A stretch of 64,000 bases of DNA from Fibrobacter sp. UWT2 (lineage in GTDB: Bacteria; Fibrobacterota; Fibrobacteria; Fibrobacterales; Fibrobacteraceae): NCBI RefSeq assembly GCF_900142545.1, contig NZ_FRBF01000002.1:186001-250000 (forward strand), in the 5' to 3' direction. Below, piece after piece: positions 1 through 64,000 of this stretch (the stretch's first letter is position 1; the number at the start of each line of letters is the position of its first letter). The notes below the pieces were generated by a model that worked only from the letters and a program-made list of their open reading frames with translations, was not told where the DNA came from and searched no databases. The position numbers were made by a program, and so were the translations under genes.

Positions 1-271
1 CTGCAGGCACGGCTGCTTCGCGAGCAGAGTCCAGCAAAAAGCTTCCGAGCATGGTGAGTTCCTGCTTCAAAAGGCCATGGGCACTTGTGATCCCCAAAGC
101 CTTAAAGCTGTTGGAACAAACTAATTGGGCCAGATGACCGTCCTTGTGGGCGGGCGTCGGCTTGACCGGACGCATTTCATACAAATCCACTTTAAAACCG
201 CGGCTAGCAAGTTGCAAAGCCGCTTCGCATCCGGCGAGTCCACCACCGATTACACGTACGCGTTCATTCAT
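1..271 (-). CDS. trmFO: TrmFO, folate-dependent tRNA (uracil-54-C5)-methyltransferase, N-terminal part
   Basis: This is the first ~90 residues of TrmFO, cut by the window edge. The enzyme uses methylenetetrahydrofolate and FAD to make ribothymidine at position 54 of tRNA. The N-terminus shows the FAD-binding motif VIGGGLAGCEAA (residues ~7-18), followed by the YEMRPVKPTPAH and LVCSNSFKA blocks that separate TrmFO from its relative MnmG. The ATG (269-271) overlaps the TGA of the upstream DUF494-like gene by one base, so the two are translationally coupled at the end of a four-gene operon. Family recognition is strong; only the C-terminal remainder is unseen. Confidence 0.93.
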   Translation of the reverse strand, partial: MNERVRVIGGGLAGCEAALQLASRGFKVDLYEMRPVKPTPAHKDGHLAQLVCSNSFKALGITSAHGLLKQELTMLGSFLLDSAREAAVPA

Positions 272-726
272 CAGTTCATTATGGTCTTGCGATAGTTCTT
301 CGCGTTACCAATCCAGAGCTTCACGAGCAGTTCTTCCAGCGAGGCCGATGTCACGAACTCGGGGTCGGCGTCTTGAATCTCGTCTGAAATCATATTTGCT
401 TGCGTGGGGTTCAACATTCCGTAATAAAGCGCTTCCATGAGCTGTGACAGGAATTCCGGTGACACGCGTGCCACGTATTCCATGTCGTTCAGCGGAGGAA
501 GCTGGCTTTTATCCGGGCTGAACTGGTCCAGGTTGTCCATGGTCCACAGATCAGCGGCCTTACCCATGTCGGCGGTCAGCGCAACGCTTTTAATAGCGGA
601 ACGGTATTCGTTCCACTCTTTGGCGGTCGTCTTGCCGGCTTTGCGAATCTTCTTCAGAAATCCAAGGACTGTGTAATACAGATCCTTTTCTCTCCGATTG
701 ATTTCTTTTTGAGACGTGGGCATCAT
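271..726 (-). CDS. Smg/DUF494-like protein
   Basis: A 151-residue helical protein of uncertain function. The C-terminal half (an acidic segment followed by SLEELLVKLWIG) aligns by eye with the tail of the DUF494 (Smg) family, whose genes are often found near topA, dprA or trmFO. That neighbourhood fits here, because trmFO starts inside its stop codon. I chose the ATG at 726 because AAGGA lies six bases upstream; a TTG two codons earlier is less likely. It begins 18 bases after the purH-like stop and is probably co-transcribed with it. The DUF494 assignment is tentative and the role is unknown. Confidence 0.6.
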   Translation of the reverse strand: MMPTSQKEINRREKDLYYTVLGFLKKIRKAGKTTAKEWNEYRSAIKSVALTADMGKAADLWTMDNLDQFSPDKSQLPPLNDMEYVARVSPEFLSQLMEALYYGMLNPTQANMISDEIQDADPEFVTSASLEELLVKLWIGNAKNYRKTIMN

Positions 727-744
727 AGGCAATCCTTAAGGATC

Positions 745-1797
745 TTAGTGACGGAAATGCCTCATGCCGGTGAATACCATGGCCACGTCGAGCTTGTTGC
801 ACGCGTCGATGGAGAGGTCGTCCTTCTTGGAGCCACCCGGCTGCACGATGTACTTCACGCCAGCCTTGGCTGCGGCTTCTACGTTGTCCGGGAACGGGAA
901 GAAGGCGTCGGAGCCCATGACGACTTCGCCGAATACCTTCTGTTCCAGAGCCTTGAGACCGGCCTTGTCGATGCACTTGCCTTTTTCGTTGAAGAACTTC
1001 TGAGCTTCCTTCATGCGGGCAACGTTGTCGCGCACGCGGGGCTGGCAGAGGCGGAGGTTAGAGTCAATGCGGTTCGGCTGGCCGGGGCCGAGGCCGAGAA
1101 CCTGGAAGTAGCCGCGGGCGTATTCGTAACCCATTACGATGGCGTTAGACTTGGTGTGCTTGGTAACAATCCAGGTGAAGCGGGCGAGGGCTTCCTTGTT
1201 CTTGGGGAACTTCTTCTTGGTGACGCATTCGAACTTCTCATAGACGTCCACGTCGCGGTCCTGGACGAGCATGCCGCCAATCACGTGCTTGTAAACCTTC
1301 ATCTTGGTGGCCTTCTTGATTTCGCCCACTTCCAGGAGGCGGATGTCCTTGGACTTGTTCTTGAGAAATTCGAGAGCATCCTTTTCAAAAGCCGGAGCGA
1401 GGAGGATTTCTACGAAACGGCCCTTGAGGAGCATGGCAGTCTTCAGGTCAACCTTCTTGGTCACGGCGATCACAGAACCGAAGGCCGACACCGGGTCACC
1501 TGCCCAGGCGGCTTCGAAAGCCTTGTCGAGGGTCTTGCCGGTTGCAAGTCCGCAGGGGTTCATGTGCTTCACGATGACGACAGCGTTTTCTCCGGCGAAT
1601 TCGCGGGCCATCTCGAGGGCGGCGTCTGCGTCGACGATGTTGTTGTAAGAAAGTTCCTTACCCCAGAGCTGCTTTGCGGTAGCGAGGCTTGCTTCGGTGC
1701 AGGTCGGGTCGCGGTAGAACACCGCAGACTGGTGGGAGTTTTCACCGTAGCGCATGGGAACGGGGTCAACAAATTTCAAGACGAGATCTTTGGACAT
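745..1797 (-). CDS. Stand-alone AICAR transformylase (PurH C-terminal domain only)
   Basis: This 350-residue protein carries the AICAR transformylase half of PurH, which formylates AICAR with 10-formyl-THF in the penultimate step of IMP synthesis. The KHMNPCG motif (~residues 77-83) holds the catalytic Lys-His pair, and the terminal FTGMRHFRH block closes the domain. Bifunctional PurH is normally about 510-530 residues; the N-terminal MGS-like IMP cyclohydrolase domain is absent here. AAAGGAAA just upstream of the ATG and the MRYGENSHQ motif near the N-terminus show that this is the native start rather than a truncation. Cyclohydrolase must then be encoded elsewhere. It sits third from the end of the nifU-like/trmFO operon. 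Confidence 0.88.
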   Translation of the reverse strand: MSKDLVLKFVDPVPMRYGENSHQSAVFYRDPTCTEASLATAKQLWGKELSYNNIVDADAALEMAREFAGENAVVIVKHMNPCGLATGKTLDKAFEAAWAGDPVSAFGSVIAVTKKVDLKTAMLLKGRFVEILLAPAFEKDALEFLKNKSKDIRLLEVGEIKKATKMKVYKHVIGGMLVQDRDVDVYEKFECVTKKKFPKNKEALARFTWIVTKHTKSNAIVMGYEYARGYFQVLGLGPGQPNRIDSNLRLCQPRVRDNVARMKEAQKFFNEKGKCIDKAGLKALEQKVFGEVVMGSDAFFPFPDNVEAAAKAGVKYIVQPGGSKKDDLSIDACNKLDVAMVFTGMRHFRH

Positions 1798-1836
1798 AAG
1801 GTTTCCTTTGTTGTTTTCAAACTTTAATATAAAATT

Positions 1837-2676
1837 TTAGAAAAGGCTGGGGGGAGGATTGTTATCGTCTAATCCAGCCAAATTTCGGTCAGCATCAGAC
1901 ATTTCGTTCTGCTGAATGTTGTCGAGCGGGTCTTCGGGTTCCACAATCAGGTTGTAGTACACGTTGTTCTTGAGTTCGTCTTCGATATAGAAGAGCGTTC
2001 CGCCCATGGCAGAACCGCAACCGGCGCAGGCACCCTGGTAGCGGATTTTCAGGCGGTTGTCTTCGGTCAAATCGAGAATTTCAACGTCGCCACCGTCGCC
2101 CTGGAGCATACCGCGTACGGACTGGTGCAGCCAGGCTTCAACCTTTTCGATTTTCTGAATCTTGGTGAGGGCGTTCCATTCGGCGTCCGCTTCGGCACGG
2201 CCTTCGGCGGTTTGCGTGCGGTACTTGATGCGTTCCATCTTTTCGCGCACCAGAATGGCGGTTGCCTTCTTTTCGGGGTACACGTCGTAAACGCGCTTGA
2301 TCAGCGTGTTCATCTGCTTGATTTCAGGAGCGTTTTCGGCAATGGCCGGTACGTCCGGCGTGTCGCGGAGCTCGAGTTCCAGACTTTCGGCGGTAATTGC
2401 GCAGGCTTCGTCGATGGTTGCCATCTGGATCTTTTTGCAGAAGGTGTCTGCAAGGGCGGTAAAAATCGGGCCGCCGTAGGTAAAGAATCTCGTTTCCAGA
2501 ATCTTGTCGCATTCCGGATCAATCATCAAATAAACTTTAAGGCTAGCCTCTTTGACATCGACCAGGGCGAGGCCTTTTTCGTCGGCTTCGATTTGGAAGA
2601 TGGCTCCACGGTATTTGGGGGCCTTGGCTAGTTCTTGTAACTTTTTCGATAAATTTGCGCACAGTTCTTCGCTCAT
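1837..2676 (-). CDS. NifU-like protein: degenerate IscU-type domain plus NifU C-terminal Fe-S domain
   Basis: A 279-residue protein with two parts. Residues ~45-125 resemble IscU (ETRFFTYGGPIF corresponds to the RFKTYGCGSA region), but the three scaffold cysteines of IscU are not present at the expected places. Residues ~175-245 form a NifU C-terminal domain with GDGGDVE and the cluster-binding CAGC motif. NifU C-terminal domains carry and transfer Fe-S clusters, so the protein may be an Fe-S carrier rather than a scaffold. The acidic, Asn-rich tail is unusual. There is no Shine-Dalgarno: TAAATT lies seven bases before the ATG, as in other leaderless-type starts here. It probably heads the operon running to trmFO. 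Confidence 0.75.
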   Translation of the reverse strand: MSEELCANLSKKLQELAKAPKYRGAIFQIEADEKGLALVDVKEASLKVYLMIDPECDKILETRFFTYGGPIFTALADTFCKKIQMATIDEACAITAESLELELRDTPDVPAIAENAPEIKQMNTLIKRVYDVYPEKKATAILVREKMERIKYRTQTAEGRAEADAEWNALTKIQKIEKVEAWLHQSVRGMLQGDGGDVEILDLTEDNRLKIRYQGACAGCGSAMGGTLFYIEDELKNNVYYNLIVEPEDPLDNIQQNEMSDADRNLAGLDDNNPPPSLF

Positions 2677-2820
2677 ATGCCCAAATTTAGAAAATTTAAG
2701 CCGTTTTGGAGTTCTTTTTAAGGTGTTGTTGGTGAGTTAAACAACAGATTTTCCTTTGCAAAAGGTCCTTTTTTCTTACGAAAAAATATTTTTCTCGTAG
2801 AATTCTCAAGGAGTGATAAT

Positions 2821-3654
2821 ATGAATTTCAAAAAATTTGGTCTTGCGGTTCTCGCCGCTTCCGTTTTCACTTTCATTGCTTGCGATGATTCCGCTTCGGC
2901 AAGCAGCGATGACGCCAAGGGCGATACCCCGCAGACGATCGTTTCTAGCGATTCGAATGCTGGTACCGACAATACCGCTGTCAGCTCTTCTAGCGAAGCA
3001 GGCGCTACGAATACGGAAACTCAGAATGCAGGTGGCGACAGCGAAACCAATCCGGGTACAGAAACTAATCCTGGCGCTGAAACGAATCCGGGAACGGATA
3101 CGGAGCCTGCGGTCGCAAGTTCTTCGAGCGATGGCGGAGCCACTTTTACTCCGGATACAAGTTTCAATTACACGGATTACCTGAAGTGTGACGAAGAAGG
3201 CGCTACCCAGGAACAGTTCGGCATGACGCAGACTTGTAAGGATGGTCAGTGGACGGTGGACTCCACTGCAATCTTGGACATGATGAAGTGCGATGAAGAA
3301 GGTGCTACTCAGAACATGATGGGCATGGCAACGATGGTTTGCAAAAACGGCCAGTGGGAATATGATTCCACGGCAACTGCTGAAGCCAACAAGTGCACTG
3401 AAGAAGGTGCTACGAAGACTGAAACCATGATGGGCGCAATGGAAATGACCTATGTCTGCAAGGATGGTCAGTGGACTATCGATATGTCCAGCTTCGGCAA
3501 CATGTTCGGCGGCGACAGCACCGGTGGCTTTAGCTTCGGTGATTTCGGCGGCGGTGATTTCGGTGGTGGCGACATCGACTGGAGCCAATTCGGCGGTGGA
3601 GACTTTGGTGGTGGCGCTGGCGAAATTCCTGAACAAACCCCTGGCTTAAAGTAA
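2821..3654 (+). CDS. Secreted lipoprotein with Cys-containing repeats and Gly-rich tail
   Basis: A 277-residue lipoprotein with a basic N-terminus, a hydrophobic stretch and the lipobox FIAC (Cys ~21). An acidic Ser/Thr/Asn-rich linker (~22-115) contains repeated ETNPG units. Three repeats follow (~120-230), each with the pattern KCxEEGAT ... CKxGQW, giving one conserved Cys pair per unit, which may be disulphide-bonded. The tail is rich in Gly, Asp and Phe (GGGDFGGG). AAGGAGTGATAAT just before the ATG is a strong ribosome-binding site. I do not recognise a functional family; Ser/Thr linkers of this style are common in Fibrobacter surface lipoproteins. It is monocistronic, with an intrinsic terminator 21 bases after the stop. 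Confidence 0.85.
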   Translation: MNFKKFGLAVLAASVFTFIACDDSASASSDDAKGDTPQTIVSSDSNAGTDNTAVSSSSEAGATNTETQNAGGDSETNPGTETNPGAETNPGTDTEPAVASSSSDGGATFTPDTSFNYTDYLKCDEEGATQEQFGMTQTCKDGQWTVDSTAILDMMKCDEEGATQNMMGMATMVCKNGQWEYDSTATAEANKCTEEGATKTETMMGAMEMTYVCKDGQWTIDMSSFGNMFGGDSTGGFSFGDFGGGDFGGGDIDWSQFGGGDFGGGAGEIPEQTPGLK

Positions 3655-3674
3655 TTTTCCTCACTCATAAAACC

Positions 3675-3702
3675 AAAGCCCCGACAATGTCGGGGCTTTT
3701 TG
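3675..3702 (+). terminator. Intrinsic terminator after the lipoprotein gene
   Basis: AAAGCCCCGAC and GTCGGGGCTTT form an 11-bp perfect stem with a three-base loop, followed by a short T run. It lies between convergent genes (the lipoprotein and glgC) and can serve both strands. Confidence 0.9.
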
Positions 3703-3721
3703 AATAGGTTTAGAAAGACGT

Positions 3722-4972
3722 TTATGCCTTAATAATGGTATCCTTTGCAAGAACCACGATTCCGGATTCGGTCACGTGGAAGAGCTTCTTGTCTCGTTCC
3801 AGGTCGTAGCCAATCTGGAAGCCGGCCGGAATGTGCAGACCCTTTTCGATGATGGCGCGGCGCACCTTGGCGCCAGGGCCAATCGTCACGTTCGGGAACA
3901 GTATCGATTCTTCGACCAGGGCGTCTTTCTGGATAGAAACACCGGGGGAGAGAATGCTCTTGACAACGGTACCGCCGCCAATGATACAGCCCGAAGACAC
4001 GATGGAGTCGATGGCTGCACCCTGGTGGGCATTGCCGTCGCCAGCAAAGAATCTTGCAGGAGGCTGGTTCCAGTTGAAAGTACGGATCGGCCAGTAGTTG
4101 TTGTAAAGGTCAAACGGCGGGTTTTCGGAGCAAAGGTCCATGTTCGCTTCGAAGAAGGCGTCGAGCGTTCCCACATCGCGCCAGTAACCCTTGGTGCTGG
4201 CCTGTTCGCCGCGCACGATATTGGTGTTGAAGTCGTACACGTAAACGGGGTAGTCCTTGTACAGGCTCGGAATAATGTGCTTGCCGAAGTCGGTCGCGCC
4301 GTTTTCGGCACCCTTCAAGAGTTCACGCACCAGGAACTTGCTCGTAAAGATGTAGTTGCCCATGCTCGCAAGGCAGTAGCCGGGGTTGCCGGGCATTTCT
4401 TTGGGGTTCTTGGGCTTTTCTTCGAAACCGATCATACGGTTGTCGGCGTCCACTTCGATAATACCGAATTCAGAAGCTTCGGAAACCGGCACCGGAATGG
4501 CGGCAATGGTCAAAAGGGCGGCACGGCTCAGGTGGAAATCGATCATCTGGTTGATATCCATCTTGTAAATGTGGTCGCCACCGAAAATGGCCACGAGGTC
4601 CGGGCGTTCGTCGGTAATCAGGTTGATATTCTGGAAAATGGCGTCGGCGGTACCCTTGTACCAGTCATCACCAGTGCGCATCTGTGCAGGAACCAGGTCC
4701 ACGTATTGGTCAAGACTTGCGTTCAGGTTCCAGGCTGCAGAAATGTGCTTGTTCAAGGAATCGCTCTTGAACTGCGTCAAAACCTTGATTTTGAAGATGC
4801 CGGAGTTGATAAAGTTGTTCAGCACAAAGTCGATAATGCGGTAGGTTCCGCCAAAATGGACGGCAGGCTTCGCGCGGTCGCGGGTGAGGGGCTGTAAACG
4901 GCTGCCTTGACCGCCGGCCATGATCATGCAAAGGATGTTTTTCTGGTGTTCTCTAGAATAAGACCAACTCAT
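3722..4972 (-). CDS. glgC: Glucose-1-phosphate adenylyltransferase
   Basis: A 416-residue ADP-glucose pyrophosphorylase, making ADP-glucose from glucose-1-phosphate and ATP for glycogen synthesis. The nucleotidyltransferase domain (~10-280) begins with MAGGQGSRLQPLTRDRAKPA, and GTADAIFQN and GGDHIYKMD follow. A left-handed beta-helix domain (~300-400) is seen as the repeated hexapeptide-like IDSIVSSGCIIGGGTVVKSIL. Length and motifs are standard. Glycogen storage is well known in Fibrobacter. The gene is divergent from pckG across a 270-base regulatory region, so the gluconeogenic and storage genes may share regulation; that last point is inference. Confidence 0.95.
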   Translation of the reverse strand: MSWSYSREHQKNILCMIMAGGQGSRLQPLTRDRAKPAVHFGGTYRIIDFVLNNFINSGIFKIKVLTQFKSDSLNKHISAAWNLNASLDQYVDLVPAQMRTGDDWYKGTADAIFQNINLITDERPDLVAIFGGDHIYKMDINQMIDFHLSRAALLTIAAIPVPVSEASEFGIIEVDADNRMIGFEEKPKNPKEMPGNPGYCLASMGNYIFTSKFLVRELLKGAENGATDFGKHIIPSLYKDYPVYVYDFNTNIVRGEQASTKGYWRDVGTLDAFFEANMDLCSENPPFDLYNNYWPIRTFNWNQPPARFFAGDGNAHQGAAIDSIVSSGCIIGGGTVVKSILSPGVSIQKDALVEESILFPNVTIGPGAKVRRAIIEKGLHIPAGFQIGYDLERDKKLFHVTESGIVVLAKDTIIKA

Positions 4973-5242
4973 ATAGCAATAACCTTATAATGAGGGCTAA
5001 AACGCCCTTTTCGTGTATACAAGCCTAATTTATGTAATTTTAGGCTAAATGAAAAGATTTTTACAAAAAAAATCGAATTTTTTTTGCACTTGTCTGTATA
5101 GGGCGGACTGCGTGTGGCGGATGGATGGGGTGATTTAGTTCAAAAAATTGCCAATGCCCCTGCAATTTGGACATTGTTTTTTGTAAATTTTACCGCGTTC
5201 GAAATTATCGAAACTTAACGTTAAACCAAACAGGAGCTCATA
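4973..5242. promoter_or_regulatory. Divergent glgC/pckG control region with two palindromes
   Basis: This 270-base AT-rich region holds no gene. Close to pckG lie TTCGA-N5-TCGAA (5198-5212) and the perfect palindrome TTAACGTTAA (5215-5224), just before AGGAG of pckG. A TAAATT box near 5184 is a plausible pckG -10. The palindromes fall in the expected leader or operator zone and could bind a regulator, but no known binding site is recognised. Confidence 0.45.
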
Positions 5243-7102
5243 ATGAGTCTTACCCTTAACGATATCAAGCACCCGAAGATCAGTACTTGGGTGAATGAAA
5301 TGATTGCCATGTGCGAACCGGACAACGTCGTTGTCGTTGACGGCTCCAAGGAAGAATACGATGCCCTTATGCAGAAGTGCGTCAAGGCTGGCCTCGCCAC
5401 GAAGCTCGCCAAGAAGGAAAACTGCTACCTGTTCCGTTCTCTCCCGTCTGACGTGGCCCGCGTCGAATCCCGTACCTTCATTTCCTCTGTGAAGGAAGAA
5501 GATGCAGGTCCGACCAACCACTGGATCGACCCGTCTGAACTCAAGCAGACGATGCGTAAGCTCTATAAGGGTTGTATGCATGGCCGTACCATGTACGTGA
5601 TTCCGTTCTGCATGGGCCCGCTCGGCTCCCCGATTTCCAAGAACGGTATCGAAGTCACTGACTCCGAATACGTTGTTCTCAACATGGACATCATGACTCG
5701 CGCCGGTAAGAAGGTTCTCGACATCTTCAATGCAGACGTGAACGCTGAATTCGTTCCGTGCCTCCACTCCGTTGGTAAGCCGCTCCGCGAATGCGAAAGC
5801 GACAACGGCATCTGGCCCTGCGCTGACGTTGAATACAAGTACATCACTCAGTTCCCCGAAGAACGCCTCATTTGGTCCTACGGTTCGGGCTACGGTGGAA
5901 ACGCTCTTCTCGGTAAGAAGTGCTTCGCTCTCCGTATCGCTACCGTTCTCGCTCGCGACGAAGGCTGGCTCGCTGAACACATGCTCATCCTCAAGCTCAC
6001 CAACCCGAAGGGCGAAGTCAAGTACGTGACAGGCGCATTCCCGTCTGCTTGCGGTAAGACGAACCTCGCCATGCTCATCCCGACTATCCCGGGCTGGAAG
6101 GTCGAAACCATCGGTGACGACATTGCATGGATGAAGTTTGGTAAGGATGGCCGTCTCTATGCTATTAACCCGGAAGCCGGCTTCTTCGGCGTTGCTCCGG
6201 GCACCTCTGCAGAATCCAACAAGAACGCTCTTATCTCTGCAGAAAAGAACACCATTTACACCAACTGCGCCCTCACTGAAGACGGCGACATCTGGTGGGA
6301 AGGCATCGGCTACCCGGCTAAGGGCAAGCTCGTTGACTGGAAGGGCAAGACCCGTGACGCTCTCCCGAAGGACAAGGCTCCTAAGGGCGAAGAAATGGCT
6401 CACCCGAACGCTCGCTTCACCGCTCCGGCCAAGCAGTGCCCCTGCATCGCCAAGGAATGGGAAGATCCTGCTGGCGTGCCTATCGACGCTATCCTCTTCG
6501 GTGGCCGTCGTCCGTCTACTATTCCTCTGGTTCACCAGTCCCTCAGCTGGAACCACGGCGTGTTCCTTGGCTCCATCGTGGGTTCCGAAATCACGGCTGC
6601 CTCTACGATTGACGCCTCTCAGGTCGGTAAGATCCGTCGCGACCCGTTCGCCATCCTCCCGTTCTGCGGCTACAACATGGGTGACTATTTCAAGCACTGG
6701 ATCGAAATCGGTAAGAAGTCTACCGAAGACAAGCTCCCGAAGATCTTCTACGTGAACTGGTTCCGTAAGGATGCCAACAACGAAAAGCTTCCGGGTGGCT
6801 TCATGTGGCCGGGTTACGGCGACAACAGCCGCGTGCTCGCTTGGATTTTCGACCGTTGCAACGGCGATAACTCCAACGTTGTTGAAACCGCTATCGGTTA
6901 CATGCCGAAGACCCTCAACACTGACGGTCTCGCTGACTACTACAAGGAAACCCTCCCGGAAATCCTCAAGGTTGATGTGGAAGGCTGGAAGAAGGAACTC
7001 GCCGACGTTAAGGAAAATCACTATCCGAAGTTCGGCAAGCACCTCCCGAAGGAACTCTCTGACATCATCGACATGATCCAGGATCGTTTGAACAAGGCAT
7101 AA
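5243..7102 (+). CDS. pckG: Phosphoenolpyruvate carboxykinase, GTP type
   Basis: A 619-residue GTP-dependent PEPCK interconverting oxaloacetate and PEP. It carries the PEPCK P-loop [13 protein letters not shown] (~268-280) with the GTP-class active-site Cys, [16 protein letters not shown] in the substrate site, and [13 protein letters not shown] with the NHG motif (~418-440). Length agrees with the family (about 600-620). AACAGGAGCTCATAATG provides a clear ribosome-binding site. Codon use is strongly biased (AAG, CTC, GAA, GGT), as expected of a highly expressed enzyme. In succinate-producing anaerobes PEPCK fixes CO2 onto PEP to enter the reductive succinate branch, a role consistent with but not proved by this sequence. 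A strong terminator follows. Confidence 0.97.
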
Positions 7103-7123
7103 TAAGTTTCCTTAAGGAACTTT

Positions 7124-7163
7124 AAAATCCCTGCTACCATTCATGGTGGCGGGGATTTTTTTT
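7124..7163 (+). terminator. Intrinsic terminator after pckG
   Basis: AAATCCCTGCTACCAT and ATGGTGGCGGGGATTT form a long stem with a G-U pair, followed by a run of eight T residues. Confidence 0.92.
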
Positions 7164-7209
7164 CGTTATTTGAAAAATTATTGCCCCAAGCTTTCAATTT
7201 TTAGTTATA

Positions 7210-7231
7210 TTCCAAGTTGGAATAGTCCAAC
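7210..7231. promoter_or_regulatory. Overlapping inverted repeats upstream of the padR-like gene (candidate operator)
   Basis: TTCCAA-G-TTGGAA (7210-7222) is a perfect palindrome that overlaps GTTGGA-N4-TCCAAC (7216-7231), so three TTGGA half-sites alternate in a 22-base stretch. It lies about 47 bases before the padR-like start codon, where an autoregulatory operator would be expected. No protein-binding evidence is available from sequence alone. Confidence 0.55.
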
Positions 7232-7277
7232 AAGTGAATCTTAATGGATTTTTCTGGAATTAGAAGAAGGGTAATAT

Positions 7278-7874
7278 ATGAATCGTTATGACTTGGTACT
7301 TCTGGGACTGATCCTGGAGAAGCAACGCAGTGGTTACGACATCATTACCGAGGTTCGTAACCGCGAATTGGACCGCTGGGCGAACCTCAGCACCTCGACC
7401 GTTTACAACAGGCTAGCAACGCTAGAAAAACATGGCGACATTTCTGGTCAGAGCGTACGTGACGGAAACCGTCCTGAACGCGTGGTGTTCACGATTACCG
7501 AAAAGGGGCGCGACACCTTGCGCAAGGAAGTGCTTAAGCACTTGACTGGCTTTAACGATGACCCGAGAACGCTCGGCTTCGCTTTCCTTTTTGGTGCAGA
7601 GCAGAAAGAACTTATTCGATCACTTGAAGCGCATGAACGTCGCTTGGTGAAAGAGGTAGAACGCTTGGAACAGATGATTGCCGAAGAACCGCGCCCGACC
7701 CTTTTTGCAGAAGGCCCGTTCCTCAACTGCATGAGCCGCGACCACATTCTGGTGGAACTCAAGTATGTGCGCGCCGCTATCGGAATTTTGCGTGATCCGG
7801 TACGCAACAAGAAACTCGACGGCTACTTTTACATCAACTTTGGAAACCGCGATTTTGTGAATAAGAAAGACTAG
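7278..7874 (+). CDS. PadR-family transcriptional regulator
   Basis: A 198-residue regulator. Residues 1-100 form the PadR winged helix (LLGLILEKQRSGYDI, then STSTVYNRLATLEKHG with the GNRPERVVFTITEKG wing). Residues ~105-198 are a helical C-terminal dimerisation domain with an acidic, charged heptad pattern. GAAGAAGGGTAATAT precedes the ATG. The promoter carries overlapping palindromes at 7210-7231 that could be its own operator. The next gene, 53 bases downstream, is cellobiose phosphorylase with its own -10 and ribosome-binding site, so regulation of cellobiose catabolism by this protein is possible but only suggested by adjacency. Confidence 0.88.
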   Translation: MNRYDLVLLGLILEKQRSGYDIITEVRNRELDRWANLSTSTVYNRLATLEKHGDISGQSVRDGNRPERVVFTITEKGRDTLRKEVLKHLTGFNDDPRTLGFAFLFGAEQKELIRSLEAHERRLVKEVERLEQMIAEEPRPTLFAEGPFLNCMSRDHILVELKYVRAAIGILRDPVRNKKLDGYFYINFGNRDFVNKKD

Positions 7875-7927
7875 TTTTTTTCTATATTTACACCCGGAAT
7901 TTAACAACCCCCTCTTACGGAGAAACA

Positions 7928-10447
7928 ATGGCTACAAAACAGACCAAGAAGAGCGCCCCGAAGGCCAAGAAGGTTACAGCTAAGGCTGCAGCTAAGTACG
8001 GCTACTTTGACGACGCCAAGAAAGAATACGTGCTCACCACGCCGGCAACCCCGATCAAGTGGTGCAACTATGTTGGTACTTTGAACTTTGGTGGTATCGT
8101 GGATACTACTGGCGGTACCCTCGTTTGCAAGGGCGACCCGGCCCTGAACCGTATCACCAAGTACATCGCCCAGATGCCTTGCTCTGACTTTAAGGCCAGC
8201 ACCATCTATATCCGCGTGAAGAACGCCAAGGGTTACACCGTGTTCTCTCCGTTCGTGGTTCCGACTCTCACCAAGATGAAGAAGTGGGAATGCCACGTGG
8301 GTCTTTCTTACATGCGCTGGATCGCCGAATGCGAAGGCCTCCGTACGCAGGTGACGATTTTCGTTCCGACTGGCTCCAACACTCTCCTCCAGGACATCCA
8401 GGTCACGAACCTCGACAAGGCTTCCAAGGAAGTGGACATTATCCCGGTTTATGAATTCAGCCACTTCGAAGCTGAAAAGCAGCTCACCAACGCCGACTGG
8501 GTTCCGCAGACCATGACCCTCAAGGGCCACTGGGAAAAGGACGGCCACGTGGTGCTCGAACAGTACGCTTACATGAAGCGTGACTTCGCCGTGAACTACG
8601 TGACTGCTAACTGCAAGGTCGGTAGCTTCGATGGCGACCGCCGCGTGTTCCTCGGCGCAAACGAAATGGGTTCCTGGGCCGCTCCGCTCAGCCTCGCCAA
8701 CAAAGAACTTTCCAACAGCGAATGCGATCGTGGCGACAACATTGCCGCTCTCATGATCCACGCTGGCAAGATTGCCGCCGGCAAGACCTTCCGCACCTGC
8801 ACCCAGCTCGGTCAGGAACAGAGCCTGAAGGTTGCCTCCAAGGCAATCGCCAAGTACCGCGACTTGAAAAACGTCGACAAGGCTTTCGACGAACTCGCCA
8901 AGTTCTGGGAAAAGTACCTCTCTACGATCCAGGTGCAGACTCCGGATGCAGCGTTCAACTCCATGGTGAACGTGCACAACCCGCGTCAGTGCCACACCAC
9001 CAAGAACTGGAGCCGCTACCTGTCCCTGTATCAGCTGGGCTACGGCACCAGCCGCGGTATCGGTTACCGTGACTCCAGCCAGGACCTTATGGGCGTGATG
9101 AGCCACATGCCGGAAGAAGCATTGGAACTCGCTCTGAACCTGCTCTCTGTGCAGCGTCCGGAAGGTAACGCTATGCACCAGTACGCTCCGCTTGCTCTTG
9201 CTGAAGACAACGGCAACGAAGCTAACGCCGGTGACTCCCGCGAAAAGAAGGGCGTGCTCGACGAAAACGGCAACCCGGCTTACGCTGATTGGTACGGCGA
9301 CGACCACCTGTGGATCGTTCTCACTATTGCAAACTACCTCAAGGAAACCGGCAAGATGGACCTCCTCAAGAAGGAAGTTCCGTTCTACGAAGCCGGCAAG
9401 AAGCGCGCTCAGCGTGAAAAGGGCACTGTGCTCGAACACCTCAAGCGTTCTCTCAACTTTACCCGTACTCACCTCGGTAAGCACGGTTTGCCGCTCCTCG
9501 GCTTTGCCGACTGGAACGACTGCATGAACCTCCCGCTCGGTGCAGAATCCTCCTTCAACACGGGCCTCTATGCTAAGGCTCTCCTTGAAATGATGGACAT
9601 CTGCGAAGCTCTCGGCGACACCAAGTCTGTCGAAATGTACAAGGGCTGGTACGAAGACGTGAAGAAGGCCTTCAATGACAGCGCTTGGGACGGCAAGTGG
9701 TGGGTCCGCTGGTTCGACAAGCAGGGCAACGCCTACGGCACCAACAAGGCCAAGTACGGCAAGATTTACTGCAACAGCCAGTCCTGGTCTGTGATTTCTG
9801 GCATTGCTACTGGCGATCGTGCCGTGATGGGCATGGACAGCTTGAACAAGCTCCTCAACACCGCCAACGGCGTGAAGAGCTCTACTCCGGGCTACCGCGG
9901 CTTCGACCCGAACGTGGGTGGCATTTCTACCTATCCTCCTGGAGCCAAGGAAAACGGCGGTATCTTCCTCCACACCAACCCGTGGGTGATGATTGCCGAA
10001 ACGATTCTCGGCCGTGGCGACAAGGCCTTCCAGTATTACAGCCAAATTAACCCGGCTGCCAAGAACACCAAGCTCGACGAGTTCGAATCTGAACCGTATT
10101 GCTATCCGCAGAACATCCTCGGTGACGAACACAAGCAGTTCGGTATGGGCCGTAACGCATGGCTCTCCGGCACCAGCTCCTGGACTTACCAGGCTGCAAC
10201 GCAGTTCATCATCGGTGTCCGCGCAAGCTTCAAGGGCCTCATCGTGAATCCTTGCATCCCGAGCACTTGGGACGGCTTCAAGGTGACCCGTAAGTTCCGC
10301 GGTGCTACCTACGAAATCGAAGTGGAGAACCCGAAGCACGTGTGCAAGGGTGTCGCCGAGATGATCGTGGACGGCAAGAAGATTGACGCCGACGTCGCTC
10401 CCATTTTCACCAAGGGTACTCATAAAGTAGTGGTTACCCTCGGTTAA
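7928..10447 (+). CDS. Cellobiose phosphorylase (GH94)
   Basis: An 839-residue GH94 enzyme that phosphorolyses cellobiose to glucose and glucose-1-phosphate in the cytoplasm. Seen in order: a beta-sandwich N-terminal domain (~25-290), the (alpha/alpha)6 catalytic barrel (~320-730) with DWNDCMN carrying the catalytic Asp, and GGIFLHTNPW plus WLSGTSSW motifs. A small C-terminal beta domain follows. Length fits GH94 (about 800-830). The first ~24 residues are an unusual Lys/Ala-rich extension not needed by the fold. CTATATTT (7880-7887) and CGGAGAAACA form the promoter and ribosome-binding site. Product glucose-1-phosphate links to glgC nearby. Specificity for cellobiose over other beta-glucosides is inferred from similarity and the cellulolytic context. 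Confidence 0.88.
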   Translation: MATKQTKKSAPKAKKVTAKAAAKYGYFDDAKKEYVLTTPATPIKWCNYVGTLNFGGIVDTTGGTLVCKGDPALNRITKYIAQMPCSDFKASTIYIRVKNAKGYTVFSPFVVPTLTKMKKWECHVGLSYMRWIAECEGLRTQVTIFVPTGSNTLLQDIQVTNLDKASKEVDIIPVYEFSHFEAEKQLTNADWVPQTMTLKGHWEKDGHVVLEQYAYMKRDFAVNYVTANCKVGSFDGDRRVFLGANEMGSWAAPLSLANKELSNSECDRGDNIAALMIHAGKIAAGKTFRTCTQLGQEQSLKVASKAIAKYRDLKNVDKAFDELAKFWEKYLSTIQVQTPDAAFNSMVNVHNPRQCHTTKNWSRYLSLYQLGYGTSRGIGYRDSSQDLMGVMSHMPEEALELALNLLSVQRPEGNAMHQYAPLALAEDNGNEANAGDSREKKGVLDENGNPAYADWYGDDHLWIVLTIANYLKETGKMDLLKKEVPFYEAGKKRAQREKGTVLEHLKRSLNFTRTHLGKHGLPLLGFADWNDCMNLPLGAESSFNTGLYAKALLEMMDICEALGDTKSVEMYKGWYEDVKKAFNDSAWDGKWWVRWFDKQGNAYGTNKAKYGKIYCNSQSWSVISGIATGDRAVMGMDSLNKLLNTANGVKSSTPGYRGFDPNVGGISTYPPGAKENGGIFLHTNPWVMIAETILGRGDKAFQYYSQINPAAKNTKLDEFESEPYCYPQNILGDEHKQFGMGRNAWLSGTSSWTYQAATQFIIGVRASFKGLIVNPCIPSTWDGFKVTRKFRGATYEIEVENPKHVCKGVAEMIVDGKKIDADVAPIFTKGTHKVVVTLG

Positions 10448-10479
10448 TTTGAATTAGAATTTAAGTTCTAATCCAAATT
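10446..10479 (+). terminator. Hairpin after cellobiose phosphorylase
   Basis: AATTTGAATTAGAA and TTCTAATCCAAATT form a 14-position stem with one mismatch and a six-base loop. There is no T run, so it is an RNA 3' stabiliser or weak terminator. A stronger terminator follows at 10508. Confidence 0.5.
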
Positions 10480-10507
10480 CTGTTTCTTGGATAAGAAATA
10501 ATCTTTT

Positions 10508-10541
10508 AAAAAGTCTGCTTCATGCGAAGCAGACTTTTTAT
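10508..10541 (+). terminator. Intrinsic terminator overlapping the thiE promoter
   Basis: AAAAAGTCTGCTTC and GAAGCAGACTTTTT form a 14-bp perfect stem with a four-base loop ending in T residues. The T run merges into TATATT (10538-10543), the presumed -10 of thiE, so terminator and promoter are fused head to tail. Confidence 0.9.
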
Positions 10542-10554
10542 ATTTGTGCGCATC

Positions 10555-11190
10555 ATGAAACTCGATACGACGCTTTTTTTTATTACCGACAGCACGACAG
10601 TGCCGGAAGATCGTTTTTTGCCTGTGGTGGAGGCTGCTTGCAAGGGTGGCGCGACCATTATTCAGTTGCGCGAAAAGGATCGGTCTACCCGCGAATACTT
10701 GGAGCTTGCTAAGGCGACGCACGAGATTACGGCTCGTTACGGGATTCCTCTGATTATTGATGACCGCGTGGATGTGGCCTTGGCGATTGGTGCCGAGGGC
10801 GTTCATGTGGGGCAAAGCGACATGCCGGTGCGTTTGGCCCGTAAGCTCATGGGCGAGGGCAAGATTATCGGCGCTACCGCCAAAACGGTGCCGCAAGCGC
10901 TTGAAGCTTATGAGCAGGAGGCCGACTATCTGGGTTGTGGTGCAATCTATCCGACCACGACTCATGTAAAAACGGTGATTACTCCGGTTGAAACTTTGAA
11001 GGATGTTGTGAAGGCGGTGCCGATTCCGGTGAATGCCATTGGCGGGCTCAACAAGGACAACATCTTTGTGCTGAAAGGCTCGGGCATTGCGGGCATTTGC
11101 GCCGTGTCGGCGATTATGAAGGCGGCCGACCCGGAAAAGGCTACGCGAGAATTGAAGCAAGCTTTTCTAGAGCTTAAAAAATCGGTATAG
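10555..11190 (+). CDS. thiE: Thiamine phosphate synthase
   Basis: A 211-residue TIM-barrel enzyme that couples HMP-PP and thiazole phosphate to thiamine phosphate. Motifs are IQLREKD (pyrophosphate binding), HVGQSDMP, the IYPTTTHV loop and NAIGGLNKDN, with GICAVSAIM at the end of the barrel. An upstream ATG at 10522 lies inside the terminator hairpin, so I start at 10555. There is no Shine-Dalgarno; TATATT ends ten bases upstream, which fits a leaderless or very short-leader mRNA. No TPP riboswitch is visible, unlike many thi genes. No other thiamine genes are adjacent. Confidence 0.93.
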   Translation: MKLDTTLFFITDSTTVPEDRFLPVVEAACKGGATIIQLREKDRSTREYLELAKATHEITARYGIPLIIDDRVDVALAIGAEGVHVGQSDMPVRLARKLMGEGKIIGATAKTVPQALEAYEQEADYLGCGAIYPTTTHVKTVITPVETLKDVVKAVPIPVNAIGGLNKDNIFVLKGSGIAGICAVSAIMKAADPEKATRELKQAFLELKKSV

Positions 11191-11191
11191 A

Positions 11192-11260
11192 TCCTTCGAC
11201 AAGAAACCTATGGTTTCTTGCTCAGGATGACACAATGAGTCATTGTAATGACACATTGTG
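11192..11260. repeat. Intergenic palindromic repeat (CAAGAAACC hairpin plus GACACAATG palindrome)
   Basis: CAAGAAACC-TAT-GGTTTCTTG is a perfect 9-bp hairpin embedded in CTTCGA...CTCAGGATGACA, the frame of a hairpin repeat seen between genes in many bacteria. A second imperfect palindrome (GACACAATG / CATTGTGTC) follows. It separates convergent genes and may terminate transcription. Confidence 0.65.
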
Positions 11261-12256
11261 TCATTTACTGCCGCGGAGTTTCTGGCCAGCCTTGAGCGGA
11301 GCGCCTGGGACCAGCTTGTTAATGCGGCAAAGCGATTCGATTGAAATATTGAACCAGTTGGCGACATCCCCTTGGGAATCGCCTGCTTGTACAACGTAAA
11401 AGTTGTAGTTAATCAGCTTGCTCTGGATTTTACGGTGCTCGCTTCTAGCCTTTTTCATCGAGAATTTGTCGACGCCAGGCTGCAGCGCCCAATGCGGGAA
11501 ATCGATGACGGTGGTGGGGTCGATGTTCACTTCGCCGTAGCGGATTTCAAAATGCAAGTGTGCTGCAGAAGACCTGCCGGAGTTACCCGCGAGGCCTACG
11601 ATATCGCCGGGGAAAACTCGGTCGCCGACCTTGAGTAGGCGCTTGGAAAGATGCGCATACAGAGTCTCGATGCCGTTCGGGTGCTTAATCAGAATGTAAT
11701 GGCCGTAGCCGCCCTTATTGTAGCGGGACATCGTGACTTCGCCGGGGTAGGCGGCCACGACGGGTTCATCCTTGATGACGTTCACGTCTACGCCACGGTG
11801 CAGGCGATGGCTGCGGATTCCATAGGGGGAGCCGATGAGCGCCTCGTGCGTGATGGGCGGGAGAATGGTCGAAAAGTCGAATGTCTCAATTGTTTCGTCT
11901 ACTTGCGCGGCTTGTTCCGCCTGCTTTTTTTGCTTGGCCCTGGCGCGTTTTTTCTTCTTGGATTCTACGATTTCGTATTCGACGCCCTGCTTGTCGTAGA
12001 GGAGCGCCTTGGTGAATGCCTTCGGATCGTCTTCGCTGAGTTTTACCTTTTTAGACTTCTTGGGCTTAGGCTTTTTAGATGATTTCTTTGCGGATTTTTT
12101 GGAGTCGGACTTGCTTTTTGAGCTTTGAACAGAAGATTCTTTGTCGTTGTTTTTGGCTGCCGAGCTTTTGGCGTAAGTGGGAGCACTCGTAAAAGCGATT
12201 GCCACGAGAATCGTGACAAAGATGCCTGTCCACTTGTGAAGTCCCAAAAAGCTCAT
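11261..12256 (-). CDS. M23 peptidase with C-terminal LysM
   Basis: A 331-residue exported peptidoglycan hydrolase candidate. It has an N-terminal hydrophobic segment ending in PTYA, then a very Lys/Ser-rich linker (~35-75), a charged segment (~100-120), an M23 metallopeptidase domain (~140-240) and a C-terminal LysM (~280-330, YVVQAGDSQGDVANWFNIS). Zinc ligands are visible as HRGVDV and HLHFE. The M23/LysM pair is typical of NlpD- or LytH-like cell-wall proteins; whether it is an active endopeptidase or an amidase activator is open. It is expressed away from thiE and separated from it by a palindromic repeat. Confidence 0.87.
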   Translation of the reverse strand: MSFLGLHKWTGIFVTILVAIAFTSAPTYAKSSAAKNNDKESSVQSSKSKSDSKKSAKKSSKKPKPKKSKKVKLSEDDPKAFTKALLYDKQGVEYEIVESKKKKRARAKQKKQAEQAAQVDETIETFDFSTILPPITHEALIGSPYGIRSHRLHRGVDVNVIKDEPVVAAYPGEVTMSRYNKGGYGHYILIKHPNGIETLYAHLSKRLLKVGDRVFPGDIVGLAGNSGRSSAAHLHFEIRYGEVNIDPTTVIDFPHWALQPGVDKFSMKKARSEHRKIQSKLINYNFYVVQAGDSQGDVANWFNISIESLCRINKLVPGAPLKAGQKLRGSK

Positions 12257-12287
12257 TTTATTTAAAGAAAATTCTAGTGTGAGAAGT

Positions 12288-12659
12288 TTACTTTAAAAAG
12301 GCGAAGAATACGGCTGCCACAATCAAAACGAAGGCGACAATGTGGTTCCATTGCAGGGCTTCGTTGTTGAAAACGGTCGTCGCAATGACGGTGAAGACCG
12401 TCAAGGAGATTGCTTCTTGGATGACCTTCAGCTGCATGAGGGTAAATGGCCCCCCGTTAATGCGGCTACCCATGGTGTTCGCGGGAATCATGAAGAAGTA
12501 TTCGATGAGTGCCACGCCCCAGGAGGCCAGGATTACGAGAATCAGCGGCCAGTCGGTGCTGATGTGCATTTCTTTGAGTTTGAGGTTGCCGTACCAGGCG
12601 GCGGTCATGAAGACGTTACTGATAATCAGGAGAATGACTGTAAAGATTCCGGCTTTCAT
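12288..12659 (-). CDS. DUF486 (DMT-superfamily) small membrane protein
   Basis: A 123-residue protein with four predicted membrane segments (about 5-25, 38-58, 75-98, 105-122). The pattern FMTAAWYGNLK, then SWGVALIEYFFMIPANTMGS and LMQLKVIQEAIS, is that of DUF486, a family in the drug/metabolite transporter clan. Substrate unknown. The final residues FAFLK end three bases before the TAA. The gene lies between the M23 peptidase and a DUF4416 gene on the same strand, with a degenerate repeat between it and the latter. Confidence 0.82.
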   Translation of the reverse strand: MKAGIFTVILLIISNVFMTAAWYGNLKLKEMHISTDWPLILVILASWGVALIEYFFMIPANTMGSRINGGPFTLMQLKVIQEAISLTVFTVIATTVFNNEALQWNHIVAFVLIVAAVFFAFLK

Positions 12660-12702
12660 AATATAGTAGACAGTAGGAAGTAGACAGTAGTCAGTGGTTG
12701 GG
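12660..12702. repeat. Dispersed degenerate repeat, GTAGACA/GTAGGAA family
   Basis: AGTAGACAGTAGGAAGTAGA and similar words recur over about 40 bases. At least ten copies in either orientation occur in this window (also at 16352, 22505, 25934, 42626, 43140, 43399, 44505, 50738 and 54089). Confidence 0.8.
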
Positions 12703-12704
12703 GG

Positions 12705-13271
12705 TTAGTGATTGGCGCGCAGGCGGTAGGGTTTGCCTGTGCTGAGTTGGTAGGCGAGGCGTGCGCGGACTTGTTCCAGGTACTGGATGTACTTTTCGCT
12801 TTGATAGTCGCGGTAGGTCCAGTCGAAGGCGTGGAAATGCCCGTCTTGGAAGTACAGCGTGGGTTCTACAAAAATGCCTCGTTGCATGTACACGCGCTGG
12901 CGCTGATCCTTGGTGGTAGCCAAGAAGAACTGCCCGAGCGTCATGTAGCCTGGGTCAAGATTTACGGGGCGTAGTCCCGGCGTTCCATTCTGCTTGGCGA
13001 TTTCCAGTTCCACGTCGTTGCTCCAGAGCTTGATATCGACGATGTTTTCTCGGTCGACTAGAGTCTCGTAGCTGAAAAAGGCTCGCACAGGGGCGCTGCC
13101 GATTTCGTCGACGTAGTAATTGGTAAAGGTGAACGGGAACGGCGGGAGGGCTAATTCTTCTTCGCCAAAATGGTCCTGAAGTATGCCTCGGACACCTTCA
13201 ACCGCCTGGGCGTCCTTCGCAAGGATGCCCACGATGATTTTTACTTTTGCCGGTGTCCTTAACTCACCCAT
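12705..13271 (-). CDS. DUF4416 family protein
   Basis: A 188-residue cytoplasmic protein. PFPFTFTNYY near residue 45, FFSYETL, RPVNLDPGYMTLGQFFLATTK and GIFVEPTLYF are the recognisable blocks of DUF4416, a family of unknown function sometimes labelled GTP-binding without evidence. I start at the ATG at 13271: TAAATT lies seven bases upstream with GCACGCC between, matching the leaderless-type starts elsewhere; a TTG nine bases earlier is less likely. The C-terminus is basic. No functional partner is evident. Confidence 0.82.
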   Translation of the reverse strand: MGELRTPAKVKIIVGILAKDAQAVEGVRGILQDHFGEEELALPPFPFTFTNYYVDEIGSAPVRAFFSYETLVDRENIVDIKLWSNDVELEIAKQNGTPGLRPVNLDPGYMTLGQFFLATTKDQRQRVYMQRGIFVEPTLYFQDGHFHAFDWTYRDYQSEKYIQYLEQVRARLAYQLSTGKPYRLRANH

Positions 13272-13281
13272 GGCGTGCAAT

Positions 13282-13335
13282 TTAGAAAAAAAGACGAGAG
13301 AACGGACCTTCGGTCCTACAGACGAAAGACGAAAG
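13282..13335. repeat. Degenerate GACGAGAG/GACGAAAG repeat with GGACC hairpin
   Basis: AAGACGAGAG, a GGACC-TTC-GGTCC hairpin and GACGAAAGACGAAAG follow one another. The same word in reverse orientation (CTCTCGTCTTTCGTC) occurs inside the next gene at about 13400-13433 and again at 35201-35237. Confidence 0.7.
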
Positions 13336-13365
13336 AATTATTTTTGATCAAAAGAAATTCTAATT

Positions 13366-14124
13366 ATGGTTATTAAACATCTCACATTCTCAATTTTTGT
13401 CCTCTCGTCTCTCGTCTTTAGTCTTTCGTCTAAATCCTTCGCAGAAGCTCCTCGTGTGGTTCCTGAAATTTTGGATTCCATTCCTCACGAAAAGACCCAT
13501 TTTACGCAGGGGCTGTTTTTTGACGGAAAAGAACTGATTGAAACGACGGGGTTGTATGGGCAATCAGGCCTGTACCGCCGCACGCTTGATGGCAAGATCC
13601 TGGATTCAGCAAAACTTGCGGATAAGTATTTTGGCGAAGGTTCCATTGCCGTGGGTGACGATATCTTTTACTTGACTTGGAAATCCAAGAAGGCTTTCAT
13701 TTACAGCCGCAAACCTTTCGCAAAAAAAGGCGAATTCAGCATTCCTACCGAAGGCTGGGGCCTCACTTATTGGAAAAGCGCCTTGCTCATGAGTAACGGC
13801 TCTAGCGAACTCCTGCAACTTGCCTTGGGCGGATTCAACGTGGTGGGAGTCATTCCCGTAACTGATGGTGGCCGCCCGGTAAAGCTCTTGAACGAGCTTG
13901 AAATCGTAGGGGATACCCTGTACGCCAATATTTGGCAGACGGGGGCCATTGCGGTTATTTCGCTCCCCAGCGGCAAGGTGGTTCGCTATCTGGACTTAAG
14001 CCGTAAGGTGGCTGAAATTCAGCGCAAGCACCCTGACGTAGACGTGCTGAACGGCATTGCCTATGACGGTAAGAACCTTTGGGTGACAGGTAAGAACTGG
14101 CCGTGGATTTATAGGCTTAAGTGA
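13366..14124 (+). CDS. Glutaminyl-peptide cyclotransferase (glutamine cyclotransferase)
   Basis: A 252-residue exported beta-propeller protein of the plant/bacterial glutamine cyclotransferase family, which converts N-terminal Gln to pyroglutamate. A signal peptide (1-27, ending KSFA) precedes repeated propeller blades. Family blocks include HFTQGLFFDGKELIETTGLYGQS, LLNELE and VLNGIAYDGKNLWVTGKNWP. Length matches the family (about 250-270). The signal peptide is written by a degenerate CTCTCGTC repeat (about 13400-13433), giving the unusual Ser/Leu-rich stretch SSLVFSLSSKS. Pyroglutamate formation would act on exported proteins whose mature N-terminus is Gln. Confidence 0.85.
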   Translation: MVIKHLTFSIFVLSSLVFSLSSKSFAEAPRVVPEILDSIPHEKTHFTQGLFFDGKELIETTGLYGQSGLYRRTLDGKILDSAKLADKYFGEGSIAVGDDIFYLTWKSKKAFIYSRKPFAKKGEFSIPTEGWGLTYWKSALLMSNGSSELLQLALGGFNVVGVIPVTDGGRPVKLLNELEIVGDTLYANIWQTGAIAVISLPSGKVVRYLDLSRKVAEIQRKHPDVDVLNGIAYDGKNLWVTGKNWPWIYRLK

Positions 14125-14127
14125 ATA

Positions 14128-14203
14128 ATGCTGATGCCGGATCGGAGTCCGGCATGACTGATGCTGAGACAAGCTCAGCATGACGAGTCGGGGGCCGGTA
14201 TGA
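14128..14203. repeat. Three tandem hairpin units ending in ATGAC
   Basis: Successive units contain GCCGGA...TCCGGC, GCTGAG...CTCAGC and GGGGGCCGG, and each ends with ATGAC. This is the same general design as the repeat at 11192 (hairpin then GGATGACA). It lies between convergent genes and may terminate both. Confidence 0.65.
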
Positions 14204-14212
14204 CTTTAGTGG

Positions 14213-16234
14213 CTAGTTCCGGAAGGTCCAGACGATGCCGTAGGCGAAGCGGAGGCCTTCGGGGGTATAACCGCTGGCGGGCATGTAAATGCTGTGGTTG
14301 AAGTTCTCGATGCGGGTGTAGAGCTCGAACGAAAGGATCTGCATACGGGCTTCAAAGTCGAGCGCCAGGTATTTCTTCATGAGTTCCAGTTCGGGATTGC
14401 CGTTTTCGTTGATAGTGCAGTCGTAGCGTTCGCCGAACCACTGCCAATCCACACGCACGCTTACACCGAGGCGGTCCGAAACAAAGCGGTTCTGCCAGTG
14501 GATACTGCCCTTATAGTAGAGTTCCGGCGTATCCAGAAGCTTGAAGCTGCGATCCAGGGTTTCGCCGCGTTCCAAGTAGAATTTCCAGTTTCCGAGCCTG
14601 AAGCCAATCTGCAAAAGCCAATCCAAACTGTTCACATTATGGATATTGGTCCAGGTATAAACTTCGTCTATGGCGCTGGTGGAATCCACGGCACCCCATT
14701 TGACCCAGCGGGGCTTGATCAGGTTGTCCACGTTTTCGTAGCGTAGGCCAAGCCCATAGAAGACTTCTCGCTGCTGGTAACCCAAGTTCAAGGAATAGCG
14801 GTCACGTTCTTCGTATTGGAGTTCCTTGCGGTGGAATGCCAGACGGCCTGTTTCGTCGATTTTAAGCTGGCCCACGTCGGGGAACTTGTTGTCGTGACGC
14901 ATACCGGCGCTTGCTCGTAGGTGGTACGGCAAGAAGGCGAGTACGTCGGCCGAGTAGGCGGGGGCATAATCAACAAGATTGCGAACAGAACTGTTTCTCT
15001 GCAAGCCGGTCTGGGTTCGGAAAATAACCTTGTTCCAGAGGGTGTCCTTCAGTTCCAGGTAACCCGTTTCACGGTCTTGGTAGTACGATTGTGTGGTATC
15101 GTTGTCGCCGGTGTTGTCGGTGTTCAAAAATTCGTACTTGAACTTGATTGCCGGGTTAAAGATGGTGTGGTAGGCGATGCCGAAATTACCCAGCATGGAT
15201 TCGTAGGTCGTGGCTCGGAGGGTATCGTAGAAGAGCGAATCTTTTCGGGCGATTCCCAGAGTGTCTACGTATTCATGAGTTTCCCTATAAATGCGGGAAA
15301 GTGAATCCAGCTCGATTTCGTGTTCGTTATAAATGAAGTCTGTAGAGAGGGTGAGTTTTTTAGTGGGGTAGACCTCGATGCCGCCGCCGTAGCCGAAGGT
15401 GTGAATTTCCGTCACGTAGGGGTCGGTCTGGAAGGTGCGAATGGACTTGTCGAGCGTATCCAATAGAACCTTGTGGTTCGTATTGTCGGCGTTTCGAAGG
15501 TTCACGTAGTTCAATTTGGCGAATGCTTTACCGTACCCGAATCTCCAGGTGAGAATCGGCTGAATATGCATGCTGTTCATGGCGATGTTGCGACCGCCAA
15601 AAGGAATCTGCGTGGAGTCGCGACCCAGCGAGAAGTACGGCGAGTGGGTAACGTTCTGGTAGGTATATTCCTTGGAATCTACGTCGGAGTGGCTGGCAAG
15701 CCCGAATTCCAGGGAAACGGAATCGGTTACCAGTCTGCGGAAATCGAGGCGGAGGGCGTTGCCGCCGAAGGCGGGGCGTTCCCAGTTCAAGTCGGTAATC
15801 GGCGTGTCGACAGGGATTCCCTTGCGTTCTTCAAAGAGAATTCCGTTTTCGCCGTTAAGCCCCAAGGTGGTTGCATCGTAGCCGAGGCGAGTGGTAAATA
15901 GGCCTGCCAATTTGGTCGGGTAGCGGGTCTGGATCGAACCCATGCCCATGTGGTCGGGGTCCAGTTCGGGGGCTCCGAGAATGGAGGTTCCCAGCAACCA
16001 CTCCGATTTTTGGCCGGAAATATCGTAGGTGCGCTGCATGAGTTCCCGATGGGGCAGCACCCAGCGGCCCGCATCAGTTTCACGAGCGGCAGGGTCAATA
16101 CCCCAGGGAGTCTTATAGACGGAATCTTGAGCAGACGGTTTTGTGTACTGGTCCGGCTTTAGCGGTTCAGCAAACAGAGATGTCACGAAGAAAAGAACAA
16201 AGAGCAATGAACAACGAACAATGAACAATCCCAT
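14213..16234 (-). CDS. Exported outer-membrane beta-barrel protein, unknown function
   Basis: About 673 residues. A hydrophobic signal peptide ending SLFA precedes a long region of alternating polar/aromatic strands (for example LTWRFGYGKAFAKLNYVNL, RYSLNLGYQQREVFYGLGLRYENV). The protein ends in IVWTFRN, close to the aromatic C-terminus of outer-membrane barrels. I see no plug or TonB box and do not recognise the family. An ATG at 16288 is in frame, but the extra 18 residues (MNNEELRINNEK) are spelled by an intergenic AATGAA/AATTAAG repeat, so I prefer the start at 16234. No good Shine-Dalgarno is seen for either. Confidence 0.7.
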   Translation of the reverse strand: MGLFIVRCSLLFVLFFVTSLFAEPLKPDQYTKPSAQDSVYKTPWGIDPAARETDAGRWVLPHRELMQRTYDISGQKSEWLLGTSILGAPELDPDHMGMGSIQTRYPTKLAGLFTTRLGYDATTLGLNGENGILFEERKGIPVDTPITDLNWERPAFGGNALRLDFRRLVTDSVSLEFGLASHSDVDSKEYTYQNVTHSPYFSLGRDSTQIPFGGRNIAMNSMHIQPILTWRFGYGKAFAKLNYVNLRNADNTNHKVLLDTLDKSIRTFQTDPYVTEIHTFGYGGGIEVYPTKKLTLSTDFIYNEHEIELDSLSRIYRETHEYVDTLGIARKDSLFYDTLRATTYESMLGNFGIAYHTIFNPAIKFKYEFLNTDNTGDNDTTQSYYQDRETGYLELKDTLWNKVIFRTQTGLQRNSSVRNLVDYAPAYSADVLAFLPYHLRASAGMRHDNKFPDVGQLKIDETGRLAFHRKELQYEERDRYSLNLGYQQREVFYGLGLRYENVDNLIKPRWVKWGAVDSTSAIDEVYTWTNIHNVNSLDWLLQIGFRLGNWKFYLERGETLDRSFKLLDTPELYYKGSIHWQNRFVSDRLGVSVRVDWQWFGERYDCTINENGNPELELMKKYLALDFEARMQILSFELYTRIENFNHSIYMPASGYTPEGLRFAYGIVWTFRN

Positions 16235-16381
16235 TTCATTTTTTTCATTATTAATTCTTAATTCTTCATTATTCATTGTTTTTTCCAAATCTCTAATTCC
16301 TCACACCTCATACCTCAAAGCGGCAAAGCCGCGACCTCATGCCCAACCACTTCCTACTGCCTACTTCCTACTTCCTACTCT
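16190..16381. repeat. Cluster of degenerate short-word repeats
   Basis: AACAATGAACAATGAACAAT, ATTCTTAATTCTTCATTATT, CCTCATACCTCA and CTTCCTACTGCCTACTTCCT follow one another over ~190 bases, with a GCGGCAAAGCCGC palindrome in the middle. The first part overlaps the 5' end of the barrel gene. Confidence 0.75.
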
Positions 16382-17257
16382 TTAGTACCATTCCGCTCTC
16401 AGTTTTTCGCGGCGTTCACGGAGGGCGTTCACGACGGAATAAGGCATCTTCATGCAGTTGGGCGGGTAAGCGCCAGATTCGGTATGGAAGTCCGAACCGC
16501 CGGTGCCCACAAGACCGAATTTCTGGGCCATTTCCTTATACTTGCGGCCCACGGCTCCCTTCTGGGCGGGACTATAGACTTCAATCCCTTGCACGCCCCA
16601 TTCCACCATATTCTCGATGAATTCATCGGAAAGGCCCGACTTGTAGGGGTGGGCGAGTACGGCGATTCCGCCGGCATTTTCGATGAGTTTGATGGTCTGC
16701 TGTGGGTTCAGGCCCTTCTTTTCGACAAAGGCGACACAGCCGTCACCTAGGTACTTGGTGAAGGCTTCCGAGAAATTGGAGATGTATTCTTCGTCCACCA
16801 TGGACATGGCGATGTGCGGGCGGCCAATCACTTTACCCTTGCAGTAGCTCACGACCTTTTCGTAGGTAATGTCGATACCCAGGGCGTTCAGCTTCTTGAT
16901 GATTGCCTTGGCGCGAGTGACACGCTGTTTGGCAAAATCCTGCAGTTCCATGTTCAGGGCGAGGTTCGTCGGGTCGCAGAAATAACCGAGGATATGAATG
17001 TCCTTGCCCTGCCACACGGCGGAAATTTCGATGCCAGGAATGATTTCGAGGCCGATTTCCTTGGCAGGTTCTACAGCCAGGTTGTAGCTGTCCAAGTTGT
17101 CGTGGTCGGTAATGGAAATGCAACGGAGCCCCTTGCGCTTGCAAAGGGTCAGCAGTTCTTCGACCGAAAGGTTACCATCCGAGAGCTTGGTGTGCATGTG
17201 GAGGTCCGCATAGCCACCGCTTTCGGTTATGATGGTGGAATACCCTTTTTGCATCAC
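16382..17257 (-). CDS. PHP-domain phosphoesterase (YciV/RNase AM-like)
   Basis: A 291-residue metal-dependent phosphoesterase. The PHP metal-binding motifs are all present: ADLHMHTKLSDG (~17-28), ITDHDNL (~49-55), GIEIS, AHPYKSG and the final GTGGSDFHTE. Length and motif order agree with the family that includes E. coli YciV (RNase AM), which acts on 5' ends of RNA and on 3',5'-bisphosphonucleotides; which substrate is used here cannot be told. The upstream 183-residue gene overlaps it by four bases (ATGA), so the two form an operon and are coupled. Confidence 0.86.
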   Translation of the reverse strand: MMQKGYSTIITESGGYADLHMHTKLSDGNLSVEELLTLCKRKGLRCISITDHDNLDSYNLAVEPAKEIGLEIIPGIEISAVWQGKDIHILGYFCDPTNLALNMELQDFAKQRVTRAKAIIKKLNALGIDITYEKVVSYCKGKVIGRPHIAMSMVDEEYISNFSEAFTKYLGDGCVAFVEKKGLNPQQTIKLIENAGGIAVLAHPYKSGLSDEFIENMVEWGVQGIEVYSPAQKGAVGRKYKEMAQKFGLVGTGGSDFHTESGAYPPNCMKMPYSVVNALRERREKLRAEWY

Positions 17258-17805
17258 TTGGCCCCGTAGTAGTATTGGCTAATCAAGGCCGCTTCGCTGG
17301 ATTGGGCAGGTTTCAGGCACACGTTCAAGAAGGGGAAACAGTTTTCGTCGGCAAAGCCGATTCTGCAACCTGCGCCACAGACTTTAGCCAAGTAAAGGGT
17401 GGGGAGGAAGGCTTCGCCCAGGTAAATGCATACATCCGGCTTGTAGGCCCTGAATTTGTATTCCAACTCTTCGAAGGCGTTTTCACCATAGCGACATTCC
17501 AGGTCGGTATAGTAGACAGCGGTTGCACGCCTAGCAGAAATCAGAACTTGCTGCGATTCGTGAGCGCAAAGGAGGGCGTTCTTGAAAAATACATCGGGCA
17601 TAGCACGCACGAATGCGGCCGTTTTTTCCAAGTTACGGTCCAGAAAAACGAGAGTTTTCGGATTCCCTTTCAAGGATGCCGGAAAATCGAACACACCGGA
17701 GTCTTCGCCAGCTTGACTTAAAAACCATTTAAACAACGATTCCTTTTTGCTGAATCGTTTAAAAAAGTATTTAAAACTATCCTTAAAATACGGTGACGGT
17801 TTCAC
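17254..17805 (-). CDS. Hypothetical protein, translationally coupled to the PHP gene
   Basis: A 183-residue protein I do not recognise with confidence. It starts with a basic helix (KYFFKRFSKKESLFKWFLSQ) and then looks alpha/beta (KTLVFLDRNLEKTAAFVRAMP, KPDVCIYLGEAFLPTLYLAKV, CRIGFADENCFPFLNVCLKP). The arrangement vaguely recalls the small DUF6913-type proteins of Bacteroidetes or a fragment of a GT9 glycosyltransferase, but neither can be asserted. Four-base overlap with the PHP phosphoesterase argues for a shared role and real expression. Confidence 0.7.
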   Translation of the reverse strand: MKPSPYFKDSFKYFFKRFSKKESLFKWFLSQAGEDSGVFDFPASLKGNPKTLVFLDRNLEKTAAFVRAMPDVFFKNALLCAHESQQVLISARRATAVYYTDLECRYGENAFEELEYKFRAYKPDVCIYLGEAFLPTLYLAKVCGAGCRIGFADENCFPFLNVCLKPAQSSEAALISQYYYGAK

Positions 17806-17851
17806 GTAAACTCCAGTACAAAATTCAACGAAAATATACTAATTTTGCGCC

Positions 17852-18433
17852 ATGCCTAAACAGAAATTCTATGCGATAAAGTCCCCGAACGAAAGCAAAA
17901 TCGTCATGACTTGGGCCGAATGCGAAAAATTGACCCATGGGGTCAAAGGAGTGCTCTTTAAATCCTTTGGTTCCCGTGCCGAAGCGGAAGCATGGATCTC
18001 TGGAATGGAGGCTCCCGTGCCCGAAGGCTTACGCGTTTTTGTAGACGGATCCTTCTCGCCGGGATTTGCGAAATCGGGTTGGGCATTCGTTGTGACCGAA
18101 AATGATAAAGAAATCGCCCGCGGTTCTGGCATTACGGCTTTTGATGCTGAAAGTCGTAACATAGACGGCGAAGTGATGGCCTCTTACCAAGCCATGCGCT
18201 GGCTCGATGCCAACGACAAATGCGGCGTCATTTGCCACGACTATGAAGGCATTGCGCGTTGGGCCAAAGGCGAATGGCAGGCCAAGAGCAATATCGCCAA
18301 GCGTTACGTGGCGGCGGCACAGCCTTACTTGCACCGTGTGAGTTTTGAAAAGGTGGAAGCCCATACCGGTGTCAAGTGGAACGAACTTGTGGACAAACTA
18401 GCAAAGGATGCCATTGCCCGCGCCAAGAAATAA
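17852..18433 (+). CDS. rnhA: Ribonuclease H with N-terminal viroplasmin-type hybrid-binding domain
   Basis: A 193-residue RNase H. Residues 1-48 are the caulimovirus viroplasmin-like domain (KFYAIKSP... VKGVLFKSFGSRAEAEAWI), which binds RNA/DNA hybrids. Residues ~58-193 are the type I RNase H fold. Catalytic acids are visible: FVDGSF (Asp), NIDGEVMAS (Glu), CHDYEG (Asp) and the last acidic residue in ELVDKLAKDA. It removes RNA primers and R-loops. There is no Shine-Dalgarno; TATACTAATTTTGCGCC precedes the ATG directly, as in the leaderless-type starts. Two hairpins follow the stop. Confidence 0.92.
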   Translation: MPKQKFYAIKSPNESKIVMTWAECEKLTHGVKGVLFKSFGSRAEAEAWISGMEAPVPEGLRVFVDGSFSPGFAKSGWAFVVTENDKEIARGSGITAFDAESRNIDGEVMASYQAMRWLDANDKCGVICHDYEGIARWAKGEWQAKSNIAKRYVAAAQPYLHRVSFEKVEAHTGVKWNELVDKLAKDAIARAKK

Positions 18434-18472
18434 TTCTTGCAAACAAAGTTTGACGAATTGTAAAAAATGAAG

Positions 18473-18512
18473 AATCCTGCAAATACTTGTTTGCAGGATT
18501 TTGTGTTTTTTT
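18473..18512 (+). terminator. Intrinsic terminator after rnhA
   Basis: AATCCTGCAAA and TTTGCAGGATT form an 11-bp perfect stem with a short loop, followed by TTGTGTTTTTTT. Confidence 0.85.
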
Positions 18513-18598
18513 GCAGTTTTGGCCGGTCTGTGACTAAATTTGTTTTGCCGATGTATGTCGGCAATTTGCTATCCACCCGATGGCGAATTTTCAGTTGG

Positions 18599-18637
18599 GA
18601 AGCTCCGCCAGATTCTAGATGCGGCGGGGCTTCTTTA
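18599..18637 (+). terminator. Second hairpin between rnhA and the U32 gene
   Basis: GAAGCTCCGCC pairs with GGCGGGGCTTC across a 13-base loop, then TTTATTTC. It separates convergent genes. A smaller hairpin, TTGCCGA/TCGGCAA, lies upstream at 18545-18564. Confidence 0.65.
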
Positions 18638-21208
18638 TTTCTTGCGGTCTTGCCAGGTGCTTTCGTTAAAGAGCTGACCTTCGGAAAGGCCGTACTTTTC
18701 TTGAATTCCGGCCTCGCGGATTGCGTCTTCGATGGTGATTTTTCCGCGAATGGCCTGCGTGTAAATGACAACCTTGCGGCGCACGGTTTCGGCGTCTTCG
18801 GTGAGCATTTCAAGGCGGTAGTGGTTGACTCCGGCGGCGTTGAGTTTTGGCAAAAGCTTTAGCGCCGATTGCGGCTTACCTACAAAGAGCGTGTTGCGGC
18901 ATTCAGCGTCACTCTGCAAGAAGTGGCGTTCGCCCTTATGGTCCAGGATTTCCACCTTATGCTTGGTGCAAATTTTTCCACATTCGGGGAAGCGGCGACC
19001 CGTCGTGAGCGCGCGGGCGAAGGCGCAGTATTCCGAATGGAAGGCGGGCATGTACTGGTGCAATGTGAGTTCTAGGCGCTGTCCGTCGATGTTTTCGAGA
19101 AGGTCAAAGAGCTGCGTGCTGTTAAGGTCCCAAGAGGGGTGGAGCGTCGAAAGACCCTGCGAAAGGAGCCAGTCGTAGCTTGCGCTGTTGGCGGCGTTCA
19201 GGCTGTAGTCGCCCGTGAGCGGGATTCCGCTTTCTTTAAGGATGGAAAGCGCCCCCAGATTTCGCACCAGTGCAAAGTCCGGGCAAAGCCGCAGAATATT
19301 CTTGAGGTAATGGCTTTCGCCCGGCTTGTGGATGCGAAGCGTCGCCATGCCCGCCTTGAATCCGAAGTCGCGAATCTGCTGCAGGGATTCGTCGTATTTG
19401 ACGCCCCAGTCGAAATCCATAATGACGCGGTCAATGTCGAGGCCCTTGAGGGCGGCAATCTGGTCGGGGTTGCGGACGAGTACGCTGATGATCGGGTGCT
19501 TGGCGTCGGTGACTGGTGTAGCGGACGCAAAAGTCGTGCCACTGGTAGATGCGCCGGACTTGAACTTGGCGCGGGTGCTTTCGAGGAATGCCTTGCCATC
19601 ATCCGCCTTAGGCGAAAGAACCTTCCATTGGCAGCGAATTTCATCGAGCTTTTCGGCGGCATTTTGGCGCAGTGTCCTCAGGACTTTTCCCGGGATAAAT
19701 GCGCCGCGGTCCACTTGAATGTCCAGGTGCTTTAGCTGGTAAGCGGTAGCACTAAGGCCCGAAAGTTCCTTCTGCGCCAAATCATGGAGGGCCTTGTCCG
19801 CTTCGTTTTTGCTGCGATTTTCACTGTTGCGTGCGGCTTCAAGGGGTGTTTCAGCCACGACTTCTGCGGAATGATGCAGCCCGTCGCTCATTGTAAGCTT
19901 CAGGGGTTCGCCGATTTTCCCGGAAAGAACCATGTTCACGGGGATGCGTTCTTCGAGATTGCGGTCCGTGAAAGTCTTTCGCAGTTCACGTTCGAGCGCA
20001 GGGGAGTCGTTGCGGTAAACCTGCATGCCGACAGCGATTTGGCGGGTATCGAAATCACGCCCGAATTCCATACGCAGGTACTTGGGCTCGCCGCGCTTCG
20101 GGTGCGGCAAATGGGTGACTTGCGCGGCGTAGAGTCTGCTGCCGATACTTACGCCCAATGCTGCATTTTCGAAGAGGATGCCGTCGCCGGGTTGCGGGTA
20201 GGTGGAGCCAACCGATTCATCCAGGGCGACGATAATCTGCCCGCGGTCGGTTTTTGCGACTTGCCCGAGGGCCATGCCATGGTGATTGCTGAAGGTTCCG
20301 TTCACCAGCTCCTGATGGTTATCACCATCGAGCCAGCCGGTATTGAGTCCTCGGCTGAAAAGCACTTCTAACGGTTCCATGTCCTTGGAATCGAGCGGAA
20401 TCTGGTTCAAAGCCTTGCGGTAGGCGCGGGATACGGCAGCAACATATTCGGGGCTCTTAAGGCGGCCTTCGACTTTTAGCGAATTTACGCCGATTTCTTC
20501 CAATTCGTCCAATTTCGGAAGGGCGCACAGGTCGCGAGTGCTAAAGAGGTATTGGGCGTCGGTGTCGCGGAATTCCTTGCCGTCCACAAAAATGCGGTAG
20601 GGAAGGCGGCAACTTTGGGCACACTGGCCGCGATTGGCGCTGCGTCCGCCAAAATTTTCGCTGGTCAGGCACTGGCCCGAATAGCTCACGCAAAGGGCCC
20701 CGTGAATAAAAACTTCGAGTTCCAGGTCGGTTCCACCCTTGATGGCTGCGATTTCTTTGACCGAAAGTTCGCGGGCGAGAACGGCGCGGTTAAAACCGAT
20801 GGATTTTACCAGATTGACGCCTTCGGCGCTTGCAAGCGTCATCTGGGTGCTGGCATGAATCTCTTGCTGCGGGGCAATGGCACGGATGAGTCTGGCCAGA
20901 CCGATGTCCTGAATAATGAAGGCATCGGGCTCCAGGGAGATGATTTTCTCCAGAAATTCGGGCAATTCCCAAAGTTCTCGCTCGAAAACCAGCACGTTCA
21001 TGGCCAAGAAGGTGCGGACCCCGCGAATGCGGGCGTAGCGGATCATGTCACGGACATCGTCGAACGTAAAGTCTTCGGTGCGGCCTCGGGCGTTCCAGTG
21101 GGGGACTCCAAAGTAAACCGCATCGGCTCCGTTTTTAACGGCGGCTTCGAGCATTTCACGGGTTCCCACCGGCAAAAGCAGTTCCGGCGATGTCGTTGCG
21201 CTAATCAT
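18635..21208 (-). CDS. U32-family protein, RlhA-like (23S rRNA hydroxylation type)
   Basis: An 857-residue U32 protein. The N-terminal TIM-barrel-like U32 domain (~5-290) carries PELLLPVGTREMLEAAVKNGADAVYFG and the signature EVFIHGALCVSYSGQC, with later RGQCAQSC; these four cysteines match the Fe-S cysteines of the family. A middle collagenase-like/DUF3656-type region (~390-520) and a second barrel-like half (~560-850) follow. Members such as E. coli RlhA install 5-hydroxycytidine in 23S rRNA using prephenate; the older label is collagenase-like peptidase. Full length and the Cys set favour an RNA-hydroxylation role, but the exact target is inferred. Confidence 0.82.
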   Translation of the reverse strand: MISATTSPELLLPVGTREMLEAAVKNGADAVYFGVPHWNARGRTEDFTFDDVRDMIRYARIRGVRTFLAMNVLVFERELWELPEFLEKIISLEPDAFIIQDIGLARLIRAIAPQQEIHASTQMTLASAEGVNLVKSIGFNRAVLARELSVKEIAAIKGGTDLELEVFIHGALCVSYSGQCLTSENFGGRSANRGQCAQSCRLPYRIFVDGKEFRDTDAQYLFSTRDLCALPKLDELEEIGVNSLKVEGRLKSPEYVAAVSRAYRKALNQIPLDSKDMEPLEVLFSRGLNTGWLDGDNHQELVNGTFSNHHGMALGQVAKTDRGQIIVALDESVGSTYPQPGDGILFENAALGVSIGSRLYAAQVTHLPHPKRGEPKYLRMEFGRDFDTRQIAVGMQVYRNDSPALERELRKTFTDRNLEERIPVNMVLSGKIGEPLKLTMSDGLHHSAEVVAETPLEAARNSENRSKNEADKALHDLAQKELSGLSATAYQLKHLDIQVDRGAFIPGKVLRTLRQNAAEKLDEIRCQWKVLSPKADDGKAFLESTRAKFKSGASTSGTTFASATPVTDAKHPIISVLVRNPDQIAALKGLDIDRVIMDFDWGVKYDESLQQIRDFGFKAGMATLRIHKPGESHYLKNILRLCPDFALVRNLGALSILKESGIPLTGDYSLNAANSASYDWLLSQGLSTLHPSWDLNSTQLFDLLENIDGQRLELTLHQYMPAFHSEYCAFARALTTGRRFPECGKICTKHKVEILDHKGERHFLQSDAECRNTLFVGKPQSALKLLPKLNAAGVNHYRLEMLTEDAETVRRKVVIYTQAIRGKITIEDAIREAGIQEKYGLSEGQLFNESTWQDRKK

Positions 21209-21264
21209 ATAGACAAAGATAGAAAACTTGGTATAATTCTTCTTTTTTTTTCTATATTCTGCGC

Positions 21265-21489
21265 ATGAAATTCAAAATTACTTTATCTGCAATCCTCTTT
21301 TCTGTTTTCGCTGTTTTTTCCCTTTCTGGCTGCACCGACGAGGCCACTTTGGCCGAAATGAACCGTCTTGCACAAGAAAATGCGATTCTTTTGAATAAGG
21401 TGGATTCTTTAAAGAAAAACCTCGATTCTTTGACCGCTTACGGCGATTCTGTCAAAAAATCGCTCGAAAAGCTCGATATGCATCCTTAA
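21265..21489 (+). CDS. Small coiled-coil lipoprotein
   Basis: A 74-residue lipoprotein: signal peptide with lipobox LSGC (Cys ~23), then a short helical coiled coil (NRLAQENAILLNKVDSLKKNLDSL, heptads of Leu/Ile) and MHP at the end. It resembles Braun-type Lpp in size and layout but lacks the C-terminal Lys, so murein cross-linking is not implied. TATATTCTGCGC stands directly before the ATG with no Shine-Dalgarno. Function unknown; a similar Asn/Glu-rich coiled segment occurs in the lipoprotein at 33424. Confidence 0.78.
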   Translation: MKFKITLSAILFSVFAVFSLSGCTDEATLAEMNRLAQENAILLNKVDSLKKNLDSLTAYGDSVKKSLEKLDMHP

Positions 21490-21556
21490 ACCGCCACCGG
21501 CAGAGCGGTTTTGGGGATATTTCTTAACCGTCAATCCCCAATCATTTAACAGTTTT

Positions 21557-21777
21557 GTTATATTTGCGCCCGTGGCTCACAATGGCCTTCTGCTGCGGCA
21601 GAGGCCCCTTAAATAGTTTCGCTGGCCCAATTTGCCCGAAACCTTATCGCCGTCAAGCCTCTCAGGAGGCGCTAGTAAGATGGCTTTAAGCACACACAAA
21701 CACGAACCAGCCACACCGCCTGCGGGTTTATTTCCAGCCTGCACCTGCGGTCAACCCTTACTTATGAGGTGCCCCGA
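21557..21777 (+). promoter_or_regulatory. Long structured 5' leader with sequestered ribosome-binding site
   Basis: A TATATTTG box at about 21557-21564 predicts a ~205-base leader. Visible stems are GGCCTTCTGC/GCAGAGGCC (21582-21604), GTTTCG...CGAAAC with an inner GGC/GCC, and GCCTC-TCAG-GAGGC. A final stem, GCACCT (21741-21746) with AGGTGC (21767-21772), covers the GAGG ribosome-binding site of the next gene. The sequence matches no riboswitch, 6S, SRP or RNase P RNA that I can recognise. It could be a regulatory leader or a separate ncRNA. Confidence 0.55.
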
Positions 21778-22419
21778 ATGGAATACATCGCACTCGCACT
21801 CTCACTCGTTGCAGTGATTCTGTGCATCGTTATCCTCACGAAGGTTAACAAGCTCCTTACCATGCTTCGTACCCCGATTTTCAAGAAGCTCACCCCGGAC
21901 ATGAACTTGAAGCCGGCTTCCCGTCGCCCGATCAGCGCACAGGAAATGGCTCAGCGCGGTGAACGCAAGGAAAATCGCCAGAACAACAATGGCAAGGACC
22001 GTCCTGCTAAGGAAAATCGCGAAAATCGCGCCGCTGACAAACAGCAGCAGCCCGCTCGCGACCGTAATGAACAACGTGACCGTGGCAACCGCCGCGATCG
22101 TCGCGACCGCCGCGAAGGCCGTCGCGAACAGAACGTTGAAGCTCAGAACGTAGCTGCCGAAGCCCAGGCTCCCGCAGCTGCAGCTCCCGCCGTCGAAGCC
22201 GCTCCGGCCGCAGCTCCTGAAGCTCGCCGCCCGCTCGCTCCGCGTATTCCGGTTGAAACTCCGGCCGCTCCTGCCGTTGAAGCCCCGGTCGCTGCCCCTG
22301 CAGCACCTGCCGCTGAACCCGCAGTCGAAGCCGTCGAAACCACCTTCGATCCGTCCAAGGTCCGCTACGGCCGCCGCAACGTGATCAAGAAGGCTCCGGA
22401 ACTCGCCGACGAAGACTAA
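21778..22419 (+). CDS. Membrane-anchored, Arg-rich then Ala/Pro-rich protein, unknown function
   Basis: About 213 residues. One N-terminal membrane helix (YIALALSLVAVILCIVIL) is followed by a cytoplasmic-looking basic segment rich in Arg, Asn and Asp (~55-125; RDRGNRRDRRDRREGRR), then a low-complexity Ala/Pro/Glu region (~135-195), and a short conserved-looking tail (FDPSKVRYGRRNVIKK). Arg/Asn-rich disordered segments of this kind often bind RNA, but no fold is recognisable. I start at the ATG at 21778, eight bases after GAGG; GTG at 21769 overlaps the ribosome-binding site. A structured leader that hides this site lies just upstream. Confidence 0.72.
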   Translation: MEYIALALSLVAVILCIVILTKVNKLLTMLRTPIFKKLTPDMNLKPASRRPISAQEMAQRGERKENRQNNNGKDRPAKENRENRAADKQQQPARDRNEQRDRGNRRDRRDRREGRREQNVEAQNVAAEAQAPAAAAPAVEAAPAAAPEARRPLAPRIPVETPAAPAVEAPVAAPAAPAAEPAVEAVETTFDPSKVRYGRRNVIKKAPELADED

Positions 22420-22441
22420 TTGAGCACGCGTTTATAACGCT

Positions 22442-22475
22442 AAAAAATCCCTCGGTTCTTACCGAGGGATTTTTA
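22442..22475 (+). terminator. Intrinsic terminator
   Basis: AAAAATCCCTCGGT and ACCGAGGGATTTTT form a perfect stem with a TTCT loop and T tail. Confidence 0.92.
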
Positions 22476-22504
22476 ATTTATATAAAGCAGCGGCGCGACG
22501 ATTA

Positions 22505-22543
22505 TTCCTAACCACTAACCACTGTCTACTGCCTACTTCCTAC
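22505..22543. repeat. Dispersed degenerate repeat, inverted copy (TGTCTACTGCCTACTTCCTAC)
   Basis: ACCACTAACCACTGTCTACT followed by GCCTACTTCCTACT is the reverse-strand form of the GTAGACA/GTAGGAA family and abuts the rpiA stop codon. Confidence 0.8.
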
Positions 22544-23232
22544 TAGAATTCCACGAGGCCCTTGTCGGCGTCGGCGAGAATCACCTTGGTCGCCATGCCC
22601 ACGAACAGGCCGTGGCCCACGATACCCACGATGTGTTCCAGGTCGCGGGCGAGCTTGTCCGGATTCTCGATAATGCCGAACTTGGCGTCTGCAATCAGGT
22701 TGCCGCTGTCGCTAATCACCGGGCCGTCCTTGCCGGGAGCACCCATACGCACCTTGAGGTCGCCGCCGAGCTTCTTCACTCGTTCGGTCACCACGGCGAT
22801 AGCGCCTGGGATGATTTCCAGCGGTACTGCGAACTTTTCGCCGAGCTTGTTCACCTTCTTGCCGCTGTCCGCGATAATCACGTAGTTGTCCGTCATCGAG
22901 GCAACGATCTTTTCGAGCAGGTGGGCAGCGCCACGGCCCTTGATCAAATTGCGCTGGTCGTCGATTTCGTCGGCACCGTCGATCACCATGTCCAGGTGAG
23001 AAACTTCGCCCATTTCCTTCAGCGGAATGCCGAGGCTACGGCACTGCAGCGTGGTGCTCCAGCTCGTGCTTACGCCAACCACATGCAGGCCTTCCGTCTT
23101 GATACGCTCGGCAAGGCGGTTCACCATATGGGCGGCGGTGCTACCCGTTCCAAGACCCACGGTCATGCCGTCTTTGATCATATCTGCCGCGCGAACGCCT
23201 GCAGCCTTCTTGAGTTCGTCCATCGATGCCAT
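22543..23232 (-). CDS. rpiA: Ribose-5-phosphate isomerase A
   Basis: A 229-residue enzyme interconverting ribose-5-phosphate and ribulose-5-phosphate in the pentose phosphate pathway. Motifs are GLGTGSTAAHMV (phosphate binding), VIDGADEID and KGRGAAHLLEKIVA, the latter two with the catalytic Asp, Glu and Lys. AGGAG lies eight bases before the ATG at 23232, which also overlaps the slyD stop (TAATG), so I prefer it to an in-frame ATG nine bases earlier. It is translationally coupled to slyD. Confidence 0.95.
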   Translation of the reverse strand: MASMDELKKAAGVRAADMIKDGMTVGLGTGSTAAHMVNRLAERIKTEGLHVVGVSTSWSTTLQCRSLGIPLKEMGEVSHLDMVIDGADEIDDQRNLIKGRGAAHLLEKIVASMTDNYVIIADSGKKVNKLGEKFAVPLEIIPGAIAVVTERVKKLGGDLKVRMGAPGKDGPVISDSGNLIADAKFGIIENPDKLARDLEHIVGIVGHGLFVGMATKVILADADKGLVEF

Positions 23233-23861
23233 TAGCGCCATCTCCTGTTGTGGTTGTTGTCGTCAAAATCTTCGCCGTCGGCTCCGTCGAAGCCGTCGTC
23301 AAAATGGTCAAAATCTTCTTCGCGGTCGGGGTAGCCGGTTTCGAGCTCGGTAAAACTCGGTTGCTCGATAGCGACCACCGTCACGTCAAAAGTCAGGTCC
23401 TTGCCCGCAAAGGGGTGGTTCCCGTCCACGACCACCGTGTCCTTCTTGATTTCCTTAATCGTGTAGATTCCGTCGGATTCCTCGTCGTCGTCCAGGTTCA
23501 GCCCGTCCACGAACTCATCGGCCGTTTCCGGCAGCTGGAATTCGCGCACGTCCTCGTCCATGTACATCTCGAGCTCCATGCCGAGCCAAATTTCGCCCAC
23601 CTCGCGGAGTTCGTCCTTCGGGACCTCCATCACCAAGTCGGGGCGGTAGGGGCCATAGCCCTGTTCGAACGGAATATCGACAGAAAAACTTTCATTCAAG
23701 TGACGGCCTTCCAGCGCGTCTTCAAGCCCCGGAATAATGTTGTTGAACCCGTGAATGTACACGAACGGGTAGCTCGTGGGCACTTCTTCGAGAATCTTTC
23801 CGGTGCGTTCCTTCAAGGAATAGGCAATGCTGACCTTCAGCTTGTCTTGAATCATTTCCAT
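23232..23861 (-). CDS. SlyD-like FKBP-type peptidyl-prolyl isomerase
   Basis: A 209-residue protein. Residues 1-75 and 120-165 form the FKBP fold (LKVSIAYSLKERTG... FVYIHGFNNIIPGLEDALEG), with the IF chaperone insert between (~72-120). The tail (~175-209) is highly acidic with Asp/Phe and an NNHNRRWR end; it has few His, so it differs from the metal-binding tail of E. coli SlyD. A folding helper with chaperone activity is likely. TATATTTGCGCGCGT directly precedes the ATG at 23861 with no Shine-Dalgarno; a longer reading frame upstream would run through this promoter, so I reject it. Confidence 0.86.
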   Translation of the reverse strand: MEMIQDKLKVSIAYSLKERTGKILEEVPTSYPFVYIHGFNNIIPGLEDALEGRHLNESFSVDIPFEQGYGPYRPDLVMEVPKDELREVGEIWLGMELEMYMDEDVREFQLPETADEFVDGLNLDDDEESDGIYTIKEIKKDTVVVDGNHPFAGKDLTFDVTVVAIEQPSFTELETGYPDREEDFDHFDDGFDGADGEDFDDNNHNRRWR

Positions 23862-23962
23862 ACGCGCGCAAATATAGTTAAAAATGGGGGGGAAGAATCC
23901 GCCTGCTCCGCACGCCATATATGGAATCGGCGGCCTTTCGACCGCCACGTTTGTTTAAAGAT

Positions 23963-24868
23963 TTACTTCAAGTTGCGAATTTTAGCTTCCGGAAGTCCCG
24001 TATAAGAAACAATCTTTTGAAGAGGCTCTTTATTTTCAAGCATTTTCTTCGCAATATCCATTTTCGTCGAATACTCGGCTACAGCCCGGTCGAAATCGCT
24101 CATGTCTACAGTCATAAGATACCTCGAACTGAAATTACATAATTTCACCTCGTTTTGCAAGAGCTTGAACACGGGATCGTTCGCAAATTCACTGAAATCG
24201 GCTTCGCGATTCAACGTGTCAATAGCACGGAGCCACTGAGCCAAGCGGCAGTTGTCGCCGACATAGTCCTTCGCGTTCTTGAGAAACTTCGCCACTTCAA
24301 CCAACGTCACTGTCTGGCGGTCAAAGTAAACCTCCTGTTCCTGATTTTTTAGCTGCACCGTATGGCGATAATTCGGCGACTTCGCGAACGCGTCAAAGAA
24401 CTGGAAACTGACCACGTGCAAGTTTTCGAGTTGCGGAACTTCGCCCTGTTTCACCATATTGTTTGTAAGGCGGGCCACGTAAAGGACAAGACGATCCTTG
24501 AACAAGGAATTGCTGTCCTCGTGTTGTACCTCAATCGAAATGCGGTCACGCGGTGCATCTGATCCGCGATCATTCGTCAGCAAAATGTCCGGTTCGATAC
24601 TGTGGTAACCAAGCTCGCCAGGAATGAATGGGTTCACGAGCTTCGGATTAGCGATGCGGTCCGAGCCGATCAAGCCCAGAGCCGCATTCACAAGGTCCGT
24701 CGTGAGAATCAGGTTCTTTTCATTGGCAAGGATTTTCTTGATGCATCCGTCGTTGTAGAAATACACGTTCCTGTGTTCGTATTGTTTGACAAATGCGTCG
24801 ATGTCCTGCCCGTTATCGTTTGCGTTCCTGAGTTTGCCGAGAAATTGAGCAAAATCGTTTCTTTCCAT
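23963..24868 (-). CDS. Rpn-family PD-(D/E)XK nuclease/transposase-like protein
   Basis: A 301-residue protein of the Rpn/PDDEXK_2 type (often labelled putative transposase). The catalytic core is visible as EPDILLTND followed by RISIEVQHED and later LYVARLTNNMVKQGE. The C-terminal third is helical with repeated KMLENKEPLQKIVSYTGLPEAKIR. E. coli relatives are DNA endonucleases that raise RecA-independent recombination; they spread horizontally. Here it is a single gene between slyD and a 336-base gene-poor region. The Asp/Glu-Gln catalytic pattern looks intact. Confidence 0.8.
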   Translation of the reverse strand: MERNDFAQFLGKLRNANDNGQDIDAFVKQYEHRNVYFYNDGCIKKILANEKNLILTTDLVNAALGLIGSDRIANPKLVNPFIPGELGYHSIEPDILLTNDRGSDAPRDRISIEVQHEDSNSLFKDRLVLYVARLTNNMVKQGEVPQLENLHVVSFQFFDAFAKSPNYRHTVQLKNQEQEVYFDRQTVTLVEVAKFLKNAKDYVGDNCRLAQWLRAIDTLNREADFSEFANDPVFKLLQNEVKLCNFSSRYLMTVDMSDFDRAVAEYSTKMDIAKKMLENKEPLQKIVSYTGLPEAKIRNLK

Positions 24869-24945
24869 TATTTTTTCCTAAACCGGGGAACAGCCCCCGA
24901 AAAGCGAATAGAGAGTTGTCCCTATCTTTATATATACACGCTTTT

Positions 24946-25158
24946 TTAGGCAAAATTGAGACTGAATTCAATGTAAAAAGATGTTAAATCCAGTTCTAGC
25001 GAAGCCAAATCTTGCTCAAGCGAACATACAACCTTCGTTGGATTTTCTAATGGCCAGTTGCAAGTATCTGCAATGTATGAAACTGATGTACGAGTATATC
25101 CGCAAATCTATACTTCTAGCAGTTTTCGACCAATTTTATGGATTTCGTCACAAATCAT
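24946..25158 (-). pseudogene. Possible decayed small gene with in-frame TAG
   Basis: The 336-base space between genes contains one suggestive frame. ATG (25158) starts MICDEIHKIGRKLLEV, a TAG follows at 25110-25108, and the same frame continues open for 53 codons (including LENPTKVVCSLEQDLASLEL) to a TAA at 24948. The amino acid composition looks protein-like, but no family is recognised. It may be a gene remnant or chance. Apart from this and the promoter at 25192-25197, I see nothing else between 24869 and 25204. Confidence 0.25.
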
Positions 25159-25204
25159 TTTCTGACGTTCCGGTGATGGGTGCTTTTATTACTATATTAC
25201 AGCC

Positions 25205-25933
25205 ATGCTATACGGTATTTGTTCTGATATCCATTCTAACGCGGTGGCTTTCGAGGCGGTTCTTGCCTCTATGAAGGACAACGGGGTAGAACGGAGGGTT
25301 TGTCTTGGTGATTTAGTGGGTTATGGTGCTGATCCTGACGAAAGCGTTCGTCTGGCTCGCGAAAATATGGACATTTGCATTATCGGTAACCACGACAGCG
25401 TGGCGATCAAGCATGAGTCCAGCGCCGGATTCAACCCCTATGCCAAGCAAGCCATCGAATGGACGCAGAACCACTTGTCGGAAGATTCGATTTCGTATTT
25501 GCGTTCGCTGCCGTACATTTGCGAAGAAAACGATATTTGCTTTGTGCACGCCTCTCCGCTTTCGCCTGCGGACTGGGTGTACGTGACCGAACTCGAAGAT
25601 GCTCTCGATGCCTTTGAGCATTTCAAGGGCCGCTACTGCTTTGTGGGCCATACGCACAGTCCGGTAATTGTGGCGAGCCGCCCGAACGCAATCCCCAAGA
25701 TTCTGGACGAATACGAATACAGAATCGAGGACACGGAACGCCTGTTGGTGAACGTGGGCAGCGTAGGCCAGCCGCGTGACCGCGATCCGCGCTCCTGCTG
25801 GTGCCTGCTGGATACTGAGACCATGTGCGTGCGCTTGATTCGCGTCGATTACGATGTGTTCGAAACGCAGGAACGCATGAGAAAGGCCGGCATGCCGAGC
25901 TTCCTCATCGACCGCCTCAGTGTGGGCAGGTAA
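25205..25933 (+). CDS. Calcineurin-like metallophosphoesterase
   Basis: A 242-residue phosphoesterase with the full metal-binding set: SDIHSN (5'), GDLVGYG, IGNHD and FVGHTHSPV. Length and the GDLVGYG-x-D block place it with the small YfcE/MJ0936-like phosphodiesterases; natural substrate unknown. ACTATATTACAGCC precedes the ATG with no ribosome-binding site (leaderless-type). Downstream lies a long degenerate repeat and then rlmH. Confidence 0.87.
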   Translation: MLYGICSDIHSNAVAFEAVLASMKDNGVERRVCLGDLVGYGADPDESVRLARENMDICIIGNHDSVAIKHESSAGFNPYAKQAIEWTQNHLSEDSISYLRSLPYICEENDICFVHASPLSPADWVYVTELEDALDAFEHFKGRYCFVGHTHSPVIVASRPNAIPKILDEYEYRIEDTERLLVNVGSVGQPRDRDPRSCWCLLDTETMCVRLIRVDYDVFETQERMRKAGMPSFLIDRLSVGR

Positions 25934-26013
25934 ATAGTAGACAGTAGGAAGTAGACGGTAGACAGTAACTTCCTATTTCTAACTTCCAACTTCCTACTTC
26001 TAACTTCCTACTA
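25934..26013. repeat. Longest copy of the GTAGACA/GTAGGAA repeat
   Basis: About 80 bases: AGTAGACAGTAGGAAGTAGA in one orientation, then ACTTCCTATTTCTAACTTCC in the other. The two halves can fold into an imperfect hairpin. It separates two co-directional genes. Confidence 0.8.
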
Positions 26014-26017
26014 AATC

Positions 26018-26479
26018 ATGAAATGGGTTCTCGCTGTTTTTGGTAAGGCTGGTTCGCCGTTCATTGCCGACGAGGTCGACAAGTATGTCAAGCGTTTGCG
26101 TGGGGGAATGTTCCCGCTCGAAGTCGTGGAACTCAAGGAATCCAAGATAGACGACCGCGTGCAGGCGTTGGCGCAGGAAGCGGCCCTGTTCGACAAGAAA
26201 TTCCCGAAGTCCGAATACAAACGCGTTATTTTGTCCGAAGAGGGCAAGTTGATGGACACGGTCAAGCTGTCGGATACGCTCCGGGATCGTTTTCCGGGAA
26301 ATATCGTGTTCTTGATCGGATCGGCTTACGGCATCGACGAGAACCTGAAAAAGACGGCCGACTTGCTTCTTTCGCTTTCGCCGTTGACGTTTACTCATGA
26401 CCATGCCCGCGTGCTTTTCGCCGAACAGCTTTACCGCGTTCAGATGGTCATGCAAAATCATCCTTATCACCATAGATAA
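26018..26479 (+). CDS. rlmH: 23S rRNA pseudouridine-1915 N3-methyltransferase
   Basis: A 153-residue SPOUT methyltransferase that methylates pseudouridine 1915 of 23S rRNA. The SAM-binding knot is seen as VFLIGSAYGI (~107-116), and the C-terminal family signature FTHDHARVLFAEQLYRVQ and NHPYHH is complete. Length agrees with RlmH (about 150-160). The start codon comes directly after the repeat cluster; no Shine-Dalgarno other than repeat-derived AGG is obvious. Confidence 0.96.
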   Translation: MKWVLAVFGKAGSPFIADEVDKYVKRLRGGMFPLEVVELKESKIDDRVQALAQEAALFDKKFPKSEYKRVILSEEGKLMDTVKLSDTLRDRFPGNIVFLIGSAYGIDENLKKTADLLLSLSPLTFTHDHARVLFAEQLYRVQMVMQNHPYHHR

Positions 26480-26525
26480 TCGCCTGCGCTAAACTAAATT
26501 TTTTTGATTTTTATCAAAAAATCCC

Positions 26526-26554
26526 TTGACAAGACCCCTAATTAATTCTATTAT
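26526..26554 (+). promoter_or_regulatory. Promoter of tRNA-Lys
   Basis: TTGACA (26526-26531) and TATTAT (26549-26554) are separated by 17 bases, a textbook sigma-70 promoter, followed by a GC-rich GTGCGCG discriminator as at many stringently controlled stable-RNA genes. Confidence 0.88.
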
Positions 26555-26576
26555 TGTGCGCGTCCTAAGCGACTAT

Positions 26577-26649
<73 letters not shown>

Positions 26650-26651
26650 CG

Positions 26652-26681
26652 AAAACCTCTCCTCACGGAGAGGTTTTTTAC
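26652..26681 (+). terminator. Intrinsic terminator after tRNA-Lys, abutting the prfC promoter
   Basis: AAAACCTCTCC and GGAGAGGTTTTTT form an 11-bp stem with a TCAC loop. TATATT of prfC begins at 26682, immediately after the T run. Confidence 0.92.
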
Positions 26682-26694
26682 TATATTTGGCGCC

Positions 26695-28260
26695 ATGAAT
26701 TCCGAAATCGAAAAACGCCGCACTTTTGCTATTGTCAGCCACCCTGACGCGGGTAAGACCACCATCACCGAAAAGTTCCTCTGGTACGGAAACGTGATTC
26801 GCGAAGCGGGCCACGTGCGCGCCAAGGCAAACCGCAGCTACACGGTGAGTGACTGGATGAAGATCGAACAGCAGCGTGGTATTTCGGTTTCGAGTTCCGT
26901 GCTGAATTTCCCGTTCGAAGGTTGCATGTTCAACCTGGTCGATACCCCGGGGCACCAGGACTTCTGCGAAGACACCTACCGCGCCCTGACCGCTGTGGAT
27001 GCCGCCCTCGTGCTTATCGATAGCGTGAACGGTGTGGAAAAGCAGACCATCAAGCTTATGGACGTGTGCCGCATGCGCCATACGCCCATCATCACGTTCA
27101 TCAACAAGATGGACTTGGATGGCCGCCACGTGCTCGACCTGCTCGACGAAATTGAAAGCATCTTGAAAATCAAGGTCGCCCCCTTTACGCTCCCCATTGG
27201 CGTGGGTAAGCTTTTCAAGGGCGTGTATTCCATTGCCGAAAACACATTCCATACCTTCAATAAAGAAGAAGGCCATCAGGAAATCATCCAGATGGATGGC
27301 CCGGACGATCCGCGCCTCGTAGAAATGTGCGGCGAAAACTGGGTCGCTCAGTTCAAGGAAGAATACGAGATGGTGACCGGTGCCATGGACCCGTTCGACC
27401 ACGAAAAGTTCCTGAAGGGCGAAATGTGCCCCGTGTTCTTCGGTTCTGCGGTGAACAACTTCGGTGTGCGCCAGCTGCTGAACGCCTTTGCGAAGCTTGC
27501 GCCGCCCCCGATGGTGCGCGAAACCGACAAGCGCCCGGTAAGCCCCGACGAAAACGCCTTCAGCGCCTTCGTGTTCAAGATTCAGGCCAATATGGATCCC
27601 AAGCACCGCGACCGTACAGCATTCCTGCGCATTTGCTCGGGTAGCTTTACTCGTGGCGAAAAGGTTTTCCATGTGCGTACGGGCCGCGAAATCCGCTTGG
27701 CTGCTCCGACAGCATTCCTCGCCAAGGACAAGGAAGTGATCGATCACGCCTGGGCGGGCGATATCGTGGGTATTAACGACCCGGGTCTGTTCCGCATTGG
27801 CGATACGTTGACTGACGGCGAAAAAATCAACTTTACCGGCATTCCGGATTTTGCTCCGGAACACTTCGCCCGCGTAACGCTCCTGAACCCGCTTAAGTCT
27901 AAGCAGATGGCGAAGGGCCTTGCCGAACTGAGCGAAGAAGGTGCAACCCAGCTGTACGAACCGCTCAAGTCCGCTATTCCTGTGATTGGCGTGGTGGGCG
28001 AGTTGCAGTTCGACGTGCTCAAGTTCCGTCTGCAGAGTGAATACGGCGCCGACGTGTCGCTGGACCGCGTGCCTGCTCACGGAATCCGCTGGGTGTCTGG
28101 CCCCGAAAAGGATGTCGCCAAGTTCGCCGAAGAATACGCGATGGACTGCATGATGGACAAGGAACGCAACCTCGTTTGCCTGTTCCCCAACGAATACCGT
28201 CTGAACCTCGCTATCAAGAACTACGAGAACTTGACGTTCGCCGCTACCTCGCAGGGCTAG
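26695..28260 (+). CDS. prfC: Peptide chain release factor 3
   Basis: A 521-residue GTPase that recycles RF1/RF2 from the ribosome. G-domain motifs are HPDAGKTTITEK (G1), QQRGISVSSS (G2), DTPGHQDF (G3) and NKMD (G4). Domains II (~290-390) and III (~400-521) follow, with VGELQFDVLKFRLQSEYGA typical of RF3 and absent from EF-G. Length is standard (about 525). The ATG is seven bases after TATATT and no Shine-Dalgarno exists, so translation probably starts at the mRNA 5' end. Confidence 0.96.
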   Translation: MNSEIEKRRTFAIVSHPDAGKTTITEKFLWYGNVIREAGHVRAKANRSYTVSDWMKIEQQRGISVSSSVLNFPFEGCMFNLVDTPGHQDFCEDTYRALTAVDAALVLIDSVNGVEKQTIKLMDVCRMRHTPIITFINKMDLDGRHVLDLLDEIESILKIKVAPFTLPIGVGKLFKGVYSIAENTFHTFNKEEGHQEIIQMDGPDDPRLVEMCGENWVAQFKEEYEMVTGAMDPFDHEKFLKGEMCPVFFGSAVNNFGVRQLLNAFAKLAPPPMVRETDKRPVSPDENAFSAFVFKIQANMDPKHRDRTAFLRICSGSFTRGEKVFHVRTGREIRLAAPTAFLAKDKEVIDHAWAGDIVGINDPGLFRIGDTLTDGEKINFTGIPDFAPEHFARVTLLNPLKSKQMAKGLAELSEEGATQLYEPLKSAIPVIGVVGELQFDVLKFRLQSEYGADVSLDRVPAHGIRWVSGPEKDVAKFAEEYAMDCMMDKERNLVCLFPNEYRLNLAIKNYENLTFAATSQG

Positions 28261-28342
28261 ATTTAAGGTAAAATTGAAAATTTTACTTGCATAGGCTCCG
28301 GTCTGAATATACATTTAGAATGGTGTTCGGATTGGAGTCTTT

Positions 28343-29524
28343 ATGAATTTTACGGGGTCGCTTAAACTCCTTACTGTTTCTGCTTTTTTGACGGCTTGCC
28401 TTGCGGGCAATGCCTTTTCGGCTGTTGAATACACTTTGCACAAGTCTGCGAATCCGACTGCCGACGAGCAAGATGCCTACAAGCGAATCACGACGGTAAT
28501 GGATTCTGCAGTCAAGCTTTACAATACCTATTCGAATCTTTCGAAGTACATCAACGTGTATTACGCACCGGGCGTGCCCACGGCCGAAGCCAGCAGCAAC
28601 GGTGACTTGCGCTTTGGTGAAAACCGCAGCTACATGGTGGTACCGACAGCCATGCACGAGATGGGACACACGATGGGTATCGGGACCACGTCGGAATATG
28701 CGGCAACGTGTGTAGATGGAGTCTTCAGGAACGACAAAGTTCAGGCGAAACTTCGTGAGATGGATGGCCCGAACGCGGAACTCCATTGCGACCGTCAGCA
28801 TATCTGGCCCTACGGTTTGAACCAGGCGAGCGAAGCCAAGTCCGAGCAGGACCTGATCAACCATGTGATTCTCGTGGAAACCATTTACCAGCAACTGTTC
28901 AAGGTGGCGTTTTTCAAAGAGGGGAGAATCAAGTCTCTTGGCGATACCAAGAAGTGCATGGGGATTACTTCGAGTAACGCTCTGGAATTGATGGATTGTA
29001 AGGATACGGCGACCTTCGTGAAGATTTTCTCGGTGGGCGACAACCCGGTTACATACTACATTCAGCTCGGGAACCGCGTCGTGGATATCCCGAACGAATC
29101 CACAGCGGCTGGCATTAGAGCGGCGACCTACGGTTACAATGGCGGCGCTCACCAGCGGTATGTATTTGAAGGCGCTCCGGTCAATACACCGAACGCATTC
29201 TACCTCAAGAATTACAAGAGCGGGCATTATCTGCAGTCGGTGGAAAATACCGTCGTGCAGAATCCGAAACAGCAGAACGATTCGTTCATCTGGCAGATTC
29301 AGGAAACTATCGAGGAAGATACTTCGGCTACAGACACTTCAGCTGCAGATACCTCTGTCGCGGATACGAGCAAGAAGGATACTTCCAAGACGGCTATTGC
29401 TGCAAGGCAAATTGTACACACGCAGCAGCTCCGGTTGCCGACGAGAACCTTCGACCTGAAGGGACGCGCCGTTCGCAAGCAGACGCTAAGCCGCGGGCGC
29501 GGAACGATTCTATTTAACAGGTGA
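28343..29524 (+). CDS. Secreted zinc metallopeptidase-like protein with C-terminal sorting-like tail
   Basis: A 393-residue exported protein: signal peptide (1-~26, ending AFSA), then a region with the zinc-binding motif HEMGHTMGIGT (~109-119), which matches HExxHxxG of metzincin-like peptidases. A C-terminal part (~205-325) resembles a beta-trefoil/ricin-type lectin (YYIQLGNRVVDIPNES, FYLKNYKSGHYLQSVE). A Thr/Asp/Ala linker (~328-355) leads to a basic tail containing RTFDLKGRAVR, similar to the type-9-secretion-like tails of FCB secreted enzymes and to the tail of the protein at the right edge. An extracellular peptidase or glycan-active role is likely; substrate unknown. Confidence 0.68.
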   Translation: MNFTGSLKLLTVSAFLTACLAGNAFSAVEYTLHKSANPTADEQDAYKRITTVMDSAVKLYNTYSNLSKYINVYYAPGVPTAEASSNGDLRFGENRSYMVVPTAMHEMGHTMGIGTTSEYAATCVDGVFRNDKVQAKLREMDGPNAELHCDRQHIWPYGLNQASEAKSEQDLINHVILVETIYQQLFKVAFFKEGRIKSLGDTKKCMGITSSNALELMDCKDTATFVKIFSVGDNPVTYYIQLGNRVVDIPNESTAAGIRAATYGYNGGAHQRYVFEGAPVNTPNAFYLKNYKSGHYLQSVENTVVQNPKQQNDSFIWQIQETIEEDTSATDTSAADTSVADTSKKDTSKTAIAARQIVHTQQLRLPTRTFDLKGRAVRKQTLSRGRGTILFNR

Positions 29525-29577
29525 AATCAATTTTAAAAGCTAATTCCGAACCAAGTTCAGGGTGACTTGAAAAACGA

Positions 29578-29608
29578 AAAAGACCTTTCAGAGAAAGGTC
29601 TTTTTTCG
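29578..29608 (+). terminator. Intrinsic terminator between the metallopeptidase gene and tRNA-Asp
   Basis: AAAAAGACCTTTC and GAAAGGTCTTTTTT form a perfect stem with an AGA loop. Lying between convergent units, with A and T runs on both sides, it can act in both directions. Confidence 0.92.
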
Positions 29609-29684
29609 CGGGATAGACGAGGCTTGAACTCGCAACCTCCGGCGTGACAGGCCGGTGCTCTAACCAAAATTGAGCTACCACCCC
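29609..29684 (-). tRNA. tRNA-Asp (GTC)
   Basis: A 76-base cloverleaf. The anticodon arm CCGGC-CTGTCAC-GCCGG gives GTC. The T loop is TTCAAGC, discriminator G. The acceptor stem has two G-U pairs (GGGGTGG/CTATCCC) and the D loop is long (11 bases, AATTTTGGTTA). CCA not encoded. Co-oriented with tRNA-Val. Confidence 0.93.
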
Positions 29685-29707
29685 AAATCGTTTCCGATTT
29701 TCGGTAG

Positions 29708-29782
29708 TGGGCGATAACGGATTCGAACCGCTGACATTCTGCTTGTAAGGCAGACGCTCTGAACCAACTGAGCTAATCGCCC
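29708..29782 (-). tRNA. tRNA-Val (TAC)
   Basis: A 75-base cloverleaf. Acceptor GGGCGAT/ATCGCCC, anticodon arm TCTGC-CTTACAA-GCAGA giving TAC, T loop TTCGAAT, discriminator A. CCA not encoded. Only eight bases separate it from the stop codon of the small membrane gene, so it is probably processed from a shared transcript. Confidence 0.96.
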
Positions 29783-29790
29783 GAAAGGGT

Positions 29791-29979
29791 TTACTTGTCC
29801 TGATTCTTGCCCTTCCAGAGGATTCCGACCGGAATCACAACCAGGTAGGCGGCAACCAAGATAAGCGGTGCAACCGTGAGGGAAACCGGATTGTCTGCAG
29901 GGCCAGTAGCGAGGCAGATGAAACCGATCACGAGGAGCAACACACCGAGAGCAATCAGAATGATATTCTTTTTATCCAT
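29791..29979 (-). CDS. Small membrane protein, DUF3098-like
   Basis: A 62-residue protein with two membrane helices (IILIALGVLLLVIGFICLAT, ~5-25; LILVAAYLVVIPVGILW, ~38-56) and charged ends. The first helix pattern (NIILIALGVLLLVIGF) resembles the DUF3098 family of the Bacteroidetes, and size and topology fit, but similarity is weak. Function unknown. AGGACTTACTG lies before the ATG. It reads into tRNA-Val and tRNA-Asp with an eight-base gap. Confidence 0.7.
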   Translation of the reverse strand: MDKKNIILIALGVLLLVIGFICLATGPADNPVSLTVAPLILVAAYLVVIPVGILWKGKNQDK

Positions 29980-30081
29980 CAGTAAGTCCTCATCTCAAGA
30001 TTACGAAGCCAAATATACAAAGTTTACGGCGCTTGTCAACCGATTTACGGCTAAAAAACGCACTTTTTTTGCTCTGTGAGC

Positions 30082-30108
30082 AATAAACGCCTCGTATTAA
30101 CGAGGCGT
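30082..30108 (-). terminator. Hairpin downstream of pgpH
   Basis: On the minus strand, ACGCCTCG and CGAGGCGT pair across a TTAATA loop, followed by TTATTG. A further palindrome CGAGCGCTCG lies at about 30120. Weak T run, so moderate confidence. Confidence 0.6.
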
Positions 30109-30162
30109 GGTTGCGAGAGCGAGCGCTCGGGGGACGTACTTAGTAGATTGGGCGCGAGCGGT

Positions 30163-32448
30163 CTATTTTTGTCCGGGGTACTTCACGCGAGTATGGTACG
30201 TTCCGTCCAAACTATCCAGGAATGCCCGTTCGAGCTTGAAAAGTTCCCTAATCGACAGGTTACATTCGTTGAACTGGCCTTCAGTAAAGCGGCTTTCAAT
30301 GGTCTTGTGAATCATCGCAGCCAAGGCTTCCGGGCTAGTATCCGTCATGGAGCGGCTTGTAGCTTCAATGATGTCTGCAAGCATCAGAATGGCAGTTTCC
30401 TTGCTCTGCGGCTTCGGGCCCTTGTAGCTATAATCTTCGACCTTGACTTCTTCGCCGGTTTCCTTAGCGTTTTCAAGAGCCTTATGGTAGAAGTACTGAA
30501 TAATCGAAGAGCCGTGATGTTCGCGAATACCGGCAGCCACCAGCGACGGAATGTTGTATTCATTAGCAAGGGCCGTACCCTGTTCTACGTGTCCGGTAAT
30601 AATCTTCACGGACTGCAGCGGGTCGATGTTGTTATGCGGGTTGATTCCCTGCTTCTGGTTTTCAGTGAAGTATTCAGGGCGCATCGTCTTGCCGATATCA
30701 TGATAAAGCGCCATCACGCGCACCAACAGGGAGTTGGCCCCGATGCTTTCGGCGACGTGTTCAGCAAGGTTCGAAACCTGGATACTGTGGTGGAATGTAC
30801 CCGGAGCGTATTCGGAAATACGCTTGAGGGCCGGACGGTTAAAGTCCGACATTTCCATAAGCGTAAGCACCGTGGTGATACCGAAGATACGTTCCATCAA
30901 GTGTATCAAAGCCACAGAAGTGAGGGCGTAGCAAAGCACGATGTTGGCACTGGCAGCAATCAGGTTCTGGTAGAAGGCTTCCAGAGAAAGGCGGTTGCGC
31001 AGCAGGAACATGACGCTAATGGCAGCGGCCATGGCGAGAATACCCACGATAATTCCATACACGAACTGGACTCTGTAACGCATACGGGCAATAGGAGCCG
31101 TCGCAACAAAGGTCACGGCAATGGCGCAAATCATAGCGGCCAAGTCGTAGCCGTTCAAGATGCCAAAAATCATGGACGAGAATACGGCGAAGGCAATGCC
31201 GATGCGGCGGCCGTAAAGCACCGTAGCCGTAATGGGAGTAAAGGCAAAGGGGTAAAGCCACATGAAGTCCAGGTTCTCGGGAATAATCGAAATCTCGAGG
31301 CTTTTGATGCTTCCGGACATGTGGTGGAATCCCCAGAAAGTGAAAATCTGCAACAGGGCCAGCGCAATCAAGCTCCACAGCTGACGAGAGGTCCTGAACA
31401 TTCCGCGAGACGGGGAATTATAAAGGAACAAGAAGAAGAACGTGACAATCAGAACGAAGATAAGTGCGTTACCGTAAATAGCGGTAAAGGTCTTGGAGTT
31501 TTCTTCTTTCTGCTGGGCGCGTTGCAAGGCGTCGATCTTTTCGAGGATTTCCTTGGTGATGGGCGCACCTTGTGCCACGATTTCCATGCCGCGCGGCACC
31601 ATGCCCTTAATGAGGGTCACCTTGTTACGGGCTTCTTCGCGGCTAGCAATCGTTTCTTTTTCGAGGTAGAAAACGTTCGGCATCATGAACACGAACAGCG
31701 TTTCGTAGAAGGCACTCAAGAGGCCCTGTTCGTTCGGGAAACTCATCTGGAGCTGAGCGAAAGCTTCGTCGATGCGGCGGCGGAGGGGCTGGATGTTGCT
31801 TGCTTCGATGGTAGTCTTTTCGTTATCCTTGATTAAAGTAATGTTCGGCTTGGAATAGACGATGTACTTGAAATCTTGCAGGTTATAGTTATCGCGGTAA
31901 AGCTGGGCAGCTGTTTCGGTACTGGCGATAAAGGTATTCGAAACACCTGCCTGAAGCATGCGGTTGAATACGTTCATGAGCGAGTCACGGGCCTTGGAAT
32001 TCAAGCTCAAGGGCTTAATTGCCGATGTAGAAATACGCTGCTTCAAGACTTCGTAGATGCGGGATGCCTGTACCACCTTGGACTGCAGCGTCGAATCGCT
32101 TTCGCCGCTGGCAGTCAGCTGGTTGATTTGAATCTGCAGGGATCCGTACTGAGCGAGTTTGTGCAGGAACAGTTTGAGATCTTCGGAAACGCGATTGGTT
32201 TCGTCGCTGTTGTAACCGAAAATGGCGTTCACCTTTTCGGCGGCGCGAGTCTTTTCGGCTTCGATTTCCTGTTCCGACTTGGGAACTTCGAAGTTGATGG
32301 GAGCGACAATGGTACGCGTACTCACCTGGCCCAAATGCGGGCGTTCAGACTGGAGCGCAATATTCTTATCGGGGAAAAGGAAGATTGCCGCGGCGACAAC
32401 CAGGACCCAGCCGATAATTAAATGAAATCTCATCTGTTTCTTTTTCAT
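30163..32448 (-). CDS. pgpH: PgpH/YqfF-type 7TM HD-domain phosphodiesterase
   Basis: A 761-residue membrane protein. One N-terminal membrane helix (~8-26), an extracytoplasmic region (~30-330), seven membrane segments (~345-555) and a cytoplasmic HD domain (~565-720) with [25 protein letters not shown] and REHHGSS metal ligands. This is the layout of PgpH, which hydrolyses cyclic di-AMP in Listeria. In Firmicutes the order phoH-yqfF-ybeY is conserved; here phoH is directly upstream (six bases), while ybeY is not next. It is likely a c-di-AMP phosphodiesterase, which suggests the organism uses this messenger. Confidence 0.88.
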
Positions 32449-32454
32449 AGGAGC

Positions 32455-33402
32455 TTATTTCTCCTTTTCATATGCGTTCAAAATATCTTTCACGAGCGGG
32501 TGGCGAAGCACGTCGGTGGCTGTAAATTCCACTTGCGCAATTCCATGAATTCCCTTCAGAAGTTTCATGGCGTGCATCAGGCCCGACTTTTGGCCCTTGC
32601 CCAAATCCACTTGGGTGGCGTCACCTGTAATAATAGCTTTGCTGTGCGGACCAAGGCGGGTAAGGAACATTTTCATCTGTTCCGGCGTGGTGTTCTGGGC
32701 TTCGTCCAGAATGATAAAGGCCCGTTTGAGGGTGCGTCCGCGCATGTAGGCGAGGGGAGCCACTTCAATGGCCCCGGTTTCTTCGTATTTGCGGAGCTTT
32801 TCCACAGGCAAAAGTTCCGACAGGCTGTCGTGGATGGGGCGCAAGTACGGAGCGATTTTTTCTTTCAAGTCACCGGGCAGGTAGCCCAGAGATTCTCCGG
32901 CTTCGACGGCCGGGCGGACAAGGCAGATTCGTTCTGCCTCGTGGCGTTCCAAGCTGGAAACCGCAAGAGTCACCGCCAAGAAGGTCTTGCCGGTTCCGGC
33001 AGGGCCTTTCGCGAAGATGATGTCATTATGTTCGACTGCCCGTACCAGTTCGGCCTGGGCTTTGGTCTTTGCAAAGACAGAAACTCCCATGCGGTTTCTG
33101 AAAATGGGCGTAGTGGGAATAGCCCCGCTATGGTCATCAAGAGAAACATCGGTGGGGTCAAGCATGCGTTCCAGTTCGGTGGCGGTAAGCACCTTGCCGT
33201 GTCGGGCAGCCATTTTCAGTTGATCTAGAACGGCAAATACACCCGTCGTATCGCTATTTTCGTTTGCGATAATCCTAAGCCCCGGAAGCCTTGTCTGTAT
33301 TTCAACACAAAAACGGCTCTCCAATAAGCGGAAAACCGTTTCGTTTTCGCCTGAAATCGTTCGTTTCAGGTCGTCCGATAATGAATAGCGTAATTCGTTC
33401 AT
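32455..33402 (-). CDS. phoH: PhoH-like ATPase
   Basis: A 315-residue PhoH-family protein. The ATPase core starts near residue 110; Walker A GPAGTGKTFLA (~133-143) and Walker B FIILDEAQN (~229-237) are intact, with a GDATQVDL sensor. The N-terminal ~100 residues contain the KH-like part typical of YbeZ/PhoH2. It is thought to act with YbeY in RNA processing. It lies six bases upstream of pgpH and downstream of a small lipoprotein, in one operon. Confidence 0.92.
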   Translation of the reverse strand: MNELRYSLSDDLKRTISGENETVFRLLESRFCVEIQTRLPGLRIIANENSDTTGVFAVLDQLKMAARHGKVLTATELERMLDPTDVSLDDHSGAIPTTPIFRNRMGVSVFAKTKAQAELVRAVEHNDIIFAKGPAGTGKTFLAVTLAVSSLERHEAERICLVRPAVEAGESLGYLPGDLKEKIAPYLRPIHDSLSELLPVEKLRKYEETGAIEVAPLAYMRGRTLKRAFIILDEAQNTTPEQMKMFLTRLGPHSKAIITGDATQVDLGKGQKSGLMHAMKLLKGIHGIAQVEFTATDVLRHPLVKDILNAYEKEK

Positions 33403-33423
33403 CGAGAACGTGTCAGCTATAAA

Positions 33424-33714
33424 TTATTCCTCGGAAGCAGGAGCTGTAGAGATACCGAGCTTGTTTTTGGCTTCGAAGATTTCCTTGCGGAGCTTGTGGT
33501 TTTCTTCGGTAATGGCGACAGCTTCGTCTTCGGTCTTTTTCAGCTTGTTTTCGTCAATCTTTTCCTTCGGAGCAGATCTCTGAGCGGAGGGCGTTCCGCT
33601 ATCGTCGCCATAATCTTCGTCGCTAGAAGAACCACCGGAAGAGCCGGCGCAAGCGGTGAACAGTGCTACAGTTGATGCTGCAAGGATCAATTTCCAATTT
33701 TTAAAAAGAGACAT
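33424..33714 (-). CDS. Small acidic coiled-coil lipoprotein
   Basis: A 96-residue lipoprotein: signal peptide with lipobox LFTAC (Cys ~22), a Gly/Ser/Asp-rich linker (GSSGGSSSDEDYGDDSG) and a helical charged C-terminus (EEAVAITEENHKLRKEIFEAKNKLG-like) that may form a coiled coil. GGAG is found eight bases upstream of the ATG. Function unknown. Probably the first gene of the phoH-pgpH operon (gap 21 bases). Confidence 0.78.
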   Translation of the reverse strand: MSLFKNWKLILAASTVALFTACAGSSGGSSSDEDYGDDSGTPSAQRSAPKEKIDENKLKKTEDEAVAITEENHKLRKEIFEAKNKLGISTAPASEE

Positions 33715-33826
33715 TTAATCAGGCTCCATTCTAGTCTGTGATGCCTCAAATGTATATAATTTAAAGCAAAAGCGGTGCGAAAAAGGTAAATTTATACCGA
33801 AATTTTACCTATTTAGAGGCAAAAAA

Positions 33827-35191
33827 ATGGTCGAAAAGTCAATTTATAAGCCCTATTCGCAAGTTTTTATATCGTCTGACCGCTACAATTCCAAGAATTT
33901 GTACAGAAAACGCCGCAAGGCCATGCTCAAGGAACTCGATTCGTTCTGCGTTTTTGCAGGAATCCCCATGGATCCCGGTACTGAAGAAGCTTACGTGCAA
34001 ATTTGGAATAAGATGGTGCAGGAACCGGCCTTCATGTTCCTGACAGGAATCAATCAGGCGGGTTGCTACCTGCTGCTCGATCCGATGACCGATGAAGAAA
34101 TCCTATTCGTGCCGCCCAAGGACCCGTTCAAGGAATTCTGGAACGGCAAGCGCCTGGGCTTTTTGGAAGGCGATAACGAAGTTGCCCGCATTACGGGAAT
34201 CCAAGATGTTCGCCCTGTAGATGAACTCATGGATACGGTGGTTGCCCGCGCGAAAAAGCTTCCGAAGGGGAGCTACGCTTACGCCTACTACTTTGAGAAG
34301 TTCAAGGAAGACCACAACGACCGGTTCAGGCACCAGCTGCTCAAGGCGCTCAAGCCTACAGGAATCAAGCTCAAGAGTGCAGCTGCTCTGCATTGGTCGC
34401 TTCGACTCCCGCTGGAACCTGAACGCATTATGGATGCCGAGGCGGCGCAGGCGGTAACGAATAACGCCTTCCGTAAGGTGCTCGCCGAAATGAAGACTTT
34501 CAAGACCGAACGCGATTTGGGCTTGAAGTTGGATTATGAAATGCAGCGTGAAAGCGACGGTGACTTGGCTTTCCCGACCATTGTGGCTGGCGGCGCAAAT
34601 GCATGCTGCTTGCACTACGTCAAGAAAGACGAACCGTTGAAGGCGGGGGAGCTGGTGCTCTTGGATTTTGGCATTCGCATCGGAAGCCTGCATAGCGATA
34701 TTTCCCGCACCATTCCTGTCTCCGGCAAGTTCAGCCCGCTACAGAAATTGCTGTATCAGATAGTGCTTGATTCTCAGGTTGAATACCAGAAGCATGTGCG
34801 CCCGGGCGTATCTCTCAAGGAAATCGGGATGGTTCCTTGGGACTACATTATGCAGGAATTGGAAACCCGCTTGGTTAAAGGCGCGAAGGGTTCGTACAAA
34901 TTATTGTATGACAAGCGCCCGCACGGGGTAAGCCATTTTATCGGCGAACAGATTCACGAAGGCGAACCGGGAACCCGCTCCTTGGATACTGTCCTCAGAC
35001 CGGGAATGCTGATTTCTTGCGAGCCGGGGCTCTACGGCGAATTCAAGGCGACCATTGCCGGCAAGACTTACCGCGAAAAAATCGGTATCCGTATCGAAGA
35101 CGACCTGCTAATTACCAAGGACGGATTCAGGAACATTTCTGAAGATATCCCAAAAACGGTCGATGATTTGGAACGGCTGATGAAAGGTTGA
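33827..35191 (+). CDS. M24 metallopeptidase, Xaa-Pro aminopeptidase type
   Basis: A 454-residue protein with the aminopeptidase P layout. An N-terminal creatinase-like domain (~20-180; MFLTGINQAGCYLLLD) precedes the pita-bread catalytic domain (~200-454). The five metal ligands are visible: VLLDFG, HSDISRT, GVSHFIGEQIHEG, SCEPGLYG and GIRIEDDLLIT. It should remove the residue before a proline from peptides. AGAGG six to eight bases upstream supports the start. Standard length for PepP (about 440-460). Confidence 0.88.
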   Translation: MVEKSIYKPYSQVFISSDRYNSKNLYRKRRKAMLKELDSFCVFAGIPMDPGTEEAYVQIWNKMVQEPAFMFLTGINQAGCYLLLDPMTDEEILFVPPKDPFKEFWNGKRLGFLEGDNEVARITGIQDVRPVDELMDTVVARAKKLPKGSYAYAYYFEKFKEDHNDRFRHQLLKALKPTGIKLKSAAALHWSLRLPLEPERIMDAEAAQAVTNNAFRKVLAEMKTFKTERDLGLKLDYEMQRESDGDLAFPTIVAGGANACCLHYVKKDEPLKAGELVLLDFGIRIGSLHSDISRTIPVSGKFSPLQKLLYQIVLDSQVEYQKHVRPGVSLKEIGMVPWDYIMQELETRLVKGAKGSYKLLYDKRPHGVSHFIGEQIHEGEPGTRSLDTVLRPGMLISCEPGLYGEFKATIAGKTYREKIGIRIEDDLLITKDGFRNISEDIPKTVDDLERLMKG

Positions 35192-35200
35192 TTTTTTATC

Positions 35201-35237
35201 GGTTTCTCTCGTCTCTCGCCTCTCGTCTCTCGTCTAA
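35201..35237. repeat. CTCTCGTC degenerate repeat
   Basis: TCTCTCGTCTCTCGCCTCTC and CGTCTCTCGTC in tandem, the same family as at 13282 and within the gene at 13366. It lies between the M24 gene and proS. Confidence 0.75.
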
Positions 35238-35277
35238 TTTCTAAATTTAGCCCGTAAAATTTTAAAAGGCAAAAACC

Positions 35278-36972
35278 ATGAAACTCTCCAAGTACTTTTA
35301 CGTGACGCTCCGCGAAACGCCGAGCGATGCCACCATGCCCTCCCACATCTTCCTCATGCGCGGCGGCTACATCAAGCCCGTCTCTACCGGTATCTACTCC
35401 ATGATGCCCATGGGTTTCCGCGTGATCCAGAAGATTGTGAACATCATCCGCGAAGAAATGAACAAGATCGGTGGTATCGAAGTGGACCTGCCGGTGGTGC
35501 AGACCGCTGAACTCTGGAGCGAATCGGGCCGTTACCAGGCCATCGGCGAAGAACTGCTCCGCTTCAAGGATCGCAACAACCACAACATGGTGCTTGCCAT
35601 GACGCACGAAGAGGCCATGACCGACCTCGTGCGCTACGTGCTCAACAGCTACAAGCAACTGCCGGTGATGCTCTACCAGTTCAAGACCAAGTACCGTGAC
35701 GAAGCCCGTGCCCGCGGTGGTCTGATCCGCGTCCGCGAATTCTTGATGAAGGATGCCTACAGTTTCCACACCAGCCAGGAAGACCTCGACCGTCACTACC
35801 AGGAAGAATACGACGCCTACCTGCGCATCTACCGTCGCGTGGGCATTGAACCGGTGGTGGTGCAGAGCGATACGGGCATTATGGGCGGTAAGGTCGCTCA
35901 CGAATTCATGCTCGACACTCCGAACGGCGAAGACTACTTGATTCTCTGCAAGAAGTGCGGCTACCAAGCCAACCGCGAAATCGCCAAGTTCCAGCGCGTG
36001 CCGTTCAAGGGCGACGAAAATGCAGCCCTCGAAAAGGTCGCCACGCCGAACAGCGAAAGCATCGACGAACTCACCAAGTTCCTGAACGTGCCTGCCGAAT
36101 CTACTGCCAAGTGCGTGTTCTTCGACTTCGAAGGCAAGCTCATCACGGTGGTGGTTCCGGGCAACCTCGACGTTTCCGAAATCAAGCTCCACAACCTCTT
36201 GAAGGCCAAGGAACTCTACCCGGCCGAAGACAGCCTCATCAAGGCCTGCGGCATGGTTCCGGGCTTTGCTTCCCCGATTAACGCACACGACACCCGCATC
36301 ATCGTGGACGAAGCGATTGCCGATTCCTTCGACCTCGTGACGGGTGCCAACGAAGAAGGCTTCCACTTCAAGCATTGCAACCCGAAGCGCGACTTCCCGA
36401 AGTTCGAAGTGGCCGACATCGCCGAAGCATCCGAAGTCTGCAAGTGCCCCTGCTGCGGCGAGCTCCTCACCGAGACCCGCGGCATCGAAATGGGCAACAT
36501 CTTCAAGCTGGGCACCAAGTTCTCTGAATCCATGGGTGCGAAGTTCCTCACCGCCGAAAAGACCACCGCTCCCGCCATCATGGGCTGCTACGGCATCGGC
36601 GTGGGCCGCCTGATGGCATCCGTCGTGGAAAACAGCCACGACGACTTCGGACCGATTTGGCCCAAGTCCATCGCTCCGTTCCAAGTGGAAATCGTCCCCA
36701 TCGGCAAGGAAGCTGAACTCGTTGAACTCGCCGAAAAGTTCGAGAAGGAACTCGAAGCAGCCGGCATCGACGTACTCGTGGACGACCGCGACGAACGCCC
36801 GGGCGTGAAGTTCAAGGACGCCGACCTCTGGGGTTCTCCGGTGCGCATCGCCATCGGCAAGAAGGGACTTGCCAACGGCGAAGTCGAATGGAAGTTCCGC
36901 AACGAAAAGGAATTCTCCATGGTCAAGGTCGAAGACGTTGTCGCCAAGGCCAAGGCTTACTTCGCTGAATAA
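35278..36972 (+). CDS. proS: Prolyl-tRNA synthetase (bacterial type)
   Basis: A 564-residue class II synthetase charging tRNA-Pro. Class II motifs are visible: motif 1 in YSMMPMGFRVIQKI, motif 2 in KTKYRDEARARGGLIRVREFLMKDAYSFH, motif 3 in GCYGIGVGRLMASVVE. The INS editing domain that deacylates Ala-tRNA-Pro lies between motifs 2 and 3 (~225-400). A C-terminal anticodon-binding domain (~465-564) follows. Length is typical for the bacterial form (about 565-575). TAAATTTAGCCCGT and AAAAGG form the promoter and ribosome-binding site. Confidence 0.97.
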   Translation: MKLSKYFYVTLRETPSDATMPSHIFLMRGGYIKPVSTGIYSMMPMGFRVIQKIVNIIREEMNKIGGIEVDLPVVQTAELWSESGRYQAIGEELLRFKDRNNHNMVLAMTHEEAMTDLVRYVLNSYKQLPVMLYQFKTKYRDEARARGGLIRVREFLMKDAYSFHTSQEDLDRHYQEEYDAYLRIYRRVGIEPVVVQSDTGIMGGKVAHEFMLDTPNGEDYLILCKKCGYQANREIAKFQRVPFKGDENAALEKVATPNSESIDELTKFLNVPAESTAKCVFFDFEGKLITVVVPGNLDVSEIKLHNLLKAKELYPAEDSLIKACGMVPGFASPINAHDTRIIVDEAIADSFDLVTGANEEGFHFKHCNPKRDFPKFEVADIAEASEVCKCPCCGELLTETRGIEMGNIFKLGTKFSESMGAKFLTAEKTTAPAIMGCYGIGVGRLMASVVENSHDDFGPIWPKSIAPFQVEIVPIGKEAELVELAEKFEKELEAAGIDVLVDDRDERPGVKFKDADLWGSPVRIAIGKKGLANGEVEWKFRNEKEFSMVKVEDVVAKAKAYFAE

Positions 36973-36992
36973 TCCTAATTTATAAGCAAACA

Positions 36993-37027
36993 ACCCCCTG
37001 TAGTAGCCCGCTACAGGGGATTTTTCT
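36993..37027 (+). terminator. Intrinsic terminator after proS
   Basis: CCCCTGTAG and CTACAGGGG form a nine-base-pair perfect stem with a seven-base loop and ATTTTTC tail. CTATATTT, the -10 of the next gene, follows at once. Confidence 0.9.
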
Positions 37028-37065
37028 ATATTTCCTCTCGAAAAAATTTCTCTAAGGAGATTCAA

Positions 37066-38352
37066 ATGGACATGAAGAAGATTGCTCTTGGTTCTGCAGC
37101 ATTGGCTGCATTTGGTCTTATGGCTTGCAATGGTGAAAAGGCTATTGAAAAAGCTCCGGCCTCCATTAATGCCAATACGACTGATGACCAGAAATTTGCC
37201 TATATGCTGGGTGCCCAGTTCGGTGGCCAGAACTTCACGATTATTCCGCGCCAGATGGGTGAAGAACTTTTCCAAGACGCCGTTATCCAGGGTGTTCTTG
37301 ACGATGTGAAGTCTAGCAAAGACACGAACTTCAAACCCCAGATGATTCCGGATTCCCTGCAGGCTATTAGCCAGCGCTACTCTACGATCGCTCGTAAGCG
37401 TTACGAAGAAACTCGCCCGGATAGCGCTATGATGGCCGAAGGCAATAACGAAAAGATCAAGGCTTACATTGATTCCGTGGCCCGCGCTCAGCCGATTGCA
37501 AAGGCTCCGGCTTCTACTGGTGCCGCTATTACTATTGCTGCCGATTCTCCAGACAACACCAAGTTCTCTTACCTGCTCGGTCTTCAGTTTGCACACCAAT
37601 TTATCAATATCGGTAACCAATTCCAGACCGAATTCGATGTGGACTACTTTATTTTGGGTATCAAGGAATCTGCCGCCAAGGTTGCTGATTCTACTTACAC
37701 GCTCCAGCTCCCGCAGGATTCTCTCAATGCCATTGGCCAGCGCTACCAGCAGAAGATGCAGGATTTGCGCGCTGAAGCCATCAAGAAGCAGCAGGAAGAA
37801 GAAGCCAAGCTGAAGGAAGAAATTGCTCCGCTCCGCGGCGATACGCTTGCTAACGGTATGCCGCAGAAGTTCAACACGAAGGTAAAGGCTACCAAGATTT
37901 CTGTGGACAAGACCATTGCAAAGGATCTTGAAAACCTCGAACCGTTTGCAGGCAAGCCGCTCCTGGTCATGTACTTCTCTGCCACTTGCGGTCACTGCGC
38001 TCACGCAGCACCCGAAGTGCTTGCCATGGCCAAGGAATTTGCTCCGAAGGGCTTGATTACGCTCGCAGTGGCTAGCGGCGGCAACCAGAAGGTCGGCATC
38101 CGCAAGTTCATGGACAACGCCAAGTGGGACGAAACCATCAACGTTGTTTGGGACGAATCCCGCCAGTTCGGCGAACTCTATAGCGATGGCTACGTTCCGA
38201 AGGTCTACGCTGTGAACCCGGACGGCACTTACAAGATGTATGCCGCCTTCGAAAGCGAAAAGGAACAGCTCAAGAAGGACCTCGCTGATCTTGTCGCTGG
38301 CAAGAAGGTGGAATGGAACCCCGAAGCTCCGAAGACTGAAGAAAAGAAGTAA
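37066..38352 (+). CDS. Lipoprotein: two FKBP_N-like domains fused to a thioredoxin-like domain
   Basis: A 428-residue exported protein with lipobox LMAC (Cys ~21). Two repeats (~40-130 and ~160-245) match the FKBP-type PPIase N-terminal dimerisation domain: each starts with DxxKFxYxLGxQFxxQ and ends in SLxAIxQRYxxxxRKR/MQDLR. The catalytic FKBP domain that normally follows is missing. Instead a thioredoxin-fold domain of TlpA/ResA type (~285-410) carries the active-site CGHC. TAAGGAGA lies six bases before the ATG. A periplasmic thiol-disulphide oxidoreductase held as a dimer by FKBP_N modules is my inference. I know of no standard family with this order. Confidence 0.82.
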   Translation: MDMKKIALGSAALAAFGLMACNGEKAIEKAPASINANTTDDQKFAYMLGAQFGGQNFTIIPRQMGEELFQDAVIQGVLDDVKSSKDTNFKPQMIPDSLQAISQRYSTIARKRYEETRPDSAMMAEGNNEKIKAYIDSVARAQPIAKAPASTGAAITIAADSPDNTKFSYLLGLQFAHQFINIGNQFQTEFDVDYFILGIKESAAKVADSTYTLQLPQDSLNAIGQRYQQKMQDLRAEAIKKQQEEEAKLKEEIAPLRGDTLANGMPQKFNTKVKATKISVDKTIAKDLENLEPFAGKPLLVMYFSATCGHCAHAAPEVLAMAKEFAPKGLITLAVASGGNQKVGIRKFMDNAKWDETINVVWDESRQFGELYSDGYVPKVYAVNPDGTYKMYAAFESEKEQLKKDLADLVAGKKVEWNPEAPKTEEKK

Positions 38353-38361
38353 TCGCTTCTA

Positions 38362-40281
38362 ATGTCTCTCGTTGCAGAATTTGACGTAGTCGTTGTCGGT
38401 GGTGGGCACGCTGGAATTGAAGCGACCCACGCCGCATGGAAACTCGGTGTAAAGACCGCCATGCTCACGATGGATATTAACGCCATCGGTCGTATGAGTT
38501 GTAACCCGGCCGTAGGCGGGGTGGCGAAGGGTCAAATTGTCCGCGACATCGATGCGCTCGGTGGTCTGATGGGACTTTTGACCGACAAGGCGGGCATCCA
38601 GTTCCGCATGCTCAATATGAGCAAGGGGCCGGCCGTGTGGGGCCCGCGTGCCCAGTGCGACATGAAGTACTACAGCGAAGTGGCCCGCGAAGTCATCACA
38701 AACCTTCCGGGGCTTTCTGTGATTCAGGGTGAACTCGCTGCCTTTACGCGCATGGCTGACGGTCGCCTGGAACTCACGCTCTTGAGCGGTGAACGCTATA
38801 TTACCCGTTCGCTCGTGATTACGAGCGGAACATTCCTTGCCTCCAAGATGTTTACCGGGCTTGAAACGAGCATCGGTGGGCGAGTGGGCGAACCCAGCGC
38901 CGACAAGTTGTCGGAATGTCTGGCTCGCGAAGGGATTGCGCTCCGTCGCCTTAAGACGGGTACGCCGAGCCGCCTGGACCCCGATTCCATCGACTTTAAC
39001 GAATGTGACGTGCAACGCGGAGATGATACTCCGTGGCCCATGAGCGACCGCCATTTGGCAGAAACCGTTCCTGGCCGCGATGCAAATTATTTCTGGGGCG
39101 ACCCGGCAAATAAATTTATCCGTAACGATTGCGTGTGCTGGATTACCCGCACCAACCTTAAGACGCACGACATTCTGCGCAGCGGCTTTAAGGATAGCCC
39201 CATGTTCAGCGGCCGCATTCACGGCAAGGGTCCGCGCTACTGCCCGAGTATCGAAGACAAGATTAACCGCTTTGGCGACCGCGACGGTCACCAGTTGTTC
39301 CTTGAACCGGAACAGGCGGATATCGGTCGTGTCTACATCAACGGATTTAGTTCTAGCTTGCCGGCAGACATTCAGTTGGCCGCTATCCACACGATTCCGG
39401 GGCTGACCCACGCACGCGTGTTGCAGATTGGCTACGCCGTAGAATACGATTCTGTCGACGCCACGCAGTTGTTCCCGACATTTGAATGCAAGAAGGTTCC
39501 TGGGCTCTATTTTGCTGGCCAGGTCTGCGGCACGAGCGGTTACGAAGAAGCTGCCGGTCAGGGACTTTTGGCTGGCATTAACGCCGCCCTCAAGATCAAG
39601 GGCGAAGAACCTTTGATTCTTGGACGTTCGGATAGCTATCTGGGCGTGATGGCCGATGACTTGGTGAATATTTTGCTCGACGAGCCTTACCGCATGTTCA
39701 CGAGCCGCGCCGAATACAGGCTGTTCCTCCGTAGCGATAATGCGGAAACTCGCCTGAAGGAACGCGCCCATAAGATTGGTATGATTTCGGACAGCGACTA
39801 CTCCGATTGGAAGCGCCGTCAGGAATTGATGGCGACTGCCCGCACCCGCATGACCGAAGAATCGGCAACGCCCGACCAGGCAAATCCGATTCTCGAAGCC
39901 GGAGGTCAGGCTCTTTCGACCGAGCGCACCCGCTGGATTAACGTGCTGCGCCGTCCGGGAATCGATCCGGAGCAACTGTTCCGGACCGCGCTGCCCGACC
40001 TGAATCTGACCCGTCGCGACCAGTGGTTCATGTACGCCGAAGAAATCTACGCAGGCTTCTTCGACCGGCAGGCCCGCGAAATCGACGACCAGAAGAAGAT
40101 GGAGTCCGTGCGCCTGCCCGTCGACTTCGACTACATGCAGGTGACCGCCGTCAGTATCGAAAGCCGCCAGCGCCTAAACGCCCACAAGCCCCTTACGCTT
40201 GGCCAGGCTAGCCGTATTCCCGGCGTCCGCCCGGCCGACATAACCGTGCTTGCCCATTGGCTCGAAAATAGGCGTTTTTAG
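38362..40281 (+). CDS. mnmG: MnmG (GidA), tRNA wobble-uridine carboxymethylaminomethyl modification enzyme
   Basis: A 639-residue FAD protein that acts with MnmE to modify U34 of tRNAs. The N-terminal dinucleotide motif VVGGGHAGIEAT and the GSYNPAVGG-like SCNPAVGGVAKG block are present, with TGTFLAS and TGTPSRLD, GLYFAGQVCGTSGYEEAAGQGL and a C-terminal helical domain (~560-639) that binds MnmE. Full length (about 620-640). It begins nine bases after the upstream thioredoxin-fusion gene and may be co-transcribed with it. Confidence 0.97.
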   Translation: MSLVAEFDVVVVGGGHAGIEATHAAWKLGVKTAMLTMDINAIGRMSCNPAVGGVAKGQIVRDIDALGGLMGLLTDKAGIQFRMLNMSKGPAVWGPRAQCDMKYYSEVAREVITNLPGLSVIQGELAAFTRMADGRLELTLLSGERYITRSLVITSGTFLASKMFTGLETSIGGRVGEPSADKLSECLAREGIALRRLKTGTPSRLDPDSIDFNECDVQRGDDTPWPMSDRHLAETVPGRDANYFWGDPANKFIRNDCVCWITRTNLKTHDILRSGFKDSPMFSGRIHGKGPRYCPSIEDKINRFGDRDGHQLFLEPEQADIGRVYINGFSSSLPADIQLAAIHTIPGLTHARVLQIGYAVEYDSVDATQLFPTFECKKVPGLYFAGQVCGTSGYEEAAGQGLLAGINAALKIKGEEPLILGRSDSYLGVMADDLVNILLDEPYRMFTSRAEYRLFLRSDNAETRLKERAHKIGMISDSDYSDWKRRQELMATARTRMTEESATPDQANPILEAGGQALSTERTRWINVLRRPGIDPEQLFRTALPDLNLTRRDQWFMYAEEIYAGFFDRQAREIDDQKKMESVRLPVDFDYMQVTAVSIESRQRLNAHKPLTLGQASRIPGVRPADITVLAHWLENRRF

Positions 40282-40379
40282 CTTAAAAAAGCATAATTTT
40301 TAGTTGCAAAACCTAGGAACGGGCGAAAATTTTACTATTTTTGCGCCGTCAAATTAACAATATTTCCAAGAGGTCTATT

Positions 40380-40667
40380 ATGTCAGAAGAAACTGAAGTC
40401 AAATCCACAGAAGAAGTCAAGCCTCAGGAAACAAAATCCCAAGAAAAGAAGGCCCCGGCCAAGAAGAAGCGCCCCCTGAACGCCAAGCGTAAGGGTCCTG
40501 CCGCTCCCAAGAAACCGGCTGTCTTTAGCGATTCCCTGGAAGAACGTTTCCCCGCCCTCGCCGCCAAGCTCAAGAAGCAGATTGAAGACGGTATCAAGCA
40601 GAAGATCAAGGATGCCCAGAACGACCCGAAGGTCAAGGCAGCCTCTAAGAAATTCGCTGATAAGTAA
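40380..40667 (+). CDS. Small Lys/Ala/Pro-rich basic protein
   Basis: A 95-residue, highly basic protein. The N-terminal half is low-complexity and disordered (Lys, Glu, Ala, Pro; EKKAPAKKKRPLNAKRKG). The C-terminal half is helical (LEERFPALAAKLKKQIEDG... QNDPKVKAASKKF). AAGAGG stands before the ATG. Composition recalls the histone H1-like or nucleoid proteins and the N-terminal extension of the cellobiose phosphorylase, but no family is recognised. An earlier TTG in frame overlaps the promoter TACTATTTTTGCGCC and is unlikely. Confidence 0.7.
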   Translation: MSEETEVKSTEEVKPQETKSQEKKAPAKKKRPLNAKRKGPAAPKKPAVFSDSLEERFPALAAKLKKQIEDGIKQKIKDAQNDPKVKAASKKFADK

Positions 40668-40691
40668 TTCCGGATTTTCTTCGACAGATTT

Positions 40692-40728
40692 AAAATACCG
40701 TCGCTCTTTGGAACGGCGGTATTTTTTA
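40692..40728 (+). terminator. Intrinsic terminator
   Basis: AAAATACCGTCG pairs with CGGCGGTATTTTTT across a ten-base loop, with T tail merging into the TATATATT promoter of the next gene. Confidence 0.85.
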
Positions 40729-40761
40729 TATATTTGTAAAAAATTTTCAAGGAGAAATCTA

Positions 40762-41367
40762 ATGCGTAAATTGTTTGCTATTCTCGCTCTCGGTTGCAGC
40801 CTCTGCATGGTCGCTTGCAGCAGCGGTGGCAAGACCGTCACTCGTATCGACACGAATTCTACAACGGACCTTTCGGGTAAGTGGAACGACACGGACTCCC
40901 GCCTGGTTGCCGACGAAATGATTACGGGTTGCTTGGGCAGCGCCAAGATCGAAAAGATTATCGGCGAAATGGGTCGTACCCCGACCGTCGTAATCGGCAA
41001 GGTCCGCAACAAGAGCCACGAACACATCAGCGTCGAAACCTTTATCAAGGACATGGAACGTGCCCTCTTGAATTCTGGCGCAGTTGACTTTGTCGCCAAC
41101 TCTGCCGAACGTGCCGAACTCCGTGAAGAAGTCCGCGACCAGCAGGGTAACGCTACTGAAGAATCCGCCAAGGAACTCCACCAGGAAACCGGTGCTGACT
41201 GGATGCTGACCGGCACCATCAACACCATCGTGGACCAGGAAGGCGGCCAGTCCGTGATCTTCTACCAGGTGGACCTCGAACTCACCGACCTCCAGAGCCA
41301 CAAGAAGCTTTGGATGGGCGACAAGAAGATCAAGAAGTTCATCTCTAAGGATTCTGTGAAGCTTTAA
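40762..41367 (+). CDS. LpoB-like lipoprotein (penicillin-binding-protein activator family)
   Basis: A 201-residue lipoprotein with lipobox MVAC (Cys ~19). The mature domain (~35-200) resembles LpoB/PF13036: VVIGKVRNKSHEHISVETFIKDMERALLNSG, then DFVANSAERAELREE and ADWMLTGTINTIVDQ, ending in a strand pair YQVDLELTDLQSHKKLW. LpoB stimulates class A PBP synthesis in E. coli from the outer membrane. Activity here is inferred from the fold. AAGGAGAAAT precedes the ATG. Confidence 0.83.
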   Translation: MRKLFAILALGCSLCMVACSSGGKTVTRIDTNSTTDLSGKWNDTDSRLVADEMITGCLGSAKIEKIIGEMGRTPTVVIGKVRNKSHEHISVETFIKDMERALLNSGAVDFVANSAERAELREEVRDQQGNATEESAKELHQETGADWMLTGTINTIVDQEGGQSVIFYQVDLELTDLQSHKKLWMGDKKIKKFISKDSVKL

Positions 41368-41392
41368 TCTTCAAGCCTTCACGCGTAACCAT

Positions 41393-41423
41393 TAAATAAC
41401 CTCGGGCATCCGGGGTTATTTTT
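41393..41423 (+). terminator. Intrinsic terminator
   Basis: AAATAACCTCGG and CCGGGGTTATTTTT form a stem with one G-U pair and a GCAT loop, followed by T residues. Confidence 0.9.
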
Positions 41424-41458
41424 CTATCTTTAGGCCGTTCCCAAAAAAGTTTTAGATT

Positions 41459-42628
41459 ATGATTAGTATTACCAAGCTCTTGATGGATACCCCAAACTAT
41501 GGGGATCAGCTGCGTTACGAACCCAAGGCCCATGAATGCAAGAACGGCGTTGCGCCGGGTCGCGGCCCTGTGGTGGTGTGGAACTGCACCAAGACCTGCA
41601 ACCTGAGTTGCGTGCACTGCTATGCCCGTTCCGAGGCCATCAAGTACCAGAACGAACTGACCCACGAAGAAGGCTTGGCTTTGATCGACCAGTTGGCCGA
41701 TTTTAAGGTGCCGGTGATTCTCTTTAGCGGTGGTGAACCGCTTTTGCGCCCGGACTTTTTTGAATTGGCAAATTATGCAGCCTCTAAAGGCATTCGCCCG
41801 ACCATCAGTACCAACGGTACCTGCATTACGCCCGATGTCGCTCAAAAGCTCAAGGACATGGGCGTGGGCTACGTGGGCATCAGTCTGGACGGCTGCGAGG
41901 CGACGCACGACAAGTTCCGCGGCAAGGAAGGCGCTTACAGGCTCGCTCTTCGCGGTATCCGCAACTGCGTGGCTACGGGCCAGAAGGTGGGCCTGCGCTT
42001 TACCATTACCCGTTACAATGTGCAAGACTTGAACGCCATTTTCGACTTGCTCGAAGCCGAAAACATCGACCGTGTATGCTTCTATCATTTGGTTTACAGT
42101 GGTCGCGGTTCTGCTATGGTACAAAACGACTTGAACCATGAAGAAAGCCGCAAGGCAATGGATCTGATTATCGACCGCACACTCGACTTCAAGAAGCGCG
42201 GAATCAATAAGGAAATCCTGACGGTGGACAACCACGCTGATGCAGTCTACCTGTACCGCCGCATGCTGCGCGAAGACCCCACCCGTGCCGAGAAGGTTCT
42301 GGAACTCATCCAGCGCAACGGTGGCAACCGCAGCGGCATGGCATTTGGTAACATCGATAGCATCGGTAACGTTCACCCCGACCAGTTTACGCAGTACATT
42401 ACGCTGGGCAACGTGCGCGAACGTAGCTTCGGCGAAATCTGGAGCGACGAAAGCAACCCGATTATGGCGGGTCTTAAGAATCGTAAGCCGTTGCTGAAGG
42501 GACGCTGCCCCAAGTGCGCTTACCTGAACCTTTGTAACGGCAACTTCCGTACTCGCGCCGAGGCGGTCACCGGCGACTTCTGGGAACAGGATCCGGCCTG
42601 CTACTTGACCGACGAAGAGATTCGTTAG
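41459..42628 (+). CDS. ahbC: AhbC-like radical SAM protein of siroheme-dependent heme synthesis
   Basis: A 389-residue radical SAM enzyme. The cluster motif CTKTCNLSCVHCYA (CxxxCxxC with flanking) is at ~44-57, FSGGEPLLRPDFF and STNGT follow. The C-terminal SPASM-like segment (CPKCAYLNLCNGNFR ... CYL) has the extra cysteines for an auxiliary cluster. The start (ITKLLMDTPNYGDQLRY) and end (CYLTDEEI) closely match AhbC, which removes two acetate groups from didecarboxysiroheme to make iron-coproporphyrin III. AhbD and NirJ are relatives, so the exact step is inferred. The next gene encodes the preceding step, supporting the call. Confidence 0.85.
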   Translation: MISITKLLMDTPNYGDQLRYEPKAHECKNGVAPGRGPVVVWNCTKTCNLSCVHCYARSEAIKYQNELTHEEGLALIDQLADFKVPVILFSGGEPLLRPDFFELANYAASKGIRPTISTNGTCITPDVAQKLKDMGVGYVGISLDGCEATHDKFRGKEGAYRLALRGIRNCVATGQKVGLRFTITRYNVQDLNAIFDLLEAENIDRVCFYHLVYSGRGSAMVQNDLNHEESRKAMDLIIDRTLDFKKRGINKEILTVDNHADAVYLYRRMLREDPTRAEKVLELIQRNGGNRSGMAFGNIDSIGNVHPDQFTQYITLGNVRERSFGEIWSDESNPIMAGLKNRKPLLKGRCPKCAYLNLCNGNFRTRAEAVTGDFWEQDPACYLTDEEIR

Positions 42629-42658
42629 TAGACAGTAGGAAGTAGACGGTAGACAGTG
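42626..42658. repeat. GTAGACA/GTAGGAA repeat that supplies a start codon
   Basis: AGTAGACAGTAGGAAGTAGA and GGTAGACAGTG fill the whole space between ahbC and the next gene. The final GTG of the repeat is the only plausible start of the downstream frame. Confidence 0.8.
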
Positions 42659-43666
42659 GCTCAAACGAAACTCGAACAACAGCTTCTCGCCATCATCCAG
42701 GATGCCTTTCCGCTGGAAGATCGCCCGTACCAGGTACTGGCGGAGCAGCTTGGCTCCGACGAACAGAGCGTTTTCGCCGCGGTCGAGAATTTGCGCCGGT
42801 CGGGTATAATCCGCCGTGTTGGGGGAGTTTATGATTCCAAGGCGCTCGGTTTTATTTCGCGCCTGTGTGCGGGCAAGGTGCCGACGGCTATGACTGGGGC
42901 TGCCGACGATTCTGCTCTAGAAAAATTTGCTGCCGTTGTTAATGTGATTCCTGCCATTACCCACAATTACGTGCGCAGCCACGAATACAACGTGTGGTTT
43001 ACGGTCATGGCTCAATCCGAAGCGGAGATTCAAAAGATTGTCGATGAAGTTTGTGCGAATACGGAACTGCACGATGTCCATATCCTAAATGCGACCGAGA
43101 AGTTCAAGATTAACACGGTGATGAAGGGCGCTGGAGCGCCAGTAGACAATAAACCGTTGGCAGTAGGTAGGAAGAATGCTGTTGAATCGTGTACGGAACT
43201 TTCCTCTTCCGACCACGTCCGTATTCGTATTGCTTGCAACGACATTCCGCATACACTTACCCCGTTCAAGGATTGGGACGTTTCTTGTGACGAACTACGC
43301 GAGGACTTGGCGTTAAGACGTATGCGTCGCTTCGGGGCGATTCTTCGACATCAAGAGGCCGGTTTTGCTTTTAACGCCATGGTCTGCTTTGCGGAAACAG
43401 TAGACAGTAGACAGTGGTCAGTAGACAGGAACTCGGTTAATCCTGCTGGGGCAATTCTTGCAAGCAAGCCTTACATTTCGCATTGTTACAATCGCCCGCC
43501 CTTCGAAGGTTTCCCGTACACGCTGTATGCCATGATGCATGCACAGTCAGCCGAGGAACTGGAAAGCTATATTAAAGAGGCTGCCGAATCGATTGGCAAC
43601 CCTGATTTTGCCGTCTTGCATTCCATTCGTGAACTCAAGAAAACGAGCTTCCGCTTTTTTGCCTAA
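42656..43666 (+). CDS. ahbAB: Fused siroheme decarboxylase AhbA-AhbB with repeat-derived inserts
   Basis: A 336-residue protein composed of two homologous AsnC/Lrp-like halves (~1-158 and ~175-336). Each shows a winged helix (for example AAVENLRRSGIIRRVGGVYDS; LRRMRRFGAILRHQ) followed by a ferredoxin-like domain (YNVWFTVM; FAFNAMVCF, SHCYNRPPF). AhbA and AhbB are normally separate subunits that decarboxylate siroheme. Here they are fused. GTG is the only usable start (TAG lies six bases before it). Two copies of the dispersed GTAGACA repeat sit inside the gene: at 43140-43174 in the linker and at 43399-43432, encoding TVDSRQWSVDR in a loop. Confidence 0.85.
   Translation: MAQTKLEQQLLAIIQDAFPLEDRPYQVLAEQLGSDEQSVFAAVENLRRSGIIRRVGGVYDSKALGFISRLCAGKVPTAMTGAADDSALEKFAAVVNVIPAITHNYVRSHEYNVWFTVMAQSEAEIQKIVDEVCANTELHDVHILNATEKFKINTVMKGAGAPVDNKPLAVGRKNAVESCTELSSSDHVRIRIACNDIPHTLTPFKDWDVSCDELREDLALRRMRRFGAILRHQEAGFAFNAMVCFAETVDSRQWSVDRNSVNPAGAILASKPYISHCYNRPPFEGFPYTLYAMMHAQSAEELESYIKEAAESIGNPDFAVLHSIRELKKTSFRFFA
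43140..43174. repeat. GTAGACA repeat inside the ahbAB linker
   Basis: AGTAGACAATAAACC and GGCAGTAGGTAGGAAG are read in frame as part of the linker between the two decarboxylase halves. Confidence 0.7.
43399..43432. repeat. GTAGACA repeat inside the second half of ahbAB
   Basis: ACAGTAGACAGTAGACAGTG and TCAGTAGACAGG are translated as TVDSRQWSVDR between two conserved strands of the AhbB-like half. Confidence 0.8.
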
Positions 43667-43674
43667 TTGGGCGA

Positions 43675-44484
43675 CTATCTAACTTTCATTTCGATTCCGA
43701 TACGGTGGCCTGTTTCGAATCCGAAGAGCGTCCCGTCGTGAATTTCGTAATTGAGCCCGAATCCGGTAGAAAAACCTGCGATATTGAAGTAGCGCATGGC
43801 ATCGAATTTCATTTTCATGCCGCGATACTTGTCCTTCATGCCGCAATAGCGTTTGTCTAGGTTCCTGTTTTCAGATTCTTTGAATCGTGCCTGGTAAAGA
43901 ATGACTTCGCTGAATTCCCAGCCTTTTTTTAAAGAATCATTCCAACCCGGTTTCCATACAAATGAAGCCTTGAATCCGATTTCATCGCCGGGCTTATAGT
44001 TTTTGTCTTCGAGGAACGTATTGTAGCGAAACGCCGTGCCAATCGTCAGGCTTCTAGAAACCTGCAGCAGACTGAACGGCTCAACATTCAAGCGGTGAAA
44101 GCGGTTGTTTTGAGAGCCTTCGCCAGGCGGGAATCGCCAGCCGAGATTCAATCCCAAGTAAGGGAAAATCAACCCTTTTGCGCCCACATAAGTTTCGTTA
44201 AAGCCGTTCACATGTAGGTTGCAGTAATTGTGAACGTAACCGCCGGTGGCATACTCGTAGCTGTAGCTTAAAAAGCGGAATGCGCCGTCGACGTAAAGGC
44301 TAAAGCGAGGATGCAGGGCGTATTCAGCAGAAACTTCCAAGTCGCCGCTGTAGACGTCTTCATCGAGTTCAATGGTGCCTTGTACGCCAAAATTAGTTGC
44401 CGGAGCTATAATCGGATGCAGATTTTCCGTGGCAAAACTTGCCACAAAAGCAATAGATAAAATGCACCCGAAGAATTTGTTCAT
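43675..44484 (-). CDS. Exported beta-rich (outer-membrane-like) protein, unknown
   Basis: About 269 residues with a signal peptide (MNKFFGCILSIAFVASFA) and repeated amphipathic strands (FSLYVDGAFRFLSYSYEY, YLGLNLGWRFP, LTIGTAFRYNTF, STGFGLNYEI), ending in GIEMKVR. It has the look of an 8-10 strand outer-membrane barrel. I do not recognise the family. An in-frame ATG at 44538 would add residues encoded by a GTAGACA-family repeat (MSTVYFLLPTVYF), so I start at 44484. Its promoter side abuts the repeat at 44505. Confidence 0.65.
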   Translation of the reverse strand: MNKFFGCILSIAFVASFATENLHPIIAPATNFGVQGTIELDEDVYSGDLEVSAEYALHPRFSLYVDGAFRFLSYSYEYATGGYVHNYCNLHVNGFNETYVGAKGLIFPYLGLNLGWRFPPGEGSQNNRFHRLNVEPFSLLQVSRSLTIGTAFRYNTFLEDKNYKPGDEIGFKASFVWKPGWNDSLKKGWEFSEVILYQARFKESENRNLDKRYCGMKDKYRGMKMKFDAMRYFNIAGFSTGFGLNYEIHDGTLFGFETGHRIGIEMKVR

Positions 44485-44504
44485 ACACTGAAATATATAA
44501 AAGT

Positions 44505-44538
44505 ATACAGTAGGCAGTAGGAAGTAGACAGTAGACAA
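44505..44538. repeat. GTAGACA/GTAGGAA repeat
   Basis: GTATACAGTAGGCAGTAGGA and AGTAGACAGTAGACAAG between divergent genes. Confidence 0.8.
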
Positions 44539-44599
44539 GTGAATAAAAAAGTTTGTATTAATCGAAAAAGCAATTTCACGTTACAGAAATCACAGCCGT

Positions 44600-45895
44600 A
44601 TGACCCGTAAAAGAATTATATTTCGGCTGATGCGTTTAATGGCCCGCAAAATAAACTTGTTCAAACTACTTGCCGCATTTCTCTGTTGCATCGGTTTGTA
44701 CGCATGTTACTGGGCTGAACCAGAAAATGATCCCGAAAATTTGCCTATAGACGATTCCATGTATCCTTATGCCGGACTCCCGAGAATCGTAATTGAAACC
44801 GAAGACTTTGCAGGTGTTCGTGACCGAGAAACCGAGATTCCTTCGCACCTGCAAATCTATGGCGAAAAAGCCCCCGAAAGCGAAGTCTACGAACTGACCG
44901 TGCGCGGCCGCGGCAATTCCAGTTTTAAAATGCCCAAGTACGGCTTAAAACTTGAATTTAAAGACAAAGTAGAACTCTTTGGAATGCCCAAGAACCGCGA
45001 CTGGGCTCTCATTGCCAACTATGGCGATAAAACCCATTTGCGCAATTACATGATGACCCGCCTTTCTGAGTGGTTGGGCGCGAAATATACCACAAAAATG
45101 CAATTTGTAGAGCTCTATTTGAATCGAAAATATATGGGGCTTTATTTGCTTTCCGAAACCATCAAGGTGGCCAAGAAGCGTGTTAACATCGAAGAAAACG
45201 ACACCACATTCCTTGTCGAAAAAGAAGATTCCAAAAAATTTGATCCGCCCTACATTCAGACAGATAAAAACGGGTACTATTACCACATTAAATCTCCCAA
45301 GAATCCGTCGCCCGAAACAGAAGAACTTTTGAAAAACCACTTGAACGCTTTTGAAAATTTCATGGCGGAACAATACCTTCATAAGGCAAGCGAAATCAAG
45401 GACTGGATTGATATCGACGACTACCTTCTCTGTTACTGGGTGCAGGAATATTCTAAAAACGAAGACGGCAATTACGCCCGCAGCGTTTTCTTCACCTGGA
45501 AAAAAGGGGAGCCCATTCATTTTGGTCCCTTATGGGATTTTGACTTGGCCTTTGGAAACGCCTCGCGTGAACAGAATAAAAATCCGGAAGATTGGTATAT
45601 TCGCAGGTACCGCTTAAATTATTACATCGTTCACAACTCTTTAGTCAACAATGCCGCTATCAATTATTGGAACGAGCATCGTGAAACTTTTAGGGAACTG
45701 ATTGACAGCATTCCTGTTTACCGATCCATGATTGAAAAGGCCATTAAGAACGAATACCGTCGCTGGCCCATTATCCGGAATACAGAAAACTGGGCGCTCA
45801 AGGATCCGTACGATTCCTATGACGAGGCTGTTGAAACGATGACGGAATGGATGAAAAAACGTTACCAGTGGATTGACAAAGAAATCGGCTATTGA
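44600..45895 (+). CDS. CotH kinase family lipoprotein
   Basis: A 431-residue protein with a lipobox LYAC (Cys ~38 from the first ATG). An ATG at 44639 (MARKINLF) would give a more usual signal peptide, and the true start may be there. The mature protein matches CotH: RGRGNSSFKMPKYGLKLEF, KNRDWALIANYGDKTHLRNYM, ELYLNRKYMGLYLLSETIK and FGPLWDFDLAFGN with the DxD-type metal residues. Bacillus CotH is a spore-coat protein kinase; in anaerobic cellulolytic bacteria CotH domains occur in surface and cellulosome-like proteins. Role here unknown; probably surface exposed. Confidence 0.86.
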   Translation: MTRKRIIFRLMRLMARKINLFKLLAAFLCCIGLYACYWAEPENDPENLPIDDSMYPYAGLPRIVIETEDFAGVRDRETEIPSHLQIYGEKAPESEVYELTVRGRGNSSFKMPKYGLKLEFKDKVELFGMPKNRDWALIANYGDKTHLRNYMMTRLSEWLGAKYTTKMQFVELYLNRKYMGLYLLSETIKVAKKRVNIEENDTTFLVEKEDSKKFDPPYIQTDKNGYYYHIKSPKNPSPETEELLKNHLNAFENFMAEQYLHKASEIKDWIDIDDYLLCYWVQEYSKNEDGNYARSVFFTWKKGEPIHFGPLWDFDLAFGNASREQNKNPEDWYIRRYRLNYYIVHNSLVNNAAINYWNEHRETFRELIDSIPVYRSMIEKAIKNEYRRWPIIRNTENWALKDPYDSYDEAVETMTEWMKKRYQWIDKEIGY

Positions 45896-45915
45896 GATTT
45901 TTCTAAATTTAGTCC

Positions 45916-47236
45916 ATGCGTAAAATCTATATGGCAGGCATGAGCCACAAGGTGGCCGAAATCGCAGTCCGCGAAAAGTTCTACATCCCGATGGATGTCA
46001 AGACCAATGCATTGAGTAATTCTCCTTTTGATGAACTTTTGATTCTTGCGACCTGCAACCGCACCGAAGTTTACGTGGCCTCTGACCGCGACCTGACTGA
46101 CACTGAACTTGTCCAGTACGTTTGCAAATTGGCAGGGCAGTGCTACGACGATTTTGCGAAATTCTTTTATTTTAAGTCGGACGACGAGGTGGCGCACCAC
46201 GTGATGAACGTGTGTGCGGGTCTTGATTCGGTGGCAATGGGTGAAGACCAAATCTTGCACCAGATTGGCCGCGCCTACGAAACGGCGCACCAGTTGCACG
46301 CAACGGGAAACACCCTGAACAAACTCTTTCAGAGTGCCATTCACACCACCAAGCGCATCAAGACCGAAACCAACTTGAGCAAGCTCAGCTGCAATATTCC
46401 GTTCCTGGCCATGAAACAGGTGCAGCACACTTTCGATGACTTGGAAAATCGAACGGTGTACATTGTGGGCCTCGGTGAAATGGGCTCGCTTATGCTCAAG
46501 TACGTGCAAGAAAATACGACCAAGATTTTTGCAAGCAGCAAGACTTTTGCAAATGCAGAAAAATTTGCGGACGTGCTCACGCCGGTTAAGTTTGAAGACC
46601 GATACCAGGTGATTGGCAAGTGTGACGTGGTGATTCTTTGTAGCGCATGCTCCGAACCGATTGTCACGAAAGAGGAATTCGCCGAGGCTTGCGGATTTGT
46701 TAAAAGTATCGATAGTTCTACCGCGAAAAAGGGTGCACTCGATGTCGTGTTCGAGCGCCATTGCAGCAAGGTCGCAGAACACCCGGGCGCAAGCGCTAAC
46801 GCCAAGCGCTTGGTGATTGATTTGGGTAGCCCGCGTAATGCAGAAGCAAGCATCGGTGAAATTCCGGGTGTGCAATACGTTTGCGTTGATGATCTCGAAA
46901 AAGTTGTCTCTGAAAATCGCCGCCTGCGCATGATTGAGCTCGAAGCCGCCCAGAAGATTTTGAAAGAAGGCATCGACGAATTCTTGCAGTGGATGCGCAT
47001 GGACGAAGTCTCGAAGCAGATTAGCGTGCATGCCGAAAGAATGTTGAAGTCGGCGAACGAAGAATCCGAAAAATTGCTGCGCTCGATGCCGGATTTGCCC
47101 GAAGAAGACCGCCACCGCGTGCAAATGATGTACGAACGTTTTGCCAAAAAGATGGCGAATGATTTTTTGTACAAGGTCAAGGCCGAAAATTCGCCCGAAG
47201 ATGTGCAAGTGTTCCTCAAGTGCTTGGGGGCGAACA

Positions 47237-47244
<8 letters not shown>
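45916..47244 (+). CDS. hemA: Glutamyl-tRNA reductase
   Basis: A 442-residue enzyme reducing Glu-tRNA to glutamate-1-semialdehyde, the first step of C5 tetrapyrrole synthesis. The catalytic Cys is in LATCNRTEVY (~42-51); GEDQILHQI and the NADPH site IVGLGEMGSL (~190) follow, and a C-terminal helical dimerisation domain (~330-435) closes the protein. TAAATTTAGTCC lies directly before the ATG with no Shine-Dalgarno. Its 3' end overlaps hemC by eight bases. It is eight kb from no other hem gene; ahbC and ahbAB lie just upstream. Confidence 0.95.
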
Positions 47245-49344
<2,100 letters not shown>

Positions 49345-49346
49345 TT

Positions 49347-49931
49347 TTAATGCGAACCAAGTGACAAGGCAATCTTCTTGCATTTGGCAATTTCTTTGGG
49401 CGTAAGGCCGGGCCTCTTATGAGTTGCACCTTTTTGAATCACGCTTGCAATCTTGAATCCGCTCCAGCATAGCACTTCTTTCAGGGCGCGGACGGTGCCC
49501 GCCGACTGCTTGAAAATGAGGTTGAAAGGCCATTGGGTAGTGCATGTCGTCACAATGACAGCTTTCTTCCCTTTTAACAGTGGAATCGGGTAATCGCGTT
49601 CGCTGTGGTCCATCATGCCGTAAACCCAGCGGTCGAATAGCATTTTGAGTTGCCCCGTCATGTTGCCCCAATAGCAAGGCGAACCGACCACAAGGGCGTC
49701 GCTTTCTTGCACCAAGCGCAGAATCCGCTTCGCATCGTCCTCCGGCATCACGCAATCGTGAGCGCTACGGCATTTCATACAACCGATACACGGGCGAAAT
49801 TCCAATTTGCAGACATCAATGATTATCACCTCGGAGCCTTTTTCGAACAAGGTATCACCTATGATATTCAGCATCTGGCTGATGTTTCCGTCTTTGCGCG
49901 GGCTTGCATTCAAAATGACAACCTTTTTCAT
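49347..49931 (-). CDS. NAD(P)H-dependent FMN reductase/iron-sulfur flavoprotein-like
   Basis: A 194-residue flavodoxin-fold protein. LNASPRKDGNISQML (FMN phosphate loop, ~7-21), PCIGCMKCRSAHDC (~46-59; Cys pattern CxxCx2Cx5C-like seen in Isf-type flavoproteins) and GSPCYWGNMTGQLKMLFDRW (~80-99) define it. It could reduce quinones or metals or carry an Fe-S cluster. I start at 49931, with GGAG six bases upstream. Convergent with tgt, stop codons only two bases apart. Confidence 0.85.
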   Translation of the reverse strand: MKKVVILNASPRKDGNISQMLNIIGDTLFEKGSEVIIIDVCKLEFRPCIGCMKCRSAHDCVMPEDDAKRILRLVQESDALVVGSPCYWGNMTGQLKMLFDRWVYGMMDHSERDYPIPLLKGKKAVIVTTCTTQWPFNLIFKQSAGTVRALKEVLCWSGFKIASVIQKGATHKRPGLTPKEIAKCKKIALSLGSH

Positions 49932-50003
49932 TGTGTCTCCATCCAAAAGAAATGTTCGTCTATAAACCATTCTCTTGTTAAACACCTCAGAATCTAGAAA
50001 ATG

Positions 50004-50660
50004 TCACTCATGCGGAAATCTTTCAAAAAATATGGGGAAAAGCTTTATATGAAAGAAAACGCCGAGATTCCGCCGTCTATTCGTTACTTCAAACTGAACA
50101 CCGCCACCGACAAACATAAAAAGTAAATTGGCCTGCAGACCAACACTTTCCATAAATCCCACTTCTCTCATATCCCGACCGCCATCCTTTACCCACCATT
50201 CAAATAAATGATTTTCAAATGCGGCTAGGCCGATCATGTTGTTCCCCAAAAATGCATAATAAGATGTACCCGAAGAAAGCCATAATGATCCGAAAACAAT
50301 GTAGTAGGCAACAGATTTTTCTTCTTTTTCCTCTTTGTAGCTTTCATTGGCTTGCAATATTAGATTTGCCGTGCCTGCAATCGCAAAAACACTTAAGCTA
50401 CCATAAGATGTCTCATCAGCATCTAACCTTAAATCTAACCGTGGGGAATATTCAAGATATAAGCCTATGTTTTTAAACGGCTGAAATCCATTTAAAATAA
50501 ATCCTTCGATTGCAATTCTGTCTAGAGAGGAATATCCGAAACCTCCCAAAATAAGGGCGGGGTCAATTTGCCTTTTTCTATCTACTTCGGGGGCTACGCC
50601 ATCTTCGTCCGCAAATGCGATGGTGCATATTAAAAGTACGATGGCGATGAATTTGTTCAT
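50004..50660 (-). CDS. Exported hypothetical protein
   Basis: A 218-residue protein with a signal peptide (1-~17, ending AFA). The rest contains alternating hydrophobic strands (ALILGGFGYSSLDRIAIEGFIL, NIGLYLEYSPRLDLRL, NLLFMFVGGGVQFEV) and ends with FPIFFERFPHE. It may be a small outer-membrane barrel. No family is recognised. It lies just downstream of the dnaJ terminator and reads in the same direction. Confidence 0.65.
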   Translation of the reverse strand: MNKFIAIVLLICTIAFADEDGVAPEVDRKRQIDPALILGGFGYSSLDRIAIEGFILNGFQPFKNIGLYLEYSPRLDLRLDADETSYGSLSVFAIAGTANLILQANESYKEEKEEKSVAYYIVFGSLWLSSGTSYYAFLGNNMIGLAAFENHLFEWWVKDGGRDMREVGFMESVGLQANLLFMFVGGGVQFEVTNRRRNLGVFFHIKLFPIFFERFPHE

Positions 50661-50672
50661 GAATGTAATTAT

Positions 50673-50701
50673 AAAAAAATCCCGGGCATTGCTGTCCGGG
50701 A
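50673..50701 (-). terminator. Intrinsic terminator after dnaJ
   Basis: On the minus strand TCCCGG and CCGGGA pair across a long loop, followed by TTTTTTTA. Confidence 0.82.
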
Positions 50702-50737
50702 GAATCTTTTTTGGGGATTTCGGGGCGACGCCCCGTC

Positions 50738-50769
50738 ACTTCCTACCGTCTACTGTCTACTTCCTACTT
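50738..50769. repeat. GTAGACA/GTAGGAA repeat (inverted) at the dnaJ 3' end
   Basis: CACTTCCTACCGTCTACTGT and CTACTTCCTAC run up to the dnaJ stop codon; the TAGGAAGT copy may even provide the stop region. Confidence 0.75.
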
Positions 50770-51906
50770 GAAAAGATTCTTCATCTTCTCGAGGAAACTC
50801 TCTTCCTGCGCGGTTTCTTTGTCGTGCCTGAGTTCCGCGAGTTTCTGGTAGAGTTCCTTCTCTTCGCGGCTCAAATCCTTCGGGATTTCCACGCCGATGT
50901 TTACATAGAGGCTTCCACGGTCGCCGCGCTTGTTCAGCGGGTACAGGCCCTGTTCGCGCAGGCGCAAGATGCTCCCGGCCTGAGTGCCGGCCGCAATCTT
51001 GATCTGCACTTCGCCACCGTCCAGCGTCGGGATTCGCTGCGTTCCGCCAAGCACCAGCTTGTGGACCGGCACCTTGATTTCGCAGTGCAAATCGTCGCCT
51101 TCGCGGGTGTAGAAGTCGTCGGGCTTTTCGGCAATGACCGCCAGCAAGTCGCCGCAGGCACCGCCGCGAGGCCCGCAGTTGCCTTCGCCACGCAGGTTCA
51201 GGTACTGGCCCTCGGCAACGCCCGCCGGAATCTTGATGGAGATTTCTTCGGTTTCCTGCACGCGGCCCTCGCCGCGGCAACGGCTACACGGGTTCGCGAT
51301 GACTTCGCCCATGCCGTTACAGGTGGGGCAGGCGCTCTCGGAAACCATCTGGAAGAATCCGCCAGATACGCGGCGCACGCGCCCCGTACCCTTACAGGTT
51401 TCACAAGTCTTGATGTCAGTGCCGCCCTTGCCGTTACATTCTGTACACGGCGTGTAGCGTTTCAGGCGAACCTTCTTGGTGCAGCCCTCGAAGATTTCCT
51501 TGTAGCTGAGCGCCACCTTGATCTGCAAATCGTTTCCGCGCGGAGGCCCGGCCTTGCGACCGCCTCGACGGCTGCCGCCAAAACCACCGAATCCGCCACC
51601 GAAAATATCGCCGAAGTTCGCAAAGATATCTTCGAAAGAGAATCCCTGGCCGCCGAATCCGCCGCCACCAAAGCCGCCACCGGGGGCGTTAAAGCCGAAC
51701 TGGTCATACTGCTTACGCTTCTCGGGGTTGCTGAGCACGTCGTAGGCCTCGGCAGCCTCCTTGAACTTCTCTTCGGCTTCCTTGTCGCCCGGGTTCTTGT
51801 CCGGGTGATACTTGATGGCAAGTTTCTTATAGGCGTGCTTGATCTCGTCTGCACTCGCGTCCTTGCCGACGCCTAGAACTTCGTAATAATCTCTTTTTTC
51901 AGCCAT
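50764..51906 (-). CDS. dnaJ: Chaperone DnaJ (Hsp40)
   Basis: A 380-residue co-chaperone of DnaK. The J domain (1-70) has the HPDKNPGD motif. A Gly/Phe region (~75-120, [14 protein letters not shown]) follows. The zinc domain has four CxxCxGxG repeats ([32 protein letters not shown]). The C-terminal beta domains (~230-350) follow. Length standard (about 375-385). The ATG is placed directly after a hairpin that hides its ribosome-binding site. dnaK is upstream on the same strand, with a terminator between. Confidence 0.97.
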
Positions 51907-51923
51907 TTTGCCCTCCGGGCAAA
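51907..51923 (-). promoter_or_regulatory. Hairpin sequestering the dnaJ ribosome-binding site (candidate RNA thermometer)
   Basis: On the minus strand TTTGCCC-GGA-GGGCAAA stands immediately before ATG. All seven base pairs are perfect, and the Shine-Dalgarno GGAGGG occupies the loop and the 3' arm. In heat-shock genes such hairpins can melt on warming to allow translation. No thermometer family (ROSE, fourU) sequence match is claimed. Confidence 0.6.
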
Positions 51924-51961
51924 CTCGTCATATAAAAAAACAAGAATCGTTACTTTACAAC

Positions 51962-51996
51962 AAAAGGATTGCCCCTTTTTGAGAGGCGAATCCTGT
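51962..51996 (-). terminator. Hairpin/terminator between dnaK and dnaJ
   Basis: On the minus strand AGGATTCGCC pairs with GGCAATCCT (one mismatch) around an A-rich loop, followed by TTTGTTG. It may attenuate read-through from dnaK into dnaJ. Confidence 0.65.
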
Positions 51997-52016
51997 TCAA
52001 TTTTTTAAGGTTGAAA

Positions 52017-53960
<1,944 letters not shown>

Positions 53961-53975
53961 TTACGCCCATTTATA

Positions 53976-53991
53976 AGCAAAACCCGTGCCA
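53976..53991 (-). promoter_or_regulatory. Sigma-54 type (-24/-12) promoter of dnaK
   Basis: Minus strand TGGCACGGGTTTTGCT. The GG and GC dinucleotides are exactly ten bases apart, and both halves match the RpoN consensus TGGCACG-N4-TTGCW. The predicted transcript start is near 53966, giving a ~47-base leader to dnaK. Confidence 0.78.
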
Positions 53992-54021
53992 AATGCTAAT
54001 AACTGGCAAAAAACGGCCATT

Positions 54022-54086
54022 TTGTTTCGTTCTGAAACAAGAAAACGGCCTAAAAAGGGGTAAAACTGGCTTGTTTCATTATGAAA
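54022..54086 (-). promoter_or_regulatory. Two enhancer-like palindromes upstream of the dnaK sigma-54 promoter
   Basis: TTGTTTC-N5-GAAACAA (54022-54040) and GTTTC-N5-GAAA (54073-54086) share the pattern GTTTC-N5-GAAA; their centres are ~49 bases apart, about 65 and 114 bases upstream of the predicted start. The nearer one is flanked by direct AAAACGGCC repeats. Placement and symmetry suit an upstream activating sequence for a bacterial enhancer-binding protein. Confidence 0.6.
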
Positions 54087-54088
54087 TG

Positions 54089-54119
54089 GTAGGAAGTAGA
54101 CAGTAGGAAGTAGACAGAG
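54089..54119. repeat. GTAGACA/GTAGGAA repeat
   Basis: TAGGAAGTAGACAGTAGGAA and GTAGACAG just upstream of the hairpin repeats. Confidence 0.8.
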
Positions 54120-54216
54120 GATTGTCATTGCGAGGAGCGAAGTGACGAAGCAATCTCAAAAAAAGCGGGGAGCAGGATTGTCATTGCGAACCCCGAATAG
54201 GGGTGAAGCAATCTCT
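54120..54216. repeat. Two copies of the TTGTCATTGCGA...AAGCAATCTC palindromic repeat
   Basis: Copies at 54121-54157 and 54176-54214. Each starts GATTGTCATTGCGA and ends GAAGCAATCTC, with a variable hairpin between (GGAGCGAAGTGACG; CCCCGAATAGGGGTG). This palindromic sequence is known from intergenic regions of many unrelated bacteria and behaves like a small mobile repeat. Confidence 0.8.
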
Positions 54217-54319
54217 AAAAGGAGGGGAGGGGGAAGCCTCCCCCTGGTTCGCACTCCGTTGCTCACCACCCCCTCGCCTGATGTGAACCCCAAAAGTTGG
54301 ACACAACTTTTGAGGATTT

Positions 54320-54841
54320 ATGAATCACTATAAAGAAGCCGAATGGCAAAAAGCCTTTGATTTATGCAAGGAAGGCGTAAATCCTAGGTCCATATCAAGA
54401 ATTGTGGGTCTTTCAGAGCGAGACGTCAAGCATAGGTGCCGGATGTATCATCTTACCGGCATATTCCAAGTCAAGCCCCGCATAGGGCATCCTACGGATT
54501 GGAAAACAAGAAAGTCCGCGGTTGATTCGGTCATAAAGAAATCGCTATCTTATGTGGAAACATGCGCCAAGTTCGAAATAAGCAGACATACGCTCAAAGA
54601 TTGGCTGAAAAAATTTCGACAAGGCGGCTATGACAATCTTAAAGACAAAAAGCCTCAAAGGGGCCAACCAAGGATGCCAAGACCGAAGAAAAAACGTGAC
54701 GGGATGACCGAACTCGAGCTGCTCAGGGAGGAGAACCAGTACCTTAAAGCAGAGGTCGCCTACTTAAAAAAATTGAAGGCCCTAGACCAAGAAGAAAGTA
54801 CCAGGATGTTCGGTGTAGGGCCGAAATCGTCCGAAGACTGA
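54320..54841 (+). CDS. IS3-family transposase OrfA
   Basis: A 173-residue DNA-binding protein with two helix-turn-helix regions (NPRSISRIVGLSERDVKHR, ~22-40; VETCAKFEISRHTLKDWLKKFR, ~75-96) and a C-terminal leucine-zipper region (LELLREENQYLKAEVAYLKKL, ~134-154). This is the IS150-type OrfA. The AAAAAAATTG run at 54766-54775 lies at the zipper and fits programmed -1 frameshifting to make the OrfAB transposase. Confidence 0.92.
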   Translation: MNHYKEAEWQKAFDLCKEGVNPRSISRIVGLSERDVKHRCRMYHLTGIFQVKPRIGHPTDWKTRKSAVDSVIKKSLSYVETCAKFEISRHTLKDWLKKFRQGGYDNLKDKKPQRGQPRMPRPKKKRDGMTELELLREENQYLKAEVAYLKKLKALDQEESTRMFGVGPKSSED

Positions 54842-55662
54842 GCTCCGAGCATGCCTTAAGACACCTGTTGAAAGCTAGCGGTCTGTCTCGTTCTACCTAC
54901 TATTACCATATTCAAGAGAGAACGGATCGCTACGAAACCGAACGGGCGAGAATAAAGGCTGTTCATGCGGAGAATAAAGGCCGGTACGGTTATCGTCGCA
55001 TTACGATGCAGCTTCGCAACGAGGGGTTCAAGGTGAATCACAAGACTGTCTACAGACTCATGAAAGAGGAAAGCCTGAAAAATGTTCGCAAGCGCTGTTC
55101 GTACCACTCCTATCGAGGGGAGACAGGAGTGGTCGCCAAGAACATATTGAACAGGAACTTCAGCGCTACTGCGCCAAACCAGAAATGGACCACCGATGTG
55201 ACACAGGTAGACATCAACGGAAGCTGGTGTTACCTGTCGCCGATATTGGACATGTACAACGGAGAAATCGTGTGCTATACTTTATCTGACCGGCCAAACC
55301 TCAATATGGTCATGAAGATGTTGGAAAAAGCCTATGCAACCAGGGATATAAAGAAAGGCCTGGTGTTGCATTCCGATCAAGGATGGCATTACCAGCACTA
55401 CAACTACCAAATGTCACTCAAGCAGCACGGCATTATCCAAAGCATGAGTCGCCGGGGTAATTGCCTAGACAATGCCATGATGGAAAATTTTTTCGGGATA
55501 ATGAAGTCGGAACTCCTTTACCCGAACACATTCAAGAACATGGAACATTTTAAACAGGAGTTAAGGAAATATATCGAATACTACAATAATGATCGCATAA
55601 AACTGCGGTTAAAAGGAATGAGCCCGGTGCAATACCGAGTCTGCAACTCATTTTTATCCTAA
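54766..55662 (+). CDS. IS3-family transposase OrfB (DDE), expressed by -1 frameshift
   Basis: The frame -1 to OrfA is open from the A7 run to 55662 and encodes the DDE integrase part. Its N-terminal region reads RRKYQDVRCRAEIVRRLSSE, then LKASGLSRSTYYYH. A first ATG occurs only at 54868. The catalytic triad is visible: TTDVTQVD (Asp), LHSDQGWHYQ (Asp) and MMENFFGIMKSE (Glu), with the G-x-SxSxxxxCxDN block as QSMSRRGNCLDNA. No internal stops. The start given is the frameshift site, not a codon. Confidence 0.9.
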   Translation, partial: KKIEGPRPRRKYQDVRCRAEIVRRLSSEHALRHLLKASGLSRSTYYYHIQERTDRYETERARIKAVHAENKGRYGYRRITMQLRNEGFKVNHKTVYRLMKEESLKNVRKRCSYHSYRGETGVVAKNILNRNFSATAPNQKWTTDVTQVDINGSWCYLSPILDMYNGEIVCYTLSDRPNLNMVMKMLEKAYATRDIKKGLVLHSDQGWHYQHYNYQMSLKQHGIIQSMSRRGNCLDNAMMENFFGIMKSELLYPNTFKNMEHFKQELRKYIEYYNNDRIKLRLKGMSPVQYRVCNSFLS

Positions 55663-55717
55663 TTTTAAAATGTCCAACTTTTTGGGGTCAGTTCACGCCT
55701 AAGGGGACACCCCTTAA

Positions 55718-55756
55718 AAACCCCGGCTCCCTCATAAAAAATAACGCCGGGGGAGA
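55718..55756 (-). terminator. Terminator of the first FISUMP transcript
   Basis: On the minus strand CCCCGGC and GCCGGGG pair across an 18-base loop, followed by TTTTT. The 5' arm is part of a CTCCCCCGGCGTTATT block also found after the second FISUMP gene. Confidence 0.75.
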
Positions 55757-55790
55757 GCCCAGCGTATTCTGTCGATTGGAATGTCGTCGT

Positions 55791-55868
55791 TTAGGATTGG
55801 ATCGGAAGCCAATGGCCTTGTTCCTTGTAAACGTCGGGCCAGAAAAGGATTTTTTTCTTGTCTGCCAT
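55791..55868 (-). CDS. 25-residue small ORF downstream of FISUMP lipoprotein 1
   Basis: MADKKKILFWPDVYKEQGHW plus five residues, with AGAGG seven bases before ATG and 16 bases after the lipoprotein stop. In the +1 frame the sequence continues with PILNDDIPIDRIRWALPRRY. At the second FISUMP copy (58590-58700) remnants of both parts (LLWSDIPK; SILHDDISID, RWALPRRY) can be read. This suggests a small gene of ~45-50 codons that has suffered frameshifts in both places, or a real 25-residue peptide. Function unknown. Confidence 0.45.
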   Translation of the reverse strand: MADKKKILFWPDVYKEQGHWLPIQS

Positions 55869-55884
55869 AGCACACCTCTAGAGT

Positions 55885-57087
55885 TTAATTATCCTTGACA
55901 CAGCGAACAGGATATGCATATCCACGACCTACACTTTGAAAAAGAACATCGCTTGCATAGCATCCAAAATTAACTATACGTGCATGGATTGTGCTAAACC
56001 AAAACCCTTCTGCCCCCATGTTACCCATATTAGCATAAGTACCATACATTGACTTGTTTCCTCCTGGTAAAACTGAGAAATTATAAACATCATTTCCGAC
56101 ATCACAAGACTCATCCCATGGCGGTGATGACATAAGGTTGATTTTTCCTTCAACATATGAAAGTAATGTTCGCCATTCCGTAGAATCTGGAATGTGCCAA
56201 TTTTCTGGGCAGATTCCCCGCGCGTTTTTTTTCAAAGTACAGTTATTTATATTTTCATCACCACAATTCTTACTAGTATTACTGTAAACAGCCGCGCTAT
56301 CCATTGCAGCCGATTTAGTGTACAGCCTTCCGTAATTGTTGCAGTATTTTATTGAATCATTGTAGCAATAACTTTTAGCAGAACCTTTATTATATTTAAG
56401 GTTTAAATTCTCAGCCATCCATATTTGAGAGCCTATAGTAACGGTTCGGTAAACCTGATTATCTCGCAAATCGGTCAATGTGTTATTTTCTGCATCATAA
56501 ATACTCATTACTGCTGGCGTTTCGGAACTTGATGACAAAGTAATAGAACTGGATGATTCTGTCTCTAAACTTGAACTGCTTTCCAGCACGCTTGAAGAAG
56601 ATTCCTCTATAGATGACGAAGACGGCACCTCGCTAGACGAACTTTCAATCGACGAAGAGGATTCCGTCACGCTCGAAGAACTTTTTTCCGAAGAAGACGA
56701 CCCCGCGACAACATCCGAAGAACTGCTGCCAGCCGTCCCCTCGCTCGACGAGGACTTTTCGCCCTTGCCGCTGCTGCTGGACTCAACTTTTCCGGAACTC
56801 GACGAGGCTTTTCCGTCGCTGGAAGAACTGCCATCGACCGCCTTCTCGCTCGACGAAGACCCATCCGACTCCGCCGACTGCGGAGCCTGCCCAGAACTAG
56901 TCGACGGGCTCTCGGTGACACTTGATGATGAACTGCTGCCAAGGGCAACATCGTCGCTGGAGGAGGAGAGGGTAACCTCGCTATCCGCAGGCCCCGCCGG
57001 GGAATCACTCGAACCGTCGTCCCCGCAAGCATTGCCAAGCAACGCCGCCACCACAACCATTCCCCCCAGAACAAACTTCTTCATCAT
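55885..57087 (-). CDS. FISUMP-domain lipoprotein 1
   Basis: About 400 residues. A lipobox LGNAC (Cys ~21) is followed by a long low-complexity linker (~25-190) built from SSSS runs alternating with short acidic pieces (SSSEVPSSSS, SSSVLESSSS). The C-terminal ~200 residues are the FISUMP domain (TIGR02145): YRTVTIGSQIWMAENLN, SYCYNDS, YGRLYTKSAAMDS, ARGICPENWHIPDSTEWRTL, FSVLPGGNKS, GFWFSTIHA, YAYPVRCVKD. Members are abundant, secreted and of unknown function, fold related to the formylglycine-generating-enzyme clan. I choose ATG 57087, six bases after GAGG. Confidence 0.9.
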   Translation of the reverse strand: MMKKFVLGGMVVVAALLGNACGDDGSSDSPAGPADSEVTLSSSSDDVALGSSSSSSVTESPSTSSGQAPQSAESDGSSSSEKAVDGSSSSDGKASSSSGKVESSSSGKGEKSSSSEGTAGSSSSDVVAGSSSSEKSSSSVTESSSSIESSSSEVPSSSSIEESSSSVLESSSSLETESSSSITLSSSSETPAVMSIYDAENNTLTDLRDNQVYRTVTIGSQIWMAENLNLKYNKGSAKSYCYNDSIKYCNNYGRLYTKSAAMDSAAVYSNTSKNCGDENINNCTLKKNARGICPENWHIPDSTEWRTLLSYVEGKINLMSSPPWDESCDVGNDVYNFSVLPGGNKSMYGTYANMGNMGAEGFWFSTIHARIVNFGCYASDVLFQSVGRGYAYPVRCVKDN

Positions 57088-57221
57088 AAAAAACCTCACC
57101 CCTAAATATAACCCAAAACCACCCCAAAATCAACCACCCCGCGACCCAACACGCCGACATCTCAAGAAAAATGCTATAAAAATGCGCTTTTACAAAGAAT
57201 TCGGCATTTTTCTTCCAAAAA

Positions 57222-57286
57222 TACAAAACAGAATTGAACAAAAATACAAAACAAAACTTGACAATTTTACAAAACAAATATATATT
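57222..57286 (+). promoter_or_regulatory. Promoter of the DUF4143 ATPase gene with three 23-bp direct repeats
   Basis: TTGACA (57258-57263) and TATATT (57281-57286) are 17 bases apart; ATG follows seven bases later with no Shine-Dalgarno. TACAAAACA occurs at 57222, 57245 and 57268, exactly 23 bases apart, straddling the -35 box. Regular spacing of about two helical turns suggests an operator for a regulator. Confidence 0.65.
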
Positions 57287-57293
57287 GGTAAAT

Positions 57294-58586
57294 ATGAAAA
57301 CGTATTTTCCCAGAATGGTTGACGACGAACTGGACCTGAGGCTTCGTTCCTCGGGTGCCGTTCTTATAGTCGGTCCTAAATGGTGCGGCAAGACTACGAC
57401 GGCAGAACAAAAAGCCCAAAGCGTTGTCAAGATGCAAGATCCCGACTTCAGGGAGAGTTATCTTGCAACCGTATCGATTAAACCGTCTTTATTGCTGAAA
57501 GGGGAAAATCCTCGATTGATTGACGAATGGCAGGACGCCCCTATTCTGTGGGACGCCGTCCGCACGGAAGTGGACCGTAGGGGAGAAGACGGGCTCTTTA
57601 TCTTGACGGGTTCTTCCAGTTTTGATCTTTCAAAGACAATCCATTCGGGAACGGGGAGAATATCACGATTGAAGATGTTCCCCATGAGCCTTTTCGAATC
57701 ACAGGAATCCAATGGCCAAATATCACTTTCAAAACTGTTCGACTCCCCCGAAAGCGATATTGACGGGATTACGTCAAGCCTTTCGATAGAGCAACTAATT
57801 CATGCCGCTTGCCGTGGCGGGTGGCCGGCCGCTCTTTTCAAGAAAGGCGATGATGCCCAGCTTGTCGTCGCGCAAGACTATCTTGAAAACATCTGCCAGA
57901 CAGACATATCCACGGTTGACGGAGTCGAAAGGAACCCCAAATGGACAAAGGCTATCCTAAAATCGTACGCCCGGAATGTCTCAACCTTGGCAAAGACCTC
58001 CAGCATCCATAAGGATATTCTATCGGAATCGGACAATTTTTCCATAATAACACTGGATTCCTACTTAAACGCGCTACGCAGACTATTCGTCATAGAAGAT
58101 CTGGACGCCTGGAGTCCCTCCATCCGTTCCGCCACATCTATCCGTTCAGGGAAGAAGAGGGAATTTTCCGACCCATCAATTGCCGTCGCTGCGATGGGCG
58201 TCTCTCCCGAATACTTCTACACAGACCTGAAAACTTTCGGTTTTGTTTTCGAGACGCTTTGCATCAGGGACTTGAAGGTCTATTCTCAAAAAATACGTGG
58301 CGAACTTTCTTATTATCGCGACAGGACCGGGCTCGAGGCCGATGCCGTGTTGCATTTGAATGACGGACGCTATGCCTTGATAGAATTTAAGCTGGGGAGT
58401 CGCGAAATTGAGGAAGGAGCAAAGCACCTGACGACTTTAAAGGAACTTATACGGGAACATAATAAGAAAAGCGACCAAATTCAACTTCGTGAACCGGACC
58501 TGCTGATGGTTGTCACGGGTGGGCAAATGGCATATACGAGACCTGACGGTGTAAAAGTCGTCCCGATTGGCTGCCTTAGGGATTAA
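57294..58586 (+). CDS. AAA ATPase with DUF4143 domain
   Basis: A 430-residue protein. N-terminal AAA domain: Walker A IVGPKWCGKTTTAEQ (~18-32), Walker B LIDEWQDAP (~72-80), and sensor LFILTGSSS (~100-108). The middle region (~170-280) is helical with HAACRGGWPAAL. The C-terminal DUF4143 part (~300-420) includes GFVFETLCIRDL and a nuclease-like EADAVLHLNDGRYALIEFKLGS (core Asp...Glu-x-Lys). Such proteins are common in accessory regions; function unknown, with the EFK motif allowing DNA cleavage. The gene sits between two FISUMP copies and has its own strong promoter. Confidence 0.87.
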   Translation: MKTYFPRMVDDELDLRLRSSGAVLIVGPKWCGKTTTAEQKAQSVVKMQDPDFRESYLATVSIKPSLLLKGENPRLIDEWQDAPILWDAVRTEVDRRGEDGLFILTGSSSFDLSKTIHSGTGRISRLKMFPMSLFESQESNGQISLSKLFDSPESDIDGITSSLSIEQLIHAACRGGWPAALFKKGDDAQLVVAQDYLENICQTDISTVDGVERNPKWTKAILKSYARNVSTLAKTSSIHKDILSESDNFSIITLDSYLNALRRLFVIEDLDAWSPSIRSATSIRSGKKREFSDPSIAVAAMGVSPEYFYTDLKTFGFVFETLCIRDLKVYSQKIRGELSYYRDRTGLEADAVLHLNDGRYALIEFKLGSREIEEGAKHLTTLKELIREHNKKSDQIQLREPDLLMVVTGGQMAYTRPDGVKVVPIGCLRD

Positions 58587-58722
58587 ATAACGCCGGGGGA
58601 GAGCCCAGCGCAATCAGTCAATTGAAATGTCATCGTGTAGGATGGAGTCGGGGGCCCGCGCCATTGTTATTTCGGGATGTCAGACCAGAGAAGGAAGGGG
58701 ATGAACGTAGGATGGTTCTTTT

Positions 58723-59925
58723 CTAATTCTTTATGCAACGAACAGAGTATGCATTATAAGTAACATCGTATGCTACAGTATAATCATTTGTTTTGCTAGA
58801 CATACTTATTCTATAAGCAGCATCTGGTTTATAAAAATCTGCCGTCCAATATCTGGTATTTTCACCTAAGCCATAAAATTCATAGCTTTGTCTATTTCCC
58901 GCAGGTTTTGCAGAAAAGCAGACTGCGTCTATTCCCTTGGTATCTTCTTTCTCTCCTATCCATTTTTCAGTACTTTTTAGCATTTTGGGCGCCTTGCCCA
59001 TTCCTCCAACAGACGATGTTAAGGTATCCCATTCGGCCCTTGTTGGAATATGCCATCCTTCTGGGCACACACCTTTCCATTTTGAAGGCAATGAACAATT
59101 TTTTTCATTAAAACCACATTTTATACCATAAGCACTATCCAAGAAAATGGAATCAATTGCTACGGTCCATGGATAAAGTTGACCGTACTCATCGCAATTA
59201 GCATTTTCCCCATCGAAACAAACACTTCGAGACGAGCCCGTTTTTCCCTTTTTATAATTATAATTCAAATTCTCCGCCATCCATTCTTGATTTCCAATCT
59301 TCACGGTCTTATAATCTTTTTCATCTCGTGTATCGTGTATAGGTTCTCCATAAATACATCCAATAGAGCTACTAGAAGAACTTTTTTCAGATGATGAGGA
59401 ACTGGTTTCTTGTACACTCGATGAACTTTCTTCTGACGAAGACGAATTTTCTATCGGCCCAAGGTTCTCGGAACTGCTGCTTGAATATTGAGTAACAATG
59501 CCAGAAGAACTGCTCTCCGACGAAGATGTTTTCGCCTTGCTGCTGCTAGATTCTACGGGTTTGTCAGAACTAGATGATTGAACATTCTGGGAACTTGATG
59601 ACACATCATCCTTACTGCTGCTAGACTCTACCTTACTGGAACTCGATGATTCTTTCACGTTTACAGAACTAGAGGAACTCTCTATTTTAGTTGAACTTGA
59701 AGACACGTCTGTTTTTGAAGAGCTGGACGATTCAACCTTCTTGGAACTTGAGGACTTTTCGTCCTTGTCGCTGCTACTGGAAACAACGTCGTCGCTGGAG
59801 GAGGAGAGGGTAACCTCGCTATCCGCAGGCCCCGCTGGGGAATCGCTCGACGCGTCGTCCCCGCAAGCATTGCCAAGCAACGCCGCCACCACAACCATTC
59901 CCCCCAGAACAAACTTCTTCAGCAT
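58723..59925 (-). CDS. FISUMP-domain lipoprotein 2
   Basis: A 400-residue paralogue of the protein at 55885. The signal peptide and first ~35 residues are almost identical (KKFVLGGMVVVAALLGNACG), but the serine linker (~35-195; SSSSKVESSSS, SSSQNVQSSSS) and the FISUMP domain (~205-400; YKTVKIGNQEWMAENLNYNY, YGQLYPWTVAIDS, WKGVCPEGWHIPTRAEWDTL, YTVAYDVTYNAYSVRCIKN) have diverged strongly. Start ATG 59925, with GAGG upstream. Promoter and 5' leader are near-identical to copy 1, indicating a duplicated expression cassette. Confidence 0.9.
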   Translation of the reverse strand: MLKKFVLGGMVVVAALLGNACGDDASSDSPAGPADSEVTLSSSSDDVVSSSSDKDEKSSSSKKVESSSSSKTDVSSSSTKIESSSSSVNVKESSSSSKVESSSSKDDVSSSSQNVQSSSSDKPVESSSSKAKTSSSESSSSGIVTQYSSSSSENLGPIENSSSSEESSSSVQETSSSSSEKSSSSSSIGCIYGEPIHDTRDEKDYKTVKIGNQEWMAENLNYNYKKGKTGSSRSVCFDGENANCDEYGQLYPWTVAIDSIFLDSAYGIKCGFNEKNCSLPSKWKGVCPEGWHIPTRAEWDTLTSSVGGMGKAPKMLKSTEKWIGEKEDTKGIDAVCFSAKPAGNRQSYEFYGLGENTRYWTADFYKPDAAYRISMSSKTNDYTVAYDVTYNAYSVRCIKN

Positions 59926-60134
59926 AAATAACCTCACCCCTAAATATAACCCAAAACCACCCCAAAATCAACCACCCCGTGACCCAACACACCGGATTTC
60001 ACCCCATACCGCAAGGCTTGTCGCTTGTATAGGGATGAGTTATAAGTCTGATTATCTGCACCCATATGTGCAAAATTTGCACATATGAAATCCTTTTCCA
60101 TAAAAAATGCCCCAAAAATTGCTTTTTTCAAAAA

Positions 60135-60629
60135 TCAAGTATCGTTTTCAAAATTTAGGGACATTATTTCGTCTTTGAAATACTGCAAAGCGGAATACCG
60201 AATTACCGGTTTATCGAGATTTTCCCCAGTCTTTATACAATCGAGATAATACTTCAAGAACGCCCGGAACCGCGCTTCAATCGTTTTCATATTGTCGTGC
60301 ATTTCGATGAATTCCGCATGGTCGATAACCGCATCCTTGCCGATATCCCGTTCAGTCACAACGACTGCTTTTGAAAAATCCAAAGCAGGAATTTTCCCTT
60401 CCTTGCTTAGACTGCGTCGGCCAGATGTCGAAAAGAAGAAACAGTGCGATATTTTACCAAGTTTTGGACGGTGTGCGCTGGTGCGAAATGGAACGGCAAA
60501 GGTGAGCGCCCCAACCTGGATAACCAGCACGAGATGAGGCCTTTCCTGCTTGCTTAATATTTCAGCATGGTCCTTATGACGTTCAAAAAACTCGGCGTTT
60601 AGCCGGACAAGAGAATGATTTTCTAGCAT
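60135..60629 (-). CDS. ToxN/AbiQ-family endoribonuclease toxin 1 (type III TA)
   Basis: A 164-residue toxin of the ToxN/AbiQ fold. Family blocks are visible: RLNAEFFERHKDHAEILSK, RPHLVLVIQVGALTFAVPFRTS, ALDFSKAVVVTERD and a helical C-terminus (~105-160) ending near SALQYF. It parallels toxin 2 (62862) in order and spacing of these blocks. Such proteins are RNases held inactive by a repeat RNA. GAGGAAAAT precedes the ATG. Upstream in the same direction are two ~50-base antitoxin RNA repeats and a terminator, the classic type III arrangement. Specific cleavage sequence unknown. Confidence 0.88.
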   Translation of the reverse strand: MLENHSLVRLNAEFFERHKDHAEILSKQERPHLVLVIQVGALTFAVPFRTSAHRPKLGKISHCFFFSTSGRRSLSKEGKIPALDFSKAVVVTERDIGKDAVIDHAEFIEMHDNMKTIEARFRAFLKYYLDCIKTGENLDKPVIRYSALQYFKDEIMSLNFENDT

Positions 60630-60638
60630 ATTTTCCTC

Positions 60639-60680
60639 AAAAAAAAATGCCGTCTTTTATACTTTCATATAAAAAACGGC
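60639..60680 (-). terminator. Intrinsic terminator between antitoxin RNA 1 and toxin 1
   Basis: On the minus strand GCCGTTTTTTATA pairs with TATAAAAGACGGC around TGAAAG, followed by nine T residues. Partial read-through sets antitoxin excess in type III systems. Confidence 0.92.
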
Positions 60681-60780
60681 ATCAAATTGGTCTTTCTTTT
60701 TTATCTCAGGCAGCGACCTACCGCCCTGTTTCATCAAATTGGTCTTTCTTTTTTTCTCAGGCGGCGACCTACCGCCCTGT
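60680..60780 (-). ncRNA. Type III antitoxin RNA 1: two ~50-nt repeats
   Basis: Repeat R1 (60780-60730, 51 bases) and R2 (60729-60680, 50 bases). Both begin ACAGGGCGGTAGGTCG and share CCTGAGA then AAAAAGAAAGACCAATTTG. GGCGG pairs with CCGCC (R1) or CTGCC (R2), and the loop GGTC pairs with the downstream GACC, giving an H-type pseudoknot with an A-rich loop like ToxI. -10 TATATT lies at 60795-60790, with TTGCTT 17 bases upstream. The toxin should cut the precursor into single units that bind it. Confidence 0.85.
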
Positions 60781-60847
60781 TCTGTGCTTAATATACAAAA
60801 ATTTCTCTGACAAAGCAAGTGAAATTTCGAAAAGGTTCTAAAAACGC

Positions 60848-60872
60848 AAAAATCCTCCGTAGGGGAGGTCAG
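60848..60872 (-). terminator. Terminator of the small antitoxin-like gene
   Basis: On the minus strand CCTCC-CCTAC-GGAGG then ATTTTTG. It separates the small gene from antitoxin RNA 1. Confidence 0.78.
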
Positions 60873-60884
60873 CACAAAAAGGGC

Positions 60885-61073
60885 CTAAAATTTCTTCCTT
60901 ACGTCTGCAGCATAAAGCCACCCGCCTTGCTCGGCGGATCGTTCGCCCTCGGCAAGAGCCTTCTGGAGTTTCATTTCTGATTGAAGAAAGTTTGCATATT
61001 CCTTTTCGAAAGCCACTTTCTGCTTCGGGTCATCCATAATTCTATCAAATGTCGATGTTGGTTTTATCATCAT
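60885..61073 (-). CDS. Small protein, type II antitoxin-like, with no partner
   Basis: A 62-residue charged helical protein. The C-terminal half (FEKEYANFLQSEMKLQKAL, then SAEQGGWLYAADVRKKF) has the look of short antitoxins whose tail wraps a toxin, but no toxin gene is next to it and no family is firmly recognised. TTGACA-17-TAGATT lies upstream, six bases before the ATG, so the start is leaderless-type; AGAGG overlaps the same place. Its own promoter and terminator argue that it is a real gene. Confidence 0.6.
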   Translation of the reverse strand: MMIKPTSTFDRIMDDPKQKVAFEKEYANFLQSEMKLQKALAEGERSAEQGGWLYAADVRKKF

Positions 61074-61141
61074 ACCTCTAATCTATTTTCAGATTATCCC
61101 ATTGTCAAGAGATTATTCTAATCACCCAAAAAATTTGGGGG

Positions 61142-61191
61142 CATCAAATTGGTCTTTCTTTTTTATCTCAGGCAGCGACCTACCGCCCTGT
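61142..61191 (-). ncRNA. Solitary type III antitoxin repeat (R3)
   Basis: All 50 bases are identical to repeat R2 (60729-60680), and the preceding CAGA equals that before R1. It is followed by a CCCAAA-TTT-TTTGGG hairpin instead of toxin 1's terminator and has no strong -10 box (TTTATT at the expected place). No toxin gene follows; the next gene is the 62-residue antitoxin-like protein. It is either a remnant of duplication or a stand-alone antitoxin RNA. Confidence 0.75.
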
Positions 61192-61204
61192 TCTGTATCA
61201 AATA

Positions 61205-61232
61205 AAAAAAATCTCCGTGGGGGAGATGTTCC
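61205..61232 (-). terminator. Terminator after the RhuM remnant
   Basis: On the minus strand ACATCTCC-CCCAC-GGAGAT and then TTTTTTTT. R3 begins about 12 bases beyond it. Confidence 0.82.
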
Positions 61233-61246
61233 CCTTTCGTTTTTTT

Positions 61247-62139
61247 TCAAGCATTGGTGCTTTCCTGTACTTTCTCGATAACCTCCTCAGGGGTCACAAA
61301 GTTCAGAACGCTATAAGCGGTCATTTCATTGCCCATATCTTTGAAACTAGCCCCAAAGTGATAGACTGTGTCATCAATCAGCAGGAACCGGTCGTGAATC
61401 GTCCGCATCGTCTTTAAATCTAGGTCAGGATATTGCTTTTTGTGCAAGGCTACAGCCTCCTTGAATTCGGGAGTGATTCTTGGAGAATAAATAACGGCCT
61501 TGACGCCCTTCATACGCATCGCCGCAAATTTCAGTACTTCGATTGTGGCATACGGGTCAATAAAAACTACAGAACGCTTCGCCGACTTCACGAGATCAGC
61601 AATTAAAACGAGCCCGTCAAAACGTGTTCCAGTCGCAAGTATGCCTCCTGTAGGAGTTTGCGAAGCCTTGACGAAGAAATCGATGCGTTGTTCGACCGCA
61701 GAAAGGCGGGAATCCTGTTCGGCTATGGATTTTTCCACACCTTCAATTTTTACATTTTGGTCCTCAATTAGCTGCCGCTGCTCATGCAAACGGTCTACAA
61801 TTTGCAAGTCTGTTGCAATTTTTCGTTGGTTTACGGCGTACCATTTGCCGATTTTACACGATAACCCACAGACAAAATCATGTCTAAATCATAGTGCTCA
61901 ACTTGATAAATTTTGCCGTCATCGGCAGTTGTCGCAAATTTTGCGACAACTGAATTTTGACATTCTTCCCTCAAAGCATTTGTGATATGCTTACCTACCG
62001 TTTTAATGTCACGATTGAACAATAGCGCCAATTGTTGACGATTCAGCCATACGGTCTCGTTTTCAACACGAACCTCCAACCGGACTTCACCATCCGGCTG
62101 GTAGAGCACAATTTCACCTTTTTCTTCTTTTTTATCCAT
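61247..62139 (-). pseudogene. Broken RhuM-family gene with PLD-like C-terminal domain
   Basis: Two frames represent one gene. Frame A (62139-61831, 102 residues) carries the RhuM N-terminal DNA-binding domain (ETVWLNRQQLALLFNRDIKTV, VVAKFATTADDGKIYQVEHY, ILSVGYRVKSANGT). In intact members the next residues are QFRxWA..., which are missing. Frame B (from about 61850 to 61247) resumes at YAVNQRKIATDLQ with a coiled coil and a PLD-like domain (FIDPYATIEVLKF; IHDRFLLIDD). The join falls at GGTACGCCGTAAAC, consistent with a ~50-base deletion between short matching sequences, which shifted the frame. AGGAG precedes the ATG. Confidence 0.78.
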
Positions 62140-62156
62140 TTTTTACTCCTATAAAC

Positions 62157-62283
62157 AAAAAAAGCCGGCTTTTGATATATAAAACTCCCAGAGTCCTCTG
62201 GGGATATAACAAAAGTCGGCTTTTCTAGTTGAACGTGGCTTGTAGACGGAAATCCGCTACCAGTGCCTGTCTAGGATAATATA
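62157..62283 (-). ncRNA. Structured RNA leader and terminator upstream of the RhuM remnant
   Basis: TATATT (62283-62278) is followed by a stem-loop at 62267-62237: GGC closing, then GTAGCGGA-TT-TCCG-T-CTAC. After that comes a long hairpin (62224-62160): a 20-base stem with two mismatches (AAAAGCCGACTTTTGTTATA against its partner) and an inner CCCAGAG/CTCTGGG stem, ending in TTTTTTT. The promoter-RNA-terminator-gene order copies that of the nearby type III TA loci, but the RNA sequence is unrelated. Function unknown. Confidence 0.6.
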
Positions 62284-62336
62284 CAAAATTAGCGGAAGGA
62301 AAAAAATATTTGGGGAGGAACTTGATCTCTATTTCC

Positions 62337-62378
62337 TTGACATTTCACTGTTATAAATGTACTTTAGACCTTGGTCTA
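62337..62378 (+). promoter_or_regulatory. Promoter and palindromic operator of the DUF2442 gene
   Basis: TTGACA (62337-62342) and TACTTT (62360-62365) are 17 bases apart; the palindrome TAGACC-TT-GGTCTA (62365-62378) covers the predicted transcript start four bases before the ATG. It resembles autoregulatory sites of small toxin-antitoxin genes. Confidence 0.55.
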
Positions 62379-62382
62379 GACT

Positions 62383-62637
62383 ATGCTTCATGTGACTGAC
62401 GCGAAATATATTGGCGATTACAAGATATCCGTCGAATTCAATGACGGATGCCGTTTTGTCGCTGATTTCGAAAGCGTCATCAAGTCGGACCACCGCCCCA
62501 TCGTGCAGCAACTAGCAGACATCAATACCTTTAAGGATTTCACATTGCAAGCGCACACAATCACATGGTCAAATGGCGTTGATTTTGCCCCGGAATACAT
62601 CAAGAGCCTTCAGAATTCCGAATCCTATCCAGCTTGA
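62383..62637 (+). CDS. DUF2442 protein
   Basis: An 84-residue protein with the DUF2442 pattern: VTDAKYIGDYKISVEFNDG, then FESVIKS, LADINTFKDFTLQAHTITWSNGVDFAPEYI. DUF2442 genes usually accompany a DUF4160 gene and may form part of a toxin-antitoxin pair; no DUF4160 is present here, so it is a solitary copy. The palindrome at 62365-62378 immediately upstream could be its own operator. Length standard for the family (about 80-90). Confidence 0.86.
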   Translation: MLHVTDAKYIGDYKISVEFNDGCRFVADFESVIKSDHRPIVQQLADINTFKDFTLQAHTITWSNGVDFAPEYIKSLQNSESYPA

Positions 62638-62661
62638 TTTGTGGAATTTTTTCGAAATATA

Positions 62662-62690
62662 TTGTTTTTTGTTAATGAATAATGTATATT
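62662..62690 (+). promoter_or_regulatory. Promoter of antitoxin RNA 2
   Basis: TTGTTT (62662-62667) and TATATT (62685-62690), 17-base spacing, then TGGGTTAGA. Predicted start ~62697, two bases before the first repeat. Confidence 0.8.
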
Positions 62691-62698
62691 TGGGTTAG

Positions 62699-62798
62699 AT
62701 AGGGTGGCAGAGTATCCACCTGAGAAAAAAAGAAAACTCAAATTGATGACAGGGTGGTAGAGCGACCACCTGAGATAAAAAAGAAAGCTCATTAGATG
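62699..62798 (+). ncRNA. Type III antitoxin RNA 2: two 50-nt repeats
   Basis: Repeats U1 (62699-62748) and U2 (62749-62798). Both contain AGGGTGG, CCACCTGAGA and AAAAAAGAAA. GGTGG pairs with CCACC. The loop GAGT (U1) pairs with ACTC, and GAGC (U2) pairs with GCTC. The RNA differs from antitoxin RNA 1 at paired positions, but every change keeps pairing (GGCGG/CCGCC there, GGTC/GACC there). This is strong internal evidence for a pseudoknot fold. Confidence 0.88.
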
Positions 62799-62841
62799 AA
62801 GTCGTTTTTATATATCCATATAAAAACGGCTTCTTTTTTAT
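62798..62841 (+). terminator. Intrinsic terminator between antitoxin RNA 2 and toxin 2
   Basis: GAAGTCGTTTTTATAT pairs with ATATAAAAACGGCTTC (16 bp with one G-U) around ATCC, followed by TTTTTTA. Confidence 0.93.
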
Positions 62842-62861
62842 TTGGATAAAAAAGGATAATT

Positions 62862-63314
62862 ATGAAAAAAGAAGATGCTCCAAAAGTTATGTTGCTGTCA
62901 CCAATATTTTATGAAAGGTATGCTGATAATACAGAAATTCTTGCGAAGAAAAATCGTCCGTATTTAGTCTTGCTTGTGGAATATCGTTCCCTAAAATTTG
63001 CGATTCCGTTTAGATCGAATATCCAGCATACGCATGCGTACAAATTTGAATGCGAAAACGCAAAGCGCACATCATCGGGTCTAGATTTTAGTAAAAGTGT
63101 CATCATATTCAATGAAGATGAAGTGGGGATGCCGGCGCATATTGACTCAAAAGAACATACGGAGCTGATGAAACGCTATGTGTTTATTGTGGAAAAATTT
63201 CAAAAGTATATAGATGATTTTATAGAAGGCTTGAACAAAGAGCCTTTGCCTCCTAAATACAATTTTTCGTCATTAACCTTTTATCGAAGTTATTTGATAA
63301 AAACGGCCAAATAG
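62862..63314 (+). CDS. ToxN/AbiQ-family endoribonuclease toxin 2 (type III TA)
   Basis: A 150-residue ToxN-family protein: LLSPIFYERYADNTEILAKK, NRPYLVLLVEYRSLKFAIPF, RSNIQHTHAYKF, GLDFSKSVIIFNEDE and a helical C-terminus (KYVFIVEKFQKYIDDFIEGL-like) ending SLTFYRSYLIK. It is closer to the ToxN consensus (IPFRSNI.H..AF; GLDFSKAVII) than toxin 1. AAGGATAATT precedes the ATG. It follows antitoxin RNA 2 and its terminator and is convergent with the CBM6 gene, sharing a terminator. An RNase that cuts A-rich RNA in related systems; target here unknown. Confidence 0.9.
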   Translation: MKKEDAPKVMLLSPIFYERYADNTEILAKKNRPYLVLLVEYRSLKFAIPFRSNIQHTHAYKFECENAKRTSSGLDFSKSVIIFNEDEVGMPAHIDSKEHTELMKRYVFIVEKFQKYIDDFIEGLNKEPLPPKYNFSSLTFYRSYLIKTAK

Positions 63315-63325
63315 AGCAAAAAATG

Positions 63326-63353
63326 AAAAAATCCTCCGCAGGGGAGGATTTTT
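63326..63353. terminator. Bidirectional terminator between toxin 2 and the CBM6 gene
   Basis: AAAATCCTCC-GCAG-GGGAGGATTTTT, with A and T runs on both sides, between convergent genes. Confidence 0.9.
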
Positions 63354-63394
63354 AATGCGGGGGAGGCTGCGCGCGGTTTAAGATCCGCGGGAAC

Positions 63395-64000
63395 TTATTC
63401 CCCGACTTGCAATTTCAGGGTCTTTCCGGCGGGATTACGGACGACGTAGACGCCGCTCCCGAAGCCGGCAGTCTTGAGGCCGGCCTTGAGGTCCGTGAGC
63501 GTCGCGCCGGCGTTCAGGCGGATGTTCCCGAGCTCGGAGCCCATCAGGTCGAATACCCTGTAGCTGCCCGCGGCCCTCGCGAAAGCGTTTGCCATGCCCG
63601 CGGCTCCGGCGCCGTTTAGGGCGAACTTCGGCTTTATGCCCGTGGTCGGGCAGCGATCTTCCGCAGCGCCCTTCTCGCTTTCACCAAAGGCAATCCAGTC
63701 GAGGTTCACGTAGTCGCCGGTAATCAGCACCTTGAACACGTGCTCGCCCTTCGCAAGCGCCTTCGTGGTCTTGCCCTTCAAGGTCGTGTAGGTGTCCCAA
63801 TCCCCGGTGCTTTCCAGTTTCAGCGTGTCGGTGACGGCTTCGCCGTCCATAAAGAACTGCACGCCAGAACTTTCGGAGCCAGATGCGTAATGAAGTTCGT
63901 AGGGGAGGGCTCCCTCGGCCTTGACGTTTACGGTATATTCCATCCATTCGCCCTTCTGGGTGTAGCCCACGGCGAGACCCTTGCCGCACCCGTCTTCCAT
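63395..64000 (-). CDS. Secreted CBM6 protein with C-terminal sorting-like domain, 5' end outside window
   Basis: The last 201 residues of a secreted protein. Residues ~1-108 of this piece form a carbohydrate-binding module of family 6 (GYTQKGEWMEYTVNV, LHYASGSES, LTGDY-type VNLDWIAF at the end). A linker (~110-140, with CPTTG) leads to a ~60-residue C-terminal module (YRVFDLMGSELGNIRL... GSGVYVVRNPAGKTLKLQV), like the secretion and sorting tails of FCB-group type 9 substrates. The catalytic part must lie beyond position 64000, so a glycoside hydrolase or esterase is likely. Full gene length unknown. GC content is higher than in the TA region next to it. Confidence 0.82.
   Translation of the reverse strand: MEDGCGKGLAVGYTQKGEWMEYTVNVKAEGALPYELHYASGSESSGVQFFMDGEAVTDTLKLESTGDWDTYTTLKGKTTKALAKGEHVFKVLITGDYVNLDWIAFGESEKGAAEDRCPTTGIKPKFALNGAGAAGMANAFARAAGSYRVFDLMGSELGNIRLNAGATLTDLKAGLKTAGFGSGVYVVRNPAGKTLKLQVGE

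Follow-up and report, generated by a model that had tools for sequence, protein, structure and literature searches.

The feature at positions 62662-63314 (+) of the window, the 64,000-nucleotide stretch of Fibrobacter sp. UWT2 analysed here (C2:186001-250000 of a 3.49-Mb assembly, which the genome-wide searches cover), is very probably a TenpIN type III toxin-antitoxin module, presumably with the mechanism of the characterised family, and together with the similar module beside it represents two old lineages. For this module (system 2), comparison strongly indicates that one promoter drives two pseudoknot RNA repeats, followed by a terminator and by the gene of a toxin with the ToxN fold. In the type III systems characterised so far, the toxin processes the precursor to single repeats, these inhibit the toxin in a closed complex, and the short-lived RNA is lost during infection, which frees the toxin (PMC5086642, PMC5377504); the TenpIN system of Photorhabdus aborts some phages (PMC5377504, PMC5086642). 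By analogy with this family, the terminator of system 2 would pass little transcription, so that the antitoxin RNA would be in excess over the toxin. The toxin would act as a ribonuclease, cleaving the precursor RNA between the repeats, and the pseudoknots would keep it inactive by holding it in a closed complex. Once a phage halts host transcription, the short-lived RNA would be lost, the toxin freed, and the infected cell would die or stop growing.

All the parts described in the preliminary description are present where it placed them: i) a promoter, TTGTTT-17-TATATT, at 62662-62690 (+), with the -35 box TTGTTT at 62662-62667, a 17-nt spacer and the -10 box TATATT at 62685-62690; ii) two TenpI-type direct repeats of 50 nt at 62698-62747 (+; stem 1 GGUGG/CCACC, stem 2 GAGU/ACUC) and 62748-62797 (+; stem 1 GGUGG/CCACC, stem 2 GAGC/GCUC), 72% identical to each other and belonging to lineage T2; iii) an intrinsic terminator of 16 pairs and a T-run at 62798-62833 (+), between the array and the toxin gene; iv) an intact toxin gene, tenpN of lineage T2, at 62862-63314 (+), with an ATG start and 150 codons for amino acids, recognised from its open reading frame, its match to NCBIfam NF047358 and its predicted fold. 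Considered alone, the promoter is at chance level, since seven promoter-like sites were observed against 6.8 expected in shuffles. However, the order promoter-repeat-repeat-terminator-toxin is kept in the relatives of system 2, and therefore the layout is not due to chance.

TenpN was found in 37 of the 111 genomes of the Fibrobacter family, and the toxin tree contains three clades: T1 (which includes system 1, the neighbour), T2 (system 2) and T3. Among the 48 loci read, 41 carry two repeats, one carries three, three carry a single repeat and three have none (L010, which ends at a contig edge, and L044 and L047, with broken toxins). A -10 box TATATT precedes 44 of 45 arrays of the relatives, a TTG-type -35 box precedes 44 of 45 as well, and the distance from the end of the -10 box to the first AGGG is 9-14 nt.

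The toxin of system 2 scores 122.4 bits against NF047358 ("type III toxin-antitoxin system TenpIN family toxin"), whose cut-off is 90, and 15 of 15 relatives match this family too. On the other hand, the Pfam ToxN family (ToxN_toxin, PF13958) has no match in the genome, nor in the toxin proteins (hmmscan up to E 1), and the toxin is therefore named TenpN instead of "ToxN homologue". PDB sequence searches with the toxins gave chance matches only, and PADLOC reported nothing for either toxin. In an AlphaFold model built from a 15-sequence alignment (pLDDT 86.4), the best VIA-align neighbours are five type III toxin structures, i.e. AbiQ (Z 11.7), ToxN (10.9/10.6/10.4) and CptN (9.5), the next one being MazF (Z 6.4). 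Foldseek gave middling TM-scores only (0.5-0.58) on the same model. Residues K29, R32-P33, P49-F50-R51, D75 and K78 are invariant among the 15 relatives. Because neither Pfam ToxN nor the PDB sequence searches provided a match, the assignment as a probable ribonuclease is based on family and fold.

Compared with known systems, the module shares with ToxIN, AbiQ and CptIN the toxin fold (in the predicted model) and the pseudoknot RNA repeats before a terminator, but ToxI and antiQ repeats are 34-36 nt long (PMC5086642) instead of 50 nt, and the toxin lacks the sequence match to Pfam ToxN. With the TenpIN system of Photorhabdus luminescens it has in common the toxin family (NCBIfam equivalog model) and the arrangement of repeats, terminator and toxin as one unit; the host phylum is different.

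Compensatory changes in both stems strongly indicate that each antitoxin repeat forms an H-type pseudoknot. Stem 1 is GGUGG/CCACC or GGCGG/CCGCC in each repeat, and stem 2 is formed by the loop of stem 1 pairing with the sequence 3' of an A-rich stretch. Across 38 distinct Fibrobacter repeats, stem 2 occurs as GAGU/ACUC, GAGC/GCUC, GGGU/GCCC, GGUC/GACC, GGUU/AACC, GACC/GGUC and GGCC/GGCC; 99.3% of its cells are paired, with changes on both sides in three of four pairs, and for the whole pseudoknot 99.2% of 380 cells are paired. No shuffle reached the observed number of paired cells, of both-side cells or the score of the whole pseudoknot, bearing in mind that cells count sequences and not events, and that related sequences can exceed shuffles. 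A further 23 repeats come from outside Fibrobacter (Clostridia, Fusobacteria, Spirochaetes and viral contigs): 100% of their stem 2 cells are paired, three of the four pairs of this stem covary, and so do all seven pairs of stem 1. Slid controls collapse in both repeat sets. A nested hairpin, UGAG/CUCA, was considered as a rival structure and rejected, with 59.9% of cells paired and no covariation. Plain free-energy folding of the repeats gives non-pseudoknot structures, as expected from a procedure that cannot show pseudoknots.

Decay of system 2 to a remnant without function is extremely improbable. Decay does happen at this locus, as both toxins are broken there in the relative G034. However, the copy in the window is intact, the G054 copy of the toxin is 100% identical to it at the protein level, and the T2 toxin genes are, judging from their substitution rates, under purifying selection: dN/dS is about 0.06 for the tenpN of the window against three relatives and 0.04-0.07 in four comparisons of T2 genes, values that are approximate because dS is 1.2-1.6, with 0.32 in one very close pair. 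A broken toxin next to an intact array was found in L022, L024, L031, L041, L045 and both G034 systems; the reverse case, an intact toxin with a broken array, was not seen at the loci where the contig gives a view. The antitoxin array thus seems to outlive the toxin gene. Selection, together with toxin family, fold, repeats, terminator and pseudoknot covariation, bears out the type III toxin-antitoxin assignment made at the beginning.

A second system of the same architecture on the opposite strand had also been announced, and it is system 1, at 60135-60818 (-). It consists of a promoter, TTGCTT-17-TATATT, visible in the sequence at 60790-60818 (-), two T1 antitoxin repeats spaced 51 nt at 60678-60781 (-; stem 2 GGUC/GACC), a terminator at 60646-60683 (-) and a tenpN gene of lineage T1 coding for 164 amino acids at 60135-60629 (-), which matches NF047358 with 90.6 bits (cut-off 90). 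Its promoter lies about 1.8 kb from that of system 2, and the two point away from each other.

This proximity had been explained by duplication and divergence. The relatedness of toxins and repeats stands, whereas a recent local duplication does not agree with the 30% identity of the two toxins (98-100% among close relatives at the locus), with their separate clades and with the loci that carry system 1 only. An origin by local duplication at this site, followed by divergence, is very unlikely: the systems are side by side in opposite orientation with related toxins and repeats, and a forced T1+T2 sister clade is not rejected by the AU test (p-AU 0.29), but T1 and T2 are each spread across many Fibrobacter species at other loci, and the best toxin tree joins T1 to T3 (100/93) and not to T2. 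Whichever tree is preferred, the two lineages predate the species considered here. G054 has both systems at the same locus, with toxin 1 frameshifted and contigs that break at an insertion in a DUF2442 gene, and G034 has both arrays with both toxins broken. In G043 and G029, the locus holds system 1 and, in place of system 2, a type II module (modules named by eye from open reading frames). Two widespread clades and loci with system 1 beside a type II module suggest that the adjacency of systems 1 and 2 is a secondary co-location in a site of toxin-antitoxin turnover, rather than a recent tandem copy.

Further features lie between and next to the two systems. A single T1 repeat at 61140-61192 (-), identical to 60678-60730, has neither an intact -10 box nor a toxin; comparison with L141 and L140 suggests that this orphan is likely a recombination remnant. 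It stands at one end of a 1.2-kb segment missing from G054, and its upstream sequence resembles that of the G034 array, but with the -10 box altered. A RhuM/PDC-S05-like gene at 61247-62139 (-) is present as two open reading frames (61831-62139 and 61247-61807), apparently frameshifted; at its place L141 has a different, related and intact gene of 310 amino acids. Also in L141 (G034:C124), toxin 1 is truncated after about 25 residues and toxin 2 has a deletion after its start, both arrays being intact. The DUF2442 protein encoded at 62383-62637 (+) has a sub-threshold match to a DhiA-like antitoxin and no adjoining toxin partner; in G054, a small antitoxin-like open reading frame precedes the DUF2442 gene, which is split by an insertion element. 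A reading frame of 62 amino acids at 60885-61073 (-), conserved in G043 and G054, looks antitoxin-like by eye and has no significant family match. Finally, short GC-rich hairpins of the CCTCCGNAGGGGAGG type stand beside genes at 60840-60868, 61198-61226 and 63319-63347, and are probably recurring terminators.

Regarding specificity, the two neighbouring systems probably do not fully cross-neutralise, as suggested by their differing pseudoknots. Stem 2 is separated from the 3' side of stem 1 by a junction of 1 nt in 19 of 19 T1 repeats, 2 nt in 11 of 11 T2 repeats and 3 nt in 8 of 8 T3 repeats, and the length of this junction may set specificity. Related to this, no same-lineage pair was observed among 14 co-resident pairs in the family genomes, against 4.5 expected by label shuffling (P 0.002), a count which leaves out a toxin-less T1 array in G034 beside an intact T1 system elsewhere and which includes many incomplete assemblies. 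This absence fits systems that would be redundant if they cross-neutralised, and hence diverged specificity, without proving the latter; it could also reflect vertical descent with one locus per lineage, and relatedness of the genomes. The alternative, that each RNA neutralises both toxins and that the two systems do not differ in specificity, draws on stem 1 and the A-rich linker, which are nearly alike in both systems, and on a 19-nt core, CCTGAGATAAAAAAGAAAG, exactly common to their repeats. It is rather unlikely, since stem 2 and the junction that follows differ by lineage, the junction length in all 38 distinct repeats, and different lineages co-occur whereas same-lineage pairs do not. 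Diverged specificity of the two systems, as previously proposed, is thus plausible from these sequence comparisons.

The repeats of system 2 also resemble a catalogued RNA, the 6A RNA of Rfam (RF02925), which is typed only "sRNA" and has a threshold of 41.2 bits. In a relaxed search this family falls exactly on both repeats, with 30.1 bits on repeat 1 and 31.1 bits on repeat 2, i.e. below the threshold, and these were the only RF02925 matches found in the genome. Both RNAs have a unit of about 50 nt (~52 nt in 6A RNA), the hairpin loop UAGAGC, the A-rich AAAAGAAA and then GCUC; the Rfam model, unlike the pseudoknot described above, consists of one hairpin, with stem 1 included and stem 2 left out.

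6A RNA is often found in tandem before tenpN in Clostridia, Fusobacteria and Spirochaetes. Outside Fibrobacter, RF02925 matches above threshold in 18 of 20 tenpN loci, where it lies immediately before the toxin gene and often comprises two or three units, and it is also above threshold in a Fusobacterium record. Repeats built on the same plan, but out of reach of the Rfam model, occur at some further tenpN loci (Bacilli, Klebsiella, Vibrio). When 391 clostridial genomes were searched, 6A RNA appeared in five and tenpN in 17, and in each of the five genomes with the RNA a distance of 59-94 nt separates its end from the tenpN match that follows on the same strand. Three of these five genomes were previously known as tenpN carriers, so that two cases are independent. 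From its position and structure, 6A RNA looks like a TenpI-type antitoxin repeat. No report linking it to TenpIN was found in literature other than the 2017 source paper on 6A RNA and the primary TenpIN classification papers. In a microbiome survey of 2021, other structured RNAs upstream of ToxN were proposed as ToxI antitoxins (PMC8040213). Another RNA motif from comparative genomics, the RCd22/abiF motif (RF03085), precedes an abortive-infection gene in the AbiF system (PMC12373285), a parallel only, because both RNA and gene are different.

Viral sequences were also considered. BLASTN of the 6A arrays against named phages gave no match, and viral contigs scanned with single toxin proteins gave nothing, whereas the toxin alignment recovered nine distant tenpN relatives on them. 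Independently of the toxin, a pattern describing only the RNA sequence found 17 loci on viral contigs: eight are followed by tenpN, and three, situated in coding or other sequence, look like chance occurrences. The other six are 6A-like units with no tenpN in the part that was read, and four of these exceed the Rfam threshold. The toxin-less units include L162 1551-1601 (-) and L164 5579-5656 (+), both of which look like an array with a terminator, L165 10907-10958 (-), near a tRNA-Glu gene, L169 851-903 (+), with just 281 nt readable downstream, and L170 1384-1434 (+). It is possible that such units are decoy antitoxins or remnants. That all of the following hold jointly is unlikely: TenpIN lineages made orthogonal by the 1/2/3-nt junction, 6A RNA as the TenpI of Clostridia, Fusobacteria and Spirochaetes, and the toxin-less viral units (L162, L164, L165, L169 and L170) as decoy antitoxins.

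The module of the window is itself ordinary, an intact TenpIN system beside another of a different lineage that adds members to a known family. Beyond it, a likely function, that of a type III antitoxin, can be assigned to an RNA catalogued just as sRNA, and the TenpI pseudoknot gains comparative support. With junctions that differ by single-nucleotide steps, the three co-resident lineages constitute a natural set for RNA-toxin specificity, and the toxin-less 6A repeats on viral contigs are candidate anti-defence RNAs.
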